In this document: in pieces, positions 1-64,000 of the stretch
Layout: the number at the start of each line of letters is the position of its first letter
Position numbering within the stretch: the stretch's first letter is position 1
Assembly (NCBI RefSeq): GCF_913055835.1
Contig: NZ_CAJXKQ010000021.1
Span: 1-64,000 of the forward strand
Reading direction: 5' to 3'
Source: an uncultured Marinobacter sp.
GTDB taxonomy: Bacteria; Pseudomonadota; Gammaproteobacteria; Pseudomonadales; Oleiphilaceae
DNA length: 64,000 nucleotides
The notes under the pieces: model-generated
The model's input: the letters and a program-made list of their open reading frames with translations, nothing else
Told to the model about the DNA's origin: nothing
Database searches by the model: none
Made by a program: the position numbers and the translations under genes

Positions 1-77
1 CCAATACGCAGGCTAGAGGGACCGGAGCCCACCGATCAAAGCATCGTTCTGCTCAACAGTGCCAATGGTGATTCGCA
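1..77 (-). pseudogene. Duplicated 3' tail of hisC (fragment)
   Basis: Bases 1-77 are identical to 138-214. They hold the last 21 codons of hisC with its stop codon (13-15), plus 12 bp of downstream sequence. The copy may extend left beyond the window. It is fused at about 76-78 to the right half of a family A palindromic element, and the intact hisC follows at 150. The fragment has no start and cannot make a working protein. A real tandem duplication of 137 bp and a misassembly caused by the strong palindrome are both possible. Confidence 0.8.
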
Positions 78-137
78 AGCGCACATGGATGTGCTCGTAG
101 CGGTTCCCGGAGAGGGGCGCCTACCCCGCTCTACCCG
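78..137. repeat. Family A palindromic element A1, right half only
   Basis: Positions 78-102 match the second core hairpin of the complete family A copies (GCACAT-GG-ATGTGC). Positions 103-137 are a GC-rich right arm. The matching left arm and first core hairpin are absent; the hisC tail fragment occupies their place. The arm ends 12 bp from the stop codon of intact hisC. Confidence 0.75.
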
Positions 138-149
138 CCAATACGCAGG

Positions 150-1202
150 CTAGAGGGACCGGAGCCCACCGATCAAAGCATCGTTCTGCTCAACAGTGCC
201 AATGGTGATTCGCAGGAAATCGCTAATTCTGGGCTTGTTGAAGTGCCGAACGATAATGCCCTGCTCTCTCAGGCTCTTGGCCAGAACCTCACCCGGCTGA
301 TCTTTATGACGGGCAAAGATAAAGTTTGCCTTGGAGGGTAGCACCTCGAAACCAAGATTCTCCAGGGCGGCAGTCACCCGCTCGCGCTCGGAGATCACAC
401 CATCGCAGCACTTCCTGAACCAGGCCTCATCCTCATAGGCGGCTTTCGCACCGGCCAGGGCCAGGCGATCCAGCGGGTAGCTGTTGAAGCTGTTCTTGAC
501 GCGATTCAGGGCTTCGATCAGGTCCGGATGGCCAACGGCGAAACCTACGCGCAATCCAGCCAGTGAACGGGCCTTGGACAGAGTCTGGGAGACCAGCAGG
601 TTCGGGTACTTGTCGACCAGGGTAATCGCCGACTCGCCGCCGAAATCGATGTAGGCTTCGTCCACTACCACGACGCGATCCGGATTGGCTGCCAGGATTT
701 CTTCCACATATTGCAACTCAAGGTACCGACCGGTAGGCGCGTTCGGGTTCGGGAAGATTACGCCGCCATTGGGTTGCTTGTAGTCGTCCGGGTTGATCTC
801 GAAGCTTTCCGTCAGCGGTAGTTTTTTGCTCTCAATGCTATAGAGGCCGCAGTACACCGGATAGAAGCTGTAGGTGATATCCGGGAACAGGATCGGTTCG
901 CCATGCTGGAACAGGCCAAAGAAGATGTGCGCCAGGACTTCATCCGAACCGTTGCCGAGGAAGACCTGGTTCGGCTGGATGCCGTGGTAAGCCGCGATGG
1001 TCTGCCGCAGGCTTTCGCCTTCCGGGTCCGGATAGAGGCGCAGGCTGTCGTTCAGTTCGGCCTGGATGGCTTCGATGACTTTTGGTGAGGGGCCGAAGGG
1101 GTTTTCGTTGGTGTTCAGCTTCACCAGGTTAGCCATTTTTGGCTGCTCGCCTGGGACGTAGGGAACCAGGTCGTTTACCAGGGGGCTCCAGAATTTGCTC
1201 AT
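150..1202 (-). CDS. hisC: Histidinol-phosphate aminotransferase HisC
   Basis: PLP-dependent class II aminotransferase of histidine biosynthesis, converting imidazole-acetol phosphate to L-histidinol phosphate with glutamate as amino donor. The product is 350 aa, normal for the family. The N-terminal [10 protein letters not shown] substrate motif is present, as is the [17 protein letters not shown] segment carrying the PLP lysine. The ATG at 1202 was chosen because GGAG lies just upstream; longer starts run into a palindromic element. It is the last gene of the murA-hisG-hisD-hisC set on this strand, separated from hisD by 351 bp of repeats. The family identity is clear. Confidence 0.96.
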
Positions 1203-1228
1203 TTTTTTACTCCGAGCTGACGGCATGT

Positions 1229-1408
1229 GGGCGGGGCAGGCTCCCAGGAACCGCTGCGAGCACCCGCAAGCGGGTCCGGCCAGCAATCGCTGATTGCTGT
1301 CGTGTGGCTATCGCATGAAGCTCCGCTTCATCATCGCTCTGCCACACCCATGTGCGCTTGTTTCGGGCCATCCATGGCCCTCTACATTCCTGGGAGCCTG
1401 CCCCGCCC
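1229..1408. repeat. Family A palindromic element A2 (long, nested type)
   Basis: Arms 1229-1250 and 1387-1408 are perfectly complementary (22/22). The core is 136 nt instead of about 54. It begins and ends like the short core (hairpin ending GGCCATCCATGGCC at the right), but hairpin 2 is split after GAGCAC by an 86-nt block (1264-1349). That block contains its own small hairpins, such as ACCCGC-AAGCGGGT and AGCAATC-gct-GATTGCT. The element lies between hisD and hisC, inside the presumed operon. The rest of the 351-bp gap holds two REP-like palindromes and nothing else I recognise. Confidence 0.85.
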
Positions 1409-1439
1409 CGATGCCTGCGTAGTTCAGAGGTAGCACATT

Positions 1440-1533
1440 GTCGGATTACGGCTTCGCCTAATCCGACCTACGGGATACCTGCGTCATTGGGCGATGTCGT
1501 CATGTAGGTCGGATTAGCAAAGCGTAATCCGAC
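1440..1533. repeat. Two REP-like palindromes, inverted pair
   Basis: Two copies of a 28-32 bp palindrome built on GTCGGATTA...TAATCCGAC plus a CTACG/CGTAG tail, at 1440-1471 and 1504-1533, in opposite orientation. The same unit recurs at 17320-17522, 31182-31266, 38474-38506 and 40435-40522. Such short GC-rich palindromes between genes are typical of REP sequences. Confidence 0.8.
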
Positions 1534-1553
1534 GACGAGTCCGACACTTAACC

Positions 1554-2858
1554 TTAATTCTTGATCCGATATTCCGCCGACCGGGCGTGAGCGGTTAAAC
1601 CTTCACCACGGGCCAGAACCGACGCAACACGCCCCATTCGGTCAGCACCGGCAGCACTGAAGCCGATGATGGAGGACCGTTTCTGGAAGTCGTAGACACC
1701 CAGCGGGGAAGAGAACCTTGCTGTGCCGCTGGTGGGCAGCACGTGGTTCGGGCCGGCGCAGTAGTCGCCGAGGGCTTCTGCGGTGTAGCGGCCCATGAAG
1801 ATGGCCCCGGCGTGGCGGATGTCTTCGAGCATGGCCTCGGGGTCTTCAACCGACAGCTCCAGGTGTTCCGGGGCGATGCGGTTGGACACTTCGGCGGCCT
1901 GTTTCAGATCGGCCACATGGATCAGCGCGGCGCGGTCGGTCATGGAAGTGCGGATGATATCGGCACGTTCCATGGTTGGCAGCAGTTTGTTGATGCTGGC
2001 TTCGACCGCATCCAGGAATTCGGCATCCGGGCTGATCAGGATGGACTGGGCCTGCTCGTCGTGCTCCGCCTGGGAGAACAGGTCCATGGCGATCCAGTCG
2101 GGGTCAGTTTTGCCATCACTGATCACCAGTATTTCCGACGGACCGGCGATCATGTCGATGCCGACAACACCAAAGACTTCACGCTTGGCGGTGGCAACAA
2201 AGATGTTGCCGGGGCCGACGATTTTATCAACGGCCGGGATGGTTTCTGTGCCATAAGCCAGCGCGCCCACGGCCTGGGCACCGCCAACAGTGAATACGCG
2301 ATCAACACCAGCGATTGCCGCAGCGGCCAGCACCATGTCATTCACCACACCATCCGGTGTCGGGACGACCATCACTACTTCGCTGACACCGGCGACCTTG
2401 GCAGGAATGGCGTTCATCAGCACGGAAGACGGGTAAGCGGCTTTGCCGCCGGGCACGTACAAGCCCGCACGATCCAAAGGCGTCACCTTCTGGCCCAGAA
2501 CAGTGCCGTCCTGGTCCTCATACTGCCAGGACTTCTGATTCTGGCGCTCGTGGTAGTCCCGGATCCGCTCAGCGGCTTTTTCCAGTGCAACCCTCTGGTC
2601 CTCAGGAATAGCCTCCAATGCCTGCTGCAAACGCTCCTGCCCCATTTCCAGCTCGGCCACGGAACCAACCTTCAGGCGGTCAAACTTTTCGGTGAACTCC
2701 AGAACGGCCTGGTCACCACGGGTTTTCACCTCATGCAGGATATGACGCACCGACTCGTTCACCTGATGATCAACGCTGTCGTCCCAGGCCAGGAGTTTGG
2801 CCAACGCATCGTTAAAGTCACTCTGGGAAGCGTTCAATCGGGTGATCTTGGCGGTCAT
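1554..2858 (-). CDS. hisD: Histidinol dehydrogenase HisD
   Basis: Zinc enzyme that oxidises L-histidinol to L-histidine in two NAD-dependent steps, the last reaction of the pathway. The product is 434 aa, the usual length. Recognisable stretches include the nucleotide-binding [13 protein letters not shown], the [14 protein letters not shown] block, AGPSEILVI, and the conserved [11 protein letters not shown] near the C-terminus. The Shine-Dalgarno sequence (TAGGAT) before the ATG is modest. It is transcribed after hisG, with a family A element (A3) between the two genes. Confidence 0.97.
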
Positions 2859-2917
2859 AAATCAAATCCTAGGTTAGCTTAAAACGTGACACTGCCGGGC
2901 CCGGCTCGATGGCTCGG

Positions 2918-3027
2918 GAATCGGTCAGGGATGGCTTCCCAAAACTGTTGAGGGCCATGGACGGCCCGAAACAAGCGCACATGGATGTGCTCGTAGCGTG
3001 TTTTGGGAAGCCATCCCTGACCGATTC
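2918..3027. repeat. Family A palindromic element A3
   Basis: Arms 2918-2945 and 3000-3027 pair perfectly over 28 bp. The 54-nt core (2946-2999) has hairpin 1 GGGCC-ATGGAC-GGCCC and hairpin 2 GCACAT-GG-ATGTGC. The right arm ends on the base next to the hisG stop codon (3028-3030, minus strand), so the hairpin would begin immediately after hisG translation ends. It lies between hisG and hisD, read in the same direction. Confidence 0.9.
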
Positions 3028-3678
3028 TTACTCCGAAGCCTGCCTGCGCTTATCTACAGCAACCGACATCTTCTCGATTATGGGGTTAATACGCCCGTGT
3101 TTCATCTTCATGGACGCGCGATTCACCACCAGCCGGCTGCTGATATGCTCAATCAGTTCCCGGGCCTCAAGGCCATTTGCCTTAAGCGTATTACCGGTAT
3201 CCACAATATCGACGATCTCATCAGCCAGGCCCAGAATCGGAGCCAGCTCCATGGCGCCATAAAGCTTGATGATGTCTGCCTGGCGACCCTGGGCCGAGTA
3301 ATACCGGCGGGCGAGGTTGACGAATTTCGTGGCGACCTTGATGCGCCCGTTGGGCGGCGTCTGATCCTTCGGGCCGGCGGTCATCAGACGACAACGGGAA
3401 ATATTCAGATCCAGTGGCTCGTAAAGCCCTTCCCCACCGTGCTCCATCAAAACGTCCTTACCGGTCACCCCCAGATCGGCCCCGCCATACTGAACATAGG
3501 TCGGCACATCCGTGGCCCGGATAATCAAGACGCGAACGTTGGGATCCGTTGTCGGGAACACCAGTTTGCGGGACTTCTTGACGTCGTCGATCAGCTCAAT
3601 GCCTGCTTCCGCGAGCAGCGGCAGGGTCTCTTCCAGGATTCGTCCCTTCGACAAGGCGATGGTTATGGAATCTGTCAT
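3028..3678 (-). CDS. hisG: ATP phosphoribosyltransferase HisG, short form
   Basis: Joins ATP and PRPP in the first, feedback-controlled step of histidine synthesis. At 216 aa this is the short form, which lacks the C-terminal regulatory domain and in other bacteria works as a hetero-octamer with HisZ. No hisZ lies in this window. Family stretches [14 protein letters not shown], the [13 protein letters not shown] loop and the PRPP-site-like [14 protein letters not shown] are visible. The ATG at 3678 follows GGAAGAATCC; the open frame continues upstream but only within murA-proximal sequence. It lies directly downstream of murA, as in Pseudomonas. Confidence 0.95.
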
Positions 3679-3718
3679 GGATTCTTCCGGTTTCCCGTAT
3701 TGTCTGGATAGATGTCTT

Positions 3719-5252
<1,534 letters not shown>

Positions 5253-5287
5253 AAATAATCCTCGGGTGTTTTGAAATCAGGGGCGAG

Positions 5288-5316
5288 ATTGTAACCAATT
5301 CCGGCGCTCGGGTCAG
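5288..5316 (-). promoter_or_regulatory. Putative sigma-70 promoter for ibaG-murA-his
   Basis: On the minus strand, CTGACC (forward 5311-5316) and TACAAT (forward 5288-5293) are separated by 17 bp, and lie 36-64 bp upstream of the ibaG ATG. The -35 hexamer also forms half of a small hairpin (5311-5327). The assignment is by pattern only. Confidence 0.5.
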
Positions 5317-5356
5317 CTTTACTGACCGGTAACCAAAGGGACCGAGGCCGGAAGGA

Positions 5357-5689
5357 TCAATGGGCAGGATGGACGGCTTCCGGACCAAACCCCTCAAGCT
5401 GATCATCGAGATTGCTCAGGGCCGCCAGAGAAGCCAGGCGACCACTGACACCCCGGAATGACAAGGTAATGCCCGCCTGGCGTGCAAGGCGTTGCCAGCA
5501 GAGCAACATGGACAGCACAACACTGTGGGCGGTGACCAGGCCATCGAGATCAATGACCAGATCGCCGGACACCGAGCGGATCAGTTTCTCGCCCTCGTTT
5601 CTCAGGCTGACCACGGTGTCTGGCGTAACCTCGCCAGAGACAATCAGGGCCCCGTCAGAAAGCTGAACCCGAGGCATGCCTGAGGTCAT
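5357..5689 (-). CDS. mlaB: STAS-domain protein MlaB
   Basis: Cytoplasmic STAS-domain subunit of the Mla phospholipid transporter; it binds the MlaF ATPase and is needed for complex stability and activity. The 110-aa protein has the STAS pattern GDLVIDLDGLVTAHSVVLSMLL around residues 42-64. Its ATG overlaps the mlaC stop by four bases, which suggests translational coupling. The assignment rests more on context than on sequence, as STAS proteins are divergent. Confidence 0.88.
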   Translation of the reverse strand: MTSGMPRVQLSDGALIVSGEVTPDTVVSLRNEGEKLIRSVSGDLVIDLDGLVTAHSVVLSMLLCWQRLARQAGITLSFRGVSGRLASLAALSNLDDQLEGFGPEAVHPAH

Positions 5690-6339
5690 GAGTTGTCCAC
5701 TTCCTGCTCCAGATTCAGCGATTCAACGGCATCACTCCATCCGTCAATGACCACCTGAATCTGGCCGCGGTTTTCTTCCATTTCCTGGCTGAACCGGTCC
5801 CGGAATGCCAGGCCGATATTCACGCCCTCAACGATGACGTTTTCCATCAACCACTTGCCTTCGGAGTTCCGGTACATCGAATAAGTCACCGGGTAACGGT
5901 TACCGGATGCACTGATAACTTCCATCTGAACGGAGGCCCGGTCATCACTCTGGGGGTTAATGGTCGCTTCCTTGACCTGAATTTCGAAGTTCTCCGCGTT
6001 GACCAGGGCCTGCGCGTAGCTGTCGAACAGGCTGCGCTTGAACTTGGCCACAAATTCGTCCCGCTGTTCGGGAGTGGTCTGACGGGCATAACGGCCCATC
6101 ACCCGCGCGGCTATACGCCGGAAGTCCACGAAGTCCGTCAGGGCCTGATCCATGCTTTCGTAGAAGGCTTCGGGATCACGCTCATACAGGCCCCGCTCTT
6201 CGTTGAGTTTTTCAACCAGCCGCTGGGTGTTCTCGTCCACATATTTGCGGAGATCCTCCGCTTCGCTCGCCTGCGCTGGCGTAACGAGAACCAGGGCCAT
6301 CACAAGGCCAAGAAAAAGGTGGTGCTTCAGAGCAAACAT
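5686..6339 (-). CDS. mlaC: Periplasmic phospholipid carrier MlaC
   Basis: A periplasmic shuttle that carries phospholipid between the outer-membrane MlaA complex and the inner-membrane MlaFEDB. The product is 217 aa with a signal peptide (about residues 1-24, ending in TPAQA-SEAED). The MlaC/Ttg2D domain follows, with FVDFRRIAARVMGRYARQTTPEQR (partly shown) and KWLMENVIVEGVNIGLAFRDRF. It lies 32 bp after mlaD and overlaps mlaB. Confidence 0.94.
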   Translation of the reverse strand: MFALKHHLFLGLVMALVLVTPAQASEAEDLRKYVDENTQRLVEKLNEERGLYERDPEAFYESMDQALTDFVDFRRIAARVMGRYARQTTPEQRDEFVAKFKRSLFDSYAQALVNAENFEIQVKEATINPQSDDRASVQMEVISASGNRYPVTYSMYRNSEGKWLMENVIVEGVNIGLAFRDRFSQEMEENRGQIQVVIDGWSDAVESLNLEQEVDNS

Positions 6340-6371
6340 CAGGATCTCCTGTTGAATCTTTCCGGCCCGAA

Positions 6372-6821
6372 TCAGCGGCCCGACGCAAAATTGCTGATCA
6401 GCCGCTCAAGGTTCATGGCCGACTGTGTCGAGTAGAAGGTATCCCCTTCCTTCAACGAGTCCATCTCGGCCCCGATCGATATATCAATGTACTGCTCACC
6501 GAGCAGGCCGGATGTACGTATAACTGCGGAACTGTCCGAGGGTATATTGTCGACATCCGAATGGATCGACATTTCCACCCGCGCCTGAAATGTCTCTTTA
6601 TTCAGACTTATGGATTCAATGGTGCCCACTGTTACCCCGGCCATGGAAACTCTCCCCCGGGGCGTAAGCCCGCCGGTGTCGTTGAAATTGGCGTAGATGG
6701 TGTAAGTGCTCTCGGCCGATTTCGGCGACAGCCCGCTAACCTGAAGCGCCAGGAAAAGCAGTGCCGCACAGCCTGCGATCATGAACAGGCCAACGATGAT
6801 TTCAGTGGTTCTCTGTGCCAT
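6372..6821 (-). CDS. mlaD: MCE-domain lipid-binding protein MlaD
   Basis: Membrane-anchored MCE protein whose hexamer forms the periplasmic channel of the Mla transporter. The protein is 149 aa, with one N-terminal transmembrane helix (about residues 8-30) and one MCE domain starting near YTIYANFNDTGGLTPRGRVS. It is shorter than E. coli MlaD (183 aa). The ATG at 6821 is preferred over the upstream 6869 because GGAG lies six bases before it and the protein then begins MAQRTTEI. Confidence 0.93.
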   Translation of the reverse strand: MAQRTTEIIVGLFMIAGCAALLFLALQVSGLSPKSAESTYTIYANFNDTGGLTPRGRVSMAGVTVGTIESISLNKETFQARVEMSIHSDVDNIPSDSSAVIRTSGLLGEQYIDISIGAEMDSLKEGDTFYSTQSAMNLERLISNFASGR

Positions 6822-6855
6822 TTCCGGCTCCGGTAATATCTCGTTAATCGTTGAT

Positions 6856-7638
6856 TCAGAAATCGCCAAACATGACAGCGGTCAGAACAAAATCCAGGCC
6901 GAGCACGGCCAGCGAGGAGTACACCACGGTCTTGGTGGTCGCCGAACTGATACCTGCCGAGGTCGGCACACAGTCATACCCCTGGTAGACCGCAATCCAG
7001 GCGCAGACAAAGCCGAAAACGATGCTCTTGATGACGCCGTTCAGGACATCATCCACAAAATCCACCGACGACTGCATGTTGCCCCAGAAGGAGCCTTCGA
7101 ACACGCCCAGCCAATCCACACCTACCAGCATACCGCCCCAGATGCCGACCACCGAGAAAATCACCGCCAGCACCGGCATGGCGATAAACCCGGCCCAGAG
7201 GCGGGGCGCAATCACGCGCCGAAGCGGGTCCACGCCCATCATTTCCATGCTGGACAGTTGCTCGGTGGCTTTCATCAAGCCAATCTCCGCCGTCAGCGCC
7301 GAACCCGCCCGGCCCGCAAAGAGCAGTGCCGTCACTACCGGGCCAAGTTCACGCACCAGGGTCAGGGCAATCATCTGGCCGATGGCCGCTTCCGAGCCGT
7401 AGTCGCTCAGGATTGTGTATCCCTGCAGCCCCAGCACCATGCCGATAAACAGGCCGGACACCACAATAATGGCCAGAGAAAGAACGCCAACGGCATACAA
7501 CTGCTTCAGCAGAAGGGGAAAACCGGTCGCCGGCCTGGGCACCCCGCCAAGCACTCCCGCCAGGAAACGGCCTGACCGACCAAATGAGGAGACTATATCA
7601 AGCCCGAGACGACCGAATGCCGCAATTCTTTCGATCAA
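6856..7638 (-). CDS. mlaE: Mla ABC transporter permease MlaE
   Basis: Integral-membrane permease of the MlaFEDB complex (MlaE/YrbE family). At 260 aa it has five or six hydrophobic segments and the family signature [27 protein letters not shown] (partly shown) in the middle. It overlaps the end of mlaF by four bases and precedes mlaD by 34 bp. Confidence 0.95.
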
Positions 7639-8447
7639 GACGCACCCCCGGACAATCCAAAGTCCTGCGCTGCGCCCTCGGCCGGGTAATGGAATGGCAC
7701 CGGGCCATCCGGCTGCCCCTGGAGGAACTGCTGGACCTGCCCTGAAGGATGTGCCCGCAACTCGTCCGGCGTACCCTCGCCAATTACCTTGCCGTCCGAA
7801 ATAATGCAGGCGTAATGGCAGATACTCAGGGATTCCGGCACATCGTGGGAGACCAGAACACTGGTAAGCCCCATGGAACTGTTCAGATCGCGGATCAGTT
7901 TGACCAGAACGCCCATGGCAATCGGGTCCTGTCCGGCAAATGGCTCGTCGTACATGATCAGCTCCGGATCCAGGGCAATACTGCGGGCGAGAGCCACCCG
8001 GCGGGTCATGCCGCCGGACAATTCCGAGGGCATCAAATGGCGGGCACCCCGCAAACCGACCGCTTCCAGCTTCATCAGGACAATGTCGCGGATCATGTCT
8101 TCCGGCAATTTCGTGTGTACCCGAAGCGGGAAGGCCACGTTCTCGAACACGCTAAGATCGGTGAACAGGGCACCGCTCTGGAAGAGCATGCCCATCTTTT
8201 CCCGCAGACTGTAAAGAGCCTTGCGCTTAAGCTTCGGCACTTCATGGCCATCCACCACGACACTGCCGGAATCGGGCTTGAGCTGACCACCGATAAGACG
8301 CAGCAGCGTCGTTTTGCCGGTTCCGCTGGGGCCCATAATGGCGGTAATTTTCCCGCGGGGAATATCCAGGCTGACACCGTCGAAGATACGGCGCCCGGAA
8401 CGGGAGAACACGACATCCTTGAGCGATATGTAGGCCGGTGAATTCAT
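7635..8447 (-). CDS. mlaF: Mla ABC transporter ATPase MlaF
   Basis: Energises phospholipid transport between the inner and outer membranes. The 270-aa protein has Walker [10 protein letters not shown], signature [13 protein letters not shown] and Walker [14 protein letters not shown], the last typical of the MlaF/Ttg2A group. It is the first gene of the mlaFEDCB operon and is divergent from kdsD, as in many gammaproteobacteria. Confidence 0.95.
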
Positions 8448-8474
8448 AGTCCTTACCTTTCAAAGAGGGGCTAC

Positions 8475-8501
8475 ATTATGCCAAGGAGCGCCCAAGCTCA
8501 A
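8475..8501 (-). promoter_or_regulatory. Putative promoter of the mla operon
   Basis: On the minus strand, TTGAGC (forward 8496-8501) and CATAAT (forward 8475-8480) are spaced by 15 bp, ending 27 bp upstream of the mlaF ATG. The spacing is short, so this is tentative. Confidence 0.35.
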
Positions 8502-8585
8502 TCCAAAGAGCGCAAAATGTACTGATAGCAATGATCAGTTTGACTGAACTTTCGGTAACCGGGCATCGTTGCCGGGTGAAAATGG

Positions 8586-8591
8586 TATACT
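8586..8591 (+). promoter_or_regulatory. Putative -10 box (TATACT) before kdsD
   Basis: TATACT lies 44 bp upstream of the kdsD ATG in the divergent mlaF-kdsD gap. No convincing -35 hexamer is seen at the right distance. Confidence 0.4.
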
Positions 8592-8635
8592 CTGCCCCAC
8601 GTTTTCAATGTCCAGACAGCCAGGCCCAAAGCCCG

Positions 8636-9616
8636 ATGACCGAACAAACTACCAGCGACTTCCGAACTTCTGCGCTTCGCGCCATACGAATTGAGCGCGA
8701 TGCCATCGACGCCCTTGAAGATCGCATCGACGACCAGTTCACCCGGGCCTGCGAGGTCATCATGAACTGCAAGGGCCGCGTGGTTGTGACCGGCATGGGC
8801 AAATCCGGCCACATTGGCAACAAGATTGCAGCCACCCTGGCCAGTACCGGCACACCCTCATTTTTCGTTCATCCCGGTGAGGCGAGCCACGGTGATATGG
8901 GCATGATTACGCCTCAGGATGTGGTGATCGCCATTTCCAACAGCGGCAACACCAGCGAGGTGGTCACCATTCTACCGTTGATCAAACGCATGGGCGCCCC
9001 GTTGATCAGCATGACCGGCAATGCCAGCTCCACCCTGGCCCGCGAAGCGGTCGCCAATCTGGATGTCAGCGTTATGGTGGAAGCCTGCCCACTGGGCCTT
9101 GCACCCACCTCCTCGACAACGGCCACCCTGGTCATGGGCGACGCGCTGGCAGTTGCCCTGCTCGAGGCCCGCGGCTTCAGCGCCGAGGATTTTGCGTTCT
9201 CCCATCCCGGCGGCAGCCTGGGCCGGCGGCTACTCCTCCGGGTATCCGACATCATGCACACCGGTGATCAGATTCCCGTCGTCAATGAGAGCACACTCCT
9301 CAGCGGCGCACTCCTTGAAATCTCCCGCAAGGGGCTTGGCATGACCACCGTTGTTAATCAGGAAGGCACTCTCACGGGAATATTTACGGACGGTGACCTG
9401 CGCCGGACTCTGGATCGATCGGTGGATATTCATAATACCCCCATCAACGAGGTGATGACCCGGAATGGTAAAACCATCCAGGCCGATCATCTGGCGGCGG
9501 AAGCGCTTAATATCATGGAGGAAATGAAGATCAATGCCCTGCCGGTGACCGACGAAAGCGGAACTCTTATTGGCGCTATCAATATGCACGACCTGCTGCG
9601 GGCCGGCGTAATCTGA
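8636..9616 (+). CDS. kdsD: Arabinose-5-phosphate isomerase KdsD
   Basis: Converts ribulose-5-phosphate to arabinose-5-phosphate, the first step towards Kdo of lipopolysaccharide. The protein is 326 aa, with an N-terminal SIS sugar-isomerase domain (GMGKSGHIGNKIAATLASTG, the TPSFFVHPGEASHGDMG active-site stretch) and two C-terminal CBS domains from about residue 205. The start at 8636 gives the usual N-terminus; upstream in-frame ATGs fall in the promoter region. It heads kdsD-kdsC-lptC-lptA-lptB. Confidence 0.95.
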   Translation: MTEQTTSDFRTSALRAIRIERDAIDALEDRIDDQFTRACEVIMNCKGRVVVTGMGKSGHIGNKIAATLASTGTPSFFVHPGEASHGDMGMITPQDVVIAISNSGNTSEVVTILPLIKRMGAPLISMTGNASSTLAREAVANLDVSVMVEACPLGLAPTSSTTATLVMGDALAVALLEARGFSAEDFAFSHPGGSLGRRLLLRVSDIMHTGDQIPVVNESTLLSGALLEISRKGLGMTTVVNQEGTLTGIFTDGDLRRTLDRSVDIHNTPINEVMTRNGKTIQADHLAAEALNIMEEMKINALPVTDESGTLIGAINMHDLLRAGVI

Positions 9617-9638
9617 AGGCGATGAGGAGCTATCTGAA

Positions 9639-10187
9639 ATGACGCACCAGTGGCCTGAATCCCTGCTGGCAAAAGCTGCCAGGATCCGACTGATCGCCCT
9701 GGATGTCGACGGCATCATGAGCGATGGCAAGCTTTACTTCAGCGCCAACGGTGATGAGCTCAAGGCATTCAACATCCTGGACGGCCTGGGATTGAAGCAG
9801 CTTATGGCAGCCGGAATTACCGTGGCCGTTATCACCGGTCGCCGGTCGCCGCTTACCGAGAAACGCATGCGGGATCTGGGCATCCCGCACCTGATGCAGG
9901 GGCGCGAGGACAAGAAAGTGGCCCTGCAGGAACTGGTCGGCACGATGGATATCAGCCCCGATGCCATCGCTTATATGGGCGACGACCTTCCAGACCTGCC
10001 GGCGCTGAGGTTCGCCGGGCTTGGCATCACTGTGCCCAATGGTTACTGGCTGGTGCAGCAGCATGCCGACTACTGCACCCAGGCCCGGGGTGGCGAAGGC
10101 GCGGTGCGGGAAGCCTGCGACCTGCTACTGACCGCCCATGGCAAGCTCGATTCTGCACTTGCGCCCTACCTGGAGCCCGAGTCGTGA
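9639..10187 (+). CDS. kdsC: Kdo-8-phosphate phosphatase KdsC
   Basis: HAD-family phosphatase that removes phosphate from Kdo-8-phosphate. The protein is 182 aa without a cap domain. The catalytic motif I is LDVDGIMSDG, and the C-terminal motif is YMGDDLPDLPAL. It lies 22 bp after kdsD and its stop overlaps the GTG start of lptC. Confidence 0.95.
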   Translation: MTHQWPESLLAKAARIRLIALDVDGIMSDGKLYFSANGDELKAFNILDGLGLKQLMAAGITVAVITGRRSPLTEKRMRDLGIPHLMQGREDKKVALQELVGTMDISPDAIAYMGDDLPDLPALRFAGLGITVPNGYWLVQQHADYCTQARGGEGAVREACDLLLTAHGKLDSALAPYLEPES

Positions 10188-10768
10188 ACTGGCTTCCGGA
10201 CCGGCCGTGGTTGCGAACACTGGCGCTGGCGAGCACTGTGGTAGCAGCCGTTTTTTTGCTCTGGCAAAGCGATGAGCCGCCGGTTATTGATGAAGACGCA
10301 GCGGCGCTGCGCGGCGATGCCGAACCGGACGGCTTCGTGGTGAATGGCAAGTACACATCTTTCGACGAGTCTGGCAATCTCAAGATCCGGTTCTCCAGCC
10401 CCCGAATTGAACAGTTCGAGGAAGGCAACCTGGCCACCATGGAATCTCCCCGCGCCGAACTTTATGGCGGCGAGAATGCCCTGCCCTGGATTGTTGAAGC
10501 CGAGAATGGCAGCCTGCTACAGAACCAGAATCTGGTGTACCTGACGGACAATGTGCGGATTCAGCGCACTGTTGGCGAACGGGACGCCACCCTGACAACA
10601 TCAAGCCTGACCCTGGATAACGACCGGGGCATGGTATATACAGACGCACCCGTAGAAATACGCGACGTTACCGGCATTACCCGGGCCACGGGCATGAAAG
10701 CCTGGATAGACGAGCGGATTCTGGAACTGAACTCCCAGGTGGAAGGACGCTATGAAACCGGAAACTAA
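10184..10768 (+). CDS. lptC: LPS export protein LptC
   Basis: Bitopic inner-membrane protein that takes LPS from LptBFG and hands it to LptA. At 194 aa it has one transmembrane helix at about residues 9-25, then a beta-jellyroll LptC domain. The GTG start at 10184 overlaps the kdsC stop (GTGA). The 3' end overlaps lptA by 17 bp. Confidence 0.92.
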   Translation: MNWLPDRPWLRTLALASTVVAAVFLLWQSDEPPVIDEDAAALRGDAEPDGFVVNGKYTSFDESGNLKIRFSSPRIEQFEEGNLATMESPRAELYGGENALPWIVEAENGSLLQNQNLVYLTDNVRIQRTVGERDATLTTSSLTLDNDRGMVYTDAPVEIRDVTGITRATGMKAWIDERILELNSQVEGRYETGN

Positions 10769-11318
10769 CCGATACCGGAGCTTGCTGGCTGCCCTGCTGA
10801 CGGTCGCATTGATTGGCCCGGCGGCCGCTTTCGACCTTGATTCCGACACCCCCATCAAGGTTACTGCCGACAATGCACGCCTCGACGATGGCCAGGGCAT
10901 TGCCACCTACACCGGGGATGTAGAACTTGAGCAGGGCAACACTCGGCTGAACGCCGACCGGGTGGTCTTGTATCGCTCGGAGGACGGCCTGAGCCGGATC
11001 GAGGCCTCCGGCACGCCGGCCAGATACCGGCAGCCGGCACGTGATGGCGAAGGCGAGACCGACGCCCGCGCCCTGAACATTACCTGGTCCGCCACCGACA
11101 GCCGGCTGACCTTTGAACGGGAAGCAGTCATCGAGCAGAATGGCAACCTGTTCCGCGGCGACGTCATTCACTATGATACCGCTGGCCGGGTTGTGACCGC
11201 TGAAGGCGGCGCGGACACCGGCGAAGGCAGCGGCCGGGTAGAGATGGTGATTCAGCCGCGCAGCGCCGACAGACGCACTGATGGACAGGAAACCGATGGC
11301 AGTTCTGAGAGCCAGTAA
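10752..11318 (+). CDS. lptA: LPS transport periplasmic protein LptA
   Basis: Forms the periplasmic bridge for LPS between LptC and LptD. The protein is 188 aa with a signal peptide (about 1-26, ending [12 protein letters not shown]). The OstA-like repeat begins [24 protein letters not shown] (partly shown), a very typical LptA opening. Both its start and end overlap neighbouring genes (lptC, lptB). Confidence 0.95.
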
Positions 11319-12021
11319 CCTGGCAAAGAGTTACAAGCAGAAAAAAGTGGTGATCGACGTTTCCCTGGAAATCCGCAGCGGGGAAATCGTCGGGCTGCTT
11401 GGCCCCAATGGCGCGGGTAAAACCACCTGCTTTTACATGATCGTCGGGCTTGTGCCCGCCGACCGTGGCCGGATCACCATCGATAGCCGGGATATCACGC
11501 CACTGCCCATGCATGGACGCGCCCAGCAAGGCATCGGTTACCTGCCCCAGGAAGCCTCGGTGTTCCGCAAGCTGTCGGTTCGGGACAACATCATGGCCAT
11601 CCTCGAAACGCGCAAGGGGATGAGCAAGGCCGAGCGGGAGAAAAAGCTGGAAGAGTTACTGGAGGAGTTCCACATCACCCACATCCGTGACAGCGTTGGT
11701 ATGGCCCTGTCCGGGGGTGAACGGCGACGTGTAGAGATTGCCCGGGCGCTGGCCATGGAACCGGCTTTCATTCTTCTGGATGAGCCCTTCGCAGGTGTCG
11801 ACCCCATATCCGTGAGTGACATCAAGCACATCATCCGTCATCTGCGAGACAAGGGCATTGGCGTGCTAATCACGGATCACAACGTACGCGAGACCCTGGA
11901 CATTTGCGAGAACGCCTACATTGTGTCCGGCGGCCACATCATTGCCTCCGGCAATGCCGATGCGATCCTGGCGAATCAGCAAGTCAAGGAAGTCTACCTG
12001 GGCGACGAATTCAGGCTGTGA
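11296..12021 (+). CDS. lptB: LPS export ABC transporter ATPase LptB
   Basis: ATPase that drives LPS extraction from the inner membrane. The 241-aa protein has Walker [10 protein letters not shown], signature [15 protein letters not shown] and Walker [14 protein letters not shown]. The ATG at 11296 was chosen because AGGAAA precedes it and the protein then begins [14 protein letters not shown]. An upstream ATG at 11281 is possible. It overlaps the lptA 3' end and is followed by rpoN. Confidence 0.95.
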
Positions 12022-12174
12022 CACCGAATGGCTCATTGTTTTGATGATCTGTAGCAAGTAAACTCGGCAAAGAACTTGCTAGGGTAAACCAGATTCGCGG
12101 CAAGTAACCGGCATATATAGATTTTTTTTCACTACTTATGACACAAAGCGCTGATGAGTGACGGATCCTGAACC

Positions 12175-13701
12175 ATGGTTATGAAAGCCTCCTTACAGTT
12201 AAAGCTGGGTCAGAGCCTGACCATGACGCCCCAGCTGCAACAGGCGATCCGGCTTCTCCAGCTTTCCACCCTCGACCTTCAGCAGGAAATCCAGCAGGCA
12301 CTGGAATCCAATCCCATGCTGGAGACCTCCGAGGACGATGATCAGACCGACCCCGCTGCCGAAAATAACGAGCACGAAGCCAACGCCACCGAGTCTTCTG
12401 CTGAAACCGCGCCCGAACCGTCAACTGACTGGGACGAATCCGAAAACGGTCCGGACTGGTCCTCGGAAAACGATATCCCGGACAACATTCCTGATGACCT
12501 GCCGGTAGATACAGCCTGGGACGACATTTACCAGTCCGCGCCTGCCCCTGCAGCCCGCAATGACGACGAGAACGATCACGATTTCGAGACCCGCAACTCG
12601 CCTACCGAGACGCTTCAGGATCATCTGGAATGGCAGCTCAATCTGACCCCACTTAGTGAACGGGACCAGGCCATTGCCCATGCCCTGATGGACGCGGTGG
12701 ATGAGCGGGGCTATCTCACCACCCCGCTGGAAGAAATCCACTCCGGACTGCTGGACGAAAACGAGGAAGACCCTCTTGAACTGGATGAAGTGGAAGCCGT
12801 CCTGCACCGCCTCCAGCACTTTGATCCGCCCGGTGTGTTTGCCCGGGATCTGCAGGAATGTCTGCTGATCCAGCTCAACCAGCTGCCGCCTGACACCCCA
12901 TGGTTGGCCCAGGCACGACTGGTGATCACCCACTACATCAACCTGCTGGGCAACCGCGATTACGCGCAGTTGTTGCGCCGCAGCCGCCTGAAAGAAGACC
13001 AGCTGCGGGAAGTCCTGGCGCTGATCACCGGCCTGAACCCGCGACCGGGCGATGTGATAGACCGCGCCGAACCCGATTACGTCATTCCGGACGTCATTGT
13101 TCGCAAGCACAACGGTCGCTGGCGCGTTGAACTGAATCCGGAAATTGCACCGCGCATCCGGGTCAATGCGAGCTATGCTTCACTTATAAGGCGTGCGGAC
13201 AGCAGTGCAGACAACACCTACCTGCGGGATCAGCTGCAGGAGGCCAAATGGTTTATCAAAAGCCTGCAGAGCCGCAATGAGACCCTGCTGAAAGTGGCGA
13301 CCCGTATTGTCGAGCACCAGCAGGGATTCCTGGATCACGGCGAAGAAGCCATGAAGCCGCTGATCCTCTCGGACATTGCCCAGGCGGTAGAAATGCATGA
13401 ATCGACGATTTCACGCGTTACCACCCAGAAATACATGCACACCCCCCGGGGCATTTTCGAGCTGAAGTATTTCTTCTCCAGCCACGTCAGTACTGAGGAG
13501 GGCGGAGAATGCTCATCCACGGCCATCCGGGCGATGATCAAGAAGCTGATTGCTGCGGAAACGCCCAAAAAGCCGTTGAGCGACAGTAAAATTGCAGCCA
13601 TGCTAGGGGAACAGGGAATCAAGGTGGCGCGACGCACCGTTGCCAAGTACCGGGAAGCCATGCACATTCCGCCATCCAACGAGCGCAAACGGCTGGTCTG
13701 A
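12175..13701 (+). CDS. rpoN: RNA polymerase sigma-54 factor RpoN
   Basis: Alternative sigma factor that needs enhancer-binding activators and serves nitrogen, flagellar and related promoters. The protein is 508 aa: glutamine/leucine-rich region I ([20 protein letters not shown]), an acidic region II (about 55-140), the core- and DNA-binding parts, and the RpoN box [10 protein letters not shown] at about 485-494. ATG 12175 has GGAT eight bases upstream; ATG 12181 matches the start of Pseudomonas RpoN, and either could be used. The gap before it (12022-12174) is AT-rich and probably holds its own promoter. Confidence 0.97.
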
Positions 13702-13801
13702 ATTTCCCGTGGCGGGATGCAACACTGTATTCGCCGGCGCACAATGCGCCAGCACCCAGACCGGCTCCCGGGAGCCGGCATGATGACAACAGGAGACGCC
13801 T

Positions 13802-14110
13802 ATGCAACTCAATATTTCAGGCCATCACGTAGAACTGACTCCCGCACTGAAGGATTATGTCTCAGAAAAGTTCGAGAAGCTCGAGCGTCACTTTGACCAC
13901 ATCAGTAACTGCCAGGTGACCCTGGAAGTGGAAAAAGTGCGCCAGATCGCGGAAGCCACGCTGCACGTGGTTGGTGGTGAGATTCACGCAAAGGCTGAAA
14001 ATGAGGATATGTACGCAGCTATCGATGCTCTGATCGACAAGCTCGACCGCCAGATCCTCAAGCACAAGGAAAAGAATGTAGACCGGATGCACGGAAACGG
14101 CTCTCGCTAA
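13802..14110 (+). CDS. hpf: Ribosome hibernation promoting factor HPF (short form)
   Basis: Binds the 30S subunit in stationary phase and helps form inactive 100S ribosomes. At 102 aa it is the short form, with the YfiA/HPF fold start MQLNISGHHVELTPALKDYV and no long C-terminal dimerisation domain. It lies between rpoN and ptsN, the conserved order. A terminator-like hairpin follows. Confidence 0.95.
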   Translation: MQLNISGHHVELTPALKDYVSEKFEKLERHFDHISNCQVTLEVEKVRQIAEATLHVVGGEIHAKAENEDMYAAIDALIDKLDRQILKHKEKNVDRMHGNGSR

Positions 14111-14141
14111 CTGGCTGTTTTCATGCAAGTCATCTAATCGA

Positions 14142-14177
14142 GCTGCGACATGAGCAACGTGTCGCAGCCTTTTTTTT
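14142..14177 (+). terminator. Intrinsic terminator between hpf and ptsN
   Basis: A perfect 9-bp stem GCTGCGACA (14142-14150) / TGTCGCAGC (14160-14168), followed by a run of eight or more T. It sits 31 bp after hpf and 20 bp before ptsN. Transcripts from rpoN-hpf would stop, or be attenuated, before ptsN-rapZ-npr. Confidence 0.85.
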
Positions 14178-14197
14178 AACGGAAACGTAGTCGATCC

Positions 14198-14668
14198 ATG
14201 AGCGACACATCCCTGACCATAGACAATATTCTTGTTCCGGAGCTGACCCTCTGCAGGGTGCCTGCGTCCAGCAAGAAACGGGCCCTGGAGTTTATTGCCG
14301 AGCAGATAAACCATCAGGACAACACGCTCAGCGAGACCCAGCTCTTCAACAACCTGATTTCCCGTGAGCGCCTGGGCAGTACCGGCATTGGCCAGGGGAT
14401 CGCCATTCCCCACTGCCGGCTTGAGGGCCTTGATCACGTGGTGGGCGTGCTGATGACGCTTGAAGAAAGCGTTGAGTTCGATGCTATCGACAACCAGCCG
14501 GTGGACCTGATTTTTGCCCTGATCGTCCCGAAAGAGGCAACCAGCGAACACCTGGAGCTGCTCAGCCAACTGGCCGAGAAGTTCAATGAGCGGTCGTTCT
14601 GTGATCGCCTCCGGCAATGCGAGGACGCCAGCACACTGTACCAGCGCATGACCGCCTCAGGCGGCTGA
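14198..14668 (+). CDS. ptsN: Nitrogen PTS EIIA component PtsN
   Basis: EIIA-Ntr, the terminal phosphoacceptor of the nitrogen phosphotransferase system. In other bacteria it controls potassium transport and sigma-54-related functions. The protein is 156 aa with the phosphorylated histidine in GIAIPHCRL. It is followed by rapZ and npr, which supplies its phosphate. Confidence 0.95.
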   Translation: MSDTSLTIDNILVPELTLCRVPASSKKRALEFIAEQINHQDNTLSETQLFNNLISRERLGSTGIGQGIAIPHCRLEGLDHVVGVLMTLEESVEFDAIDNQPVDLIFALIVPKEATSEHLELLSQLAEKFNERSFCDRLRQCEDASTLYQRMTASGG

Positions 14669-14696
14669 TATTCATTGCAGTGGAGGTAGTTTGGTC

Positions 14697-15581
14697 ATGA
14701 AGCTGATTATCGTTAGTGGCAGGTCCGGTTCGGGCAAGAGTACCGCGCTTCATGTGCTGGAGGACCTCGGGTTCTACTGCATCGACAACCTTCCCATTGG
14801 CCTGCTATTCCCCCTCACCAGGGAAGCAGCCAGCCAGACCAAGCCTGGCCGGTTGGGCAAGATGGCCGTCAGTATCGATGCCCGTAACCTGTCTGGGGAA
14901 CTGGCCAATTTTGAAGAGATTTACCGGCGCCTTCAGGAGACCGGGGTTACCGTTGAAATTATCTTCCTGGACGCCGACGAACAGTCTCTGCTTCAGCGTT
15001 TCCATGCCACCCGCAGAAAGCATCCGTTGAGTGACGACAGGACCTCCCTCCGGGAAGCCATTACCAGTGAAAAGAAGCTTCTTGAGCCTCTCTCCAAGCT
15101 TTCCGACCTGTATGTGAACACCACCGGGATGTCCATGTATGAACTGCGGGACATGGTGAAACAGAGGGTTGTAGGCCGGAAAGACCAGGAACTGGCCCTG
15201 CTGTTTCAGTCATTCGGTTTCAAACACGGTGTACCGCTGGATTCGGACTACGTATTCGATGTCCGTTGCCTGCCGAATCCTTACTGGGATACCAGCCTCC
15301 GAAAATACGTGGGCACGGATCAGCCGGTCATCGAATTTCTGGAAAAGGAACCGGCAAGCCGCAAGATGATTGACGATCTGAAGGCATTCCTGGATACCTG
15401 GCTGCCCTCCTTCGCGGACAGCAACCGCAGCTATATGACCATTTCCATCGGTTGTACCGGCGGCCAGCACCGTTCAGTGTACGTGTGCGAGCAATTGGGC
15501 GAGTATTTCCGGCAGCGCTACAACAATGTGCAGGTCCGCCATACAGAACTGCCACACCTTCAGACCCGGGAAGAGATCTGA
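14697..15581 (+). CDS. rapZ: RNase adapter protein RapZ
   Basis: P-loop nucleotide-binding and RNA-binding protein; in E. coli it directs RNase E to the GlmZ small RNA to control glucosamine-6-phosphate synthesis. The protein is 294 aa with Walker A GRSGSGKS (residues 8-15) and the conserved C-terminal YMTISIGCTGGQHRSVY (partly shown). The ATG at 14697 has GGAGG ten bases upstream; the TTG at 14691 is too close to the Shine-Dalgarno. Confidence 0.95.
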   Translation: MKLIIVSGRSGSGKSTALHVLEDLGFYCIDNLPIGLLFPLTREAASQTKPGRLGKMAVSIDARNLSGELANFEEIYRRLQETGVTVEIIFLDADEQSLLQRFHATRRKHPLSDDRTSLREAITSEKKLLEPLSKLSDLYVNTTGMSMYELRDMVKQRVVGRKDQELALLFQSFGFKHGVPLDSDYVFDVRCLPNPYWDTSLRKYVGTDQPVIEFLEKEPASRKMIDDLKAFLDTWLPSFADSNRSYMTISIGCTGGQHRSVYVCEQLGEYFRQRYNNVQVRHTELPHLQTREEI

Positions 15582-15588
15582 TCGAACC

Positions 15589-15858
15589 ATGATTCGCCGC
15601 CCGATTACCATTATCAACAAGCTGGGCCTGCACGCGCGTGCCACCGCGAAGCTGGTTGCCACCGCTTCCGAATTCGACAGCAGTGTGCGGATCAGCGGCA
15701 AGGACCGGGATGTGGACGCAAAAAACATCATGCAGGTGATGATGCTGGCAGCCAGCCAGGGAACCGATGTGGAGCTTGTTGCCGACGGCCCGGACGAGGA
15801 ACAGGCCGTCGAGGCACTGGTTGAACTGATCAACGACTACTTTGGTGAGGGCGAGTAA
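15589..15858 (+). CDS. ptsO: Nitrogen PTS phosphocarrier NPr
   Basis: HPr-like carrier that passes phosphate to PtsN. The product is 89 aa with active-site histidine in INKLGLHARATAKLV. The ATG at 15589 lies seven bases after the rapZ stop; the longer open frame inside rapZ lacks homologous sequence. Confidence 0.94.
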   Translation: MIRRPITIINKLGLHARATAKLVATASEFDSSVRISGKDRDVDAKNIMQVMMLAASQGTDVELVADGPDEEQAVEALVELINDYFGEGE

Positions 15859-15917
15859 TCTCCCTTCTGTACGGCATTCACCTACAACTCTTTCTCACCG
15901 ATAGCGCCTAACTCCGC

Positions 15918-15923
15918 TATAAT
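15918..15923 (+). promoter_or_regulatory. Consensus -10 box before mgtE
   Basis: A perfect TATAAT lies 28 bp upstream of the mgtE ATG. The predicted leader is only about 20 nt and contains a small GGCGT/ACGCC hairpin (15927-15942). There is therefore no room for an M-box-type magnesium riboswitch. The -35 element is unclear. Confidence 0.55.
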
Positions 15924-15951
15924 ACAGGCGTTTTCTGACGCCGGGTGATTC

Positions 15952-17313
15952 ATGACCGATATTCTGGAAAAAAGCCAGGCCCGCCAGCGCCTTCGCTCCC
16001 TGAGTGAAGCCCTGGACAGTGGCGCACTGAAGCAGGTTGCCCGCATCCTGAACGGTGGCCTGAGCCCCAGTGATATTGCCCATCTGCTGGAATCCTCCCC
16101 GCCCCGGCAGCGTGCCCTGCTGTGGAACCTGGTAGACAAAGAGCTCGAAGGCGAGGTTCTCCAGTATCTCAGCGACGATATCCGGGGTTACTTCCTGAGC
16201 CAGCTTAATGCTCAGGAACTGGCGGATATCATCGAGGATTTCGAGTCGGACGACCTGGCCGACCTGCTCCAGCAACTACCGGATACGGTCATCCAGGAAG
16301 TCCTGGAAACCATGGACGAGCAGGACCGCCAGCGGGTAGAGGAAGTGCTCTCCTATCCGGAGGACACCGCCGGCGGCCTGATGAACACGGACACCATTAC
16401 GGTGCGCCCGGACATCAGCATCGACGTTGTTCTCCGCTACCTGCGCCGGCACCGAAACCTGCCGCCCATGACCGACAGCCTGATCGTGGTCAGCCGGCGG
16501 GATGATTTCATTGGCATGCTGCCGATTACCAAGATGCTGGTATCGAATCCCGCCTCCACCGTGCGGGAAGTGATGGATACCGACATCGAGCCGATTCCCG
16601 TAAGCCTCTCCGACACCAAGGTAGCGACCTTGTTTGAACGCTACGACCTGATCTCGGCGCCGGTGGTGAACGAGGAAGGCCGGCTGCTCGGGCGCATCAC
16701 CATCGACGACGTGGTTGACGTTATCCGCGAGGATGCCGACCACTCCCTGATGAGTATGGCGGGTCTGGATGAGGACGAGGATACCTTTGCGCCGGTGTGG
16801 AAAACATCGCGCCGCCGGGCCGTCTGGCTGGGGATCAATCTGATCACCGCCCTGATCGCATCGGCTGTCATCGGGTTATTCGAGGAAACCATCGCCAAGG
16901 TCGTGGCACTGGCGGTACTGATGCCGATTGTCGCAAGTATGGGGGGCATAGCTGGCAGCCAGACCCTCACCCTCGTGATTCGCGGCATGGCTGTCGGGCA
17001 GATCAGCGGTGCCAACGTTAAATGGTTACTGAACCGGGAGTTTCTCTCGGGCATCCTGAATGGAATGCTTTGGGCCGCCGTTGTCGCCGGGGCCGCCATG
17101 CTCTGGTTCCAGGATGTGCTGATTGGCGCCATCATAGCTGCCGCGCTGGTGATCAACCTGGTTGCCGCTGCACTGGTGGGCACGGTTTTGCCCCTGTTTC
17201 TCAAATCGCGGAATATTGATCCTGCCCTGGCAGGCAGCGTGATTCTCACGACCGTTACGGACGTGGTCGGGTTCATGGCATTTCTTGGCCTTGCCACAGT
17301 TTTCTACGCCTAG
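15952..17313 (+). CDS. mgtE: Magnesium transporter MgtE
   Basis: Mg2+-gated magnesium channel of the inner membrane. The protein is 453 aa in the usual order: N-domain (about 20-130), a pair of CBS domains (about 135-255), then five transmembrane helices (about 285-453) with the IVASMGGIAGSQTLTLVIRG (partly shown) pore-lining segment and the C-terminal DVVGFMAFLGLATVF. It follows the PTS genes but probably has its own promoter. Confidence 0.95.
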   Translation: MTDILEKSQARQRLRSLSEALDSGALKQVARILNGGLSPSDIAHLLESSPPRQRALLWNLVDKELEGEVLQYLSDDIRGYFLSQLNAQELADIIEDFESDDLADLLQQLPDTVIQEVLETMDEQDRQRVEEVLSYPEDTAGGLMNTDTITVRPDISIDVVLRYLRRHRNLPPMTDSLIVVSRRDDFIGMLPITKMLVSNPASTVREVMDTDIEPIPVSLSDTKVATLFERYDLISAPVVNEEGRLLGRITIDDVVDVIREDADHSLMSMAGLDEDEDTFAPVWKTSRRRAVWLGINLITALIASAVIGLFEETIAKVVALAVLMPIVASMGGIAGSQTLTLVIRGMAVGQISGANVKWLLNREFLSGILNGMLWAAVVAGAAMLWFQDVLIGAIIAAALVINLVAAALVGTVLPLFLKSRNIDPALAGSVILTTVTDVVGFMAFLGLATVFYA

Positions 17314-17319
17314 TCGGGT

Positions 17320-17522
17320 GTCGGATTACGCGTTGCTAATCCGACCTACGGTTAGGTTAGGATTTTTTGCTTGATCGTTTGGCGGATTACGCTTCGCTAA
17401 TCCGACCTACGGTTGGGCGAGGATTTTCTGCTTGATCGTTTGTCGGATTACGCGTTGCTAATCCGACCTACGTTCAGGTGCTCTCTTTTTTTGTAGGTCG
17501 GGTTAGCAAAGCGTAACCCGAC
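17320..17522. repeat. REP-like palindrome array with 61-bp tandem period
   Basis: Four copies of the GTCGGATTA...TAATCCGAC palindrome lie at 17320-17350, 17381-17411, 17442-17472 and 17493-17522, the last inverted. The first three are spaced by exactly 61 bp, and the spacers are also alike (GGATTTT(T/C)TGCTTGATCGTTT), so this is a tandem duplication. The fourth has G/C changes on both sides of the stem (GGGTTA/TAACCC). It fills the mgtE-yjgA gap, and yjgA begins 15 bp later. Confidence 0.88.
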
Positions 17523-17537
17523 AACCAGGCTGAACTT

Positions 17538-18065
17538 ATGAAAGACAACCACGATAACGACACCCCAGAATACGAAGGCCCCAGCAAATCCCAGCTGAAG
17601 CGGGAAATGCACGCCCTGCAGGATCTTGGCAAGCGCATGCTGGACCTGAGCAATGATCAGTTGGAAACCCTGCCAATCAGCGACACCCTTCGTGCTGCCA
17701 TCGAAGAATCCCGGCGTATCCGCCAGAACGAGGCGAAGCGACGGCACCTGCAGTACATCGGCAAGGTGATTCGCCAGGAAGACGACCCAGAGGCCCTGGC
17801 GAGAGCCATTGACGCCTTTGACGCCGGTAGTGAGGAACACACCCGACGGCATCACCTGGCAGAGCGCTGGCGGGACCGGATGATTGCCGAGGGCGACTCG
17901 GTTGTTGGCGAGTTCTTCAGCTACTGCCCCAGCGCTGATATGCAGCACCTGCGGAACCTTGCGCGTAATGCCCGGAAAGACGTTGAGAAACAGAAGAACA
18001 CCGGCCAGGCCCGAAAGCTGTTCCGCTATCTTCGGGAATGCATCGACGACGCTGAAGCAATGTAA
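17538..18065 (+). CDS. yjgA: Ribosome-associated protein YjgA/DarP
   Basis: DUF615 protein that binds late 50S assembly intermediates. It is 175 aa, highly charged and helical, with the family start PSKSQLKREMHALQDLGKRM (partly shown) and the C-terminal FRYLRECI. It is convergent with the nitrilase gene. Confidence 0.93.
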   Translation: MKDNHDNDTPEYEGPSKSQLKREMHALQDLGKRMLDLSNDQLETLPISDTLRAAIEESRRIRQNEAKRRHLQYIGKVIRQEDDPEALARAIDAFDAGSEEHTRRHHLAERWRDRMIAEGDSVVGEFFSYCPSADMQHLRNLARNARKDVEKQKNTGQARKLFRYLRECIDDAEAM

Positions 18066-18118
18066 ATTCGGCGTCAGATGAAATTGGGGTCAGAAGATAG
18101 GCTCTACTGCCCCCACTT

Positions 18119-18964
18119 TCAGCCTTTCAGCCGACGGTGCTCCCACACCGGCATGCGAGTGCGCAGATTGGCCACCTGATCCAGATCCAGCTCGGCGGCA
18201 ACCAGTCCCGGGCCTTCACCCATTTCTGTCACTACCCGCCCCCAGGGATCACAGATCAGGCTGTGACCATAGGTGCGCCGGCGCTCGCTGTTCTGGCCGC
18301 CCTGTCCCGGCGCCACAACCCATAGCTGGTTTTCAATGGCCCGGGCGCGGATCAACGGGTACCAGTGGGCGTCGCCGGTCTGCCAGGTAAAAGCGCTCGG
18401 CAGGCAGACCCAGTCCACACCCTGCTCTCGCAGCAGCCGGAACAGTTCCGGGAAGCGCAGGTCATAGCAGATGGCCAGTCCCAACTTCCCAGCCGGTGTA
18501 TCCACGGTCACCACCTCCTCGCCAGGCTCGAAGGTGTCGGATTCCCGGTACTGGCCGTGGGCGTCTTCAACCATGGCGTCGAACAGGTGGATCTTGTCGT
18601 AACGGGCCACTTCCCGGCCCTGGTCGTCAAACACCAGGCAAGTCGCCCTAACCCGGTCTTCGATGTCTGAACCATCCGGCCGTTTGGCCACCGGCATTGA
18701 TCCACCAACGATCCAGATACCCAGCTTACGCGCCTGCTCCGCGAGGAAGGATCTGATGATTGGCTCCGGGCCGGCCTCCCGGCGCCCACAATCGATCATC
18801 TGACGAGTCGCCAGGACTGCGAAATTTTCCGGCAACACCGCAACAGATGCGCCCTCTGGGGCAGCCTGGGCCAGCAGTTTTTCCGCGTCAGCCAGGTTGG
18901 CCTCGATGTCATGGCCGCTGACCATCTGAATGGCTGCGACCCGGTTGGAAACACGCTCACTCAT
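18119..18964 (-). CDS. Carbon-nitrogen hydrolase (Nit2-like amidase)
   Basis: Nitrilase-superfamily hydrolase of 281 aa. The catalytic triad is visible: Glu in VLPENFAVL, Lys in RYDKIHLFD, and Cys in LAICYDLRFPELF. Related bacterial enzymes clean up deaminated glutathione or omega-amides, but the substrate here is not settled. ATG 18964 follows GGAGG at ideal spacing; the longer frame starting at 18985 has none. It is the last gene of the mreBCD-maf-rng-yhdP cluster. Confidence 0.9.
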   Translation of the reverse strand: MSERVSNRVAAIQMVSGHDIEANLADAEKLLAQAAPEGASVAVLPENFAVLATRQMIDCGRREAGPEPIIRSFLAEQARKLGIWIVGGSMPVAKRPDGSDIEDRVRATCLVFDDQGREVARYDKIHLFDAMVEDAHGQYRESDTFEPGEEVVTVDTPAGKLGLAICYDLRFPELFRLLREQGVDWVCLPSAFTWQTGDAHWYPLIRARAIENQLWVVAPGQGGQNSERRRTYGHSLICDPWGRVVTEMGEGPGLVAAELDLDQVANLRTRMPVWEHRRLKG

Positions 18965-18994
18965 AACTGCCTCCGCTTTTGCCAAACAGAAAAG

Positions 18995-21900
18995 TTACTC
19001 TCCGGTATCAAATACCCGCTGCAGATCCACTTCCGGCTCATCCCAGGTGCCGGTCACACTGTAGGTTGCGCTGGTCAGCCTGCTCAGAGGATCGCCCAGA
19101 ATCTTGTCCAGCACAAACAAGGCACCGCCAATTGGCGCGCCTGCCCCCATCAGCAACGCAGCCAGGGGCAGATTCTGGGTCAGGGGCAACACAACCACAA
19201 GCCGCATATCCAGCTCTTCACTGGCCATATTGGTGGTGCCACTGAGCTTGAACGCACCTGAGGGGCCCACAATCTGCAGTTCAGGATCCATGGTCAGCAA
19301 TCCGTTAATGATTTGCGCCTTGCCGGAGATTGCATCGAAAGCCACCCCCCGCTCGTAAAGATCGGAAAAGTCGAGCTTCAGCCGGCGCCAAAGGGTGTCG
19401 GAGTTGAGCAGATTGAAGACCCGGAACAATTGGGCCGTGTTGTTTCGCTCAAGGATTACGCCCTCATCCAATCTCAGGCTCACGGAGCCACTGAGCTCCG
19501 GTATGGAAAACTCATCCGGCCGGCCAGGCCAGTCCAGGTCCAGTTCAATATTGGTGCCCTCATTGGTTACCGGCACTTCCGCATTCAATAACTCATTCAG
19601 ATCCGCCAGGGCGCCGCCGGTGATTGAGCCCTTGAACCGGCTGGTTTCGCGGTCTCCGACGATGCTCCAGGTCATATCTCCCAGCAACGTCAGGGAATTG
19701 AGGCGCCCCTCAATGTCGTTCACCTTCAGCCGGAAGGGTTCGGGTCGAAGCCGGAAGGCCCATCGCCCGAGGGATTCCTCGTTCAGCTGAAGTTCAGCAA
19801 TCGACACATCAACGTCCGGCCAGCTGCCCATGTCCAGCGCCCGGAAGGCTTCCAGTTGCTCTTCCAGCGTCAATATTTCGGGCGAATCGTCACGGGGCGT
19901 CTCGCTCCGAACGAGCCGTAGCACCTGAAAATCGGCCTTCACCGTGTCGCCGTTCTGCGGGATTACCAGACGGCCCTCGGCTCGCTGCGAACTGGTGTTA
20001 ACCACCCAACGGTCATCAAGATTGAGTGCATTGACACCGATGTTGTTCAGTACCTGGGCACCAAGATAAAGACGGCCAAGACGCAAATCGAAACCCGTCT
20101 CCTTCCACAAGAGGTCGAAAGTGGCGCGATTTTCCCAGTCGCCCCGAATGCCGAGACCGTCAGGATCGGATGGATCGATAGTCGCACTCAGCGGCGCTGC
20201 CTCGCTCGCTGTTTTCGACAGAGGTTGGGGCCAGTCCACCGCCAGCCCCTCAAGACTGGACCGCACGCGGATGCCGGATGTTGACTCAGCCCCGACATCC
20301 AGTTCGGCGGTATAGGCAACCTTGCCCCGCAGGCCAAAGCCGGAATCGGTTGTCAGGCCTGCGCGAGCGAACACCTCGGGTACCAGGAGCGAGCCGGACT
20401 GGCGAATACTCAGTGCATTGCCGGTTCGGGCTTTGCTCAAGGCAATGGTGACCGGCTCACCGAAAAACTCCGCAGTCAGGGGACCGCCAGAGAATCCGTC
20501 CTCACTGTGATAGGTCAGGCCACCACGAACCGATTGCCAGGCCAGCCCCGCGGCTGGATAGATGACGGATCCCCCTGCGGCGGCAATGCTGGCTTCAACC
20601 ACAGGCGACTGTTCGGAATCCAGCGGCAGGTCAATACCCAGATCCAGCTGATACTCTCCCTCATACTGCAGTTTCTGGGCCTCCGTACCTGCCATGTCTC
20701 CCAATGGGCTACTTTCCATCCAGTAACCAACCGACTCACCGGGCACCAGAGCCGAGGCATCCACCCTTACCCGGGTGCCCTGCTCTGAGGGAATAACGCG
20801 GACGGTGCCGGGATCGAGGTCGAGACCTCCGGTACGGCCAGCCTCAAGTCGGACGAGCGTATCGCCGTTGTGAACCCTGACGTTGCCCCGGGCATCTGTA
20901 ACTACCGGCCATGAGTCATCGTAGCGAACGGAAGCCCGGTCAAATTCGTAGATCATGGACGTAACAAACGACCCTTTTGGGGCATCCGAACCTATCTGGC
21001 CGTGGCCGAAGAAGGTTCCCGAGGTAATATCCGCCTCGAGGATTGCTGTGGTAAGCCAATTATACAATCCCTGGTTAACCGCTTTGACCGGCACAAAATC
21101 CGCCAGCATCCCGGCATTTCCGTTTTTCACCGAAACCCTGAGACCGAGGTTATCCTCACCTTCGCGGTCCATCCTCAGGTCAAAGGCACCCTCAAGCTCG
21201 GTGGCTTCGCCATAACGCATTCGAACGCCATCTGAAAACACCCGGGTAATCGCACCATCCAGTTGCCAGGCCACGTCGCCTTCAATTGACGGGAAGGACC
21301 AGGCGCCACCGAAAAGCTGAGGAAACTCGAGTGAGACCGGAGACTCTCCCGCCTCAATCCGGACATATCCCTTTTGCCTGTCGAGAAAGATGTCGCCGTT
21401 GGCGGAAGTGATACCCGGTGCCCCACCATGGGCCCTTACGCTGACCTCGCGCAAACGTCCGGAGAGCTCAAAACCCTCCGGTGCGCCGTCGGGGAAGAAG
21501 ATTTTCAATTGATCCAGAAAGCCGCCGGGTCGATAGTCCTGAAGAGCCCTGAGTGCACGATCAGGCAGCAAAGGGAGCCTGGCGGCGAGCCGACGGGTGG
21601 GCGCAAGCGGTAGGGCGTCGGCAATGACGGACATACCACCATCCGAGGGCGCCAGACGGAGACTGAAGGGTGAAACCACATCGCCGTCCCAGGTCCATTG
21701 AAGCTGCTTGAGATACCACTCGCCAAGGGCGAAGGCGCCAGACTCGACCAGGGTCTCATCGGTCATCACACTGTCATGTCGACGCCAGCCGAATCTGGCC
21801 TGAATGTCTTCCAGAGGCGCCAGGGATTCATAGCCGACGCCCAGTTGCAGATAGGGCGTTCGAACCGTTCCGGTCACCTGCTGCAACAGACCATTACGGA

Positions 21901-22750
21901 AGGTAAGCCAGGCTTCTCCGCCGAGATCAAAGCCCTCAACCCGCAGCGTCCGCCACTGGTACTCATCAATCAACCCATCAAACAGCCGGCCGGAGTCCAC
22001 ATCAAGATACAGTTGACCGGTAAAGTCACCCCGGAAAAAGTGCTGGCCCACCAGGGCAAAACTGGCCAGTTGCTCGGTGGTGCCGGACTGCATGGCGCGT
22101 CCTGAGGCATGGAAAAAACCACGGCGGTAATCCAGGTCCAGCTGGGGAATATCCAGGTGGCGAATATTGCCCTGATTGTCCCGGATGCCCAGATTGACCC
22201 GGGTAATCTTCACATAGGGATCGGATAGCCAGTTGCCGGCGAGCTCCAGCCACTCCTGCAACTGATTACTCACCGGTTCTGGCAGGTCTGCGCCCCTGAC
22301 AGCGACATCGCCGCTCCGCTCCTGATTGACCGTCAGCTCCAGGCCGTCTGCCTGGAAGTCCTCAAAGACGATTCTCAGGCGGGTCAGCGACGCGAGGGCA
22401 TCAAAGCGAATATTGAGATGCTGGAGGTTGGCAACGACGACATCGGTGTCAGGGTGGCTGATCTGAATATCGCGGGCTGTAAATGCGGGGTCCAGCCAGT
22501 ACCATTGGGAAGAAAGGCGCCCGATACTGACATCATGGCCTAATCGATCTGACAGTTCCCGGGCCAGATCATCACGAAAGCTGTCCACGTTCTGCGTCAG
22601 CTGGCGACCCAGCCCGGCGTAAAGGGCCAGGAGCACCAGCAGGGTTAACAGCATCCACCAGATCAGGCTGGCCAGCCGCGCCAATATCCGGACGGGAGGG
22701 CTCTCGGGCAGGCCCTCCGGAAGTGGCGGTTGTTGATCAGCAGAGGACAT
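18995..22750 (-). CDS. yhdP: YhdP family AsmA-like transport protein
   Basis: A 1251-aa AsmA-like protein. YhdP in E. coli spans the envelope and helps carry phospholipids to the outer membrane. It has a single N-terminal transmembrane helix (about residues 25-48) and a long periplasmic beta-rich body. The C-terminal region carries the typical ATYSVTGTWDEPEVDLQRVF (partly shown). It lies between rng and the nitrilase gene, the normal order. The long antisense frames here are shadows. Confidence 0.93.
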   Translation of the reverse strand: MSSADQQPPLPEGLPESPPVRILARLASLIWWMLLTLLVLLALYAGLGRQLTQNVDSFRDDLARELSDRLGHDVSIGRLSSQWYWLDPAFTARDIQISHPDTDVVVANLQHLNIRFDALASLTRLRIVFEDFQADGLELTVNQERSGDVAVRGADLPEPVSNQLQEWLELAGNWLSDPYVKITRVNLGIRDNQGNIRHLDIPQLDLDYRRGFFHASGRAMQSGTTEQLASFALVGQHFFRGDFTGQLYLDVDSGRLFDGLIDEYQWRTLRVEGFDLGGEAWLTFRNGLLQQVTGTVRTPYLQLGVGYESLAPLEDIQARFGWRRHDSVMTDETLVESGAFALGEWYLKQLQWTWDGDVVSPFSLRLAPSDGGMSVIADALPLAPTRRLAARLPLLPDRALRALQDYRPGGFLDQLKIFFPDGAPEGFELSGRLREVSVRAHGGAPGITSANGDIFLDRQKGYVRIEAGESPVSLEFPQLFGGAWSFPSIEGDVAWQLDGAITRVFSDGVRMRYGEATELEGAFDLRMDREGEDNLGLRVSVKNGNAGMLADFVPVKAVNQGLYNWLTTAILEADITSGTFFGHGQIGSDAPKGSFVTSMIYEFDRASVRYDDSWPVVTDARGNVRVHNGDTLVRLEAGRTGGLDLDPGTVRVIPSEQGTRVRVDASALVPGESVGYWMESSPLGDMAGTEAQKLQYEGEYQLDLGIDLPLDSEQSPVVEASIAAAGGSVIYPAAGLAWQSVRGGLTYHSEDGFSGGPLTAEFFGEPVTIALSKARTGNALSIRQSGSLLVPEVFARAGLTTDSGFGLRGKVAYTAELDVGAESTSGIRVRSSLEGLAVDWPQPLSKTASEAAPLSATIDPSDPDGLGIRGDWENRATFDLLWKETGFDLRLGRLYLGAQVLNNIGVNALNLDDRWVVNTSSQRAEGRLVIPQNGDTVKADFQVLRLVRSETPRDDSPEILTLEEQLEAFRALDMGSWPDVDVSIAELQLNEESLGRWAFRLRPEPFRLKVNDIEGRLNSLTLLGDMTWSIVGDRETSRFKGSITGGALADLNELLNAEVPVTNEGTNIELDLDWPGRPDEFSIPELSGSVSLRLDEGVILERNNTAQLFRVFNLLNSDTLWRRLKLDFSDLYERGVAFDAISGKAQIINGLLTMDPELQIVGPSGAFKLSGTTNMASEELDMRLVVVLPLTQNLPLAALLMGAGAPIGGALFVLDKILGDPLSRLTSATYSVTGTWDEPEVDLQRVFDTGE

Positions 22751-22790
22751 CCGGGCCCCTTAATCCGCTAACTGGCGCGGTTTCCCGGGG

Positions 22791-24272
22791 TCAGAGCAGA
22801 ACAACATCGTACTGCTCCTGGCTGTAGAACGGTTCCACCTGGAAGCGAATGGTCTTGCTGATGAAGGTTTCAAGATCGGCCACGTTGTCCGACTCTTCAT
22901 CCAGCAGGCGATCCACCACACTCTGGGAGGCCATGACCAGATAACTTTCGGCATCGTAGGCGCGATTAACCCGGAGAATTTCCCGAAAGATTTCATAGCA
23001 CACGGTTTCGGTGGTTTTCAGGAAACCCCGCCCGTCGCAGATGGGGCAGGGTTCGCAAAGCACCTGGCCAAGGCTCTCTGTAGTGCGCTTGCGGGTCATT
23101 TCCACCAGGCCCAATTCAGACACCCCGGTGATCTTGGTCTTGGCGTGATCCCGCTCCAGCATCTTTTCCAGCATCCGGTGCACCTGACGCTGGTGCTCCG
23201 GATCTTCCATGTCGATAAAATCGATAATGATAATACCGCCCAGGTTTCGCAGGCGCAGCTGACGGCTAATCGCCCGGGCGGCTTCCAGGTTGGTCTTGAA
23301 GATGGTTTCTTCCAGGTTCCTGTGCCCTACGAACGCGCCGGTATTGATATCGATGGTGGTCATGGCTTCGGTCTGGTCAATGATCACATAGCCACCAGAC
23401 TTGAGCTGGACCTTTCGGCTCAGGGCTTTCTGGATCTCATCTTCCACCGAATAGAGGTCAAAGATAGGCCGCTCGCCCGGGTAATACTCGACCTTGTCGG
23501 CAAATTCGGTAACGAACTCCTCGACAAACTCCATCACCCTCTGGTGACTCTCGCGGCTGTCTATGCGTACCTTTTCGGTCTGCGGACGGATCAGGTCCCG
23601 GATTGTGCGAATAAACAGGGGCAGATCCTGGTACACAACCGCAGGTGCCTGGACGCGGGCAATTCGCTCCTGGATCGACAGACTCAATCGGTGCAGGTAG
23701 GCCATGTCGCCAATCAGGTCTTCAGGCGAAGCCGCCTCTGCCGCTGTGCGGATAATATAGCCGCCCTGGACATCCTTATCTTCCGCTGCCGCCTCCTCGA
23801 CCAGGGTTTTCAGCCGTGCCCGCTCCGCGTCATCTTCAATCCGCTGGGAAATACCAACATGACTGACACCTGGCATAAACACCAGATATCGGGAAGGAAT
23901 GGAAAGCTGGGTAGTCAGGCGGGCGCCCTTGGTGCCAATCGGGTCCTTGGTAACCTGGACCACCAGGGACTGCCCCTCACGGAGCAGACTTCGAATATCG
24001 GGAACGGTTTTCGGAGTATCGGCAGGTTCATCGCCATTGGACTGACTCGGGACCACATCGGAGGCATGGATAAATGCAGCCCGTTCCAGACCAATATCGA
24101 CGAACGCCGCTTCCATGCCCGGCAAAACACGCACCACTTTGCCCTTGTAGATGTTGCCGACAATGCCTTTCCTGCTGGTGCGCTCTATGTAGGCTTCCTG
24201 CAGCATGCCGTTTTCAACCAGGGCCACCCGCGTTTCCACCGGGGTGACGTTGATCAGAATCTCTTCACTCAT
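22791..24272 (-). CDS. rng: Ribonuclease G
   Basis: Endoribonuclease that matures the 16S rRNA 5' end and cuts some mRNAs. The protein is 493 aa, with an S1 RNA-binding domain near the N-terminus (about 35-125), the catalytic DNase-I-like core with [19 protein letters not shown] (partly shown), and the zinc-link [11 protein letters not shown]. It lacks the long RNase E tail. It overlaps maf by four bases. Confidence 0.96.
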
Positions 24273-24874
24273 AGTGTTTGGCTCTCCAGACTGCGCGGCC
24301 AGTTTTTCCAGACCGGGTAACCGGCACCAGCCAGCAATGCAGCGGTTTCCTGCAGCGGCAGACCAACCACGGCACTGTAGCTACCCCGGAGCTCATTAAC
24401 AAAAATACCACCAAGGCCCTGAATTCCATAACTTCCGGCCTTGTCCATGGGTTCGCCGCTGGCCACGTAGGCTTCAATCTCTTCGGCAGAAAGCTGCCTG
24501 AAACAAACCTCGGTGATGACCAGGACGGACTGGCATTGCCCTTCAGCCGCCAGCGCCACGGCAGTCATGACTTGATGAGTCGCGCCGGAGAGGCGGGCCA
24601 GGGCTTCCCGGGCTTCGGTGGGGTCTGACGGCTTACCGAGTATCTCGCCATTGAGCACCACGGAGGTATCCGAACCCAGAACCAGGCACTCCGGCGAAGA
24701 CTCCGCCCCAGCCAGAGCCTTTTCCCGAGCCAATCGCTCCACGTAGTGTTCCGGGGTTTCGTCAGCGCCCGGGGTTTCGTCGATGTCCGCCGGGGAAACC
24801 GAAAAATTCAGACCGATTCGCTGCAACAGCTCCGCCCGGCGCGGCGAGGCCGAGGCGAGAATGATGGATGGCAT
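24269..24874 (-). CDS. maf: Maf family nucleotide pyrophosphatase
   Basis: House-cleaning enzyme that hydrolyses dTTP/UTP and modified nucleotides. The product is 201 aa with the start [19 protein letters not shown] and the conserved [19 protein letters not shown] (partly shown). ATG 24874 lies three bases after the mreD stop; a longer open frame upstream only repeats mreD out of frame. Confidence 0.94.
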
Positions 24875-24876
24875 GG

Positions 24877-25353
24877 CTAACCCAGTTTGCGGTTGATGTT
24901 GTCCAGCAGAATACAGAATACCGGCCACACCAGCGCGCTGGTCAGGGCCGGCCAGAGGTAGCTGAATCCAGCGTCGTCGGCACCCAACAACTGCTTCACG
25001 AAGTGCACCAGCATCTGATTGATACCCAGCAACAGGAACACCATCAGGCACTGTTGTGGCATAGGATACATGCGCAAACGTTGATGGATGGTGAGCACCA
25101 GGAAGGCGATCAGCGCCATGGCCATGGCATTGACGCCAAGGGGGGTGGCTTCCAGTACATCCAGCAACAGACCCAGACACCAGGCGAGCAGGATGCCAAA
25201 CTGGGCCGGAGCCCGGAATGTCCAGTAGAAAACGACCAGCCCCAACCACTCCGGGCGGAATTCGAACCACCCCACCGGGAACAGGGAAATGCTGAACACC
25301 AGGGCAACTACTACGGAGAGCACAAAAACCGGATAGCTGATTACCGATAGCAT
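24877..25353 (-). CDS. mreD: Rod shape-determining protein MreD
   Basis: Integral-membrane component of the elongasome that works with MreC, RodA and PBP2. The product is 158 aa with five hydrophobic helices and the [20 protein letters not shown] segment common in the family. It overlaps the mreC stop by one base (TGATG). Confidence 0.93.
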
Positions 25354-26258
25354 CAGTCCTGCCCTCCCTGGCTGCTCTCTTCGCCTACATTGACGGCGGG
25401 CTGGCCTTCATCCGATTCGGCTTCCATCGGCGCGGCGCTCTCGGGCGGGAAAACCACCAGCACCAGACGGCTTTGGTTCAACTGCGCCTTGGGGGTGGCT
25501 TCGATAGACACAAAGGGCTCGCCCGGCTCCTTGGAAATGCGGCTGACTTCGGCCACCGGATAGCCCCTTGGAAACCGGCCACCAAGGCCGGAACTGACCA
25601 ACAGGTCGCCTTCACGGATATCAGCCGTGTCCGGCACGTGAACGAGATCAAGGGTATCGGTATCGCCGGTGCCCAGCAGGATTGCCCGCAAACCGTTGCG
25701 CACCACTTCCACCGGCACGGCGTGGCTGCTGTCGGAGACCAGCAGGACGCGAGAGGTAATCTGGCTGCTCTGCACCACCTGCCCCATCAGGCCATGGGCA
25801 TCAAGAATGGCCTGGCCCGGCGACAAGCCGTCACTGCGACCTTTATTAATGATAATTTCATGGGAAAAAGGATCCGGGGATACGCCAACCACTTCACCCA
25901 CAATCACCCGATCATCCAGCACTTCAGACGAGTTCATCAGACGGCGCAGTTCGTTGTTTTCGGACGCAAGCGCAGCGTATTTCAGGGCGCGACGTTCGAG
26001 AATCAGCAAACGGGCCCGGAGGTCTTCGTTCTCTTCCTGAAGATCCTGTTTGTTCTCAAACAGTCCGGCGAACCAGTCGGTAAACTCATAGGGCGCATTG
26101 CCCAGCCAGTACACGGGCGCCAGGCCGGTTGCGATGGTGCTTCGCACGGTTGAGAGCTTGTCGAAACGCGCATCGGCAACCACCAGGGCTGCCGATACGA
26201 GTAGAACAATGAGGAGTCTGAAGCCGGGAACAGGCCCCTGGACGAAGATGGTTTTAAT
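25353..26258 (-). CDS. mreC: Rod shape-determining protein MreC (AUU start)
   Basis: Bitopic elongasome protein linking MreB to PBP2. No ATG/GTG/TTG lies before the transmembrane helix. The first standard start (GTG 26183) would delete it. In the same frame the codons upstream of 26183 read [19 protein letters not shown] and on, clearly an MreC N-terminus with its helix. An ATT at 26256-26258 lies seven bases after GGAGG (26266-26270), so AUU is the likely start, giving 301 aa. A coiled coil (about residues 65-110) and the MreC beta domain follow. A sequencing error in the start codon is the alternative. Confidence 0.85.
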
Positions 26259-26278
26259 GGCGAGCCCTCCCCACAGGA

Positions 26279-27421
<1,143 letters not shown>

Positions 27422-27511
27422 TTACCGTTCACACATTTACCTTATGGGCTGGGGCCTCCCGCCATTGTTCGAATCTGTTACCATACTGCCCTTAATTTTT
27501 ATTTGGGTGCA

Positions 27512-27621
27512 GGGGCGGTTGGAAAAGGCTGTCCAAAACACGCTACAAGCACATCCCTGTGCGCTTGATTCGGGCCATCCATGGCCCTCAACAGTTTTGG
27601 ACAGCCTTTTCCAACCACCCC
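27512..27621. repeat. Family A palindromic element A4
   Basis: Arms 27512-27539 and 27594-27621 pair at 27 of 28 positions. The core (27540-27593) is the short type in inverse orientation to A3. It lies in the divergent mreB-gatC gap (363 bp), nearer gatC. Transcription starting left of it would place the hairpin in the gatCAB leader. The rest of the gap presumably holds both promoters, but I see no clear hexamer pair. Confidence 0.88.
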
Positions 27622-27685
27622 CGGACCCCGTGCAAGATTCCGGCTTCTTTTATTACCGACATTTCATTTACCTGGGAGGCAATGC

Positions 27686-27973
27686 GTGACCATTTCCCGT
27701 GAGGACATTGAGAAAGTCGCTGTGCTCGCCCGCATTCGTGTGGATGACGAGCAGGTTTCGGCTCTGGAGAAGGATCTGGGCAATATTCTGGATCTGGTGG
27801 ATCAGTTGGGTGCGGCCGATACCGACTCGGTTGAGCCCATGGCCCATCCGCTGAATGCGGTCCAGCGCCTGCGCGCTGATGAGGTAACCGAGACCAACCA
27901 GCGGGAGGCGTTCCAGGCGATTGCGCCGGCTACCGAGAACGGGCTTTATCTGGTGCCTCGGGTTATTGAGTGA
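27686..27973 (+). CDS. gatC: Glutamyl-tRNA(Gln)/Asp-tRNA(Asn) amidotransferase subunit C
   Basis: Small subunit of the GatCAB amidotransferase that makes Gln-tRNA(Gln) or Asn-tRNA(Asn) from mischarged tRNA. The protein is 95 aa. The GTG at 27686, preceded by GGGAGG, starts MTISREDIEKVAVLARI; an ATG at 27682 is out of frame. It is the first gene of gatCAB. Confidence 0.95.
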   Translation: MTISREDIEKVAVLARIRVDDEQVSALEKDLGNILDLVDQLGAADTDSVEPMAHPLNAVQRLRADEVTETNQREAFQAIAPATENGLYLVPRVIE

Positions 27974-28032
27974 GCCATAGAACGTTTCATGGGAATTGAA
28001 CGATCTGACGAACAGCGATTTCAGGATTCATC

Positions 28033-29490
28033 ATGCATAACAAATCCGTAGCAGAGCTTTCCCGGGACCTGGGGAGCGGCCAGGTTTCCAGCGTGGAGCT
28101 GACCCAGGAGTTCCTCGACCGCATCAAGCGGGAAGATTCAAAGTACAACAGTTTTATTACCGTGACCGAGGAGCAGGCGCTGGCCGATGCCCGGGTGGCG
28201 GATGAGCAGCGGGCAGCGGGGAATGCCACGGCCTGGACCGGGGTTCCTTTTGCGCACAAGGACATTTTTTGCACCAACGGCGTTCGCACTACTTGCGGGT
28301 CGAAGATGCTTGAGAACTTTGTTCCGCCCTACGACGCGACCGTTACGGTGAATTTCCGCCAGGCGGGTGCCGTGTGTCTGGGCAAGACCAATATGGACGA
28401 GTTCGCCATGGGGTCGTCCAACGAGAACAGTTATTTTGGTGCGGTGACCAACCCGTGGGGGTTGAGTGAGGGTAATAAGCGGGTGCCGGGCGGTTCGTCT
28501 GGTGGGTCGGCTGCGGCGGTTGCGGCTCGGCTGATTCCCGCGGCCACCGCAACTGACACAGGTGGTTCGATCCGGCAGCCAGCGGCGCTTTGTGGGGTTA
28601 CCGGGCTTAAGCCGACTTATGGCCGGGTGTCGCGGTACGGGATGATTGCCTTTGCCTCCAGTCTGGACCAGGGCGGTACCATGGCCCGCACAGCAGAAGA
28701 CAACGCCCTGATGCTTAATGTGATGGCCGGTTTTGATCCGAAGGACTCAACGTCCATTGACCGGGAGGTGCCGGATTACACAGCCACTCTGAATGAGCCG
28801 CTGAAAGGTCTGAAGATCGGCTTGCCGAAGGAATACTTCAGCGATCAGCTCAGCCCGGCGATGGAGCAGCAGGTTCGCAATGCGGTAAAGGAATACGAGA
28901 AGCTGGGCGCTACTGTTAAAGAGGTGTCACTGCCCAACGCAAAACTGGCAATTGCGGCCTATTACGTGATCGCGCCGGCCGAAGCTTCCGCCAACCTGTC
29001 ACGGTTTGACGGTGTACGTTATGGCTACCGCTGCGAGGACCCGAAGGATCTGATGGATCTGTACACCCGCTCCCGGGCAGAGGGTTTCGGCGAAGAGGTG
29101 AAACGTCGGATTCTGGTGGGCACCTATGCCCTGTCCGCCGGCTATTTTGATGCCTATTATCTCAAGGCCCAGAAGGTTCGGCGGCTGATCCAGCAGGATT
29201 TCATCAATGCCTTCAAGGAAGTGGATGTGCTGATGAGCCCGACCACCCCCTCGCCTGCCTTTATCCAGGGCGAGAAGACCAGCGATCCTGTGACCATGTA
29301 CCTCGAAGACGTATTCACCATCGCCATCAACCTGGCGGGCGTTCCGGCCATGTCAGTGCCGGCCGGCTTCGTTGACGGCCTTCCAGTGGGTTTGCAGATC
29401 ATCGGGGATTATTTCTCCGAGGCCCGTTTGCTGAACGCCGCCCATCAATTCCAGCAGGTGACCGACTGGCACCAGCGTGAACCGCAATAA
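28033..29490 (+). CDS. gatA: Aspartyl/glutamyl-tRNA amidotransferase subunit A
   Basis: Amidase-signature subunit that releases ammonia from glutamine or asparagine for the GatB reaction. The protein is 485 aa. The Ser-cisSer-Lys triad region is clear: [10 protein letters not shown], then [16 protein letters not shown] and [14 protein letters not shown]. It lies 59 bp after gatC and 21 bp before gatB. Confidence 0.97.
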
Positions 29491-29511
29491 GCCCGGGACA
29501 GGAGAACGAGT

Positions 29512-30963
29512 ATGCAGTGGGACATTGTGATCGGGCTGGAAATTCACGTTCAGCTCGCCACCAAGACCAAGATTTTTTCCGGCTCCAGCACCGCCTACGG
29601 CGCCGAGCCCAACACCCAGGCCAACGCGGTTGACCTGGCCATGCCCGGCACCCTGCCGGTGCCCAATGAACAGGCTTTCCGCTATGCGGTGATGTTTGGC
29701 CTGGCAGTGAACGCGGAGATCGAGCGGCGTTCGGTATTCGAGCGGAAGAACTACTTCTACCCGGACCTGCCCAAGGGCTACCAGACAACCCAGCTGGAGC
29801 GCCCGATTGTTGGTCCCGGCTATGTGGACATTGATCTTCCGAATGGCGAGACCAAACGGGTGCGCATTCACCACGCCCACCTGGAAGAGGATGCCGGCAA
29901 ATCCCTGCACGAGGATTTCCATGGTATGACGGGCGTGGATCTGAACCGGGCAGGTACCCCGCTGATTGAGGTAGTCACCGAACCGGATATGAACAACGCG
30001 GAAGAAGCGGTCGCCTTTGCCAAGAAGCTGCACAGCATTGTGACGTCACTGGGCATTTGCGACGGCGATATGTCCCAGGGCTCCATGCGGTTTGACGTGA
30101 ACATCTCGCTGAAACCGAAGGGCTCTGACACGCTGGGCACCCGCACCGAAACCAAGAACCTGAACTCGTTCCGGTTCATGGAACAGGCCATCGCCCACGA
30201 AGTGGAGCGGCAGATGGACATTCTGGAAGACGGTGGCAGCATCGTACAGGAAACCCGCCTGTATAACGGCGACCGCGACGAGTCGCGCTCCATGCGCACC
30301 AAGGAAGAAGCCAACGACTACCGCTACTTCCCCTGCCCGGACCTGCTTCCGGTGGAGATCGACGATTCCTTCATCGAAGAAGCCCGCAACAGCCTTCCGG
30401 AACTGCCGGACGCTCGCAAAGCCCGCTTTATGGACCAGTACGGTCTGAACGACTACGACGCCGGCCTGCTCAGTGGCGATTCGAAACTGGCCGCATTCTT
30501 TGAGGAAGCCGTGAGCCATGGCAAAGATGCCAAACTGGTAGCTAACTGGATCCAGGGCGAATTCTCCGCCCGGCTAAATGCAGAAGAGAAATCGGTTGCC
30601 GACTCGCCTATCACCGGTGCTCAGCTGGGCGATCTGGTGGTGCGGATTGCCGACAATACCATCTCATCCGCTGGCGCGAAGAAGGTCTTCGAGGCGCTCT
30701 GGTCTGGCGAGAACGACAACGTCGACGCCATCATCGATGCCAAGGGTCTGAAGCAGGTTTCCGACACAGGTGCTCTGGAAGCCATGGTGGATGAGGTTCT
30801 GGCCGGCATGCCGGATCAGGTGGCTCAGTATCAGAACGAGGAAGACCCCAAGAAGCGGAAGAAGATGCTTGGTGGCTTTATGGGGCCTTTGATGAAAGCT
30901 TCCAAAGGCCAGGGAAATCCCAAGCTGTTCAACGAGATTCTTGTTCGGAAGCTTGAGGGGTAA
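29512..30963 (+). CDS. gatB: Aspartyl/glutamyl-tRNA amidotransferase subunit B
   Basis: Kinase/transamidase subunit that binds and activates the mischarged tRNA. The 483-aa product begins [15 protein letters not shown]. It has the family blocks [16 protein letters not shown] and [15 protein letters not shown], and a C-terminal helical YqeY-like tail. GGAG precedes the ATG. It is the last gene of gatCAB; a family A element (A5) follows. Confidence 0.97.
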
Positions 30964-31023
30964 CCACTTTGGCTTGGGCCGTGGCTCTTGGCTTCGGCCC
31001 AAGCCTGCTAGTTTGGAGGGCTG

Positions 31024-31130
31024 CCATGGTGGGTAGAGCCTCCCAAAAAACGCCCGTAAATACATCCCTGTAGGGCTTCGTCGCGCCATCCCTGGCGCTC
31101 CAGATTTTTGGGAGGCTCTACCCACCACGG
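31024..31130. repeat. Family A palindromic element A5
   Basis: Arms 31024-31049 and 31105-31130 pair at 25 of 26 positions. The core (31050-31104) is the second sub-type: GGCGC-type hairpin 1 with a loop ending in CCATC, and a hairpin CCCGTAAATACATCCCTGTAGGG. It lies in the 364-bp convergent gap between gatB and rimO. Two REP-like palindromes make up most of the remainder. Confidence 0.87.
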
Positions 31131-31181
31131 CACTCGAACTGGCGGCGTGTCCTCGCGAAGACAGAACATGAAAGCAAAATC

Positions 31182-31266
31182 GTAGGTCGGATTAGCGAAG
31201 CGTAATCCGACACCTTTGAACGACAGACTCCTTTGTCGGATTACGGCTTCGCCTAATCCGACCTAC
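31182..31266. repeat. Two REP-like palindromes, inverted pair
   Basis: Copies of the GTCGGATTA...TAATCCGAC palindrome at 31182-31212 and 31235-31266 in opposite orientation, between gatB and rimO. An inverted pair of this kind could itself fold into a larger hairpin. Confidence 0.8.
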
Positions 31267-31327
31267 TGCTCCTCCCGCCGAGGCTCGCCCCCAGAACCAG
31301 AAGGCCAGGAGCCCAAGCTAGACGACA

Positions 31328-32674
31328 TCAAAGAAGCCGAGCCCAAAGATCATGCTCATCGGCATGCTCAACCACCGCCTGTACAATCTCACCCGGAACA
31401 AGGTCAGTCTCGTCGTTGAGGTAGACCATACCGTCAATCTCCGGCGCATCGGCCTTGGAGCGACCGATGGCGCCCTCCTCGTCGACCTCATCAATCAGCA
31501 CATCAATCGTCGTGCCGATTTTGGCCTGCAGGCGGGCCGCGGAGATTTTTGCCTGCTTTTCCATGAAACGGGCCAGGCGCTCTTCTTTTACTTCCTCGGG
31601 AACCGCACCGTCCAGCTCATTAGCTTTGGCACCCTCCACCGGGCTGTATTTGAACGCGCCGACACGATCCAGCTGGGCTTCATCCAGCCAGTCCAGCAGG
31701 TACTGGAAGTCCTCTTCGGTTTCACTGGGGAAGCCGACGATGAAGGTGGAGCGGATGGTGAGCTCGGGACAGATTTCCCGCCACTTGCGAATCCGCTCCA
31801 GAGTCTTGCTGTCGTGGGCGGGGCGCTTCATGGCCTTGAGGACTTTCGGGCTGGCGTGCTGGAACGGGATGTCCAGGTAAGGCAGGATCTTGCCTTCAGC
31901 CATCAGGGGAATGATGTCGTCCACATGGGGATAGGGGTAAACGTAGTGCAGGCGCACCCACACCCCCATTTCGCCGAGAGCTTCACACAGTGACTGCATC
32001 TTGGTCTTCAGCGGCCGCCCCTGCCAGAAGCCGGTGCGGTATTTGGTGTCAACGCCGTAAGCGGAAGTGTCCTGGGAAATAACCAGAAGCTCCTTCACGC
32101 CGGCGTCCACCAGGCGCTGGGCTTCGTCCATCACATCCCCAATGGGGCGGCTGACCAGATCACCGCGCATGGAGGGGATGATGCAGAAGGTGCAGCGGTG
32201 GTTACAGCCCTCGGAGATCTTGAGGTACGCGTAATGCCGCGGGGTCAGTTTGATGCCCTGGGGCGGAACCAGATCAGTAAAGGGATCGTGTTGTTTTTTC
32301 TGGGGAACGAACTGGTGAACCGCGCCGACCACCTCTTCATAGGCGTGGGGGCCGGAAACGGCCAGTACGCCCGGGTGCGTGTCGCGAATTTTGTCGGCTT
32401 CCACACCCATGCACCCGGTGACAATCACCTTGCCGTTTTCACTGATGGCCTCGCCAATGGCATCCAGGGATTCCTGCTTGGCGGCATCGATAAAACCGCA
32501 GGTGTTGACCACAACGATGTCGGCGTCGTCATAGGTGGGCACAACATCGTAACCATCCAGCCTCAGTTGGGTGAGGATGCGTTCGGAGTCTACGAGAGCC
32601 TTGGGGCAGCCGAGGCTGATGAAACCGACTTTACCGTTACCGGAAGCGACGAAGTTCTGGGTTTTATCTGTCAT
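31328..32674 (-). CDS. rimO: Ribosomal protein S12 methylthiotransferase RimO
   Basis: Radical-SAM enzyme that beta-methylthiolates the aspartate of ribosomal protein S12. The protein is 448 aa: N-terminal MTTase domain with the three cluster cysteines ([28 protein letters not shown]), the radical-SAM CNHRCTFC motif, and a C-terminal TRAM domain. ATG 32674 is preferred over a GTG at 32704 because of the homologous N-terminus, though neither Shine-Dalgarno is strong. Confidence 0.95.
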
Positions 32675-32931
32675 AAAAAGCTTGGAATTCCCGGAGCTCG
32701 GCACGAGCCCATAAATGAGTGAAGGGCGGTATTTTACACCAGCTGCGGGATCGCCTGCAGCAAAACTCCGATCAGTAAAAGCGGCTAGATAAACTGACAG
32801 ACGTCAAAATTTGTGACGCCTTGTTCAGAAAGATTTAACAAATCTGCCACTATAGACGGCAGGCTTCTTGCTGATCACAAAGTAAACAACTACACTTTCA
32901 TGCGTTTAAGTGTTTTTTCTGGAAGAGATTT

Positions 32932-33390
32932 ATGGGAAAGGCAGCCTCATTTGCAACCAGACACGCCAGAAGAGTCAACATGAAACCTGTCGCCGCCAAA
33001 CTGAATTTGCGCAACCAACAGCGGGTGGATGTAGCCACGGACATCACGATTGAAAAACCGGACGGCTGCTGCCTGACCTGTTCGGTGTCCAATCTCTCCC
33101 GCACCGGGGTGATGATCTCCTGCAACCAGGAGACGGTAAAGCAGCTCATACCCGAGCAAAAGGCACCGGCTCCCGGCAACTGGATTGCCGTGAAGACCCG
33201 CTTCGCCGTACCTGTCGTCGCGACACAACCTGTCTCTATTATTGCCGACGGCAACATCGTTCACATGCGGCGTATTGCCCGGGATGAGTTCCAGCTCGGC
33301 ATCCAGTTCGCGGAGTTTGAAGGCAACGGCTTCGATTACGTCGACCGCTACGTGGCCAAGTTGCTGGCTGATTCCCGCAATCCGTCCTGA
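32932..33390 (+). CDS. PilZ-domain protein
   Basis: A single-domain PilZ protein of 152 aa, likely a cyclic-di-GMP receptor. Both ligand-binding motifs are present: RNQQR (residues 27-31, RxxxR) and NLSRTG (54-59, the [D/N]xSxxG motif). GGAAGAG precedes the ATG. The output partner is unknown and the neighbours (rimO, cysD) do not reveal it. The 257-bp upstream gap holds no repeat I recognise. Confidence 0.88.
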   Translation: MGKAASFATRHARRVNMKPVAAKLNLRNQQRVDVATDITIEKPDGCCLTCSVSNLSRTGVMISCNQETVKQLIPEQKAPAPGNWIAVKTRFAVPVVATQPVSIIADGNIVHMRRIARDEFQLGIQFAEFEGNGFDYVDRYVAKLLADSRNPS

Positions 33391-33549
33391 ACGTAACCCC
33401 CGGTTACCAGACGCCCCGAGACCGCCACTGCTATATTGTTATAACGCCAATGTCTAGTTGGGCGTCTTCTTATGCCCTTACCCCCTCTGGTATAGTTGCC
33501 GAATACATTCGCACAGCCAAAACGGCCCGCACGGCGGCAACGGATTATC

Positions 33550-34458
33550 ATGACCACATACAACCTCACGCACCTGAAACAGCTGGAAGCGGAAAGCATC
33601 CACATCATCCGGGAAGTGGCAGCCGAGTTCGACAATCCGGTAATGCTGTACTCCATCGGCAAGGATTCCGCGGTAATGCTCCATCTGGCCCTGAAGGCCT
33701 TCTACCCGGGTAAACCGCCCTTCCCGTTGATGCACATTGATACCACCTGGAAATTCCGGGACATGATCAAGTTCAGGGATAACGTGGCTGAAAAGTTTGG
33801 CCTCGACCTGATTGTGCATACCAATCAAGAAGGCGTGGATCAGGGAATCGGGCCGTTTACTCACGGTAGTGCAAAACATACCGATGTCATGAAGACCCAG
33901 GCTTTGAAACAGGCTCTGGACAAGTACAAGTTCGATGCAGCATTCGGCGGTGCCCGTCGCGATGAGGAAAAATCCCGCGCCAAGGAGCGCGTGTATTCGT
34001 TCCGTGATGAATACCATCGCTGGGATCCCAAGAACCAGCGGCCAGAGCTGTGGAACATCTACAACGGCAAGATCAACAAGGGCGAGAGCATCCGCGTGTT
34101 CCCGCTGTCCAACTGGACGGAACTGGATATCTGGCAATACATCTACCTTGAGAACATCGACATCGTTCCGCTCTATTTTGCAGCCGAGCGTCCGGTCGTT
34201 GAGCGTGATGGCACCCTGATCATGGTGGATGACGATCGCATGCCCCTCAAGGAAGGCGAGAAACCGATGATGAAATCGGTTCGCTTCCGGACCCTGGGCT
34301 GCTACCCGCTTACGGGCGCCATCGAATCCGAAGCCAACACGCTTCCGGACATCATCCAGGAAATGTTGCTGGCCAAGAGCTCCGAGCGCCAGGGTCGGGT
34401 GATCGACCACGATTCAGCCGGCTCCATGGAACAGAAAAAGCGGGAAGGGTATTTCTAA
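33550..34458 (+). CDS. cysD: Sulfate adenylyltransferase subunit 2 CysD
   Basis: ATP pyrophosphatase-type subunit that makes adenosine 5'-phosphosulfate (APS) from sulfate and ATP, driven by CysN GTPase. The product is 302 aa, equal to E. coli CysD, with the PP-loop [17 protein letters not shown]. The ATG at 33550 gives the normal N-terminus. It lies one base before the cysN ATG. A possible -10 (TATAGT, 33491-33496) is upstream. Confidence 0.96.
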
Positions 34459-34459
34459 G

Positions 34460-36118
34460 ATGTCACACCAGTCTGATCTGATTGCAGAAGATATTCAGGC
34501 CTACCTGAAGCAGCACGAAAACAAGGAACTCCTGCGCCTGCTCACCTGCGGTAGCGTGGACGACGGCAAAAGCACCCTGATCGGCCGCCTGCTCCATGAC
34601 ACCAAGATGATCTACGAAGATCATATGGCCAGCCTGAAAACCGACAGTGCCAAGATGGGCACCACCGGCGAGAAGCTGGATCTGGCTCTGCTGGTGGACG
34701 GCCTGCAGGCCGAGCGGGAACAGGGCATCACTATTGATGTTGCCTACCGCTATTTTTCCACCGACAAGCGCAAGTTCATCATCGCCGACACCCCGGGCCA
34801 TGAGCAGTACACCCGTAACATGGCCACCGGTGCATCCACCGCACAGGTCGCGATCCTGATGATCGACGCCCGCCACGGTGTTCTCACCCAAACCCGGCGC
34901 CATTCCTACATCGCCTCCCTGCTGGGTATCCGCCACATCGTGGTGGCCGTGAACAAGATGGACCTGGTGGACTTCAGCGAAGAGCGTTTCAACGAAATCA
35001 AGGACGACTACCTGGCGTTCGCCGCCAAACTGGGCCTGAAGGATATCCGCTTCGTGCCGATTTCCGCCCTGGAAGGCGACAACGTGGTGAACAAGAGCGA
35101 GAAGACGCCCTGGTTCACCGGCCAGCCCCTGATGGAAATCCTTGAAACCGTGGAAGTGGGCCGTGACAAGAATCTGGAGCATTTCCGCTTCCCGGTTCAG
35201 TACGTTACCCGCCCGAACCTCAATTTCCGCGGCTTCTGCGGCACCATCGCCTCCGGCGTGATCCGCCCGGGCGAAAAGGTCATGGCCCTGCCCTCGCGGC
35301 GCACCAGTACTGTCAAAGAAGTTGTAACTTTCGATGGCAACCTGGAAGAGGCCTATATTGACCAGGCGGTCACCCTCACCCTGACTGATGAAATCGACAT
35401 CAGTCGCGGCGATATGCTGGTCAAGGTGGAAGATGAGCCGGAAGTGGGCAACCGCTTCAACGCTAACATCGTTTGGATGACCGATGCGCCACTGGAAACC
35501 GGTCGGCTGTATGACATCAAGCTGGGCCCGACCTTTACTTCCGGTACGGTGAAGAAGATTCATCATCAAACCGACGTAAATACCCTGGAACAACAGGCCA
35601 ACCCGAGCCAGCTCCAGCTGAACGAAATCGGCCTGTGCGAGCTGACCCTGAACCAGCCGATCGCCTTCGATCCGTACCAGCGCAACCACGTTACCGGTAG
35701 CTTTATCGTGATCGACCGGCTGTCCAACGTCACCATCGGTGCGGGTATGGTGGCTGGACTTGCCGATTCCGGCGAATCTCTCGACCCCGTTTCGGCCGAA
35801 GAGCGCGAACGCCGCCTGGCCCAGAAACCGGCGATCATTGCCTGTAATGGTCGCCAGGCCCCGGCACTGGCCCTCGCCGTGGAACGTGCGTTGTTCGACC
35901 AGGGCAAAACGGCGGTTGTGGTCACCGAAGAAAACGCCGGCGATGCAGACGAACGCCGCCGCGTTGCCCAACTTCTGACCTCACACGGTCTGGTTGCCAT
36001 TGCCGTTAACCTCGGCACTGACGTAGCAAACGCGGGGGCAACCGCGGACAGCGAGCAGGAGATTCCTGAGGCTGTTAGCAAACTTGTTCAGGAGTTGGTT
36101 CGCAGCAAGCGGGTTTGA
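34460..36118 (+). CDS. cysN: Sulfate adenylyltransferase subunit 1 CysN with vestigial CysC tail
   Basis: GTPase subunit of ATP sulfurylase. The protein is 552 aa: G domain with P-loop GSVDDGKST (31-39), DTPGHEQY and NKMD motifs, two beta-barrel domains, then an extra part from about residue 456. That part begins like the APS kinase half of Pseudomonas CysNC (SAEER...[20 protein letters not shown]). Where CysC has GLSGxGKST it reads NGRQAPALA, and it is about 97 aa against roughly 200. The kinase is therefore probably dead, while CysN itself looks intact. Confidence 0.93.
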
Positions 36119-36169
36119 TCTCTAACTTCTGAGTCGACATGAGATATCCCTGCTTCGGTGGCTGGCGCC

Positions 36170-36252
36170 GGGGTGGGGGTATCTTTTTCTTTGGAAAAAC
36201 AACTCGCTTCGCTCAGACATCTTTTTCCGGCAGAAAAAGATACCCCCACCCC
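36170..36252. repeat. Family B palindromic element B1
   Basis: Arms 36170-36190 and 36232-36252 pair perfectly (21/21). The core (36191-36231) contains GGAAAAACAACTCGCTTCGC and AGACATCTTTTTCC. It lies in the 413-bp gap between cysN and the nucleoid-associated protein gene. The T/A-rich inner arm could also act as a two-way terminator. Confidence 0.82.
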
Positions 36253-36345
36253 GTCGCCGACATACCTTGGTGTTAGCTCCCAAAGCCAAAGCAGGGTAAA
36301 CACTCGTTCTTCTTTTGGCGGACCGCTGAAACGCTCGTGGACGTG

Positions 36346-36427
36346 GGGTAGGTGCGTATTTTTCTCTAGAAAAAAGATGTCTGAGCGCAGCGAGTTGTTT
36401 TTTCGTAAGAAAAATACGCACCTGCCC
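36346..36427. repeat. Family B palindromic element B2
   Basis: Arms 36346-36365 and 36408-36427 pair at 19 of 20 positions, the exception being a T-G wobble. The core is the same as in B1 but inverted (GATGTCTGAGCGCAGCGAGT). The arms share only the AGAAAA/TTTTCT inner end with B1. Same gap as B1; the rest of the gap shows no gene. Confidence 0.82.
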
Positions 36428-36531
36428 TGCGGCCCACCACCAGAACCAGCAGACTACCAATGAATCCAACGCCAATACGTGGCAGAATCCCGCCTCTCTG
36501 AGTCAACCGAAACAACGAACAGGAGCCAAAA

Positions 36532-37548
36532 ATGGCCATCAAACACCTCCGCACTGCCTTCGCCAGCCAGTACCAGCCGGGCCAGCCAGCCCGCCTCGTC
36601 ACCGGTGAGGCCCTGCAGGAGCCCGGTGGCGATTACGAGGGGCTGCACAAGCAGATGAAGCGCCTGTTCAACAGCAAGCCCGGCAAGAAATACGGCCGGT
36701 TCTCCGAAGACCTGGGCGAGTGCCCGTTCAGCGCCTGGCTCAAGGACTATCTGGAAGACAAACAAACCTTCGGCGCCATGACCGATCGCCTGTTCGGGCA
36801 ATGGCAGGAACTGCTGACCGGTAGCCAGGAAGAATTCGATGGCCACCTGATGATTGTTCATGACGCCCTGGCGGACGCCGAGGTGGTTTACCTGTTTATT
36901 CTGGAAACCGACAGCGCCATGCGGTTCGACGGCAACCAGTCATTAGACGCGACCGATGTTCTCAGCCTGTCGCGCCTGAACCTGGCCGTTCGCATCGAGC
37001 TGGATGACTGGCGCGGCAACAATCCGGCGGAGAACTACCTGACACTGGTGCATGGTCGCGGCACCGGGGAGCCAGGAGAGCTGTTCATCCGCTTGTGTGG
37101 GTTTACCAATCAGGTAGATGTGGAAAAGGAAACCATGACCTTCCTGGATGCTGTGGAAGCCTTCGCAAAATCCTCGGAGCCAGAGAAAGCGGGCGAGGTT
37201 CGCAACAAGGCCTACGAGTTCTGCAAGGAACAGCATGCCCTGGGCGAGCCAGTGGAAATTGAGGCGCTGTCCGGCTACCTGGACGAGAGCGAGCCGCAAC
37301 GCTTCAAGGAGTTCGCCTCGAAAACCGCCGAATTGCCGGAGAGCGGTGTGCTTCACCCTGATCATCGCAAGGTCAAGAAACTCGTGCGGATCGCCGGCTC
37401 TGGCGGCGGCATGAGCGTTTCATTTTCATCCGATCTGGTGAATCAGGCGGTTTACTATGACCGCGACAAAGACGCCTTGACGATTACCCGGCTTCCGAAG
37501 GCCCTGCGGGAGCAGCTTCAGCGGTACCTGGAGGCTCGTGAGGAGTAG
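36532..37548 (+). CDS. ndpA: Nucleoid-associated protein NdpA/YejK family
   Basis: A 338-aa protein of the NdpA/YejK family found in the nucleoid. It has family-like stretches such as FNSKPGKKYGRFSED near the N-terminus and a C-terminal region with VKKLVRIAGSGGGMSVSFS (partly shown). GGAG precedes the ATG. It is flanked by family B elements on both sides and is not part of an obvious operon. Its molecular role is unknown. Confidence 0.88.
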   Translation: MAIKHLRTAFASQYQPGQPARLVTGEALQEPGGDYEGLHKQMKRLFNSKPGKKYGRFSEDLGECPFSAWLKDYLEDKQTFGAMTDRLFGQWQELLTGSQEEFDGHLMIVHDALADAEVVYLFILETDSAMRFDGNQSLDATDVLSLSRLNLAVRIELDDWRGNNPAENYLTLVHGRGTGEPGELFIRLCGFTNQVDVEKETMTFLDAVEAFAKSSEPEKAGEVRNKAYEFCKEQHALGEPVEIEALSGYLDESEPQRFKEFASKTAELPESGVLHPDHRKVKKLVRIAGSGGGMSVSFSSDLVNQAVYYDRDKDALTITRLPKALREQLQRYLEAREE

Positions 37549-37593
37549 ATTTCCAGCTTCTGTTTCGTAGCCTTCTGGTTTAGCGGGCTGGCC

Positions 37594-37676
37594 CGGAGGT
37601 GGGAGGTCTTTTCTTCTGGAAAAACAACTCGCTTCGCTCAAACATCTTTTTCCGGCAGAAAGACCTCCCACCCCCG
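37594..37676. repeat. Family B palindromic element B3
   Basis: Arms 37594-37611 and 37659-37676 pair at 17 of 18 positions. The core is in the B1 orientation (GGAAAAACAACTCGCTTCGC). It lies between the convergent ndpA and trmH genes, where it could serve as a two-way terminator. Confidence 0.82.
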
Positions 37677-37705
37677 GACCGATCTCACAAAAGAGTAATT
37701 TCCTT

Positions 37706-38443
37706 TTATTGCTCATCTGCGGTGATTTTGGGTTCGTCATCCCATCGTGGGCGATTCGCCCTCAGTTTTCTTACTTCCTGCATCCAGCCTACCCCGTCGA
37801 CCAATTCACCCGTTTCCGGATCGATGGGCGGATATGGCAGATTGCGGTCGTCGCAGTAGCGTTTGACCGTAGGCTGACACCAGCGAAACAGCAGCCGGTT
37901 GTATTCGCCGTCTGGCAGACGGCACTGGTCGAACATGCCGGCCAGTTTTCTTTGCCGCTGGGCTTCGGACAGGATAATCGCGCAGGCGGACGAGACGTTG
38001 AGCGACTCCACCATTCCCATCATCGGAATCACGATGTGCTCGTCGGCCTGGGCCGCGGCGTCGGCGCTGACGCCATCCACTTCGTTCCCCATGACTACGG
38101 TACAAGGCACGGTGTAATCGGCCTCCCGAAAATCAATGGCCCGGTCGGATAATTGGGCTGCATAGATCTTATGGCCCTGCCCTTTCAAAGCAGCGATGGC
38201 TTCGTCCATGCTCCGGTGGGTGTGGGTGGTGACCCAGTTGTAGCTGCCGCCGGCGGTTTTCCGGAACGCCCGGAAGCCTTCCCTCGGCCAGACCACGTGC
38301 ATATTGGCCAAACCGAACGCATCGCAGGAGCGGATGATGGCGGAGAGGTTCCGGGGTTTGTGAACCTGGTCAGTGAGGACGCTCAGGTCTGGTTGCCGGG
38401 TGTTGAGGGTTTGTTTGATTCGGGCTAGGCGTTCGGGGGTCAT
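37706..38443 (-). CDS. trmH: tRNA (guanosine-2'-O-)-methyltransferase TrmH
   Basis: SPOUT-family methyltransferase that modifies Gm18 of tRNA. The 245-aa protein has the TrmH start MTPERLARIKQTLNTRQPDL, motif 1 HKPRNLSAIIRSCDAFG, motif 2 VVMGNEVDGVS and motif 3 IPMMGMVESLNVSSACAI (partly shown), which form the knot. It is convergent with ndpA and divergent from miaB. Confidence 0.95.
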   Translation of the reverse strand: MTPERLARIKQTLNTRQPDLSVLTDQVHKPRNLSAIIRSCDAFGLANMHVVWPREGFRAFRKTAGGSYNWVTTHTHRSMDEAIAALKGQGHKIYAAQLSDRAIDFREADYTVPCTVVMGNEVDGVSADAAAQADEHIVIPMMGMVESLNVSSACAIILSEAQRQRKLAGMFDQCRLPDGEYNRLLFRWCQPTVKRYCDDRNLPYPPIDPETGELVDGVGWMQEVRKLRANRPRWDDEPKITADEQ

Positions 38444-38473
38444 TGTGGTGGTTTGGTATTGGTTATCGGGATT

Positions 38474-38506
38474 GTCGGATTACGCCTTTGGCTAATCCGA
38501 CCTACG
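38474..38506. repeat. REP-like palindrome
   Basis: One copy of the GTCGGATTA...TAATCCGAC palindrome with the CCTTTGG loop, 31 bp upstream of trmH. Confidence 0.8.
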
Positions 38507-38532
38507 TTTTTTGCAGTAACTCAGGCGTCCGG

Positions 38533-38644
38533 GAAGTGATTGGGGGATGGCTTTCCAAAACTGTTGAGGGCCAAGGACGGCCCGAAACAAGCGCACATGG
38601 ATGTGCTCGTAGCGTGTTTTGGAAAGCCATCCCCCAAGCGCTTC
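38533..38644. repeat. Family A palindromic element A6
   Basis: The inner arms 38540-38561 and 38616-38637 pair perfectly (22/22). Pairing continues outwards to 38533/38644 with one mismatch and one wobble. The core (38562-38615) is the short type, one base different from A3 (GGGCC-AAGGAC-GGCCC). It lies in the divergent trmH-miaB gap (372 bp). Confidence 0.88.
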
Positions 38645-38815
38645 CTGCACCCAAGCAGGAAAGCACGAAATAATACCACAACCGTACTAGCAACAATCCG
38701 AGACAGAGGTGGTTGAAGAATGAGCACCCCGTTATAATACGCAGTTCCTTTTTGCTGGCGCCCCGTTTAAATCATCCAGTTCCCGGCGCAACATCCACCA
38801 GATTACGTGAGACCC

Positions 38816-40162
38816 ATGGCCAAGAAGCTGTACATCAAAACCCACGGCTGTCAGATGAACGAGTACGATTCTGCCCGCATGGCAGACCTACTCAAAACCG
38901 GTGAAACCGTCGAAATGACCGATTCACCCGACGACGCCGACATCCTGCTGCTGAACACCTGCTCCATTCGGGAAAAAGCCCAGGAGAAGGTGTTCCACCA
39001 GCTTGGCCGCTGGAAAAAACTGAAGAGTAAAAAGCCGGACATGATCATCGGTGTGGGCGGCTGCGTGGCTTCCCAGGAAGGCCAGGCCATCATTGACCGC
39101 GCGCCCTACGTGGATATGGTCTTTGGCCCCCAGACCCTGCATCGCCTGCCGGACATGATTACCGAAGTGCGCGCCAAGGGTAACGGTGTTGGCGTGGTGG
39201 ACGTCAGCTTCCCGGAAATCGAGAAATTCGACAACCTGCCCGAGCCCGGCGCCGATGGCCCTTCCGCGTTTGTTTCGATCATGGAAGGCTGCAGCAAGTA
39301 CTGCACTTTCTGCGTGGTGCCCTACACCCGAGGGGAAGAAGTCAGTCGCCCGGCAGATGACGTCATTGCCGAGGTTGCACATCTGGCCAGCCAAGGTGTT
39401 CGCGAGGTTAACTTGCTGGGCCAGAACGTGAATGCCTACCGGGGCGAAACCCACGATGGCGACACCATGGACCTGGCGGAGCTGATCGAGCTGATCGCCA
39501 CCATCGACGGCATCGACCGCATTCGGTACACCACGTCTCACCCGGTGGAATTCTCGGACGCACTGATTGACGTGTATGAGCGCGTTCCAGAACTGGTCAG
39601 CCACCTGCACCTTCCGGTTCAGAGCGGCTCCGATCGTATCCTGGCCGCCATGAAGCGTGGCCACACGGCCCTGGAGTACAAATCCAAACTCCGCCGCCTG
39701 CGCAAGATCCGCCCGGATATCAGTTTCTCATCGGACTTCATCATTGGCTTCCCGGGCGAAACCGAGAAAGACTTTGAAGACACCATGAAGCTGATCAACG
39801 ACATCGGCTTCGATATGTCCTTCAGCTTTGTCTATAGCGCCCGTCCCGGCACACCGGCCTCTGACCTGCCGGACGATACGCCGATGGACGTCAAGAAGCA
39901 GCGCCTGAGCATCCTGCAGGATCGGCTGAACCAGAATGTGATGGATATCAGCCGCAAGATGGTGGGTTCCACCCAGCGGATTCTGGTGACCGGTTTGTCC
40001 AAGAAGGACCCTGGCGAATACGCGGGGCGTACCGAGAACAACCGGATTGTGAATTTCCGGCATGAGAATCCGGAGGTTGTCGGGCACTTTATTGATGTCG
40101 ATATTGTGGAGGCTTATCCCAACTCACTTCGTGGGGTGCCTGTGAACTCGGAGATGTTTTAG
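38816..40162 (+). CDS. miaB: tRNA-2-methylthio-N6-dimethylallyladenosine synthase MiaB
   Basis: Radical-SAM methylthiotransferase acting on i6A37 of tRNA, a paralogue of rimO in this window. The protein is 448 aa: MTTase cysteines in [20 protein letters not shown] and VGGCVASQE, radical-SAM motif [15 protein letters not shown], and a C-terminal TRAM domain. ATG 38816 gives the usual [13 protein letters not shown]; a GTG at 38807 is the alternative. It leads miaB-phoH-ybeY-ybeX-lnt. Confidence 0.96.
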
Positions 40163-40198
40163 GCCTTATTCGGGATTCGTCCGGCTTGGGAGTTTGGC

Positions 40199-40383
40199 GA
40201 GTGGTGGGGCCTTCTTCCAAAAACCGCTACGAGCACCCGCAAGCGGGTCCAGCCAGCAATCATAGATTGCTGTCGCTCCGCGGCACGTGAAGCTTCGCTT
40301 CTAAAGCGTTTGCTCCGCCCATGTGCGCTTGGCGTCGGCCATCCTTGGCCGCCGACATTTTTGGGAAGAAAGCCCCACCACTC
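40199..40383. repeat. Family A palindromic element A7 (long, nested type)
   Basis: Arms 40199-40223 and 40358-40383 pair with one bulge and one mismatch. The core is 134 nt, and hairpin 2 is interrupted after GAGCAC by an 84-nt block (40237-40320) related to the one in A2. Hairpin 1 is GTCGGCC-atcctt-GGCCGCCGAC. It lies in the 581-bp miaB-phoH gap, which also holds A8 and two REP-like copies. Confidence 0.85.
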
Positions 40384-40434
40384 CCCGCGGATTACTCCCT
40401 TGCATGCCCAAATCAGATGGCAATGCACTGGGCT

Positions 40435-40522
40435 GTAGGTTGGATTAGACGAAGTCGTAATCCAACATTGTGCCTGTCACAACTAAACCTGTCGGATTAC
40501 GCCTCCGGCTAATCCGACCTAC
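40435..40522. repeat. Two REP-like palindromes, inverted pair
   Basis: Copies at 40435-40466 and 40491-40522 in opposite orientation. The first has matching changes on both stem sides (GTTGGATTA/TAATCCAAC), so its pairing is preserved. Confidence 0.8.
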
Positions 40523-40560
40523 TTGTTTTTTAACTTTCGGGCCTGCACATAGAACGTAGA

Positions 40561-40673
40561 GGGCAAGGGCCGGGCGGACTTTCCAAAAACGTGGAGCGCC
40601 AGGGATGGCGCGACCGAGCCCTACATGGATGTATTTACGGGCGTTTTTTGGAAAGTCCCTCCGGCCCTTGCCC
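40561..40673. repeat. Family A palindromic element A8
   Basis: Arms 40561-40589 and 40645-40673 pair at 27 of 29 positions. The core (40590-40644) is the second sub-type, with hairpin 1 GCGCC-AGGGAT-GGCGC and hairpin 2 with an ACATGGATGT tip. It ends 70 bp before the phoH-like start codon. Confidence 0.87.
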
Positions 40674-40743
40674 GTTAACCGAACATCAGAAACACTTACT
40701 CCCGAAGGAGAAACCCAAGGGAGTAAACGAAAACGGAGCACTT

Positions 40744-41727
40744 TTGAACGCCAACGATCACAGACAATTTGACCTGCACCCGGTGGACCAGCGTCGGCTG
40801 GCGACGCTTTGTGGCCAGTTTGATGAAAACCTGAAGATGATTGAAAAGCGCCTGCATGTGAAAGTCGGCAGGCGGGGGCATCACTTCCGGGTGGAAGGGG
40901 AAACCGAGCATGTGGCGGCGGCCGTTGAGGTTATCCGGCATCTGTATCGGGAAACCGAGGCCACGGATGACATTCCGCCGGATACCGTGCATCTGTTTAT
41001 CCGGGAAACCGGCTTTGAGCGTCTGCCGGAGGACGTGCCCTACGATGGCGCCGTGACGGTGATCAAGACGCCGAAGCTGCAGGCCAAGCCCCGGGGCGCG
41101 AACCAGCAGAAGTACGTTCATAACATCCGCACCCACGACATCAACTTCGGGATCGGGCCGGCGGGTACCGGCAAGACCTGGTTGGCGGTGGCCTGTGCCG
41201 TTGAGGCCCTAAAAGACGAGCAGGTGAAGCGGATTCTGCTGGTGCGGCCGGCGGTGGAGGCTGGTGAGAAGCTTGGTTTTCTGCCCGGCGACCTGGCTCA
41301 GAAGGTGGATCCGTATCTGCGCCCTCTTTACGACGCGCTGTATGAAATGCTCGGATTTGACCAGGTTACCCGTCTGATCGAGAAAAGCGTGATCGAGATT
41401 GCGCCGCTGGCGTTCATGCGCGGCCGTACACTGAACAATTCGTTCATCATTCTGGACGAAAGCCAGAACACCACCCGGGAACAGATGAAGATGTTCCTGA
41501 CCCGGATCGGCTTTGGCTCCACGGCTGTCATTACCGGCGACACCACCCAGGTGGACCTGCCCCGCGGCCAGAATTCCGGATTGATTCATGCGGCTGGTGT
41601 TCTAAGCAAGGTGCCAGGCATCGGGTTTACCCGTTTCGAAGCCAAAGACGTGGTGCGCCACCCTTTGGTCCAGCGTATCGTGGAAGCCTACGATTCCTTT
41701 GACGATGGGAGTGCGACCGGCCAGTGA
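40744..41727 (+). CDS. ybeZ: PhoH-like ATPase (YbeZ)
   Basis: PhoH-family NTPase of 327 aa with Walker A GPAGTGKT and the following [10 protein letters not shown]; linked in the family to RNA metabolism with YbeY. The start is a TTG at 40744, five bases after GGAG. Longer frames run through a repeat and have no homologous sequence. It overlaps ybeY by four bases. Confidence 0.93.
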
Positions 41728-42197
41728 GCAGGCTGACTGTGGATTTTCAGCAGGTTTTTGAAGCGCCGGGAATACCTTCGGAGGCGCAGGTTCACAAATG
41801 GGCGCAACTGGCGTGGCAGGGCGAGGATCCGTCCGAGGTGACGGTCCGTATTGTCGGGACCGAAGAGAGCCAGGCGCTGAATCACCAGTACCGGGGGCGG
41901 GACTATCCGACCAACGTGTTGTCCTTCCCATTTGAGGCGCCAGCCGGTATAACGGTGCCATTGGCCGGAGACTTGGTGATTTGTGCACCGGTTGTCGAGA
42001 AAGAGGCCAGGGAGCAGGACAAACCCCTGGACGCCCATTGGGCGCATATGGTGGTGCACGGTATGCTGCACCTTCAGGGTTTTGATCACATTGAAGACGA
42101 TGATGCCGAGGTCATGGAAGCCCTCGAAATCCGGCTGCTGGCGCAGCTTGGATTTGGCAATCCCTACGAAGCAGAGGAAACGGAACAAGACTCATGA
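41724..42197 (+). CDS. ybeY: Endoribonuclease YbeY
   Basis: Zinc-dependent single-strand endoribonuclease for 16S rRNA maturation and ribosome quality control. It is 157 aa with the metal-binding [15 protein letters not shown]. The GTG start overlaps the ybeZ stop (GTGA), and its end overlaps ybeX (ATGA), so translation is probably coupled. Confidence 0.95.
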
Positions 42198-43039
42198 GCG
42201 ACGATCAGTCGAGTCGCAGTCAGGGCGGCAAGTCCTGGCTGGAACGTATATCACAGGCCTTCTCCAGCGGGCCTGAGTCCGTCGAGGACGTGCTGGAAAT
42301 CCTGCGGGACGCCGAGTCCCAGAACATCATCGATGTCGATGCCATGAGCATCATCGAAGGTGCCATGCAGGTGATCGACATGCGGGTAGATGAAATCATG
42401 ATCCCCCGCTCGCAGATGGTCACCGTCAAGGCATCCCAGGAGCCCAAGGAATTCCTGGGTGAAATCATGGATTCTGCACACAGCCGGTTCCCGGTTATCG
42501 GGGACAGCCAGGACGACGTGATTGGCGTTCTTCTGGCCAAGGATCTGCTTCCCCTGGCCCTGAACAACGATCTCAACTGGAACCGCATTCGGGAAATCCT
42601 GCGCCCGCCCACCTTCGTTCCCGAGAGCAAGCGCCTGAACCAGCTGCTCAAGGAGTTCAAGGAAAACCGAAATCACATGGCCATTGTGGTGGACGAATAT
42701 GGCGGCACCGCCGGGCTGATTACCATTGAAGACGTGCTTGAACAGATTGTTGGCGAGATCGAAGACGAGCACGACTTTGATGAAGAAACCCACATCAAGG
42801 CCCGGGGCGATGGCAGCTACGCCGTGAAAGCAGTAACGCCCATTGATGATTTCAACGAGTTCTTCGAGACCGAAATGGACGAAGAGGAATTCGATACCAT
42901 TGGTGGCGTGGTTCTCAAGGAATTCGGACACCTGCCCAGACGGGGCGAATCGGTTGAATTCGGCGGTTTGCGCTTTACCATTGCCAACGCCGATAACCGT
43001 GTAATCCGTCTGCTGCAGGTAACGCGAAGTGACCAGTGA
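42194..43039 (+). CDS. ybeX: CorC/YbeX family protein
   Basis: A 281-aa soluble protein with two CBS domains (about 65-190, including [20 protein letters not shown], partly shown) and a C-terminal CorC/HlyC domain. Family members are linked to magnesium/cobalt efflux and, in E. coli, ribosome metabolism. It overlaps both ybeY and lnt. Confidence 0.93.
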
Positions 43040-44591
43040 TGCCTCCAACACCAGAGCACTGAAAACCCCGCTGTCTTCCAACGCCTGGTTGGGCGCTGCG
43101 GCCCTTGTGGTCGCCGGCGCCCTGCAAACCCTGACCTTTTCACCGTTCAGCCTGTGGTGGCTGGGGCCCGTCTCGGTTTTGCTGATTCTCCTGGTCACGG
43201 TTCCCATGGCCTCTGGAAAACTGTTCCGGGCCGGCTGGCTCACTGGCCTGGGCCTGTTCGGCAGCGGCGCAAGCTGGGTCTATATCAGCATCAGCGAACA
43301 CGGCAACACGGCAATCCCTATTGCCATTCTGTTGACGGTTCTGTTCGTAGCGGGCCTGGCGCTATTCCATGGCCTGGCCTTCTGGTTCTGGGGCAAACTT
43401 GCCAAGGACAGCCCGGCCCGGCGGCTTATCCTGTTCCCCGCTATCTGGATCCTTGGTGATTGGCTCCGGGGCTGGCTGCTAACCGGCTTTCCCTGGCTGT
43501 ACCTGGGCACGGCCCACACAGACGGCCCGCTCGCCGGGCTGGCACCTCTTACCGGCGTGCATGGCATTACTTTCTGGATTACCGCCACCGGTGCTGCACT
43601 TTACGGCGGCTGGTGGCTGCTTAAACACCTCAAACCGGTGGCTGCAGGCGTTACCCTCGTTATCGCCCTGATTCCCTGGCTGGTTGCTCCGGCCATGAAC
43701 CGCCTCGACTGGACGGATCTGAGCGAGGAGCCTACCTCGTTTGCCGCCATGCAGGGCAATATCCCCCAGCAGATCAAGTGGGACCCGGAGTTCCTGAAGG
43801 ATCAGATAGTCACCTATCTGGGGATGACCGAAGATCACTGGGACACAGACCTGATTCTATGGCCGGAAACGGCCATTCCCATCCCCCAGGATCAGGCTGG
43901 CAAGATCATTGATCACATCAATGCTGAATTGGGGGAGAACAGCACCCTGATTACCGGGATACCCTGGTACGGATTCAGTGACCGCATTGAGGATTTCACC
44001 TTCCACAACAGCATCATGGCCATCGGCAACGGCGAAGGTATGTACCATAAGCAGAAGCTGGTGCCGTTCGGGGAGTATGTGCCGTTACAAAGTGTGTTGC
44101 GGGGCCTGATTGGTTTTTTCGATCTGCCCATGAGCGATTTCAGCCGGGGGCCTGAGTGGCAGGATCCTCTCACCGCCAATGGCATCAACGTGATGCCCTT
44201 TATCTGCTACGAGGTCGCCTACCCTGACTTTGTTGCCTTCAACGCCCGCGGCTCGGGCCTGCTGCTCACCATCAGCAACGACGGCTGGTTTGGCGACTCC
44301 ATTGGCCCGCTGCAGCACTTGCAGATCGCCAGAATGCGGGCTTTGGAGACCGGTCGGTACATGCTCCGCGGCACGAATAATGGTGTTACTGCGATCATCA
44401 ATCACCGGGGCGAGCTGACCGAGACCATTCCCCAATTCGAGCGCGCCACCCTTACCGGCGAGGTGTTCACCGCCACGGGCAACACCCCCTACATGCAGAC
44501 AGGCTCCTGGCCGGTCCTGACCCTGGCGGTCATCCTGATCGTATTTGTCCGGGAGCGGATCATTCCTCCTGTTTCGGCCAGCGGCTCGTAA
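43029..44591 (+). CDS. lnt: Apolipoprotein N-acyltransferase Lnt
   Basis: Adds the third acyl chain to lipoproteins in the inner membrane. At 520 aa it has several N-terminal transmembrane helices followed by a carbon-nitrogen hydrolase domain. The triad is visible: Glu in LWPETAIPI, Lys in HKQKLVPFGEYVPL, Cys in FICYEVAYPDF. The GTG start overlaps ybeX by 11 bp. Its last 32 bp overlap, in antisense, the end of the zinc-ribbon gene. Confidence 0.95.
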   Translation: MTSDASNTRALKTPLSSNAWLGAAALVVAGALQTLTFSPFSLWWLGPVSVLLILLVTVPMASGKLFRAGWLTGLGLFGSGASWVYISISEHGNTAIPIAILLTVLFVAGLALFHGLAFWFWGKLAKDSPARRLILFPAIWILGDWLRGWLLTGFPWLYLGTAHTDGPLAGLAPLTGVHGITFWITATGAALYGGWWLLKHLKPVAAGVTLVIALIPWLVAPAMNRLDWTDLSEEPTSFAAMQGNIPQQIKWDPEFLKDQIVTYLGMTEDHWDTDLILWPETAIPIPQDQAGKIIDHINAELGENSTLITGIPWYGFSDRIEDFTFHNSIMAIGNGEGMYHKQKLVPFGEYVPLQSVLRGLIGFFDLPMSDFSRGPEWQDPLTANGINVMPFICYEVAYPDFVAFNARGSGLLLTISNDGWFGDSIGPLQHLQIARMRALETGRYMLRGTNNGVTAIINHRGELTETIPQFERATLTGEVFTATGNTPYMQTGSWPVLTLAVILIVFVRERIIPPVSASGS

Positions 44592-45108
44592 CCCGCTCGT
44601 AGTAGTGGGAGCCGCAGGCTTCGCAAGGTTCGAGATGGCTGGTGGCTGTCAGACACCGCATGTGCCCACAGTTCAGACACTGGAACATGCCGGCGGTAGC
44701 CACTTCCCCTGAGATATACTGGCCCACTTCCTTGTTTTCCAGCTTCTGTTTCAGCTCCAGGAAGTCCACAACCGTTTTGTCAGCCACCGACAAAAGACTG
44801 TCCGCCAACTGGTGTTCCAGTAACGCCATATCAAGCTGCAACCATTCACTCAGGCCTTCGCCGGTTTCCTCCACGAAGTGCAGAAGGTGCTCGAGATCCC
44901 TCTGGAGGTATTCGCCGAGCAGGGCCGCTTCATCCCTGGTCATTTCCTCGAGCTCGTACTCGAACTCCACTGCCTTCTGGACTTCTTCCTCAAGGTTCTG
45001 GAGCGATGTTTCTTCCAGGTCATGGAGGCGCGTTTTTACCCGCTCCAGCATACGGTCGTAAACTTCCAGTGCCTTTCCTGAGAGATGACTTCTTTCTGGT
45101 TGTGTCAT
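44560..45108 (-). CDS. Zinc-ribbon protein, DUF1451 (YbeL-like)
   Basis: A 182-aa protein of unknown function with a long acidic helical region (about residues 10-125, coiled-coil-like) and a C-terminal zinc ribbon with CLNCGH and CEACGSHYYER. ATG 45108 has AGGAG at ideal spacing; the longer frame is not supported. It is convergent with lnt, with a 32-bp overlap of coding sequence. Confidence 0.87.
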   Translation of the reverse strand: MTQPERSHLSGKALEVYDRMLERVKTRLHDLEETSLQNLEEEVQKAVEFEYELEEMTRDEAALLGEYLQRDLEHLLHFVEETGEGLSEWLQLDMALLEHQLADSLLSVADKTVVDFLELKQKLENKEVGQYISGEVATAGMFQCLNCGHMRCLTATSHLEPCEACGSHYYERVTSRWPKQEE

Positions 45109-45172
45109 AACTGCTCCTTGAAATGGACCTCGGTGTTCCAAAAAACAGGCGTTAAATCAAACTATGGGTGTA

Positions 45173-45286
45173 GGAGTCAGGCTGCGTCAGGTCTTTCCGG
45201 GACACGCTGTGAATACATCCATGTACGCTTGACTGCAGCATCCATGCTGCAGACAGTCCCGGAAAGACCTGACACACCCTGCCTCC
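45173..45286. repeat. Family A palindromic element A9
   Basis: Arms 45173-45203 and 45256-45286 pair at 28 of 31 positions. The core is the second sub-type: hairpin 1 is CTGCAGC-atc-catGCTGCAG and hairpin 2 has an ACATCCATGT tip. It lies in the 475-bp divergent gap between the zinc-ribbon gene and leuS, next to A10. Confidence 0.86.
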
Positions 45287-45330
45287 CGGACATTTAGTGC
45301 TCGTCTTCTTGAGGATTGCTCCCAAGGTTC

Positions 45331-45444
45331 GGGACGGCGGCCGGTGCGGCTTCCTGAGACTGTGAGCAGCATGGATGCTGCGATCAAGCCTACAGGGACG
45401 TATTTACGGCGTGTCTCAGGAAGCCGCACCGGCCGCCGTCTCCC
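45331..45444. repeat. Family A palindromic element A10
   Basis: Arms 45331-45360 and 45413-45444 pair over 27 consecutive positions, with an extra T near the outer end. The core (45361-45412) has hairpin 1 GCAGC-ATGGAT-GCTGC. It is in the opposite orientation to A9, 44 bp away, so the two elements face each other. Downstream, before leuS, a possible -10 TAGAAT is present but no good -35. Confidence 0.87.
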
Positions 45445-45544
45445 ACCAATACTGTAAGTCTGGCACAAGAACAGAAAATTGGCAGACTACCTGTAAAGGC
45501 TAGTGTGCGTTAGAATGTCCGGCCCGCTCCGGACGTGATTTTGA

Positions 45545-48178
<2,634 letters not shown>

Positions 48179-48179
48179 T

Positions 48180-48767
48180 ATGTCTCGCCACTCCGCCCTG
48201 AGATCCGCAACCCGCCTGGTACCCGCAGCCGTCGTGGCTACGCTTCTGGCGGGTTGCGGGTTCCAGTTGCGGGGCGCTCCGCCGGTTTCTTCGGCCCTGG
48301 AGCCTCTGGCGGTGGATTGCTCATCACAGGTGCCCGAGACCCTGTGTCGGTCACTACGGGAACAGCTTGGTCTGGGCAATGTCCGGCTCGCGCCGGTTGC
48401 GGACGCCGACTACATTCTGCGGCTCAAGAACTTCGAGCGTGACCGTCGTGCAAGCGCCATCACGGCGCAGGCTGCGGCTGCTGAATATACGCTGCGGCAC
48501 TCCGTTGAGCTTGAGGTGATCAGCGCAGACCGGGTCCCCATGGTGGCGACAACACGCCTGAACACCAGCGAAAGCTACCGGTACGACGCAACCAACGTTC
48601 TGGCAAGACAACGGGAAGAGGAAACCCTGCGCCAGCAAATGGATGATCGTCTGGCACAGCAGGTGATATTCCGGCTGGCACCGCTGACCCCGCAGAGAAT
48701 CGAGGCCATCCGGAGCGAATACCAGCGTAAACAGGAAGCCGACGCCCCAGCCACAGGTCAGCCATGA
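48180..48767 (+). CDS. lptE: LPS-assembly lipoprotein LptE
   Basis: Outer-membrane lipoprotein that plugs the LptD barrel. The product is 195 aa with a lipobox LLAGC near residue 26, and CGFQLRG directly after it, typical of LptE. The C-terminal part is charged. The order leuS-lptE-holA is conserved among gammaproteobacteria. It overlaps holA by four bases. Confidence 0.94.
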   Translation: MSRHSALRSATRLVPAAVVATLLAGCGFQLRGAPPVSSALEPLAVDCSSQVPETLCRSLREQLGLGNVRLAPVADADYILRLKNFERDRRASAITAQAAAAEYTLRHSVELEVISADRVPMVATTRLNTSESYRYDATNVLARQREEETLRQQMDDRLAQQVIFRLAPLTPQRIEAIRSEYQRKQEADAPATGQP

Positions 48768-49771
48768 AGACCAACCCGGGACAGTTATCCCAGCTTCTGA
48801 AAAAGGGCCTTTCGCCGGTCTATCTGATTTCCGGTGATGAACCACTGCTAGTCCAGGAATGCTGTGATCAGGTTCGAAAGGCTGCAAAGGATGCCGGCTT
48901 TCACGACCGCCTGACCTTTCACGCCGACCACCAACTGGACTGGAATGCCGTTGGCGAGGAGTTCAGTGCCATGTCGCTGTTCGCCGAAAAACGGCGGATT
49001 GAGATCCATCTGCCAACCGGCAAGCTGGGTGATGGCCGCGCAGTGCTGGAACGGGTGCTGGCAGACCCTCCGGAAGACATCATTCTGCTACTGATCAGTG
49101 CTCGCCTGGACGCCGCTGAAACCCGCCGGAAATGGTACAAGGAGCTTCAGGGAAAAGGCGTGCATGTGCCGGTGTGGCCGGTCGATGCCGACAAATTCCA
49201 GGGCTGGCTCCAGCAGAGGGCCAGCAACCGTGGCCTGAGTCTGACCCGGGGCGCCCTGGCCATTATGAGCGAACGACTTGAGGGTAATCTGCTTGCCGCC
49301 AGCCAGGAGCTCGACAGGCTGTCCTTGTTGGCAAACGGCAATACCATTGATGAGGAAACCGTTGAACAGGCGGTCCAGGACAGCTCCCGGTTCAATGGCT
49401 TTGAACTGGTAACGGAATTGATCAGTGGCCGGGCACCCCACGCCGGAAAGATGATCACGGTTCTGCAGCAGGAAGGTGAAAACCCGCTGGGCCTGTTGTC
49501 CGTCCTCAGTCGCGACCTGAATCTGCTGCTTGAGCTGAAATCGCCGGCCGGCCAGTCGGAAAATCCCGCCGCCTTTCTGAAAAAACGGGGGGTATTCCAG
49601 CCTCAACGGGCCCGGGCACTGGAACAGGCCGCACGCCGGCTCAACCGCTCCCAACTGAATGAGGCCATCAGCCTTTGCAGCCAGATTGATCGTGCCGCCA
49701 AAGGCTTCGATTCCCTCACCCCCTGGCACTATTTGCGGGATATGTCTGCCCTGCTTGCGGGTCGTTCCTGA
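48764..49771 (+). CDS. holA: DNA polymerase III subunit delta
   Basis: Clamp-loader subunit that opens the beta clamp. The protein is 335 aa, with the N-terminal PVYLISGDEPLLVQECCDQVR (partly shown) and a C-terminal helical collar domain. The ATG overlaps the lptE stop. Confidence 0.95.
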   Translation: MKTNPGQLSQLLKKGLSPVYLISGDEPLLVQECCDQVRKAAKDAGFHDRLTFHADHQLDWNAVGEEFSAMSLFAEKRRIEIHLPTGKLGDGRAVLERVLADPPEDIILLLISARLDAAETRRKWYKELQGKGVHVPVWPVDADKFQGWLQQRASNRGLSLTRGALAIMSERLEGNLLAASQELDRLSLLANGNTIDEETVEQAVQDSSRFNGFELVTELISGRAPHAGKMITVLQQEGENPLGLLSVLSRDLNLLLELKSPAGQSENPAAFLKKRGVFQPQRARALEQAARRLNRSQLNEAISLCSQIDRAAKGFDSLTPWHYLRDMSALLAGRS

Positions 49772-49882
49772 CCTGAATCAAACTCTGCCCTTCTTGTTCA
49801 CGCCTGGCCCGCACGGCCTCTTGACAGTTTTTTCCAATCGGGCGCATTGTAAGCACACCAACAATCCAAGGAGGTGCTTGAT

Positions 49883-50146
49883 ATGAGTCTTCAAGAAGAG
49901 CTCAAAAAGCTGTCGGAAAAGGTAAAACAGTACCGGGATGAAGCGCGCGTTCAGATGCATCTGGCCCGGGAAGACGTTAAAGACGAATGGGATGACCTTG
50001 AGCAAGACTGGGATCGATTCAGAAACAAGCTTGATCAGGTTCTGCACGATGCAGAAAATGCCTCCCAGGAAGCCCGCCAAACCGCGCAGAAACTGGGCGA
50101 AGACCTGAAAACCGGTTACCAGAACATCCGCAACAAACTGAAGTAA
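49883..50146 (+). CDS. Small charged coiled-coil protein, unknown function
   Basis: An 87-aa protein, almost entirely helical and highly charged, with heptad-like spacing (VKQYRDEARVQMHLAREDVK, partly shown). It has no signal peptide, cysteine or membrane segment. A strong AAGGAGG eight bases before ATG 49883 supports translation; the GTG at 49874 lies within the Shine-Dalgarno. It resembles small stress-type coiled-coil proteins (sll1863-like), but I would not assign a function. A stem (50189-50196/50204-50211) follows. Confidence 0.75.
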   Translation: MSLQEELKKLSEKVKQYRDEARVQMHLAREDVKDEWDDLEQDWDRFRNKLDQVLHDAENASQEARQTAQKLGEDLKTGYQNIRNKLK

Positions 50147-50188
50147 AACTGTTAACCCGTTAACACTACGCCACAAATTTCTACCTCG

Positions 50189-50211
50189 GAGGCTCCGTGG
50201 TTTGGAGCCTC
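50189..50211 (+). terminator. Hairpin after the coiled-coil gene
   Basis: An 8-bp stem GAGGCTCC (50189-50196) / GGAGCCTC (50204-50211) with a 7-nt loop, 42 bp after the stop codon. There is no T-run, so this may be a weak terminator or an RNA 3'-end stabiliser. Confidence 0.4.
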
Positions 50212-50343
50212 TGTGTCATACTTCACAGTATCAGTGAACAAAGCGTCATAGTTTTGACCCGCTTGATCAAATCCTGACCACTCCTGATCAACAGGGCCCG
50301 AATTACCGCGTCGCTTGAGCACACTGCGAGGTATAAAAGGCGT

Positions 50344-50979
50344 ATGAGAAACTTCCTACTGATACCTACAGCACTCTGTCTGTTGCTTACCACCACCCTT
50401 GTGATTGGCCAGAATACCCGGTTCAGCGATCCGGAGACCGTCGTTTCCGATCACTTCTGGGGCAACCTCTATGCAAATGGCGGCAACTCCTTCTTCTGCA
50501 ATACCGCTTTCACCAGCAAAGGTTTCGTGCTGACAGACGGCTACGTCTATCCATTGGCAGATGTGCGCAGCGCACTCGACTGCGGCACCTCACGAGAATG
50601 TGAACAGGACAACCGCTACCGTCAGATCGCGTCTGATCTGCATAACATGATACCGGTACGCAGCCGGACCGAGATGGGACGCCGAAATGCCCGTTACGAA
50701 GATTTGGGTACGTCGGTCACTGAGGATGACTGTGGCATTCGCCAAAGCGCCCAGTTCTTTGAGCCTCCGGTCCGGGTCAAAGGCGATGTTGCCCGCACCG
50801 TTGCGTATATGGTGGACACCTACGACCTGCCCTGGCTGGGCTCATCCGCGGTTTTCAAGGGCTGGAACCGCTTGGACCCGCCGGATGATGGCGAACTCAC
50901 CCGGCACCGGCGCATTGCTGAAATCCAGGGTAACGAGAACCCCTTCGTCACCAATCCAGAGAGAATGGAGCGACTCTAG
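50344..50979 (+). CDS. Secreted EndA-like (endonuclease I family) protein, probably inactive
   Basis: A 211-aa protein with a signal peptide (about 1-22). The second half matches EndA: SDLHNMIP, EPPVRVKGDVARTVAYMVDTY (partly shown) and RRIAEIQGNENPFV. Where EndA has WEHVVP with the catalytic His, this protein has DGYVYP (Tyr68). The NGDRxN metal-site motif is replaced by MGRRNA. It is therefore probably catalytically dead or altered. Upstream is TATAAA (50332-50337) without a good -35. Confidence 0.72.
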   Translation: MRNFLLIPTALCLLLTTTLVIGQNTRFSDPETVVSDHFWGNLYANGGNSFFCNTAFTSKGFVLTDGYVYPLADVRSALDCGTSRECEQDNRYRQIASDLHNMIPVRSRTEMGRRNARYEDLGTSVTEDDCGIRQSAQFFEPPVRVKGDVARTVAYMVDTYDLPWLGSSAVFKGWNRLDPPDDGELTRHRRIAEIQGNENPFVTNPERMERL

Positions 50980-51012
50980 GAACCGGAGAGCCAGTCTCGT
51001 GACCCGTTAGCC

Positions 51013-51047
51013 ACAAAAAACAGGCCCTCAAGGGGCCTGTTTTTTTA
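51013..51047. terminator. Bidirectional intrinsic terminator
   Basis: Stem ACAGGCCC (51020-51027) / GGGCCTGT (51033-51040), with an A-run on the left and a T-run on the right. It lies between the convergent EndA-like gene and the acyl-CoA dehydrogenase gene and can serve both. Confidence 0.88.
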
Positions 51048-51068
51048 TGCCTGATTCTCGGACGGGAA

Positions 51069-52859
51069 TCAGAACTCTTCGGCAGTAAGCGCCATCATGG
51101 ACTCGCTGCCACTGCGAATACCTTCCGCCAGCGAAACCGTCTTTGGCAACAGACGATCATAGTAGAACCGCGCTGTCTTCAGTTTACCGCTGTAGAAGCC
51201 GGAGGTATCCGCTTCAGCCTGGGGTGCAGCGGCTTTGGCAATCTTCGCCCACATGTAACCCAGCGCCGTCAGACCAAAGAGGTCCAGGTAGTCGACAGAC
51301 GCGGCGCCAATGGCATTCGGATTATCCCCGGCCTGTTTGATCACATGCTCGGTCACATCATCAAGACGCTCAACCGCCGCTGCCAGCGGTTCCAGGAATG
51401 GGCGCAGGTTCTCGTCACCGCTGTTCTCTTCCAGGAAGTTCGCCACGTCCTGGGCAAACAGCTCATACAGCTTACCCTGGCTGCCAACCACTTTCCGGCC
51501 CATGAGATCCAGCGCCTGGATACCGTTGGTTCCCTCATAGATCTGGGTAATACGGCAGTCCCGGACCAGTTGCTCCTGGCCCCACTCGCGGATGAAACCA
51601 TGGCCACCGAAAACCTGTTGGCCCATGATGCAGGCGTCCAGGCCGCGATCGGTCAGGAATGCCTTGGCTACCGGGGTCAGCAACGCCACCATGCCCTCAG
51701 CGTGCTTGCGGCGTTCATCGTCTTCGGCGTACTTGGAGATGTCCAGCCACTGGGCAACATACGTGGAGAAAGCCCGACCGCCTTCCACATAGCCTTTCAT
51801 GGTCAGCAGCATGCGGCGTACATCCGGATGCACGAGGATCGGATCGGCGGCCTTCTCAGGCTGCTGTGCGCCGGTGGGCGCGCGGCTCTGGATACGGTCC
51901 AGGGCGTATTCCCGGGCACTCTGGAGAGAGGCCTCGGCAGCACCGATTCCCTGAATGCCCACGCCCAGACGCTCGTAGTTCATCATGGTGAACATGGCCG
52001 CCAGGCCTTTATTCTCTTCACCAACCAACCAGCCCCTGGCACCATCGAAGTTCATGACACAGGTGGCAGAGCCCTTGATACCCATCTTCTTCTCGATGGA
52101 ACCGCAGCTGAAGCTGTTGCGCTCACCGAGGGAACCGTCGTCATTCACCAGGAATTTGGGCACGAGGAACAGGGATATGCCTTTCGGGCCCTTGGGCGCA
52201 TCCGGCAACTTGGCGAGAACCAGGTGGATAATGTTCTCCGCCATATCGTGCTCGCCCCAAGTAATAAAGATCTTGGTACCTGTAACGTTGAAAGAGCCGT
52301 CGTCATTGGGTTCGGCCTTGGTGCGGATAATACCAAGATCGGTGCCGGCATGGGGCTCGGTCAGATCCATGGCGCCGGACCAGACGCCGGAATACATGTT
52401 GGGCAGGTATTTTTCTTTCAGTTCCTGACTACCGTGGGCGTCCAGGGCGAGACAAGCACCTGCTGTCAGCATGGGAGCCAGGCCGAACGCCATGTTGGCA
52501 CCCTGCATCATTTCCTCGAACTGGGCCACCAGGGTCTTGGGCATGCCCATGCCACCAAAGTCCGGGTTACCACCGAGGCCGTTCCAGCCGCCTTCAACGA
52601 TGGTCTGGTAGGCTTCCTTGAAGCCGTCCGGAGAAGTCACCTCACCGTCGTTCCACTTGCAGCCCTGCTCGTCACCCTCGCGGTTCAGGGGCGCCAGCAC
52701 ACCGCTGCTGATCTTGCCGGCTTCTTCCAGAATGGCGTCCGCAGTTTCCGGATCCACATGCTCGGCAACCTTGGGCAGTGAAGCCCAAAGGGCCGGGGCA
52801 TCGAAAACCTCATTCAGAACGAAACGCATGTCACGTAGGGGTGCCTGATAATCAGCCAT
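51069..52859 (-). CDS. Acyl-CoA dehydrogenase
   Basis: FAD-dependent dehydrogenase of fatty-acid beta-oxidation type, 596 aa, with the C-terminal extension found in long bacterial ACADs. The nucleotide-binding middle (DLTEPHAGTDLGIIRTKAEP, partly shown) and the YEGTNGIQALDLMGRK region of the likely catalytic Glu are present. It begins MADYQAPLRDMRFVLNEV. It is a paralogue of the next gene (53071-54870), with the same N-terminus and motifs. The true chain-length specificity is unknown. Confidence 0.93.
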   Translation of the reverse strand: MADYQAPLRDMRFVLNEVFDAPALWASLPKVAEHVDPETADAILEEAGKISSGVLAPLNREGDEQGCKWNDGEVTSPDGFKEAYQTIVEGGWNGLGGNPDFGGMGMPKTLVAQFEEMMQGANMAFGLAPMLTAGACLALDAHGSQELKEKYLPNMYSGVWSGAMDLTEPHAGTDLGIIRTKAEPNDDGSFNVTGTKIFITWGEHDMAENIIHLVLAKLPDAPKGPKGISLFLVPKFLVNDDGSLGERNSFSCGSIEKKMGIKGSATCVMNFDGARGWLVGEENKGLAAMFTMMNYERLGVGIQGIGAAEASLQSAREYALDRIQSRAPTGAQQPEKAADPILVHPDVRRMLLTMKGYVEGGRAFSTYVAQWLDISKYAEDDERRKHAEGMVALLTPVAKAFLTDRGLDACIMGQQVFGGHGFIREWGQEQLVRDCRITQIYEGTNGIQALDLMGRKVVGSQGKLYELFAQDVANFLEENSGDENLRPFLEPLAAAVERLDDVTEHVIKQAGDNPNAIGAASVDYLDLFGLTALGYMWAKIAKAAAPQAEADTSGFYSGKLKTARFYYDRLLPKTVSLAEGIRSGSESMMALTAEEF

Positions 52860-53007
52860 CTAAAACTCTCCAAAAATTCTGTCAGTCTGTTCAGGTGGCA
52901 ATAAGGCCTCTCTTGGGGCCGGTCACACCTGCTCGGGCTATGTGTCCGCTGAAGCTTATTTTTATGGGCGCTTATTCTACCCTAAAAGCGGACCGCAACT
53001 CATGAAA

Positions 53008-53036
53008 AAAGCCCGCCTCCGGGGAGCGCGGGCTTT
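53008..53036 (-). terminator. Intrinsic terminator after the second acyl-CoA dehydrogenase
   Basis: Stem AAAGCCCGC (53008-53016) / GCGGGCTTT (53028-53036); on the minus strand it is followed by a six-T run. It ends the transcript of the 53071-54870 gene, so the two dehydrogenases are probably separate transcription units. Confidence 0.8.
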
Positions 53037-53070
53037 CTGTCCTCTGGAACCGTCCTTCGGTGCCCGCGCC

Positions 53071-54870
53071 TTAGATGGCGAAGGCTTCCTCCGGCATGTC
53101 CATCAGGCTGTCGGCGCCAGCCAGCATGCTTTCCGCGTGGCCCTTGGCCCGGGGCAGCATACGCTTGAAGTAGAAGCGCGCGGTCTGGATCTTGGCGTTG
53201 TAGAACATTTCCTCGGTGGTGCCTTCAACCATCTTATCCAGGGCCACCTTGGCCATCCGCGCCCACAGGTAGGCGAAGACCGCGTAGCCGGAGTACATCA
53301 GGTAGTCCACAGAGGCCGCACCGACTTCTTCGCGGTTCTTCATGGCGGACATACCAATCTTGGTAGTCAGCTCACCCCATTCCTTGTTCATGGCCGCCAG
53401 CGGCTCGATGAATTCCTTGAGCTGCTCGTCTTCCGCGTTTTCCTTGCAGAACAGATGCACCTGCTTGGTGAAGCCCTTGAGGGATTCGCCCTGGGTCATC
53501 AGAACCTTCCGGCCTAGCAGATCCAGCGCCTGAATGCCGGTGGTGCCTTCGTAAATCATGCCGATACGGGCGTCACGGACGTTCTGCTCCATACCCCACT
53601 CGGAGATAAAGCCGTGGCCACCGAACACCTGCATGCCCAGGTTGGCGGCCTCGTAACCGATCTCGGTCAGGAAGGCCTTGGCGATTGGCGTCAGGAAGCC
53701 CAGGGCCTCGTCGGCGGCGCGACGCTCTTCTTCGGTTTTGCCACTGTGCACGATATCGGCCTGCTGCGCAGTCAGGTATATCAGGGCACGAGCGCCTTCC
53801 GCGACGGCTTTCTGGGTCAGCAGCATGCGGCGCACGTCCGGGTGGACGATGATCGGGTCAGCAATGCCTTCCGGATTCTTCGGACCGCTCAGTGAACGCA
53901 TCGCCAGACGCTCCTTGGCGTAGGCCAATGAACCCTGGAAACCCAGCTCGGCGGCACCCAGACCCTGGATCGCGGTACCGATACGAGCGGTGTTCATGAA
54001 GGTGAACATGCAGTTCAGGCCCTTGTTCTCCGGTCCGATCAGCCAGCCCTTGGCGCCGTCGAAGTTCATCACGCAGGTAGCGTTGCCGTGGATACCCATC
54101 TTGTGCTCGATGGAACCACAGGAAACGGCGTTACGCTCACCAGCAGAGCCGTCTTCGTTCGGCAGGCACTTGGGCACGATAAACAGGGAGATGCCCTTGG
54201 TGCCTTCCGGTGCGCCCGGCAGACGTGCCAGAACGATATGGACGATGTTCTCGGCCATGTCGTGCTCACCGGCAGAGATAAAGATCTTGGTACCGGTGAT
54301 GGCGTAGGTGCCATCGGCATTCGGCTCGGCCTTGGTGCGGAGGGTGCCAAGATCGGAACCACAGTGCGGCTCGGTCAGACACATGGTGCCGGTCCACTCG
54401 CCGCTGATCAGCTTGGTGAGATAAGTCTGCTTCTGCTCTTCGGTACCATGCTCTTCAATGGTGTTGGTGGCGCCGTGGCTCAGGCCCGGGTACATGCCAA
54501 AGGACCAGTTGGCGGTACCGACCATCTCACTCATAACCAGACCGAGGGAATGCGGGAGCCCCTGGCCACCGTAGTTGGGATCGGCGGTCATGGACGGCCA
54601 GCCGCCTTCTACATACTGCTGGTAGGCTTCCTTGAAGCCAGTCGGTGTTTTTACACCGTCTTCGCTCCAGGTACAGCCTTCCTTGTCACCCACCTGGTTC
54701 AGCGGAGACAGAACCTGCTCACAGAACTTGGCACCTTCCCCGATAATGGCATCCACCATATCCGGAGTAGCGTCTTCGGCACCTTCCAGGTTGGCGTAGT
54801 GCTGCTCGCTGTTCAGCAGCTCGGTCATTACGAATTTGATGTCACGCAGGGGCGCTTTGTACTCAGGCAT
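53071..54870 (-). CDS. Acyl-CoA dehydrogenase (paralogue)
   Basis: A 599-aa ACAD with the same layout as the neighbouring gene. Its start MPEYKAPLRDIKFVMTEL matches MADYQAPLRDMRFVLNEV of the paralogue, and it has GMIYEGTTGIQALDLLGRK (partly shown). ATG 54870 has GAGGTG seven bases before it; the longer frame to 54942 is unsupported. Two AAAC-N4-GTTT boxes lie about 101-125 bp upstream, suggesting fatty-acid-responsive control. Confidence 0.93.
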   Translation of the reverse strand: MPEYKAPLRDIKFVMTELLNSEQHYANLEGAEDATPDMVDAIIGEGAKFCEQVLSPLNQVGDKEGCTWSEDGVKTPTGFKEAYQQYVEGGWPSMTADPNYGGQGLPHSLGLVMSEMVGTANWSFGMYPGLSHGATNTIEEHGTEEQKQTYLTKLISGEWTGTMCLTEPHCGSDLGTLRTKAEPNADGTYAITGTKIFISAGEHDMAENIVHIVLARLPGAPEGTKGISLFIVPKCLPNEDGSAGERNAVSCGSIEHKMGIHGNATCVMNFDGAKGWLIGPENKGLNCMFTFMNTARIGTAIQGLGAAELGFQGSLAYAKERLAMRSLSGPKNPEGIADPIIVHPDVRRMLLTQKAVAEGARALIYLTAQQADIVHSGKTEEERRAADEALGFLTPIAKAFLTEIGYEAANLGMQVFGGHGFISEWGMEQNVRDARIGMIYEGTTGIQALDLLGRKVLMTQGESLKGFTKQVHLFCKENAEDEQLKEFIEPLAAMNKEWGELTTKIGMSAMKNREEVGAASVDYLMYSGYAVFAYLWARMAKVALDKMVEGTTEEMFYNAKIQTARFYFKRMLPRAKGHAESMLAGADSLMDMPEEAFAI

Positions 54871-54970
54871 GGAATCCACCTCGGTTCTCGGGCTCAGCTG
54901 AATCAGGTTTGACAGCTTCTGGCCTTGGGTTTGCTCAGACACCGCAACGCAATGCGCTGCAGCCTTAATT

Positions 54971-54995
54971 AAACACTTGTTTGAAACATACGTTT
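54971..54995. promoter_or_regulatory. Paired PsrA-like operator boxes
   Basis: AAAC-ACTT-GTTT (54971-54982) and AAAC-ATAC-GTTT (54984-54995) are two palindromes 13 bp apart, upstream of the 53071-54870 gene. They match the GAAAC-N4-GTTTC pattern known for PsrA, a TetR-type fatty-acid sensor of Pseudomonas. No psrA gene is in the window. The paralogue at 51069-52859 shows no such boxes. Confidence 0.5.
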
Positions 54996-55141
54996 ACAGG
55001 CACAGAATTGTCAATAGCCGGATGCAAAATTTGTGTTGCGAACTGTCACCGGATCACGCGCCATGACAGTGCATGCCGGGCACAAGTGGCCTGTAACCAG
55101 AGGACATTTATGGAGCAGAGCAGGACTGTTTCGGGAGGGAG

Positions 55142-55810
55142 TCAGGCAGACACCGGCTCGAAGGATGAGACGCGGCTATCCTCACCTTCTTGCTCGACGT
55201 CTCCCATCGCAGAGACTTCACGATAGGCATCGCTTGCTGCCCGTGGAGAGGACCCGGATTCGGCAGCAAGCTCCGACTGGGCCTGAAGCATGATCTGCAT
55301 GGCCTGGGCGGCAACGGCCCGATCCTGCCCCGAGGGCTCTGCCGGCGCCATGGCTGCTGCACGTACGATGCGCATCTTTTCGATGGTTGCCTGGGGATCC
55401 CCCTGTACGGGGGAAATATCGATGGAGACCTCGCCGCCCACCGCATACTGGGCGCCATCCGGGCCCCGCTGGTAGGTGAACGACATGGCACCGGCATACT
55501 GACCACCAACCGCCTGGTGCGCGGCTTCATGGGCACGGACCTCACGGTCCCGGGCTTTCAGCTCGGTCAGTTGCTTTAGCTCTTGCTCCGTTAGCCCCTG
55601 CGGGTTTTCGGAGCTCTCGCCACCGGGTTTTGATTCCGGGTTCTCTCTTGCGGACTCTGCTTTTCCTGAAGCCTCAGTGAATCTGGCGCCTGCAGAAGGC
55701 GTCTCGGGTTCGGCCGCTGCCGAGCCATTTGTCTGGACTCGCGGTGAAATCTGGCCTTGGAAAGAGGCCCCGGGGGAAAACGGGGGAACAGGAGGGAGAG
55801 AGGAAAGCAC
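55142..55810 (-). CDS. SprA-related putative metalloprotease
   Basis: A 222-aa protein with a low-complexity, Pro/Glu/Ser-rich N-terminal half and a compact SprA-like domain. The domain has VRAHEAAHQAVGGQYAGAM (HExxH zinc site, residues 94-98) and the family stretch AVGGEVSIDISPVQGD. Other members lack a clear function. There is no signal peptide by eye. It lies next to the flagellar-rod-like gene at 55833 in the same direction. Confidence 0.78.
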   Translation of the reverse strand: MLSSLPPVPPFSPGASFQGQISPRVQTNGSAAAEPETPSAGARFTEASGKAESARENPESKPGGESSENPQGLTEQELKQLTELKARDREVRAHEAAHQAVGGQYAGAMSFTYQRGPDGAQYAVGGEVSIDISPVQGDPQATIEKMRIVRAAAMAPAEPSGQDRAVAAQAMQIMLQAQSELAAESGSSPRAASDAYREVSAMGDVEQEGEDSRVSSFEPVSA

Positions 55811-55832
55811 GGACTCGGCGCCCTTTCAGTGA

Positions 55833-56078
55833 TCAGGCCATGACATCCAGAAGCGTTCCCAGCGTTTCGTCCGCGGTTTTTACCACCTGCGCGGAAGCTT
55901 CAACACTGCGCTCGTAGATTTTGAGATCAACAATGGGCTCAATGAGGCTACCCGCACCCTCTGCGGTTCCCTGGGGGCCATCAGTGCCACCACGGGCAAT
56001 CTTGCGGGCGGCATTTTCCATGCCGACCATGCCATCCTGAATGCCCTGGATTCCAACTGCGAGAGTGTTACTGATCAT
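55833..56078 (-). CDS. Small protein resembling flagellar rod/hook C-termini
   Basis: An 81-aa protein. The start ISNTLAVGIQGIQDGMVGMENAARKI (partly shown) and the end LKIYERSVEASAQVVKTADETLGTLLDVMA (partly shown) look like the paired N- and C-terminal helices of flagellar rod/hook proteins, with the middle domain missing. No other flagellar gene is nearby. It may pair with the SprA-like protein. The function is a guess. Confidence 0.6.
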   Translation of the reverse strand: MISNTLAVGIQGIQDGMVGMENAARKIARGGTDGPQGTAEGAGSLIEPIVDLKIYERSVEASAQVVKTADETLGTLLDVMA

Positions 56079-56129
56079 AACCGCGCTGCCTGATGACCAT
56101 TAATTGACTTGATTAAGCCATATATCTGG

Positions 56130-56822
56130 TCAATTTTCAAACAGTCCGTCAATATTCAGGTAACCAGCCAGCATTTCCGGTTTCGATTGCTCCAGCCAGG
56201 GAAGAATACCCAGGCAGGGCGAGCCCATGTGGTTAACGAGGTAATTCAGAGTGTCCTGTTCGCAACTCATGGGCTCGGATTCGGTCCGATTGGCAACCCA
56301 CCCTGCCAACCGCAGACCGTCACCCCTGATGGCTTCTGCCGTCAGCATGGCATGGTTGATACAACCCAGGCGGAGTGAGACCACCAGAATAACCGGCATG
56401 TTCAGTTGGCGGGGAAACTCCGAATAGGTTTCCCTGTCGTTAAGAGGGACCCGCCAGCCGCCCGCGCCTTCCACGAGCAGCAAGTCTGCCGGACGAATCT
56501 GCAAGCCACGACAAAACCCGACCAGTCGGTCAGAGGTTATATGACGCCCCGCCTGCTCAGCCGCTACGTGAGGCGCAATGGCCGGTTCCAGCGCTACCGG
56601 ATTGATCAGCTCATAAGCCAGCGGCTCGGTAATAGCGTTCTGCAAAATCAGGGCGTCTTCGTTTCGAAGGCCTTCGGGCGTCCGGTCGCATCCAGATGCA
56701 ATGGGCTTCATGGCCAGGGTGTGCTTCCCCATGGCCCTGGCCGCATGAAGTATGGCTGCGGATACCAGGGTTTTTCCAACCCCCGTGTCGGTACCCGTTA
56801 CAAAGTAGGATTGCTTGGCCAT
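56130..56822 (-). CDS. bioD: Dethiobiotin synthetase BioD
   Basis: ATP-dependent carboxylase that closes the ureido ring to form dethiobiotin. It is 230 aa with P-loop GTDTGVGKT near the N-terminus and the VEGAGGWRVPL segment. It is last in bioBFHCD; its ATG overlaps the bioC stop by one base. Confidence 0.95.
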   Translation of the reverse strand: MAKQSYFVTGTDTGVGKTLVSAAILHAARAMGKHTLAMKPIASGCDRTPEGLRNEDALILQNAITEPLAYELINPVALEPAIAPHVAAEQAGRHITSDRLVGFCRGLQIRPADLLLVEGAGGWRVPLNDRETYSEFPRQLNMPVILVVSLRLGCINHAMLTAEAIRGDGLRLAGWVANRTESEPMSCEQDTLNYLVNHMGSPCLGILPWLEQSKPEMLAGYLNIDGLFEN

Positions 56823-57661
56823 TATTGTTTCCCGGTTAACGCGTCCTGTGGTTTCTGCCAGTAAATCCAGGCAGCCTCATAACTTGCCATAATAGTGCCG
56901 TCCGGCTCCTTCGGGTACTGCTTGCACATTTCCCGCAATCTCCCCGGTGCCGTAACCGCTCGTCGTCGGCCAGCCCCGCGGAAGCCCGCACCCAGATGAC
57001 GAAGCTCACCTGCCAGGGCCATCGGTGAGTCGTAGGGAAGCCTGATGGTACGGTTTTCAACAACGGCACCCGGCAACTCCGCACGCACCTTGGCCTGCAA
57101 GGCAAGGTCTGTCTCGAAGCGGTTTACGTGCTGATGGCCAGGGTCCGCTGCGTGCCAGGCCGCTTTCAGCTCTCGAAGCGTGCCATCCAGCAGCGTGGAA
57201 ACCATGAGAAATCCACCGGGACGCAGTATGCGCTGGCATTCCCGAAGCACTGCACGGGGGTCATCACACCACTGGATCATGAGATTACTGAACACCAGAT
57301 CCACGCTGCCATCGGGTAAAGGCAAGTGCTCCGCATCTCCTACAATCCAGTTGATCCCTTCAGGCCCATTCTCGCGAGCCTCTTCCAGCATGCCAGGTGA
57401 CAGATCAATCCCCACCAGCGCTTCAACGCGCCCGGAATTAGCGAACTTTCGGGCAAACCAACCGGTACCACACCCCAGGTCCAGGACGGTCGAATCGATG
57501 CGCTGGCTTTCACGGGACTGGAATTTTTGCAGCATGGTATTGCCCATAAAACGCTGCAGCCTGGAGGCGCTTTCATAGGTACCACTGGCTGTGCCAAAAC
57601 CCCGGGCAATATCGGACTTGAGCGTTTCAGAAATGCCGGCGGCCGCGCCCCGAAAGCTCAT
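56822..57661 (-). CDS. bioC: Malonyl-ACP O-methyltransferase BioC
   Basis: SAM-dependent methyltransferase that masks malonyl-ACP for pimelate synthesis. The product is 279 aa with SAM motif I VLDLGCGTGWFARKF. The ATG at 57661 overlaps the bioH stop (ATGA), supporting this start over longer frames inside bioH. Confidence 0.93.
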   Translation of the reverse strand: MSFRGAAAGISETLKSDIARGFGTASGTYESASRLQRFMGNTMLQKFQSRESQRIDSTVLDLGCGTGWFARKFANSGRVEALVGIDLSPGMLEEARENGPEGINWIVGDAEHLPLPDGSVDLVFSNLMIQWCDDPRAVLRECQRILRPGGFLMVSTLLDGTLRELKAAWHAADPGHQHVNRFETDLALQAKVRAELPGAVVENRTIRLPYDSPMALAGELRHLGAGFRGAGRRRAVTAPGRLREMCKQYPKEPDGTIMASYEAAWIYWQKPQDALTGKQ

Positions 57662-58413
57662 GATGCCCATGACAATGCTTTCTGCGAGGCAAAGAACGCC
57701 TGAATCGCCTCCCAGCAATCCGACGCTGAACAGCCACCGGGCCAATGGGACATGCCAGGGACGACCGCATGCCCGCTTGTCCCGGGTAGCGAAAGATCCC
57801 GGGCCCTGGATCTGACCACAATGTCGTTTTCACCCATCACATGGAGGGCCGGCGTGGCGAGTGAATGCCATAACGCCCGCTGGTCCCCGCTCTCCAGCCA
57901 CGCAAGACTCTTGCAGAGGTGTTCGTGAGAAACCAGGGTGCCTTTTTCCAGCCAGGGCTTGAGGCTCTGCCGTTCCTGCTGCTCTTTTGCGGCACCGTTG
58001 ATCATCAATAACAGAAAATGCAGCCAATACCTCTGGGGGTCTCGCCGTATACCCTTGCTGAAAGCCCGGAAATCCCCTTCAGGCATACCATGGGGCCAGC
58101 TTTCATCGGCAACAAACTTCGGAAAACCACCAATCGTGATGGCACAGGATACCGCGCCGGTCTGCCGCGCGGCAGCCTCCATCACAACCTGACTGCCCAG
58201 AGACCAGCCCATCCAGACAGACGGCTGCGGATACAACGACAAAAGCTCATCAGTGACTTCCGAAAGGGAATGGCAACGGGCCAGCAACTCATCGTCGAGG
58301 GACACGGGCACCACCTCCCCGGGCCAGTACCCATAGAGTTCCGACAGCATCTCTGCGCGAACACCCCAGCCGGCGACCACCACCAGGCGCGGACAGACCC
58401 TGCCGGAACTCAT
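57658..58413 (-). CDS. bioH: Pimeloyl-ACP methyl ester carboxylesterase BioH
   Basis: Alpha/beta hydrolase that ends pimelate chain growth by removing the methyl ester. It is 251 aa with nucleophile Ser in GWSLGSQ, Asp in GENDIVV and His in GMSHWPGG. The ATG at 58413 overlaps the bioF stop (ATGA). The long upstream frame is inside bioF. Confidence 0.92.
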   Translation of the reverse strand: MSSGRVCPRLVVVAGWGVRAEMLSELYGYWPGEVVPVSLDDELLARCHSLSEVTDELLSLYPQPSVWMGWSLGSQVVMEAAARQTGAVSCAITIGGFPKFVADESWPHGMPEGDFRAFSKGIRRDPQRYWLHFLLLMINGAAKEQQERQSLKPWLEKGTLVSHEHLCKSLAWLESGDQRALWHSLATPALHVMGENDIVVRSRARDLSLPGTSGHAVVPGMSHWPGGCSASDCWEAIQAFFASQKALSWAS

Positions 58414-59591
58414 ATCGCCACATCCGTCTTTAGAATCAGATGACGGCAATCTGAAAGTGCTTTCAGCAGACAATCAAGATCCTCCCGGGAATGTGCGGCA
58501 CTGAACGTGACCCGCAGACGCGCCTCGCCCACCGGAACCGTGGGCGGTCGAATCGCCGAAACCAGCAAGCCTCGTTCCTCAAGCGCCTGGCTCAGCGCCA
58601 GCGCATCGTGATTATCGCCAATCATAATCGGCTGGATCGGCGTCCGCGAGGGCATCAACTCATAGCCCATGGCAGAGGCCTCCCGCCGGAACCGGGATAC
58701 CAGCTCCAACACATGATCACGGCGCCCCTGATCGCGTTCAATAAGATCCAGGCTCGACATGGTCGCCTTCGCAAGCGCCGGCGGCATCGCCGTGGTGTAA
58801 ATATAGGTTCGGGCTTTCTGCACCAGATAGTCCATCAACATTGACGGCCCGGCCACGAACGCACCGCTGGTGCCGACCGCCTTGCCCAGGGTCCCAATCA
58901 GCACCGGTACGTCTTCCTCAGACAAACCCAACTCAGCAACACTGCCCCGGCCCTCGGGCCCCAGAACTCCAATGCCGTGCGCATCATCAACTACCAGCAG
59001 CGCATCGTGTGCCCTACAGACCCGGGCCAACTCCGCCAACGGCGCAACATCGCCATCCATGCTGAACACCCCGTCGGTGACCACCAGCTTGTGCCCGGAG
59101 GTCTCCACCAGCATCGCCTCCAGCGCCGCCACATCGCCATGGGCGTAACGCCGAACCCGGGCACGGCTGAGAATACAGCCGTCAATAATGGAGGCGTGAT
59201 TCAGCCGATCCGAAAAAATCGTATCGCCCCGCCCAGCCAGCGCCGAAATAACCCCCATATTGGCCATGTAACCCGTGGAGAAAAACAGCGCTGAACTGCG
59301 CCCGGTAAACTCCGCCAGACGAAGCTCCAACTGGTGATGGGCATCATGATGGCCACAAATCAGATGAGAAGCCGCGCCCCCGAGCCCTGTCTCTGGAAGC
59401 GCATTACGGAGGGCCTCGATATTGGCAGGGTTATTGGCAAGACCAAGGTAATCATTGCTGCAGAACGACAGCAAAGGTTTGCCGTCCGCAATGAGAGAGG
59501 GCCGCTGGGGACCGGCTACATGCCGACGCGTCCGGTACAGACCGGCCTGTTTCCGCTCTTCAAGTTCAAGGGCAAAGTCCCGCACGGGCAT
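58410..59591 (-). CDS. bioF: 8-amino-7-oxononanoate synthase BioF
   Basis: PLP enzyme condensing pimeloyl-ACP with alanine. It is 393 aa with VVDDAHGIGVLG and the Lys-containing LIGTLGKAVGTSGAF. It is separated from bioB by a family A element (A11), while bioF-bioH-bioC-bioD are tightly overlapped. Confidence 0.95.
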   Translation of the reverse strand: MPVRDFALELEERKQAGLYRTRRHVAGPQRPSLIADGKPLLSFCSNDYLGLANNPANIEALRNALPETGLGGAASHLICGHHDAHHQLELRLAEFTGRSSALFFSTGYMANMGVISALAGRGDTIFSDRLNHASIIDGCILSRARVRRYAHGDVAALEAMLVETSGHKLVVTDGVFSMDGDVAPLAELARVCRAHDALLVVDDAHGIGVLGPEGRGSVAELGLSEEDVPVLIGTLGKAVGTSGAFVAGPSMLMDYLVQKARTYIYTTAMPPALAKATMSSLDLIERDQGRRDHVLELVSRFRREASAMGYELMPSRTPIQPIMIGDNHDALALSQALEERGLLVSAIRPPTVPVGEARLRVTFSAAHSREDLDCLLKALSDCRHLILKTDVAI

Positions 59592-59663
59592 CGCTCCAGG
59601 TTAACCGTTACGCTTTGAATCAGATTCAGTGCCATGAGGGCACCCGAAGGTTCTGGCAGGGTG

Positions 59664-59757
59664 CGGGCAGGGCTCTCCGGGATTGTAGAGGGCCATGGAC
59701 GGCCCGAGACAAGCGCACAGGGAAGTGCTTGTAGCGTATCCCGGAGAGCCCTGCCCG
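59664..59757. repeat. Family A palindromic element A11
   Basis: Arms 59664-59683 and 59738-59757 pair perfectly (20/20), and weaker pairing continues outwards on both sides. The core (59684-59737) is the short type with matched changes (GCGCACAGGGAAGTGC hairpin 2). It sits in the 203-bp bioB-bioF gap, so a bioB-bioF transcript would carry it. Confidence 0.88.
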
Positions 59758-59794
59758 TAGCCTGCTCCCCCGAGTTCAGCAACTCTTCTTAAAC

Positions 59795-60853
59795 TCAGGC
59801 AGATTCCCGGGTAGCGTCATAGAACATGTGACGAGTCGCCTCATACTCCACGGCCTCGGCAATCGCCTCCTCTTCCTGCTCCTCGGAAGCACACTGCTCC
59901 CGCTGCTCAGGACGAATCCCCAGGCGCTTGAACAGCAACATATCGGCATCAGCCTCGGGGTTGGCGGTGGTCAGCAGCTTCTCACCATAGAAAATCGAGT
60001 TGGCGCCAGCCATGAAACACAGGGCCTGCATCTGCTCATTCATATTCTCCCGACCCGCGGACAGACGAACGTGAGACGCAGGCATCATGATCCGCGCTAC
60101 CGCAATAATCCGGACGAACTCGAACGGATCCAGATCCTCGACATCCTCCAGAGGCGTACCTTTCACCTTAACCAGCATATTCACAGGCACACTTTCCGGA
60201 TGGTGAGGCAGATTTGCCAGCTGGACCAGCAGCCCAACCCGGTCATCCTCATCTTCGCCCATGCCCATAATGCCGCCACAGCAAACCTTCATGCCGGCCT
60301 TGCGAACATTGTCCAGCGTATCCAGGCGATCCTGGTAGGTACGTGTGGTGATGATATGGCTGTAGTACTTCTCGGAGGTGTCCAGATTGTGGTTGTAGTA
60401 ATCCAGGCCGGCATCGGCCAGCTCTGCTGCCTGTTCCTCTTTCAGCATGCCAAGGGTCATGCAGGTCTCAAGCCCGAGGGACTTCACCTGCTTCACCATG
60501 TCCAGGACGTAGGGCATGTCCTTTTTGGAGGGGCTGCGCCAGGCGGCACCCATACAGAACCGGGAAGCGCCCTTCTCTTTTGCGGCACGGGCCTCGGCAA
60601 CCACTTTCTCGATTTCCAGTAATTTTTCTTTCTCAAGGCCGGTGTTGTAATGACCGCTCTGGGGGCAATACTTGCAGTCTTCCGGACAGGCGCCGGTCTT
60701 GATCGACAGCAGGGTGCTCACCTGCACCTCGTTGGGATCAAAATGCTGGCGGTGCACGCTCTGGGCACGGAAGAGAAGATCGTTAAAGGGAAGTTCGAAA
60801 AGCTCGCGGGCTTCCTGCAGTGTCCAGTCGTGGCGGAGTTCTGTAGCGGTCAT
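59795..60853 (-). CDS. bioB: Biotin synthase BioB
   Basis: Radical-SAM enzyme that inserts sulfur into dethiobiotin. The 352-aa protein has CPEDCKYC in [16 protein letters not shown], and the conserved cysteine and arginine ligands of the [2Fe-2S] cluster. It is the first gene of the bio set and is preceded by a BirA-type operator. Confidence 0.97.
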
Positions 60854-60862
60854 GTAAAAGTC

Positions 60863-60894
60863 CTGTTAACCTTTCCCGGTCTCTGGGTTTACGG
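60863..60894. promoter_or_regulatory. BirA-type biotin operator
   Basis: CTGTTAACC (60863-60871), a 14-nt spacer, then GGTTTACGG (60886-60894). Each half matches 7 of 9 positions of the BirA operator TTGTAAACC-N14/15-GGTTTACAA. It begins 10 bp upstream of the bioB ATG and ends one base before the comF start. The biotin-BirA complex would be expected to repress both directions or bioB only. Confidence 0.7.
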
Positions 60895-61638
60895 ATGAAT
60901 CAGATGATAAAGGGACTGAACTGGCTGTCAACCTTCACGGATAAAAAGGTTAACAGCGTAAAACATGGCGGACTCTGTGTCGCCTGCCTCTCCGCCAATG
61001 CTTTCAATGGCTTATGTCAGCCCTGCCGGGACGATCTACCGGTTAACCGCTGGCACTGTCGCTGCTGCGCCCTGCCCCTTGCCTTTCCATCCTCGGAACT
61101 GCTGTGTGGCGATTGCCTGAAGCACCCGCCACCATTCGATAGGTCATGCATACCCTGGAGATACCAGTACCCGCTGGACGGCATGATTGGCCGTTACAAA
61201 TACAATGGCCAGCGCAAGTTCGGCCGACCGCTTATCTCGGATTTTGCCGGCTTTCTTGAAAAGTCATTGCACCATGGCGGTGCCACCAGGCCCGAGGTAC
61301 TGGTACCTGCTCCAATGGATGCCAAACGGCGGCGCCAGCGGGGTTTCAATCAGGCCCAGGACATTGCCGAGACCATCGGGGCCCAACTGAACATTCCAGT
61401 TGCTCCCGGGCTGGTGCAGCGGGTCCGGCAGGTTCGGGCACAGCGAGAGCTGAACCGGGAGGCGCGGCTGGCGAATCTTCGCGGGGTGTTCGAGGTGACA
61501 TCCACGGTGCCTGAGCGGGTGGCCATTGTGGATGATGTGGTGACGACGGGGGCGACGGTTCGGGTGCTGGCCTCGGTTCTTCGGGATGCCGGGGCTAGGG
61601 AGATTCAGGTTTGGGCTTTGGCCCGGACACCCGGTTAG
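60895..61638 (+). CDS. comF: ComF family amidophosphoribosyltransferase-like protein
   Basis: A 247-aa ComF/GntX-type protein: an N-terminal cysteine-rich zinc region (CVAC, CQPC, CRCC, CGDC) and a C-terminal PRTase motif VAIVDDVVTTGATV. Relatives take part in DNA uptake or gluconate metabolism. Divergent from bioB, as in many gammaproteobacteria. The start is uncertain; ATG 60904 is also possible. Confidence 0.9.
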   Translation: MNQMIKGLNWLSTFTDKKVNSVKHGGLCVACLSANAFNGLCQPCRDDLPVNRWHCRCCALPLAFPSSELLCGDCLKHPPPFDRSCIPWRYQYPLDGMIGRYKYNGQRKFGRPLISDFAGFLEKSLHHGGATRPEVLVPAPMDAKRRRQRGFNQAQDIAETIGAQLNIPVAPGLVQRVRQVRAQRELNREARLANLRGVFEVTSTVPERVAIVDDVVTTGATVRVLASVLRDAGAREIQVWALARTPG

Positions 61639-61708
61639 TGCGACTAACCGCATTTACTTTGGAGCATTCGCCGGGAAAGGCCATTAACTCATACTTGGGA
61701 GCAAGCAC

Positions 61709-61810
61709 CGGGCAGGCAGGCCCTCCCGGGATACGCTACAAGCACTTCCCTGTGCGCTTGTTTCGGGCCATCCATGGCCCTCTACAATCCCGGGAGGGCC
61801 TGCCTGCCCG
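61709..61810. repeat. Family A palindromic element A12
   Basis: Arms 61709-61732 and 61787-61810 pair perfectly (24/24). The core (61733-61786) is the short type, inverse to A3. It lies between the convergent comF and FAD-oxidoreductase genes. Confidence 0.9.
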
Positions 61811-61835
61811 GCGCCCGGACTGTTGAGTAAGTTGT

Positions 61836-62933
61836 TCAGTTCAGCTTTTTCTGCACAAAATCCGCGATTGCCAAGCAAGACGTCAATCCAGGCGATTCAA
61901 TGCCAAAAAGATTAACCAGTCCCGTCAAACCGTGATCTTCCGGTCCATCAATTCGGAAATCCGCAAAGCCGCCGTCAGGGCCGGCCAGTTTTGGCCGGAT
62001 ACCGGCGTAGGCGGGTTGAAGTCGGGCCGGGTCAAGGTCTGGCCACCATTGGCGGATGCCGGTGGCGAAGGCTTCCTGGCGGTCAGGGCCAACGGTGTAA
62101 TCTTCCTTTTCGATCCATTCCACGTCCGGGCCAAAGCGGGCCTGGCCGGCGAGGTCCAGGGTGAGGTGGACACCGAGGCCGCCGGGTTCTGGCACGGGGT
62201 AGATCAGGGTTTTGAAGGTTGTTCGGCCGCTGTAGCTGAAGTAGACGCCTCTGGCGAACCACTGCCGGGGTTTGTATTCATCAGGCAGACCGGCCCAGGT
62301 TTTTGCCAGTGGAACAGCGGCGAGTCCAGCGGCGTTGATGACGTTTTTCGCTTTCAGAGTCAGCGGATGGTCGCCTCCCACGCGAAGACGATGCCAGTGA
62401 TCGTCCGATTCGGCGGCCACCACGGGTGATCGGAGAACGAGCTGGCCGCCAGCATCCTCGAGCTCACCGAGCAGTGAGAGCATAAGTCCATGGCTGTCGA
62501 TGATGCCGGTTTCCGGGGACCAGAGGCCGGAACTGGCGCGAACTTCCGGAATCTCACGGGCGACCCTGTCTGCCTCATGCAGGGCTAGCTCCACGCCATT
62601 GCGGGCCGCAGCCGCTTGAATATCCCTGAGCTTGCCATTCTGCGATTCATCGGCAGCCACAATCCATTTGCCACACTTCCGGTGATCGATTTTGTGGGTT
62701 TGGCAATACTCGTATAGCCGCTCTCGGCCTGCAACGCACAGTTCCGCCTTAAGTGATCCCTCCGGGTAGTAGATGCCGGCATGAATGACTTCGCTGTTGC
62801 GAGAGGATATACCCTCACCAAACCGGCCCGCGCCTTCCAGCACAATGACCTCGTGGCCGGCTCTGGCAAGAGCGCGGGCAGTGGCGAGCCCAACGACGCC
62901 GGCGCCGATTACAACGGTTTGTGTTTCGAGCAT
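61836..62933 (-). CDS. FAD-dependent oxidoreductase, L-2-hydroxyglutarate oxidase-like
   Basis: A 365-aa DAO-family oxidoreductase with FAD fingerprint VVIGAGVVGLATARALARAG and the SSRNSEVIHAGIYYPEGSLK block typical of L2HGDH/LhgO. It probably oxidises L-2-hydroxyglutarate or a similar hydroxy acid at the membrane. The start at 62933 is preferred over a GTG at 62945, but neither has a strong Shine-Dalgarno. Confidence 0.88.
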   Translation of the reverse strand: MLETQTVVIGAGVVGLATARALARAGHEVIVLEGAGRFGEGISSRNSEVIHAGIYYPEGSLKAELCVAGRERLYEYCQTHKIDHRKCGKWIVAADESQNGKLRDIQAAAARNGVELALHEADRVAREIPEVRASSGLWSPETGIIDSHGLMLSLLGELEDAGGQLVLRSPVVAAESDDHWHRLRVGGDHPLTLKAKNVINAAGLAAVPLAKTWAGLPDEYKPRQWFARGVYFSYSGRTTFKTLIYPVPEPGGLGVHLTLDLAGQARFGPDVEWIEKEDYTVGPDRQEAFATGIRQWWPDLDPARLQPAYAGIRPKLAGPDGGFADFRIDGPEDHGLTGLVNLFGIESPGLTSCLAIADFVQKKLN

Positions 62934-63183
62934 TTCTTCTGGCACGTCCGCTTATCCCTAAACAACTCCCAATGAAAGAGCATACCCCATTCTCAAATTT
63001 CCCAGAAAAGTACCCTCATCGGGAACCATTACTACTAGTCAAGAGATACCAGTTATACTTGGGTCCAGTTTGGGATTAATGCCTTTTCCGTGACGCCTGT
63101 AGGGGCTCGGAGCTCCATGAAAACTGGTACCATCTGCAACCCATGAAATCCAAATACGACACAAGGCTCTGAAACGTTCCTTT

Positions 63184-64000
63184 ATGACCCATGACCCATC
63201 ACTTGCGGCATCCACCCACCCCTACGATTCCCTGACGCCGGATGTCATTCTGGATGCCATGGAGGAGGCCGGGTTCGCGGTAAGTGGCCGTCTGTTCGCA
63301 CTGAACAGCTATGAAAACCGGGTTTATCAGGTGGGTCTGGATGAAGGCGCCCCGGTTATCACCAAATTTTATCGGCCGGGCCGATGGAGCGAAGCGGAAA
63401 TCCGGGAAGAGCATGAGTTCACTCTGGAGCTTCTGCAAGCCGATGTTCCGGTAGTTGCCCCGATGAAACTGGCTTCCGGCGATTCCCTCGGGCGCCATGG
63501 CGAATTCCTGTTTGCCGTGTTTCCCCAACGTGGCGGGCAGGCGCCGGACACCAGTGTGACGGACACGCTTTACCGTCTGGGCCAGTGGCTTGGCCAGATC
63601 CACAACATTGGCGCCCTGAAGCCCTTTGCCCATCGCTCTGGCATGGATTTGCTGGAAGGCATTGAAGCCAGCAACCGGCTCCTGGTGGAAGGTGACTGGA
63701 TTCCGGCGGATCTCAGGCCCGCCTGGGATAGCCTGATTCCTGACCTGCAAAGACTTTGTGCCGCACGGATTGATGAAGCCGGCCCGGTGGAAACCCTGCG
63801 ACTTCATGGCGACTGTCATGCCGGTAATATCCTGTGCCGGGACGAGCAGATGCTATTCGTGGACCTGGACGATTGCCGCACAGGCCCTGCTATTCAGGAC
63901 ATGTGGCTGCTCCTTAACGGCGACGACGTAGAGCGGGGCGCCCAGCTTGGAGAACTGCTGGAAGGTTACGAGATGTTCCGTGATTTCAATCGCCGTGAAC
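63184..64000 (+). CDS. srkA: Stress response kinase A SrkA (YihE), partial
   Basis: Bacterial aminoglycoside-phosphotransferase-fold Ser/Thr kinase that counteracts stress-induced cell death. At least 272 aa are present and the gene runs off the window edge. It begins MTHDPSLAASTHPYDSLTPD; NSYENRVYQVGLD is a family signature, and the catalytic HGDCHAGNIL and VDLDDCRTGP motifs are present. The 250-bp upstream gap has a possible -10 (TATACT, 63054-63059). Confidence 0.9.
   Translation, partial: MTHDPSLAASTHPYDSLTPDVILDAMEEAGFAVSGRLFALNSYENRVYQVGLDEGAPVITKFYRPGRWSEAEIREEHEFTLELLQADVPVVAPMKLASGDSLGRHGEFLFAVFPQRGGQAPDTSVTDTLYRLGQWLGQIHNIGALKPFAHRSGMDLLEGIEASNRLLVEGDWIPADLRPAWDSLIPDLQRLCAARIDEAGPVETLRLHGDCHAGNILCRDEQMLFVDLDDCRTGPAIQDMWLLLNGDDVERGAQLGELLEGYEMFRDFNRRE

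Follow-up and report, generated by a model that had tools for sequence, protein, structure and literature searches.

The three hairpins that surround an ndpA-type gene in a 64,000-nucleotide stretch of an uncultured Marinobacter sp. (contig NZ_CAJXKQ010000021.1, positions 1 to 64,000, hereafter the window) belong to a family of interspersed elements in which a nearly constant tip is carried by paired stems that are, in this genome, proper to each copy. According to our best explanation, which we advance tentatively and with somewhat less than even confidence, these elements (B1, B2 and B3) are REP-like, were once mobile and act as a hairpin formed by one strand and selected for pairing, while template switching may supply coupled changes to the two arms. 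Three parts of this explanation, namely past mobility, the existence of a partner and a working form made of single-stranded DNA and not of RNA, are what we infer from the comparisons reported below.

B1 (36164–36258, plus strand; outer arms 36164–36199 and 36223–36258) and B2 (36339–36434, minus strand; arms 36339–36375 and 36398–36434), an inverted hairpin that forms an inward-facing pair with B1, both precede the ndpA-type gene (36532–37548, plus strand; Pfam NA37, E = 3.3e-58), which is itself outside the elements, and B3 (37590–37680, plus strand; outer arms 37590–37611 and 37659–37680) follows it, as an earlier note on this DNA had described. A translation-factor-like GTPase gene lies upstream of B1 and a SpoU-type methylase gene downstream of B3. 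The arm pairing given in the same note was recovered by script at 21/21 positions for B1 (36170–36190 with 36232–36252) and at 17/18 for B3 (37594–37611 with 37659–37676), and its value of 19/20 for B2 is obtained by eye in a register shifted by one base (36346–36365 with 36408–36427), the scripted register yielding 18/20. Including imperfect pairs, the outer arms are complementary over 36 columns at 86% (B1), 37 columns at 81% (B2) and 22 columns at 91% (B3), each element being about 90–95 bases long and combining outer arms of 17–21 matched bases with an inner stem. The core reported as common to the three is indeed shared (36193–36212, plus strand, 0 mismatches; 37618–37637, plus strand, 0 mismatches; 36385–36404, minus strand, 2 mismatches), a three-fold occurrence that none of 100 shuffles reached, but near-constancy is confined to its apical 19 bases, AACTCGCTKCGCTCARACA, while the flanking GGAAAAAC and TCTTTTTCC belong to a variable inner stem. 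This apical core reads AACTCGCTTCGCTCAGACA in B1 (36201–36219, plus strand), AACTCGCTGCGCTCAGACA in B2 (36378–36396, minus strand) and AACTCGCTTCGCTCAAACA in B3 (37626–37644, plus strand). When the two strands were folded as single-stranded DNA, z-scores were −8.6/−8.3 for B1, −8.3/−6.2 for B2 and −6.2/−5.1 for B3, and in each of these six folds 0/200 shuffles folded as well.

A search of the whole genome with the core returned 22 copies. Each left arm was scored with the right arms of all 22 copies, and the best partner was the one from the same copy in 22/22 cases, with a mean score of 25.1 for own pairs, 11.9 for cross pairs and 7.1 for shuffled arms. The combination of a constant core with copy-specific paired arms, expected from the three copies of the window, is therefore borne out genome-wide and recurs in other phyla, even though the stems of this genome have a loose common composition and the constancy of the core is partly ascertained, since copies were mostly found through it. 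Arm privacy varies between lineages, the own arm being superior to all cross partners in 28/42 copies of one Clostridium genome, in 9/23 of one Lachnospiraceae genome and in 95/137 named copies. These 137 copies (45-base arms) have a mean score of 17.1 versus 7.1 for shuffled arms; 63 of them exceed the best shuffle and 74 do not, which counts against our best explanation, and those that fail to beat shuffles or cross partners include weakly paired and perhaps chance sites. As for their arrangement, the cores of close pairs face inward in 6/6 cases in this genome and in 85/92 cases for neighbours less than 1 kb apart over all loci examined, a count in which the same or orthologous pairs recur. 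The genes enclosed by wide inward pairs are unrelated to each other.

In PMC3733652 and PMC2817692, REPs are described as palindromes of 20–40 bp with stems of 5–13 bp, whose stem sequences are shared family-wide and which are tied to RAYT genes. Our elements resemble REPs, BIMEs and REPINs (GTAG and CGTC super-families) in being interspersed intergenic hairpins and in commonly forming inward, head-to-head dimers. As for the GTAG or CGTC tag that REPs bear at one end, GTAG was read by eye in the outer flanks of B2 (36454–36457, minus strand) and B3 (37567–37570, plus strand) and none was seen in the B1 flank, while flanks resembling GTAGCCTGC accompany many but not all copies, as judged by eye. 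In contrast to REPs, their stems are longer, placing them outside the small-palindrome definition of PMC3733652; the stem sequence is specific to each copy instead of being shared within the family; the tip is constant across phyla; and, in this genome, no RAYT gene sits between two inverted copies, no Y1_Tnp having been found there. RAYT was a promising candidate mover, as copies flank a RAYT-like gene in three loci (L194, L234 and L236) and lie on one side of it in four more. We dropped it because L194, examined closely, has other palindromes nearer to the gene than the hairpin copies, because 5/14 genomes carrying the core elsewhere are without Y1, as is the present genome, and because 17/18 further Y1 loci are without a nearby core; a weak Y1 match 0.4 kb from a copy in the Clostridium genome G133 was broken and taken as chance. 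When 1781 open frames from the vicinity of copies were compared with each other by BLASTP, inspection by eye of the 18 largest clusters revealed no recurrent mover-like neighbour gene. That no mover was found in this genome or among the top neighbour clusters is an argument against our best explanation. One neighbour cluster of six loci resembled tRNA synthetases.

The core was matched in 111/120 genomes of the genus Marinobacter, and an exact scan of one genome per species (84,980 species) recovered at least 119 stretches. The 80 stretches listed come from Proteobacteria, Bacteroidetes, Clostridia, Nitrospirae, Desulfobacterota and other taxa, and in many of them paired arms are visible by eye around the core. 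Allowing at most one mismatch, 39 of these genomes contain from 1 to 86 core matches, although the copy number of 65 for Sedimenticola is unreliable, its reversed control amounting to 44, perhaps because the motif centre reads the same backwards. Among 299 genomes of the phylum, the core occurs in 3/4 of the genus, 0/22 of the rest of the order, 10/61 of the rest of the class and 0/212 outside the class (reversed-motif control: 0 among the rows listed), a patchiness that fits horizontal spread better than plain inheritance. No description of the element was recognised among the papers listed by literature searches on sequence strings and topics, as judged from titles and abstract openings. Interspersed extragenic hairpins are a known kind of repeat, whereas the cross-phylum tip and the copy-specific stems are unusual, and there may be overlap with Haemophilus dyads or with stem-loop families. 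Concerning the latter, a survey of 40 bacterial genomes found 67/92 families to be new, and these are likewise intergenic repeats with a shared secondary structure; as described there, they differ in being clustered by sequence within species, and the available text of that survey contains no mention of Marinobacter, Ralstonia, Bacteroides or Xanthomonas (PMC2267715).

Conservation was measured at the ndpA locus only, on loci found through the NdpA protein and not through the core (117/120 genomes matched; 30 loci compared). With up to two core mismatches, B1 and B2 are each present in 12/30 of these loci and B3 in 9/30. Across ten species, the mean pairwise identity is 0.914 for the B1 arms and 0.917 for the B2 arms, and 0.965 and 0.959 for the respective tips, beside 0.692 for the spacer before B1, 0.651 between B1 and B2, 0.876 after B2, 0.797 for the upstream gene end and 0.962 for the ndpA start, all these values coming from fixed windows in which the upstream gene end may be partly misaligned. 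Arms thus differ between loci, not within a locus. Conservation of this kind points to a role in the host, something for which a dead mobile element would have no need, and in this respect it speaks against our best explanation. The earlier proposal of a common mechanism that generates or maintains the arms is only partly supported: generation finds no support as worded there, since, by the refuting condition set in that note, arms outside the window are conserved (the orthologous B1 and B2 arms above), and what is left is maintenance, apparently exerted chiefly through selection for one-strand pairing, with template switching as a possible helper. Since the stems would only need to pair, their letters would be free to differ between loci while being held at each locus.

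The B2 arms fall into types. Type a is 99–100% identical in five species whose ndpA genes are 87–91% identical, while type b, present in three species, has CGTA replaced by ATTC in both arms, and ndpA in two of these three is 96–97% identical to that of a type-a species; in one species (L208) the left and right arms are of different types. Either a block changed in both arms together or old alleles were exchanged. The tips seem to be lacking in two species (L203 and L212), by eye as a result of a deletion fusing the left arm of B1 with the outer arm of B2. We rejected the idea that arms are copied from the target flank, as loci without B3 show no arm sequence (by eye); exact empty sites are not drawable because the spacers diverge fast. 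In the ndpA flanks of two loci (L217 and L218), a further short palindrome, GGGGTCAGATGAAAGC...TTCATCTGACCCC, is repeated where B1–B3 are absent.

Coupled changes are also apparent in the Clostridium genome G133, where columns 131–137 of the hairpin and their partners, aligned over 42 copies, are Watson–Crick in 292/294 cells, the other two being one G.T and one A.C. In these columns, departures from the commonest pair affect both sides in 71 cells and a single side in 2 (cells, not events). Pairing is less perfect in the other stems: the cells of the whole hairpin comprise 3371 Watson–Crick, 83 G.T, 68 A.C and 58 of other kinds, one fixed T-G pair contributing 41 of the G.T cells. The coupled changes of several bases in both arms that are observed here and in B2 types a and b (for which an exchange of old alleles is possible) are a feature shared with template-switch hairpins, a process proposed for RNA stems and RNA genes (PMC8794818), and the corresponding quasipalindrome correction is known in E. 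coli (PMC7202029). The elements studied here differ from the former in that they are dispersed repeats, keep a constant tip and show a strand bias. Two near-identical copies (L318 and L328) show mainly one-sided differences by eye, indicating that pairing is not restored at once.

The strand bias was assessed on isolated arm mismatches, sorted with an alignment in which G.T and A.C receive the same treatment. The counts of A.C to G.T for the strand reading AACTCGC are 67:25 for the named set (161 copies, Marinobacter records included), 108:58 for the Marinobacter set (126 copies), 19:1 for G158 (22 copies), 16:8 for G133 (43 copies) and 4:2 for IMG/VR (45 copies). A.C exceeds G.T in five of five sets, which have shared ancestry, and clearly so in three; with each sequence context taken once, p = 7e-5 (named), 3e-5 (Marinobacter), 0.012 (G158), 0.26 (G133) and 1 (IMG/VR). 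Swapped-partner controls (10:8, 24:17, 16:10 and 56:67) lean the same way, weakly, in three of four sets, while RNAalifold structures of orthologues give the opposite direction (123 G.T and 58 A.C); these structures were computed for the AACTCGC strand and could include G-U pairs, which favours G.T, and we rely on the symmetric alignment. Moreover, when the loop was made neutral, DNA folding favoured the TGTYTGA strand in 17/22, 32/39, 136/162, 31/43 and 22/23 copies, an advantage to which fixed lineage-specific loops may add. The A.C excess on one strand and the better folding of the other make the strand with TGTYTGAGCGNAGCGAGTT at its tip the probable working form, and we are moderately confident that this strand is selected to fold.

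This asymmetry weighs on a reading without any function, i.e., that the elements are old palindromes kept paired only by template-switch correction copying changes from one arm to the other, which we regard as quite improbable. Such a process would account for block changes in both arms, for coupled changes with hardly any intermediates, and would draw on a mechanism already known in E. coli and proposed for RNA stems. However, the correction is strand-symmetric and so would leave no strand preference, whereas the mismatches are asymmetric (the RNAalifold count running the other way); nor would it hold arms at 0.91 identity beside spacers at 0.65–0.69, keep one 19-base tip in several phyla or leave the mainly one-sided differences of L318 and L328. 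Template switching as the only force is therefore disfavoured by strand asymmetry and slow arms.

The 19-base tip itself amounts to two boxes around a small hairpin, AACTC-[GC..GC]-TCARACA. Its interior is made of GCGC stems with various loops in G149 (9/9 matches) and is mostly TAAA in G121 (62 matches), while in G133 inserts of 28–33 bases separate AACTCGC from GCTCRRACA in 21/30 matches. On the other strand, the common form has the centre GCGNAGC, in which N can be any of the four letters. The oligonucleotide d(GCGNAGC) is an extra-stable DNA mini-hairpin (the GNA rule), on which adjoining G.A pairs could stack. Outside the genus, 31/151 copies bear an additional small hairpin on their upstream side, with a GTAASCAAARAAA-like box after it, an arrangement encountered once on the mirrored side and 4 times in shuffles. 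Larger forms also exist: nested hairpins of about 215 bases in one Clostridium genome and, by eye, of about 270–290 bases in one Lachnospiraceae genome, and a whole unit that is an inverted dyad of about 450 bases in Haemophilus quentini. In Clostridium sp. KNHs205, only 22 bases separate two cores that face each other, as though the tip had undergone an inverted duplication.

Gene contexts were established from mechanical ORF calls, with 39/92 named rows (inside an ORF or at an edge) and 1/21 G133 rows (inside) omitted. Contexts are convergent in 23/92 named rows and divergent in 7/92 named and 4/21 G133 rows, and among tandem contexts the coding strand is the one reading AACTCGC in 14/23 named and 6/11 G133 cases, so that there is no clear orientation of the element to genes. 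Stable intergenic hairpins in commonly convergent contexts could be intrinsic transcription terminators shared by neighbouring genes, but this is very improbable: terminator-like sites number 4 versus 2.5 in shuffles, none of them after B1–B3, no T-run directly follows these three hairpins, divergent contexts occur, and terminators need no shared tip. A structured RNA, in which the hairpin of the TGTYTGAGC strand would act in a 3′ region or as a small RNA, its stem being kept by compensatory change, is a better contender, though in our view still rather unlikely. It would explain the strand bias in wobble and folding (for which RNA and DNA make the same prediction), the conservation within the ndpA locus and the many copies adjoining gene ends in the mechanical ORF calls. 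On the other hand, tandem orientations are almost balanced (14:9 and 6:5), divergent contexts are found, no sigma-70-like promoter was detected in 35900–37900, the hypervariable G133 stem is nearly devoid of wobble, and no Rfam family was recovered, matches at the gathering score being 0 in the window and limited to a tmRNA gene in 18 other loci.

The free N in GCGNAGC, given the GNA rule, and the lack of clear gene orientation suggest single-stranded DNA as the working form; together with the divergent contexts and the missing promoter, they make us lean this way, RNA being still compatible with the data. Under the REP-like explanation that we prefer, the past spread of the element, which is patchy across bacterial phyla, would probably be due to horizontal transfer together with transposition in trans. 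The working form of the element would be one single strand with TGTYTGAGCGNAGCGAGTT at the tip, and a putative partner would read this tip, perhaps along with lineage-specific internal loops, while the stems would only have to pair. Stem letters would change in pairs, sometimes in blocks, possibly with the help of template-switch repair.

A broader proposal, which we consider unlikely as it stands, is that of one class of single-stranded DNA hairpins sharing the apical motif AACTC-[GC..GC]-TCARACA (equivalent to TGTYTGA-GNA mini-hairpin-GAGTT) in distant phyla, spread by a putative enzyme or host factor and with stems rewritten as matched pairs, whence the own arms of each copy. If a tip reader were common to Proteobacteria, Bacteroidetes and Clostridia, its identification would make sense of a large set of intergenic repeats and would connect REP-like elements, dyads and attC-like logic. 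In integrons, attC sites are one-strand hairpins whose structure is kept while the arm sequence varies; their conserved part is the base, with the R and L boxes, and they need an integron integrase. The likeness to our elements thus lies in the one-strand hairpin with variable arms and a maintained structure, the difference being that the tip is conserved here and the base in attC. As to dyads, the intergenic dyads of Haemophilus influenzae are thought to help move gene loci (PMC4144887), and the inverted dyad of Haemophilus quentini may correspond to them, an identity that is only a lead. The family also provides a test bed for the old question of whether a paired stem change is a two-step product of selection or the outcome of a single template-switch event.

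Finally, the window contains other repeats. Another family, probably the Family A of the earlier note, occurs at 2918–3027, 27505–27628, 31022–31132, 38527–38650, 40561–40673, 59656–59765 and 61705–61814, and has arms of about 28–35 bases that enclose a core, about 54 bases long, which contains small hairpins itself. Palindromes of the form GTAGGTCGGATTA...TAATCCGAC, at 1439–1478, 1503–1544, 17309–17533, 31181–31273, 38473–38512 and 40490–40529, resemble published GTAG-type REPs, though the genome is without detected Y1_Tnp. An exact direct repeat of 77 bases (1–77 and 138–214) opens both the window and the contig, and the region 51475–54714 contains diverged direct repeats, 71–79% identical at a constant spacing of 2014 bases, as from a tandem gene duplication.
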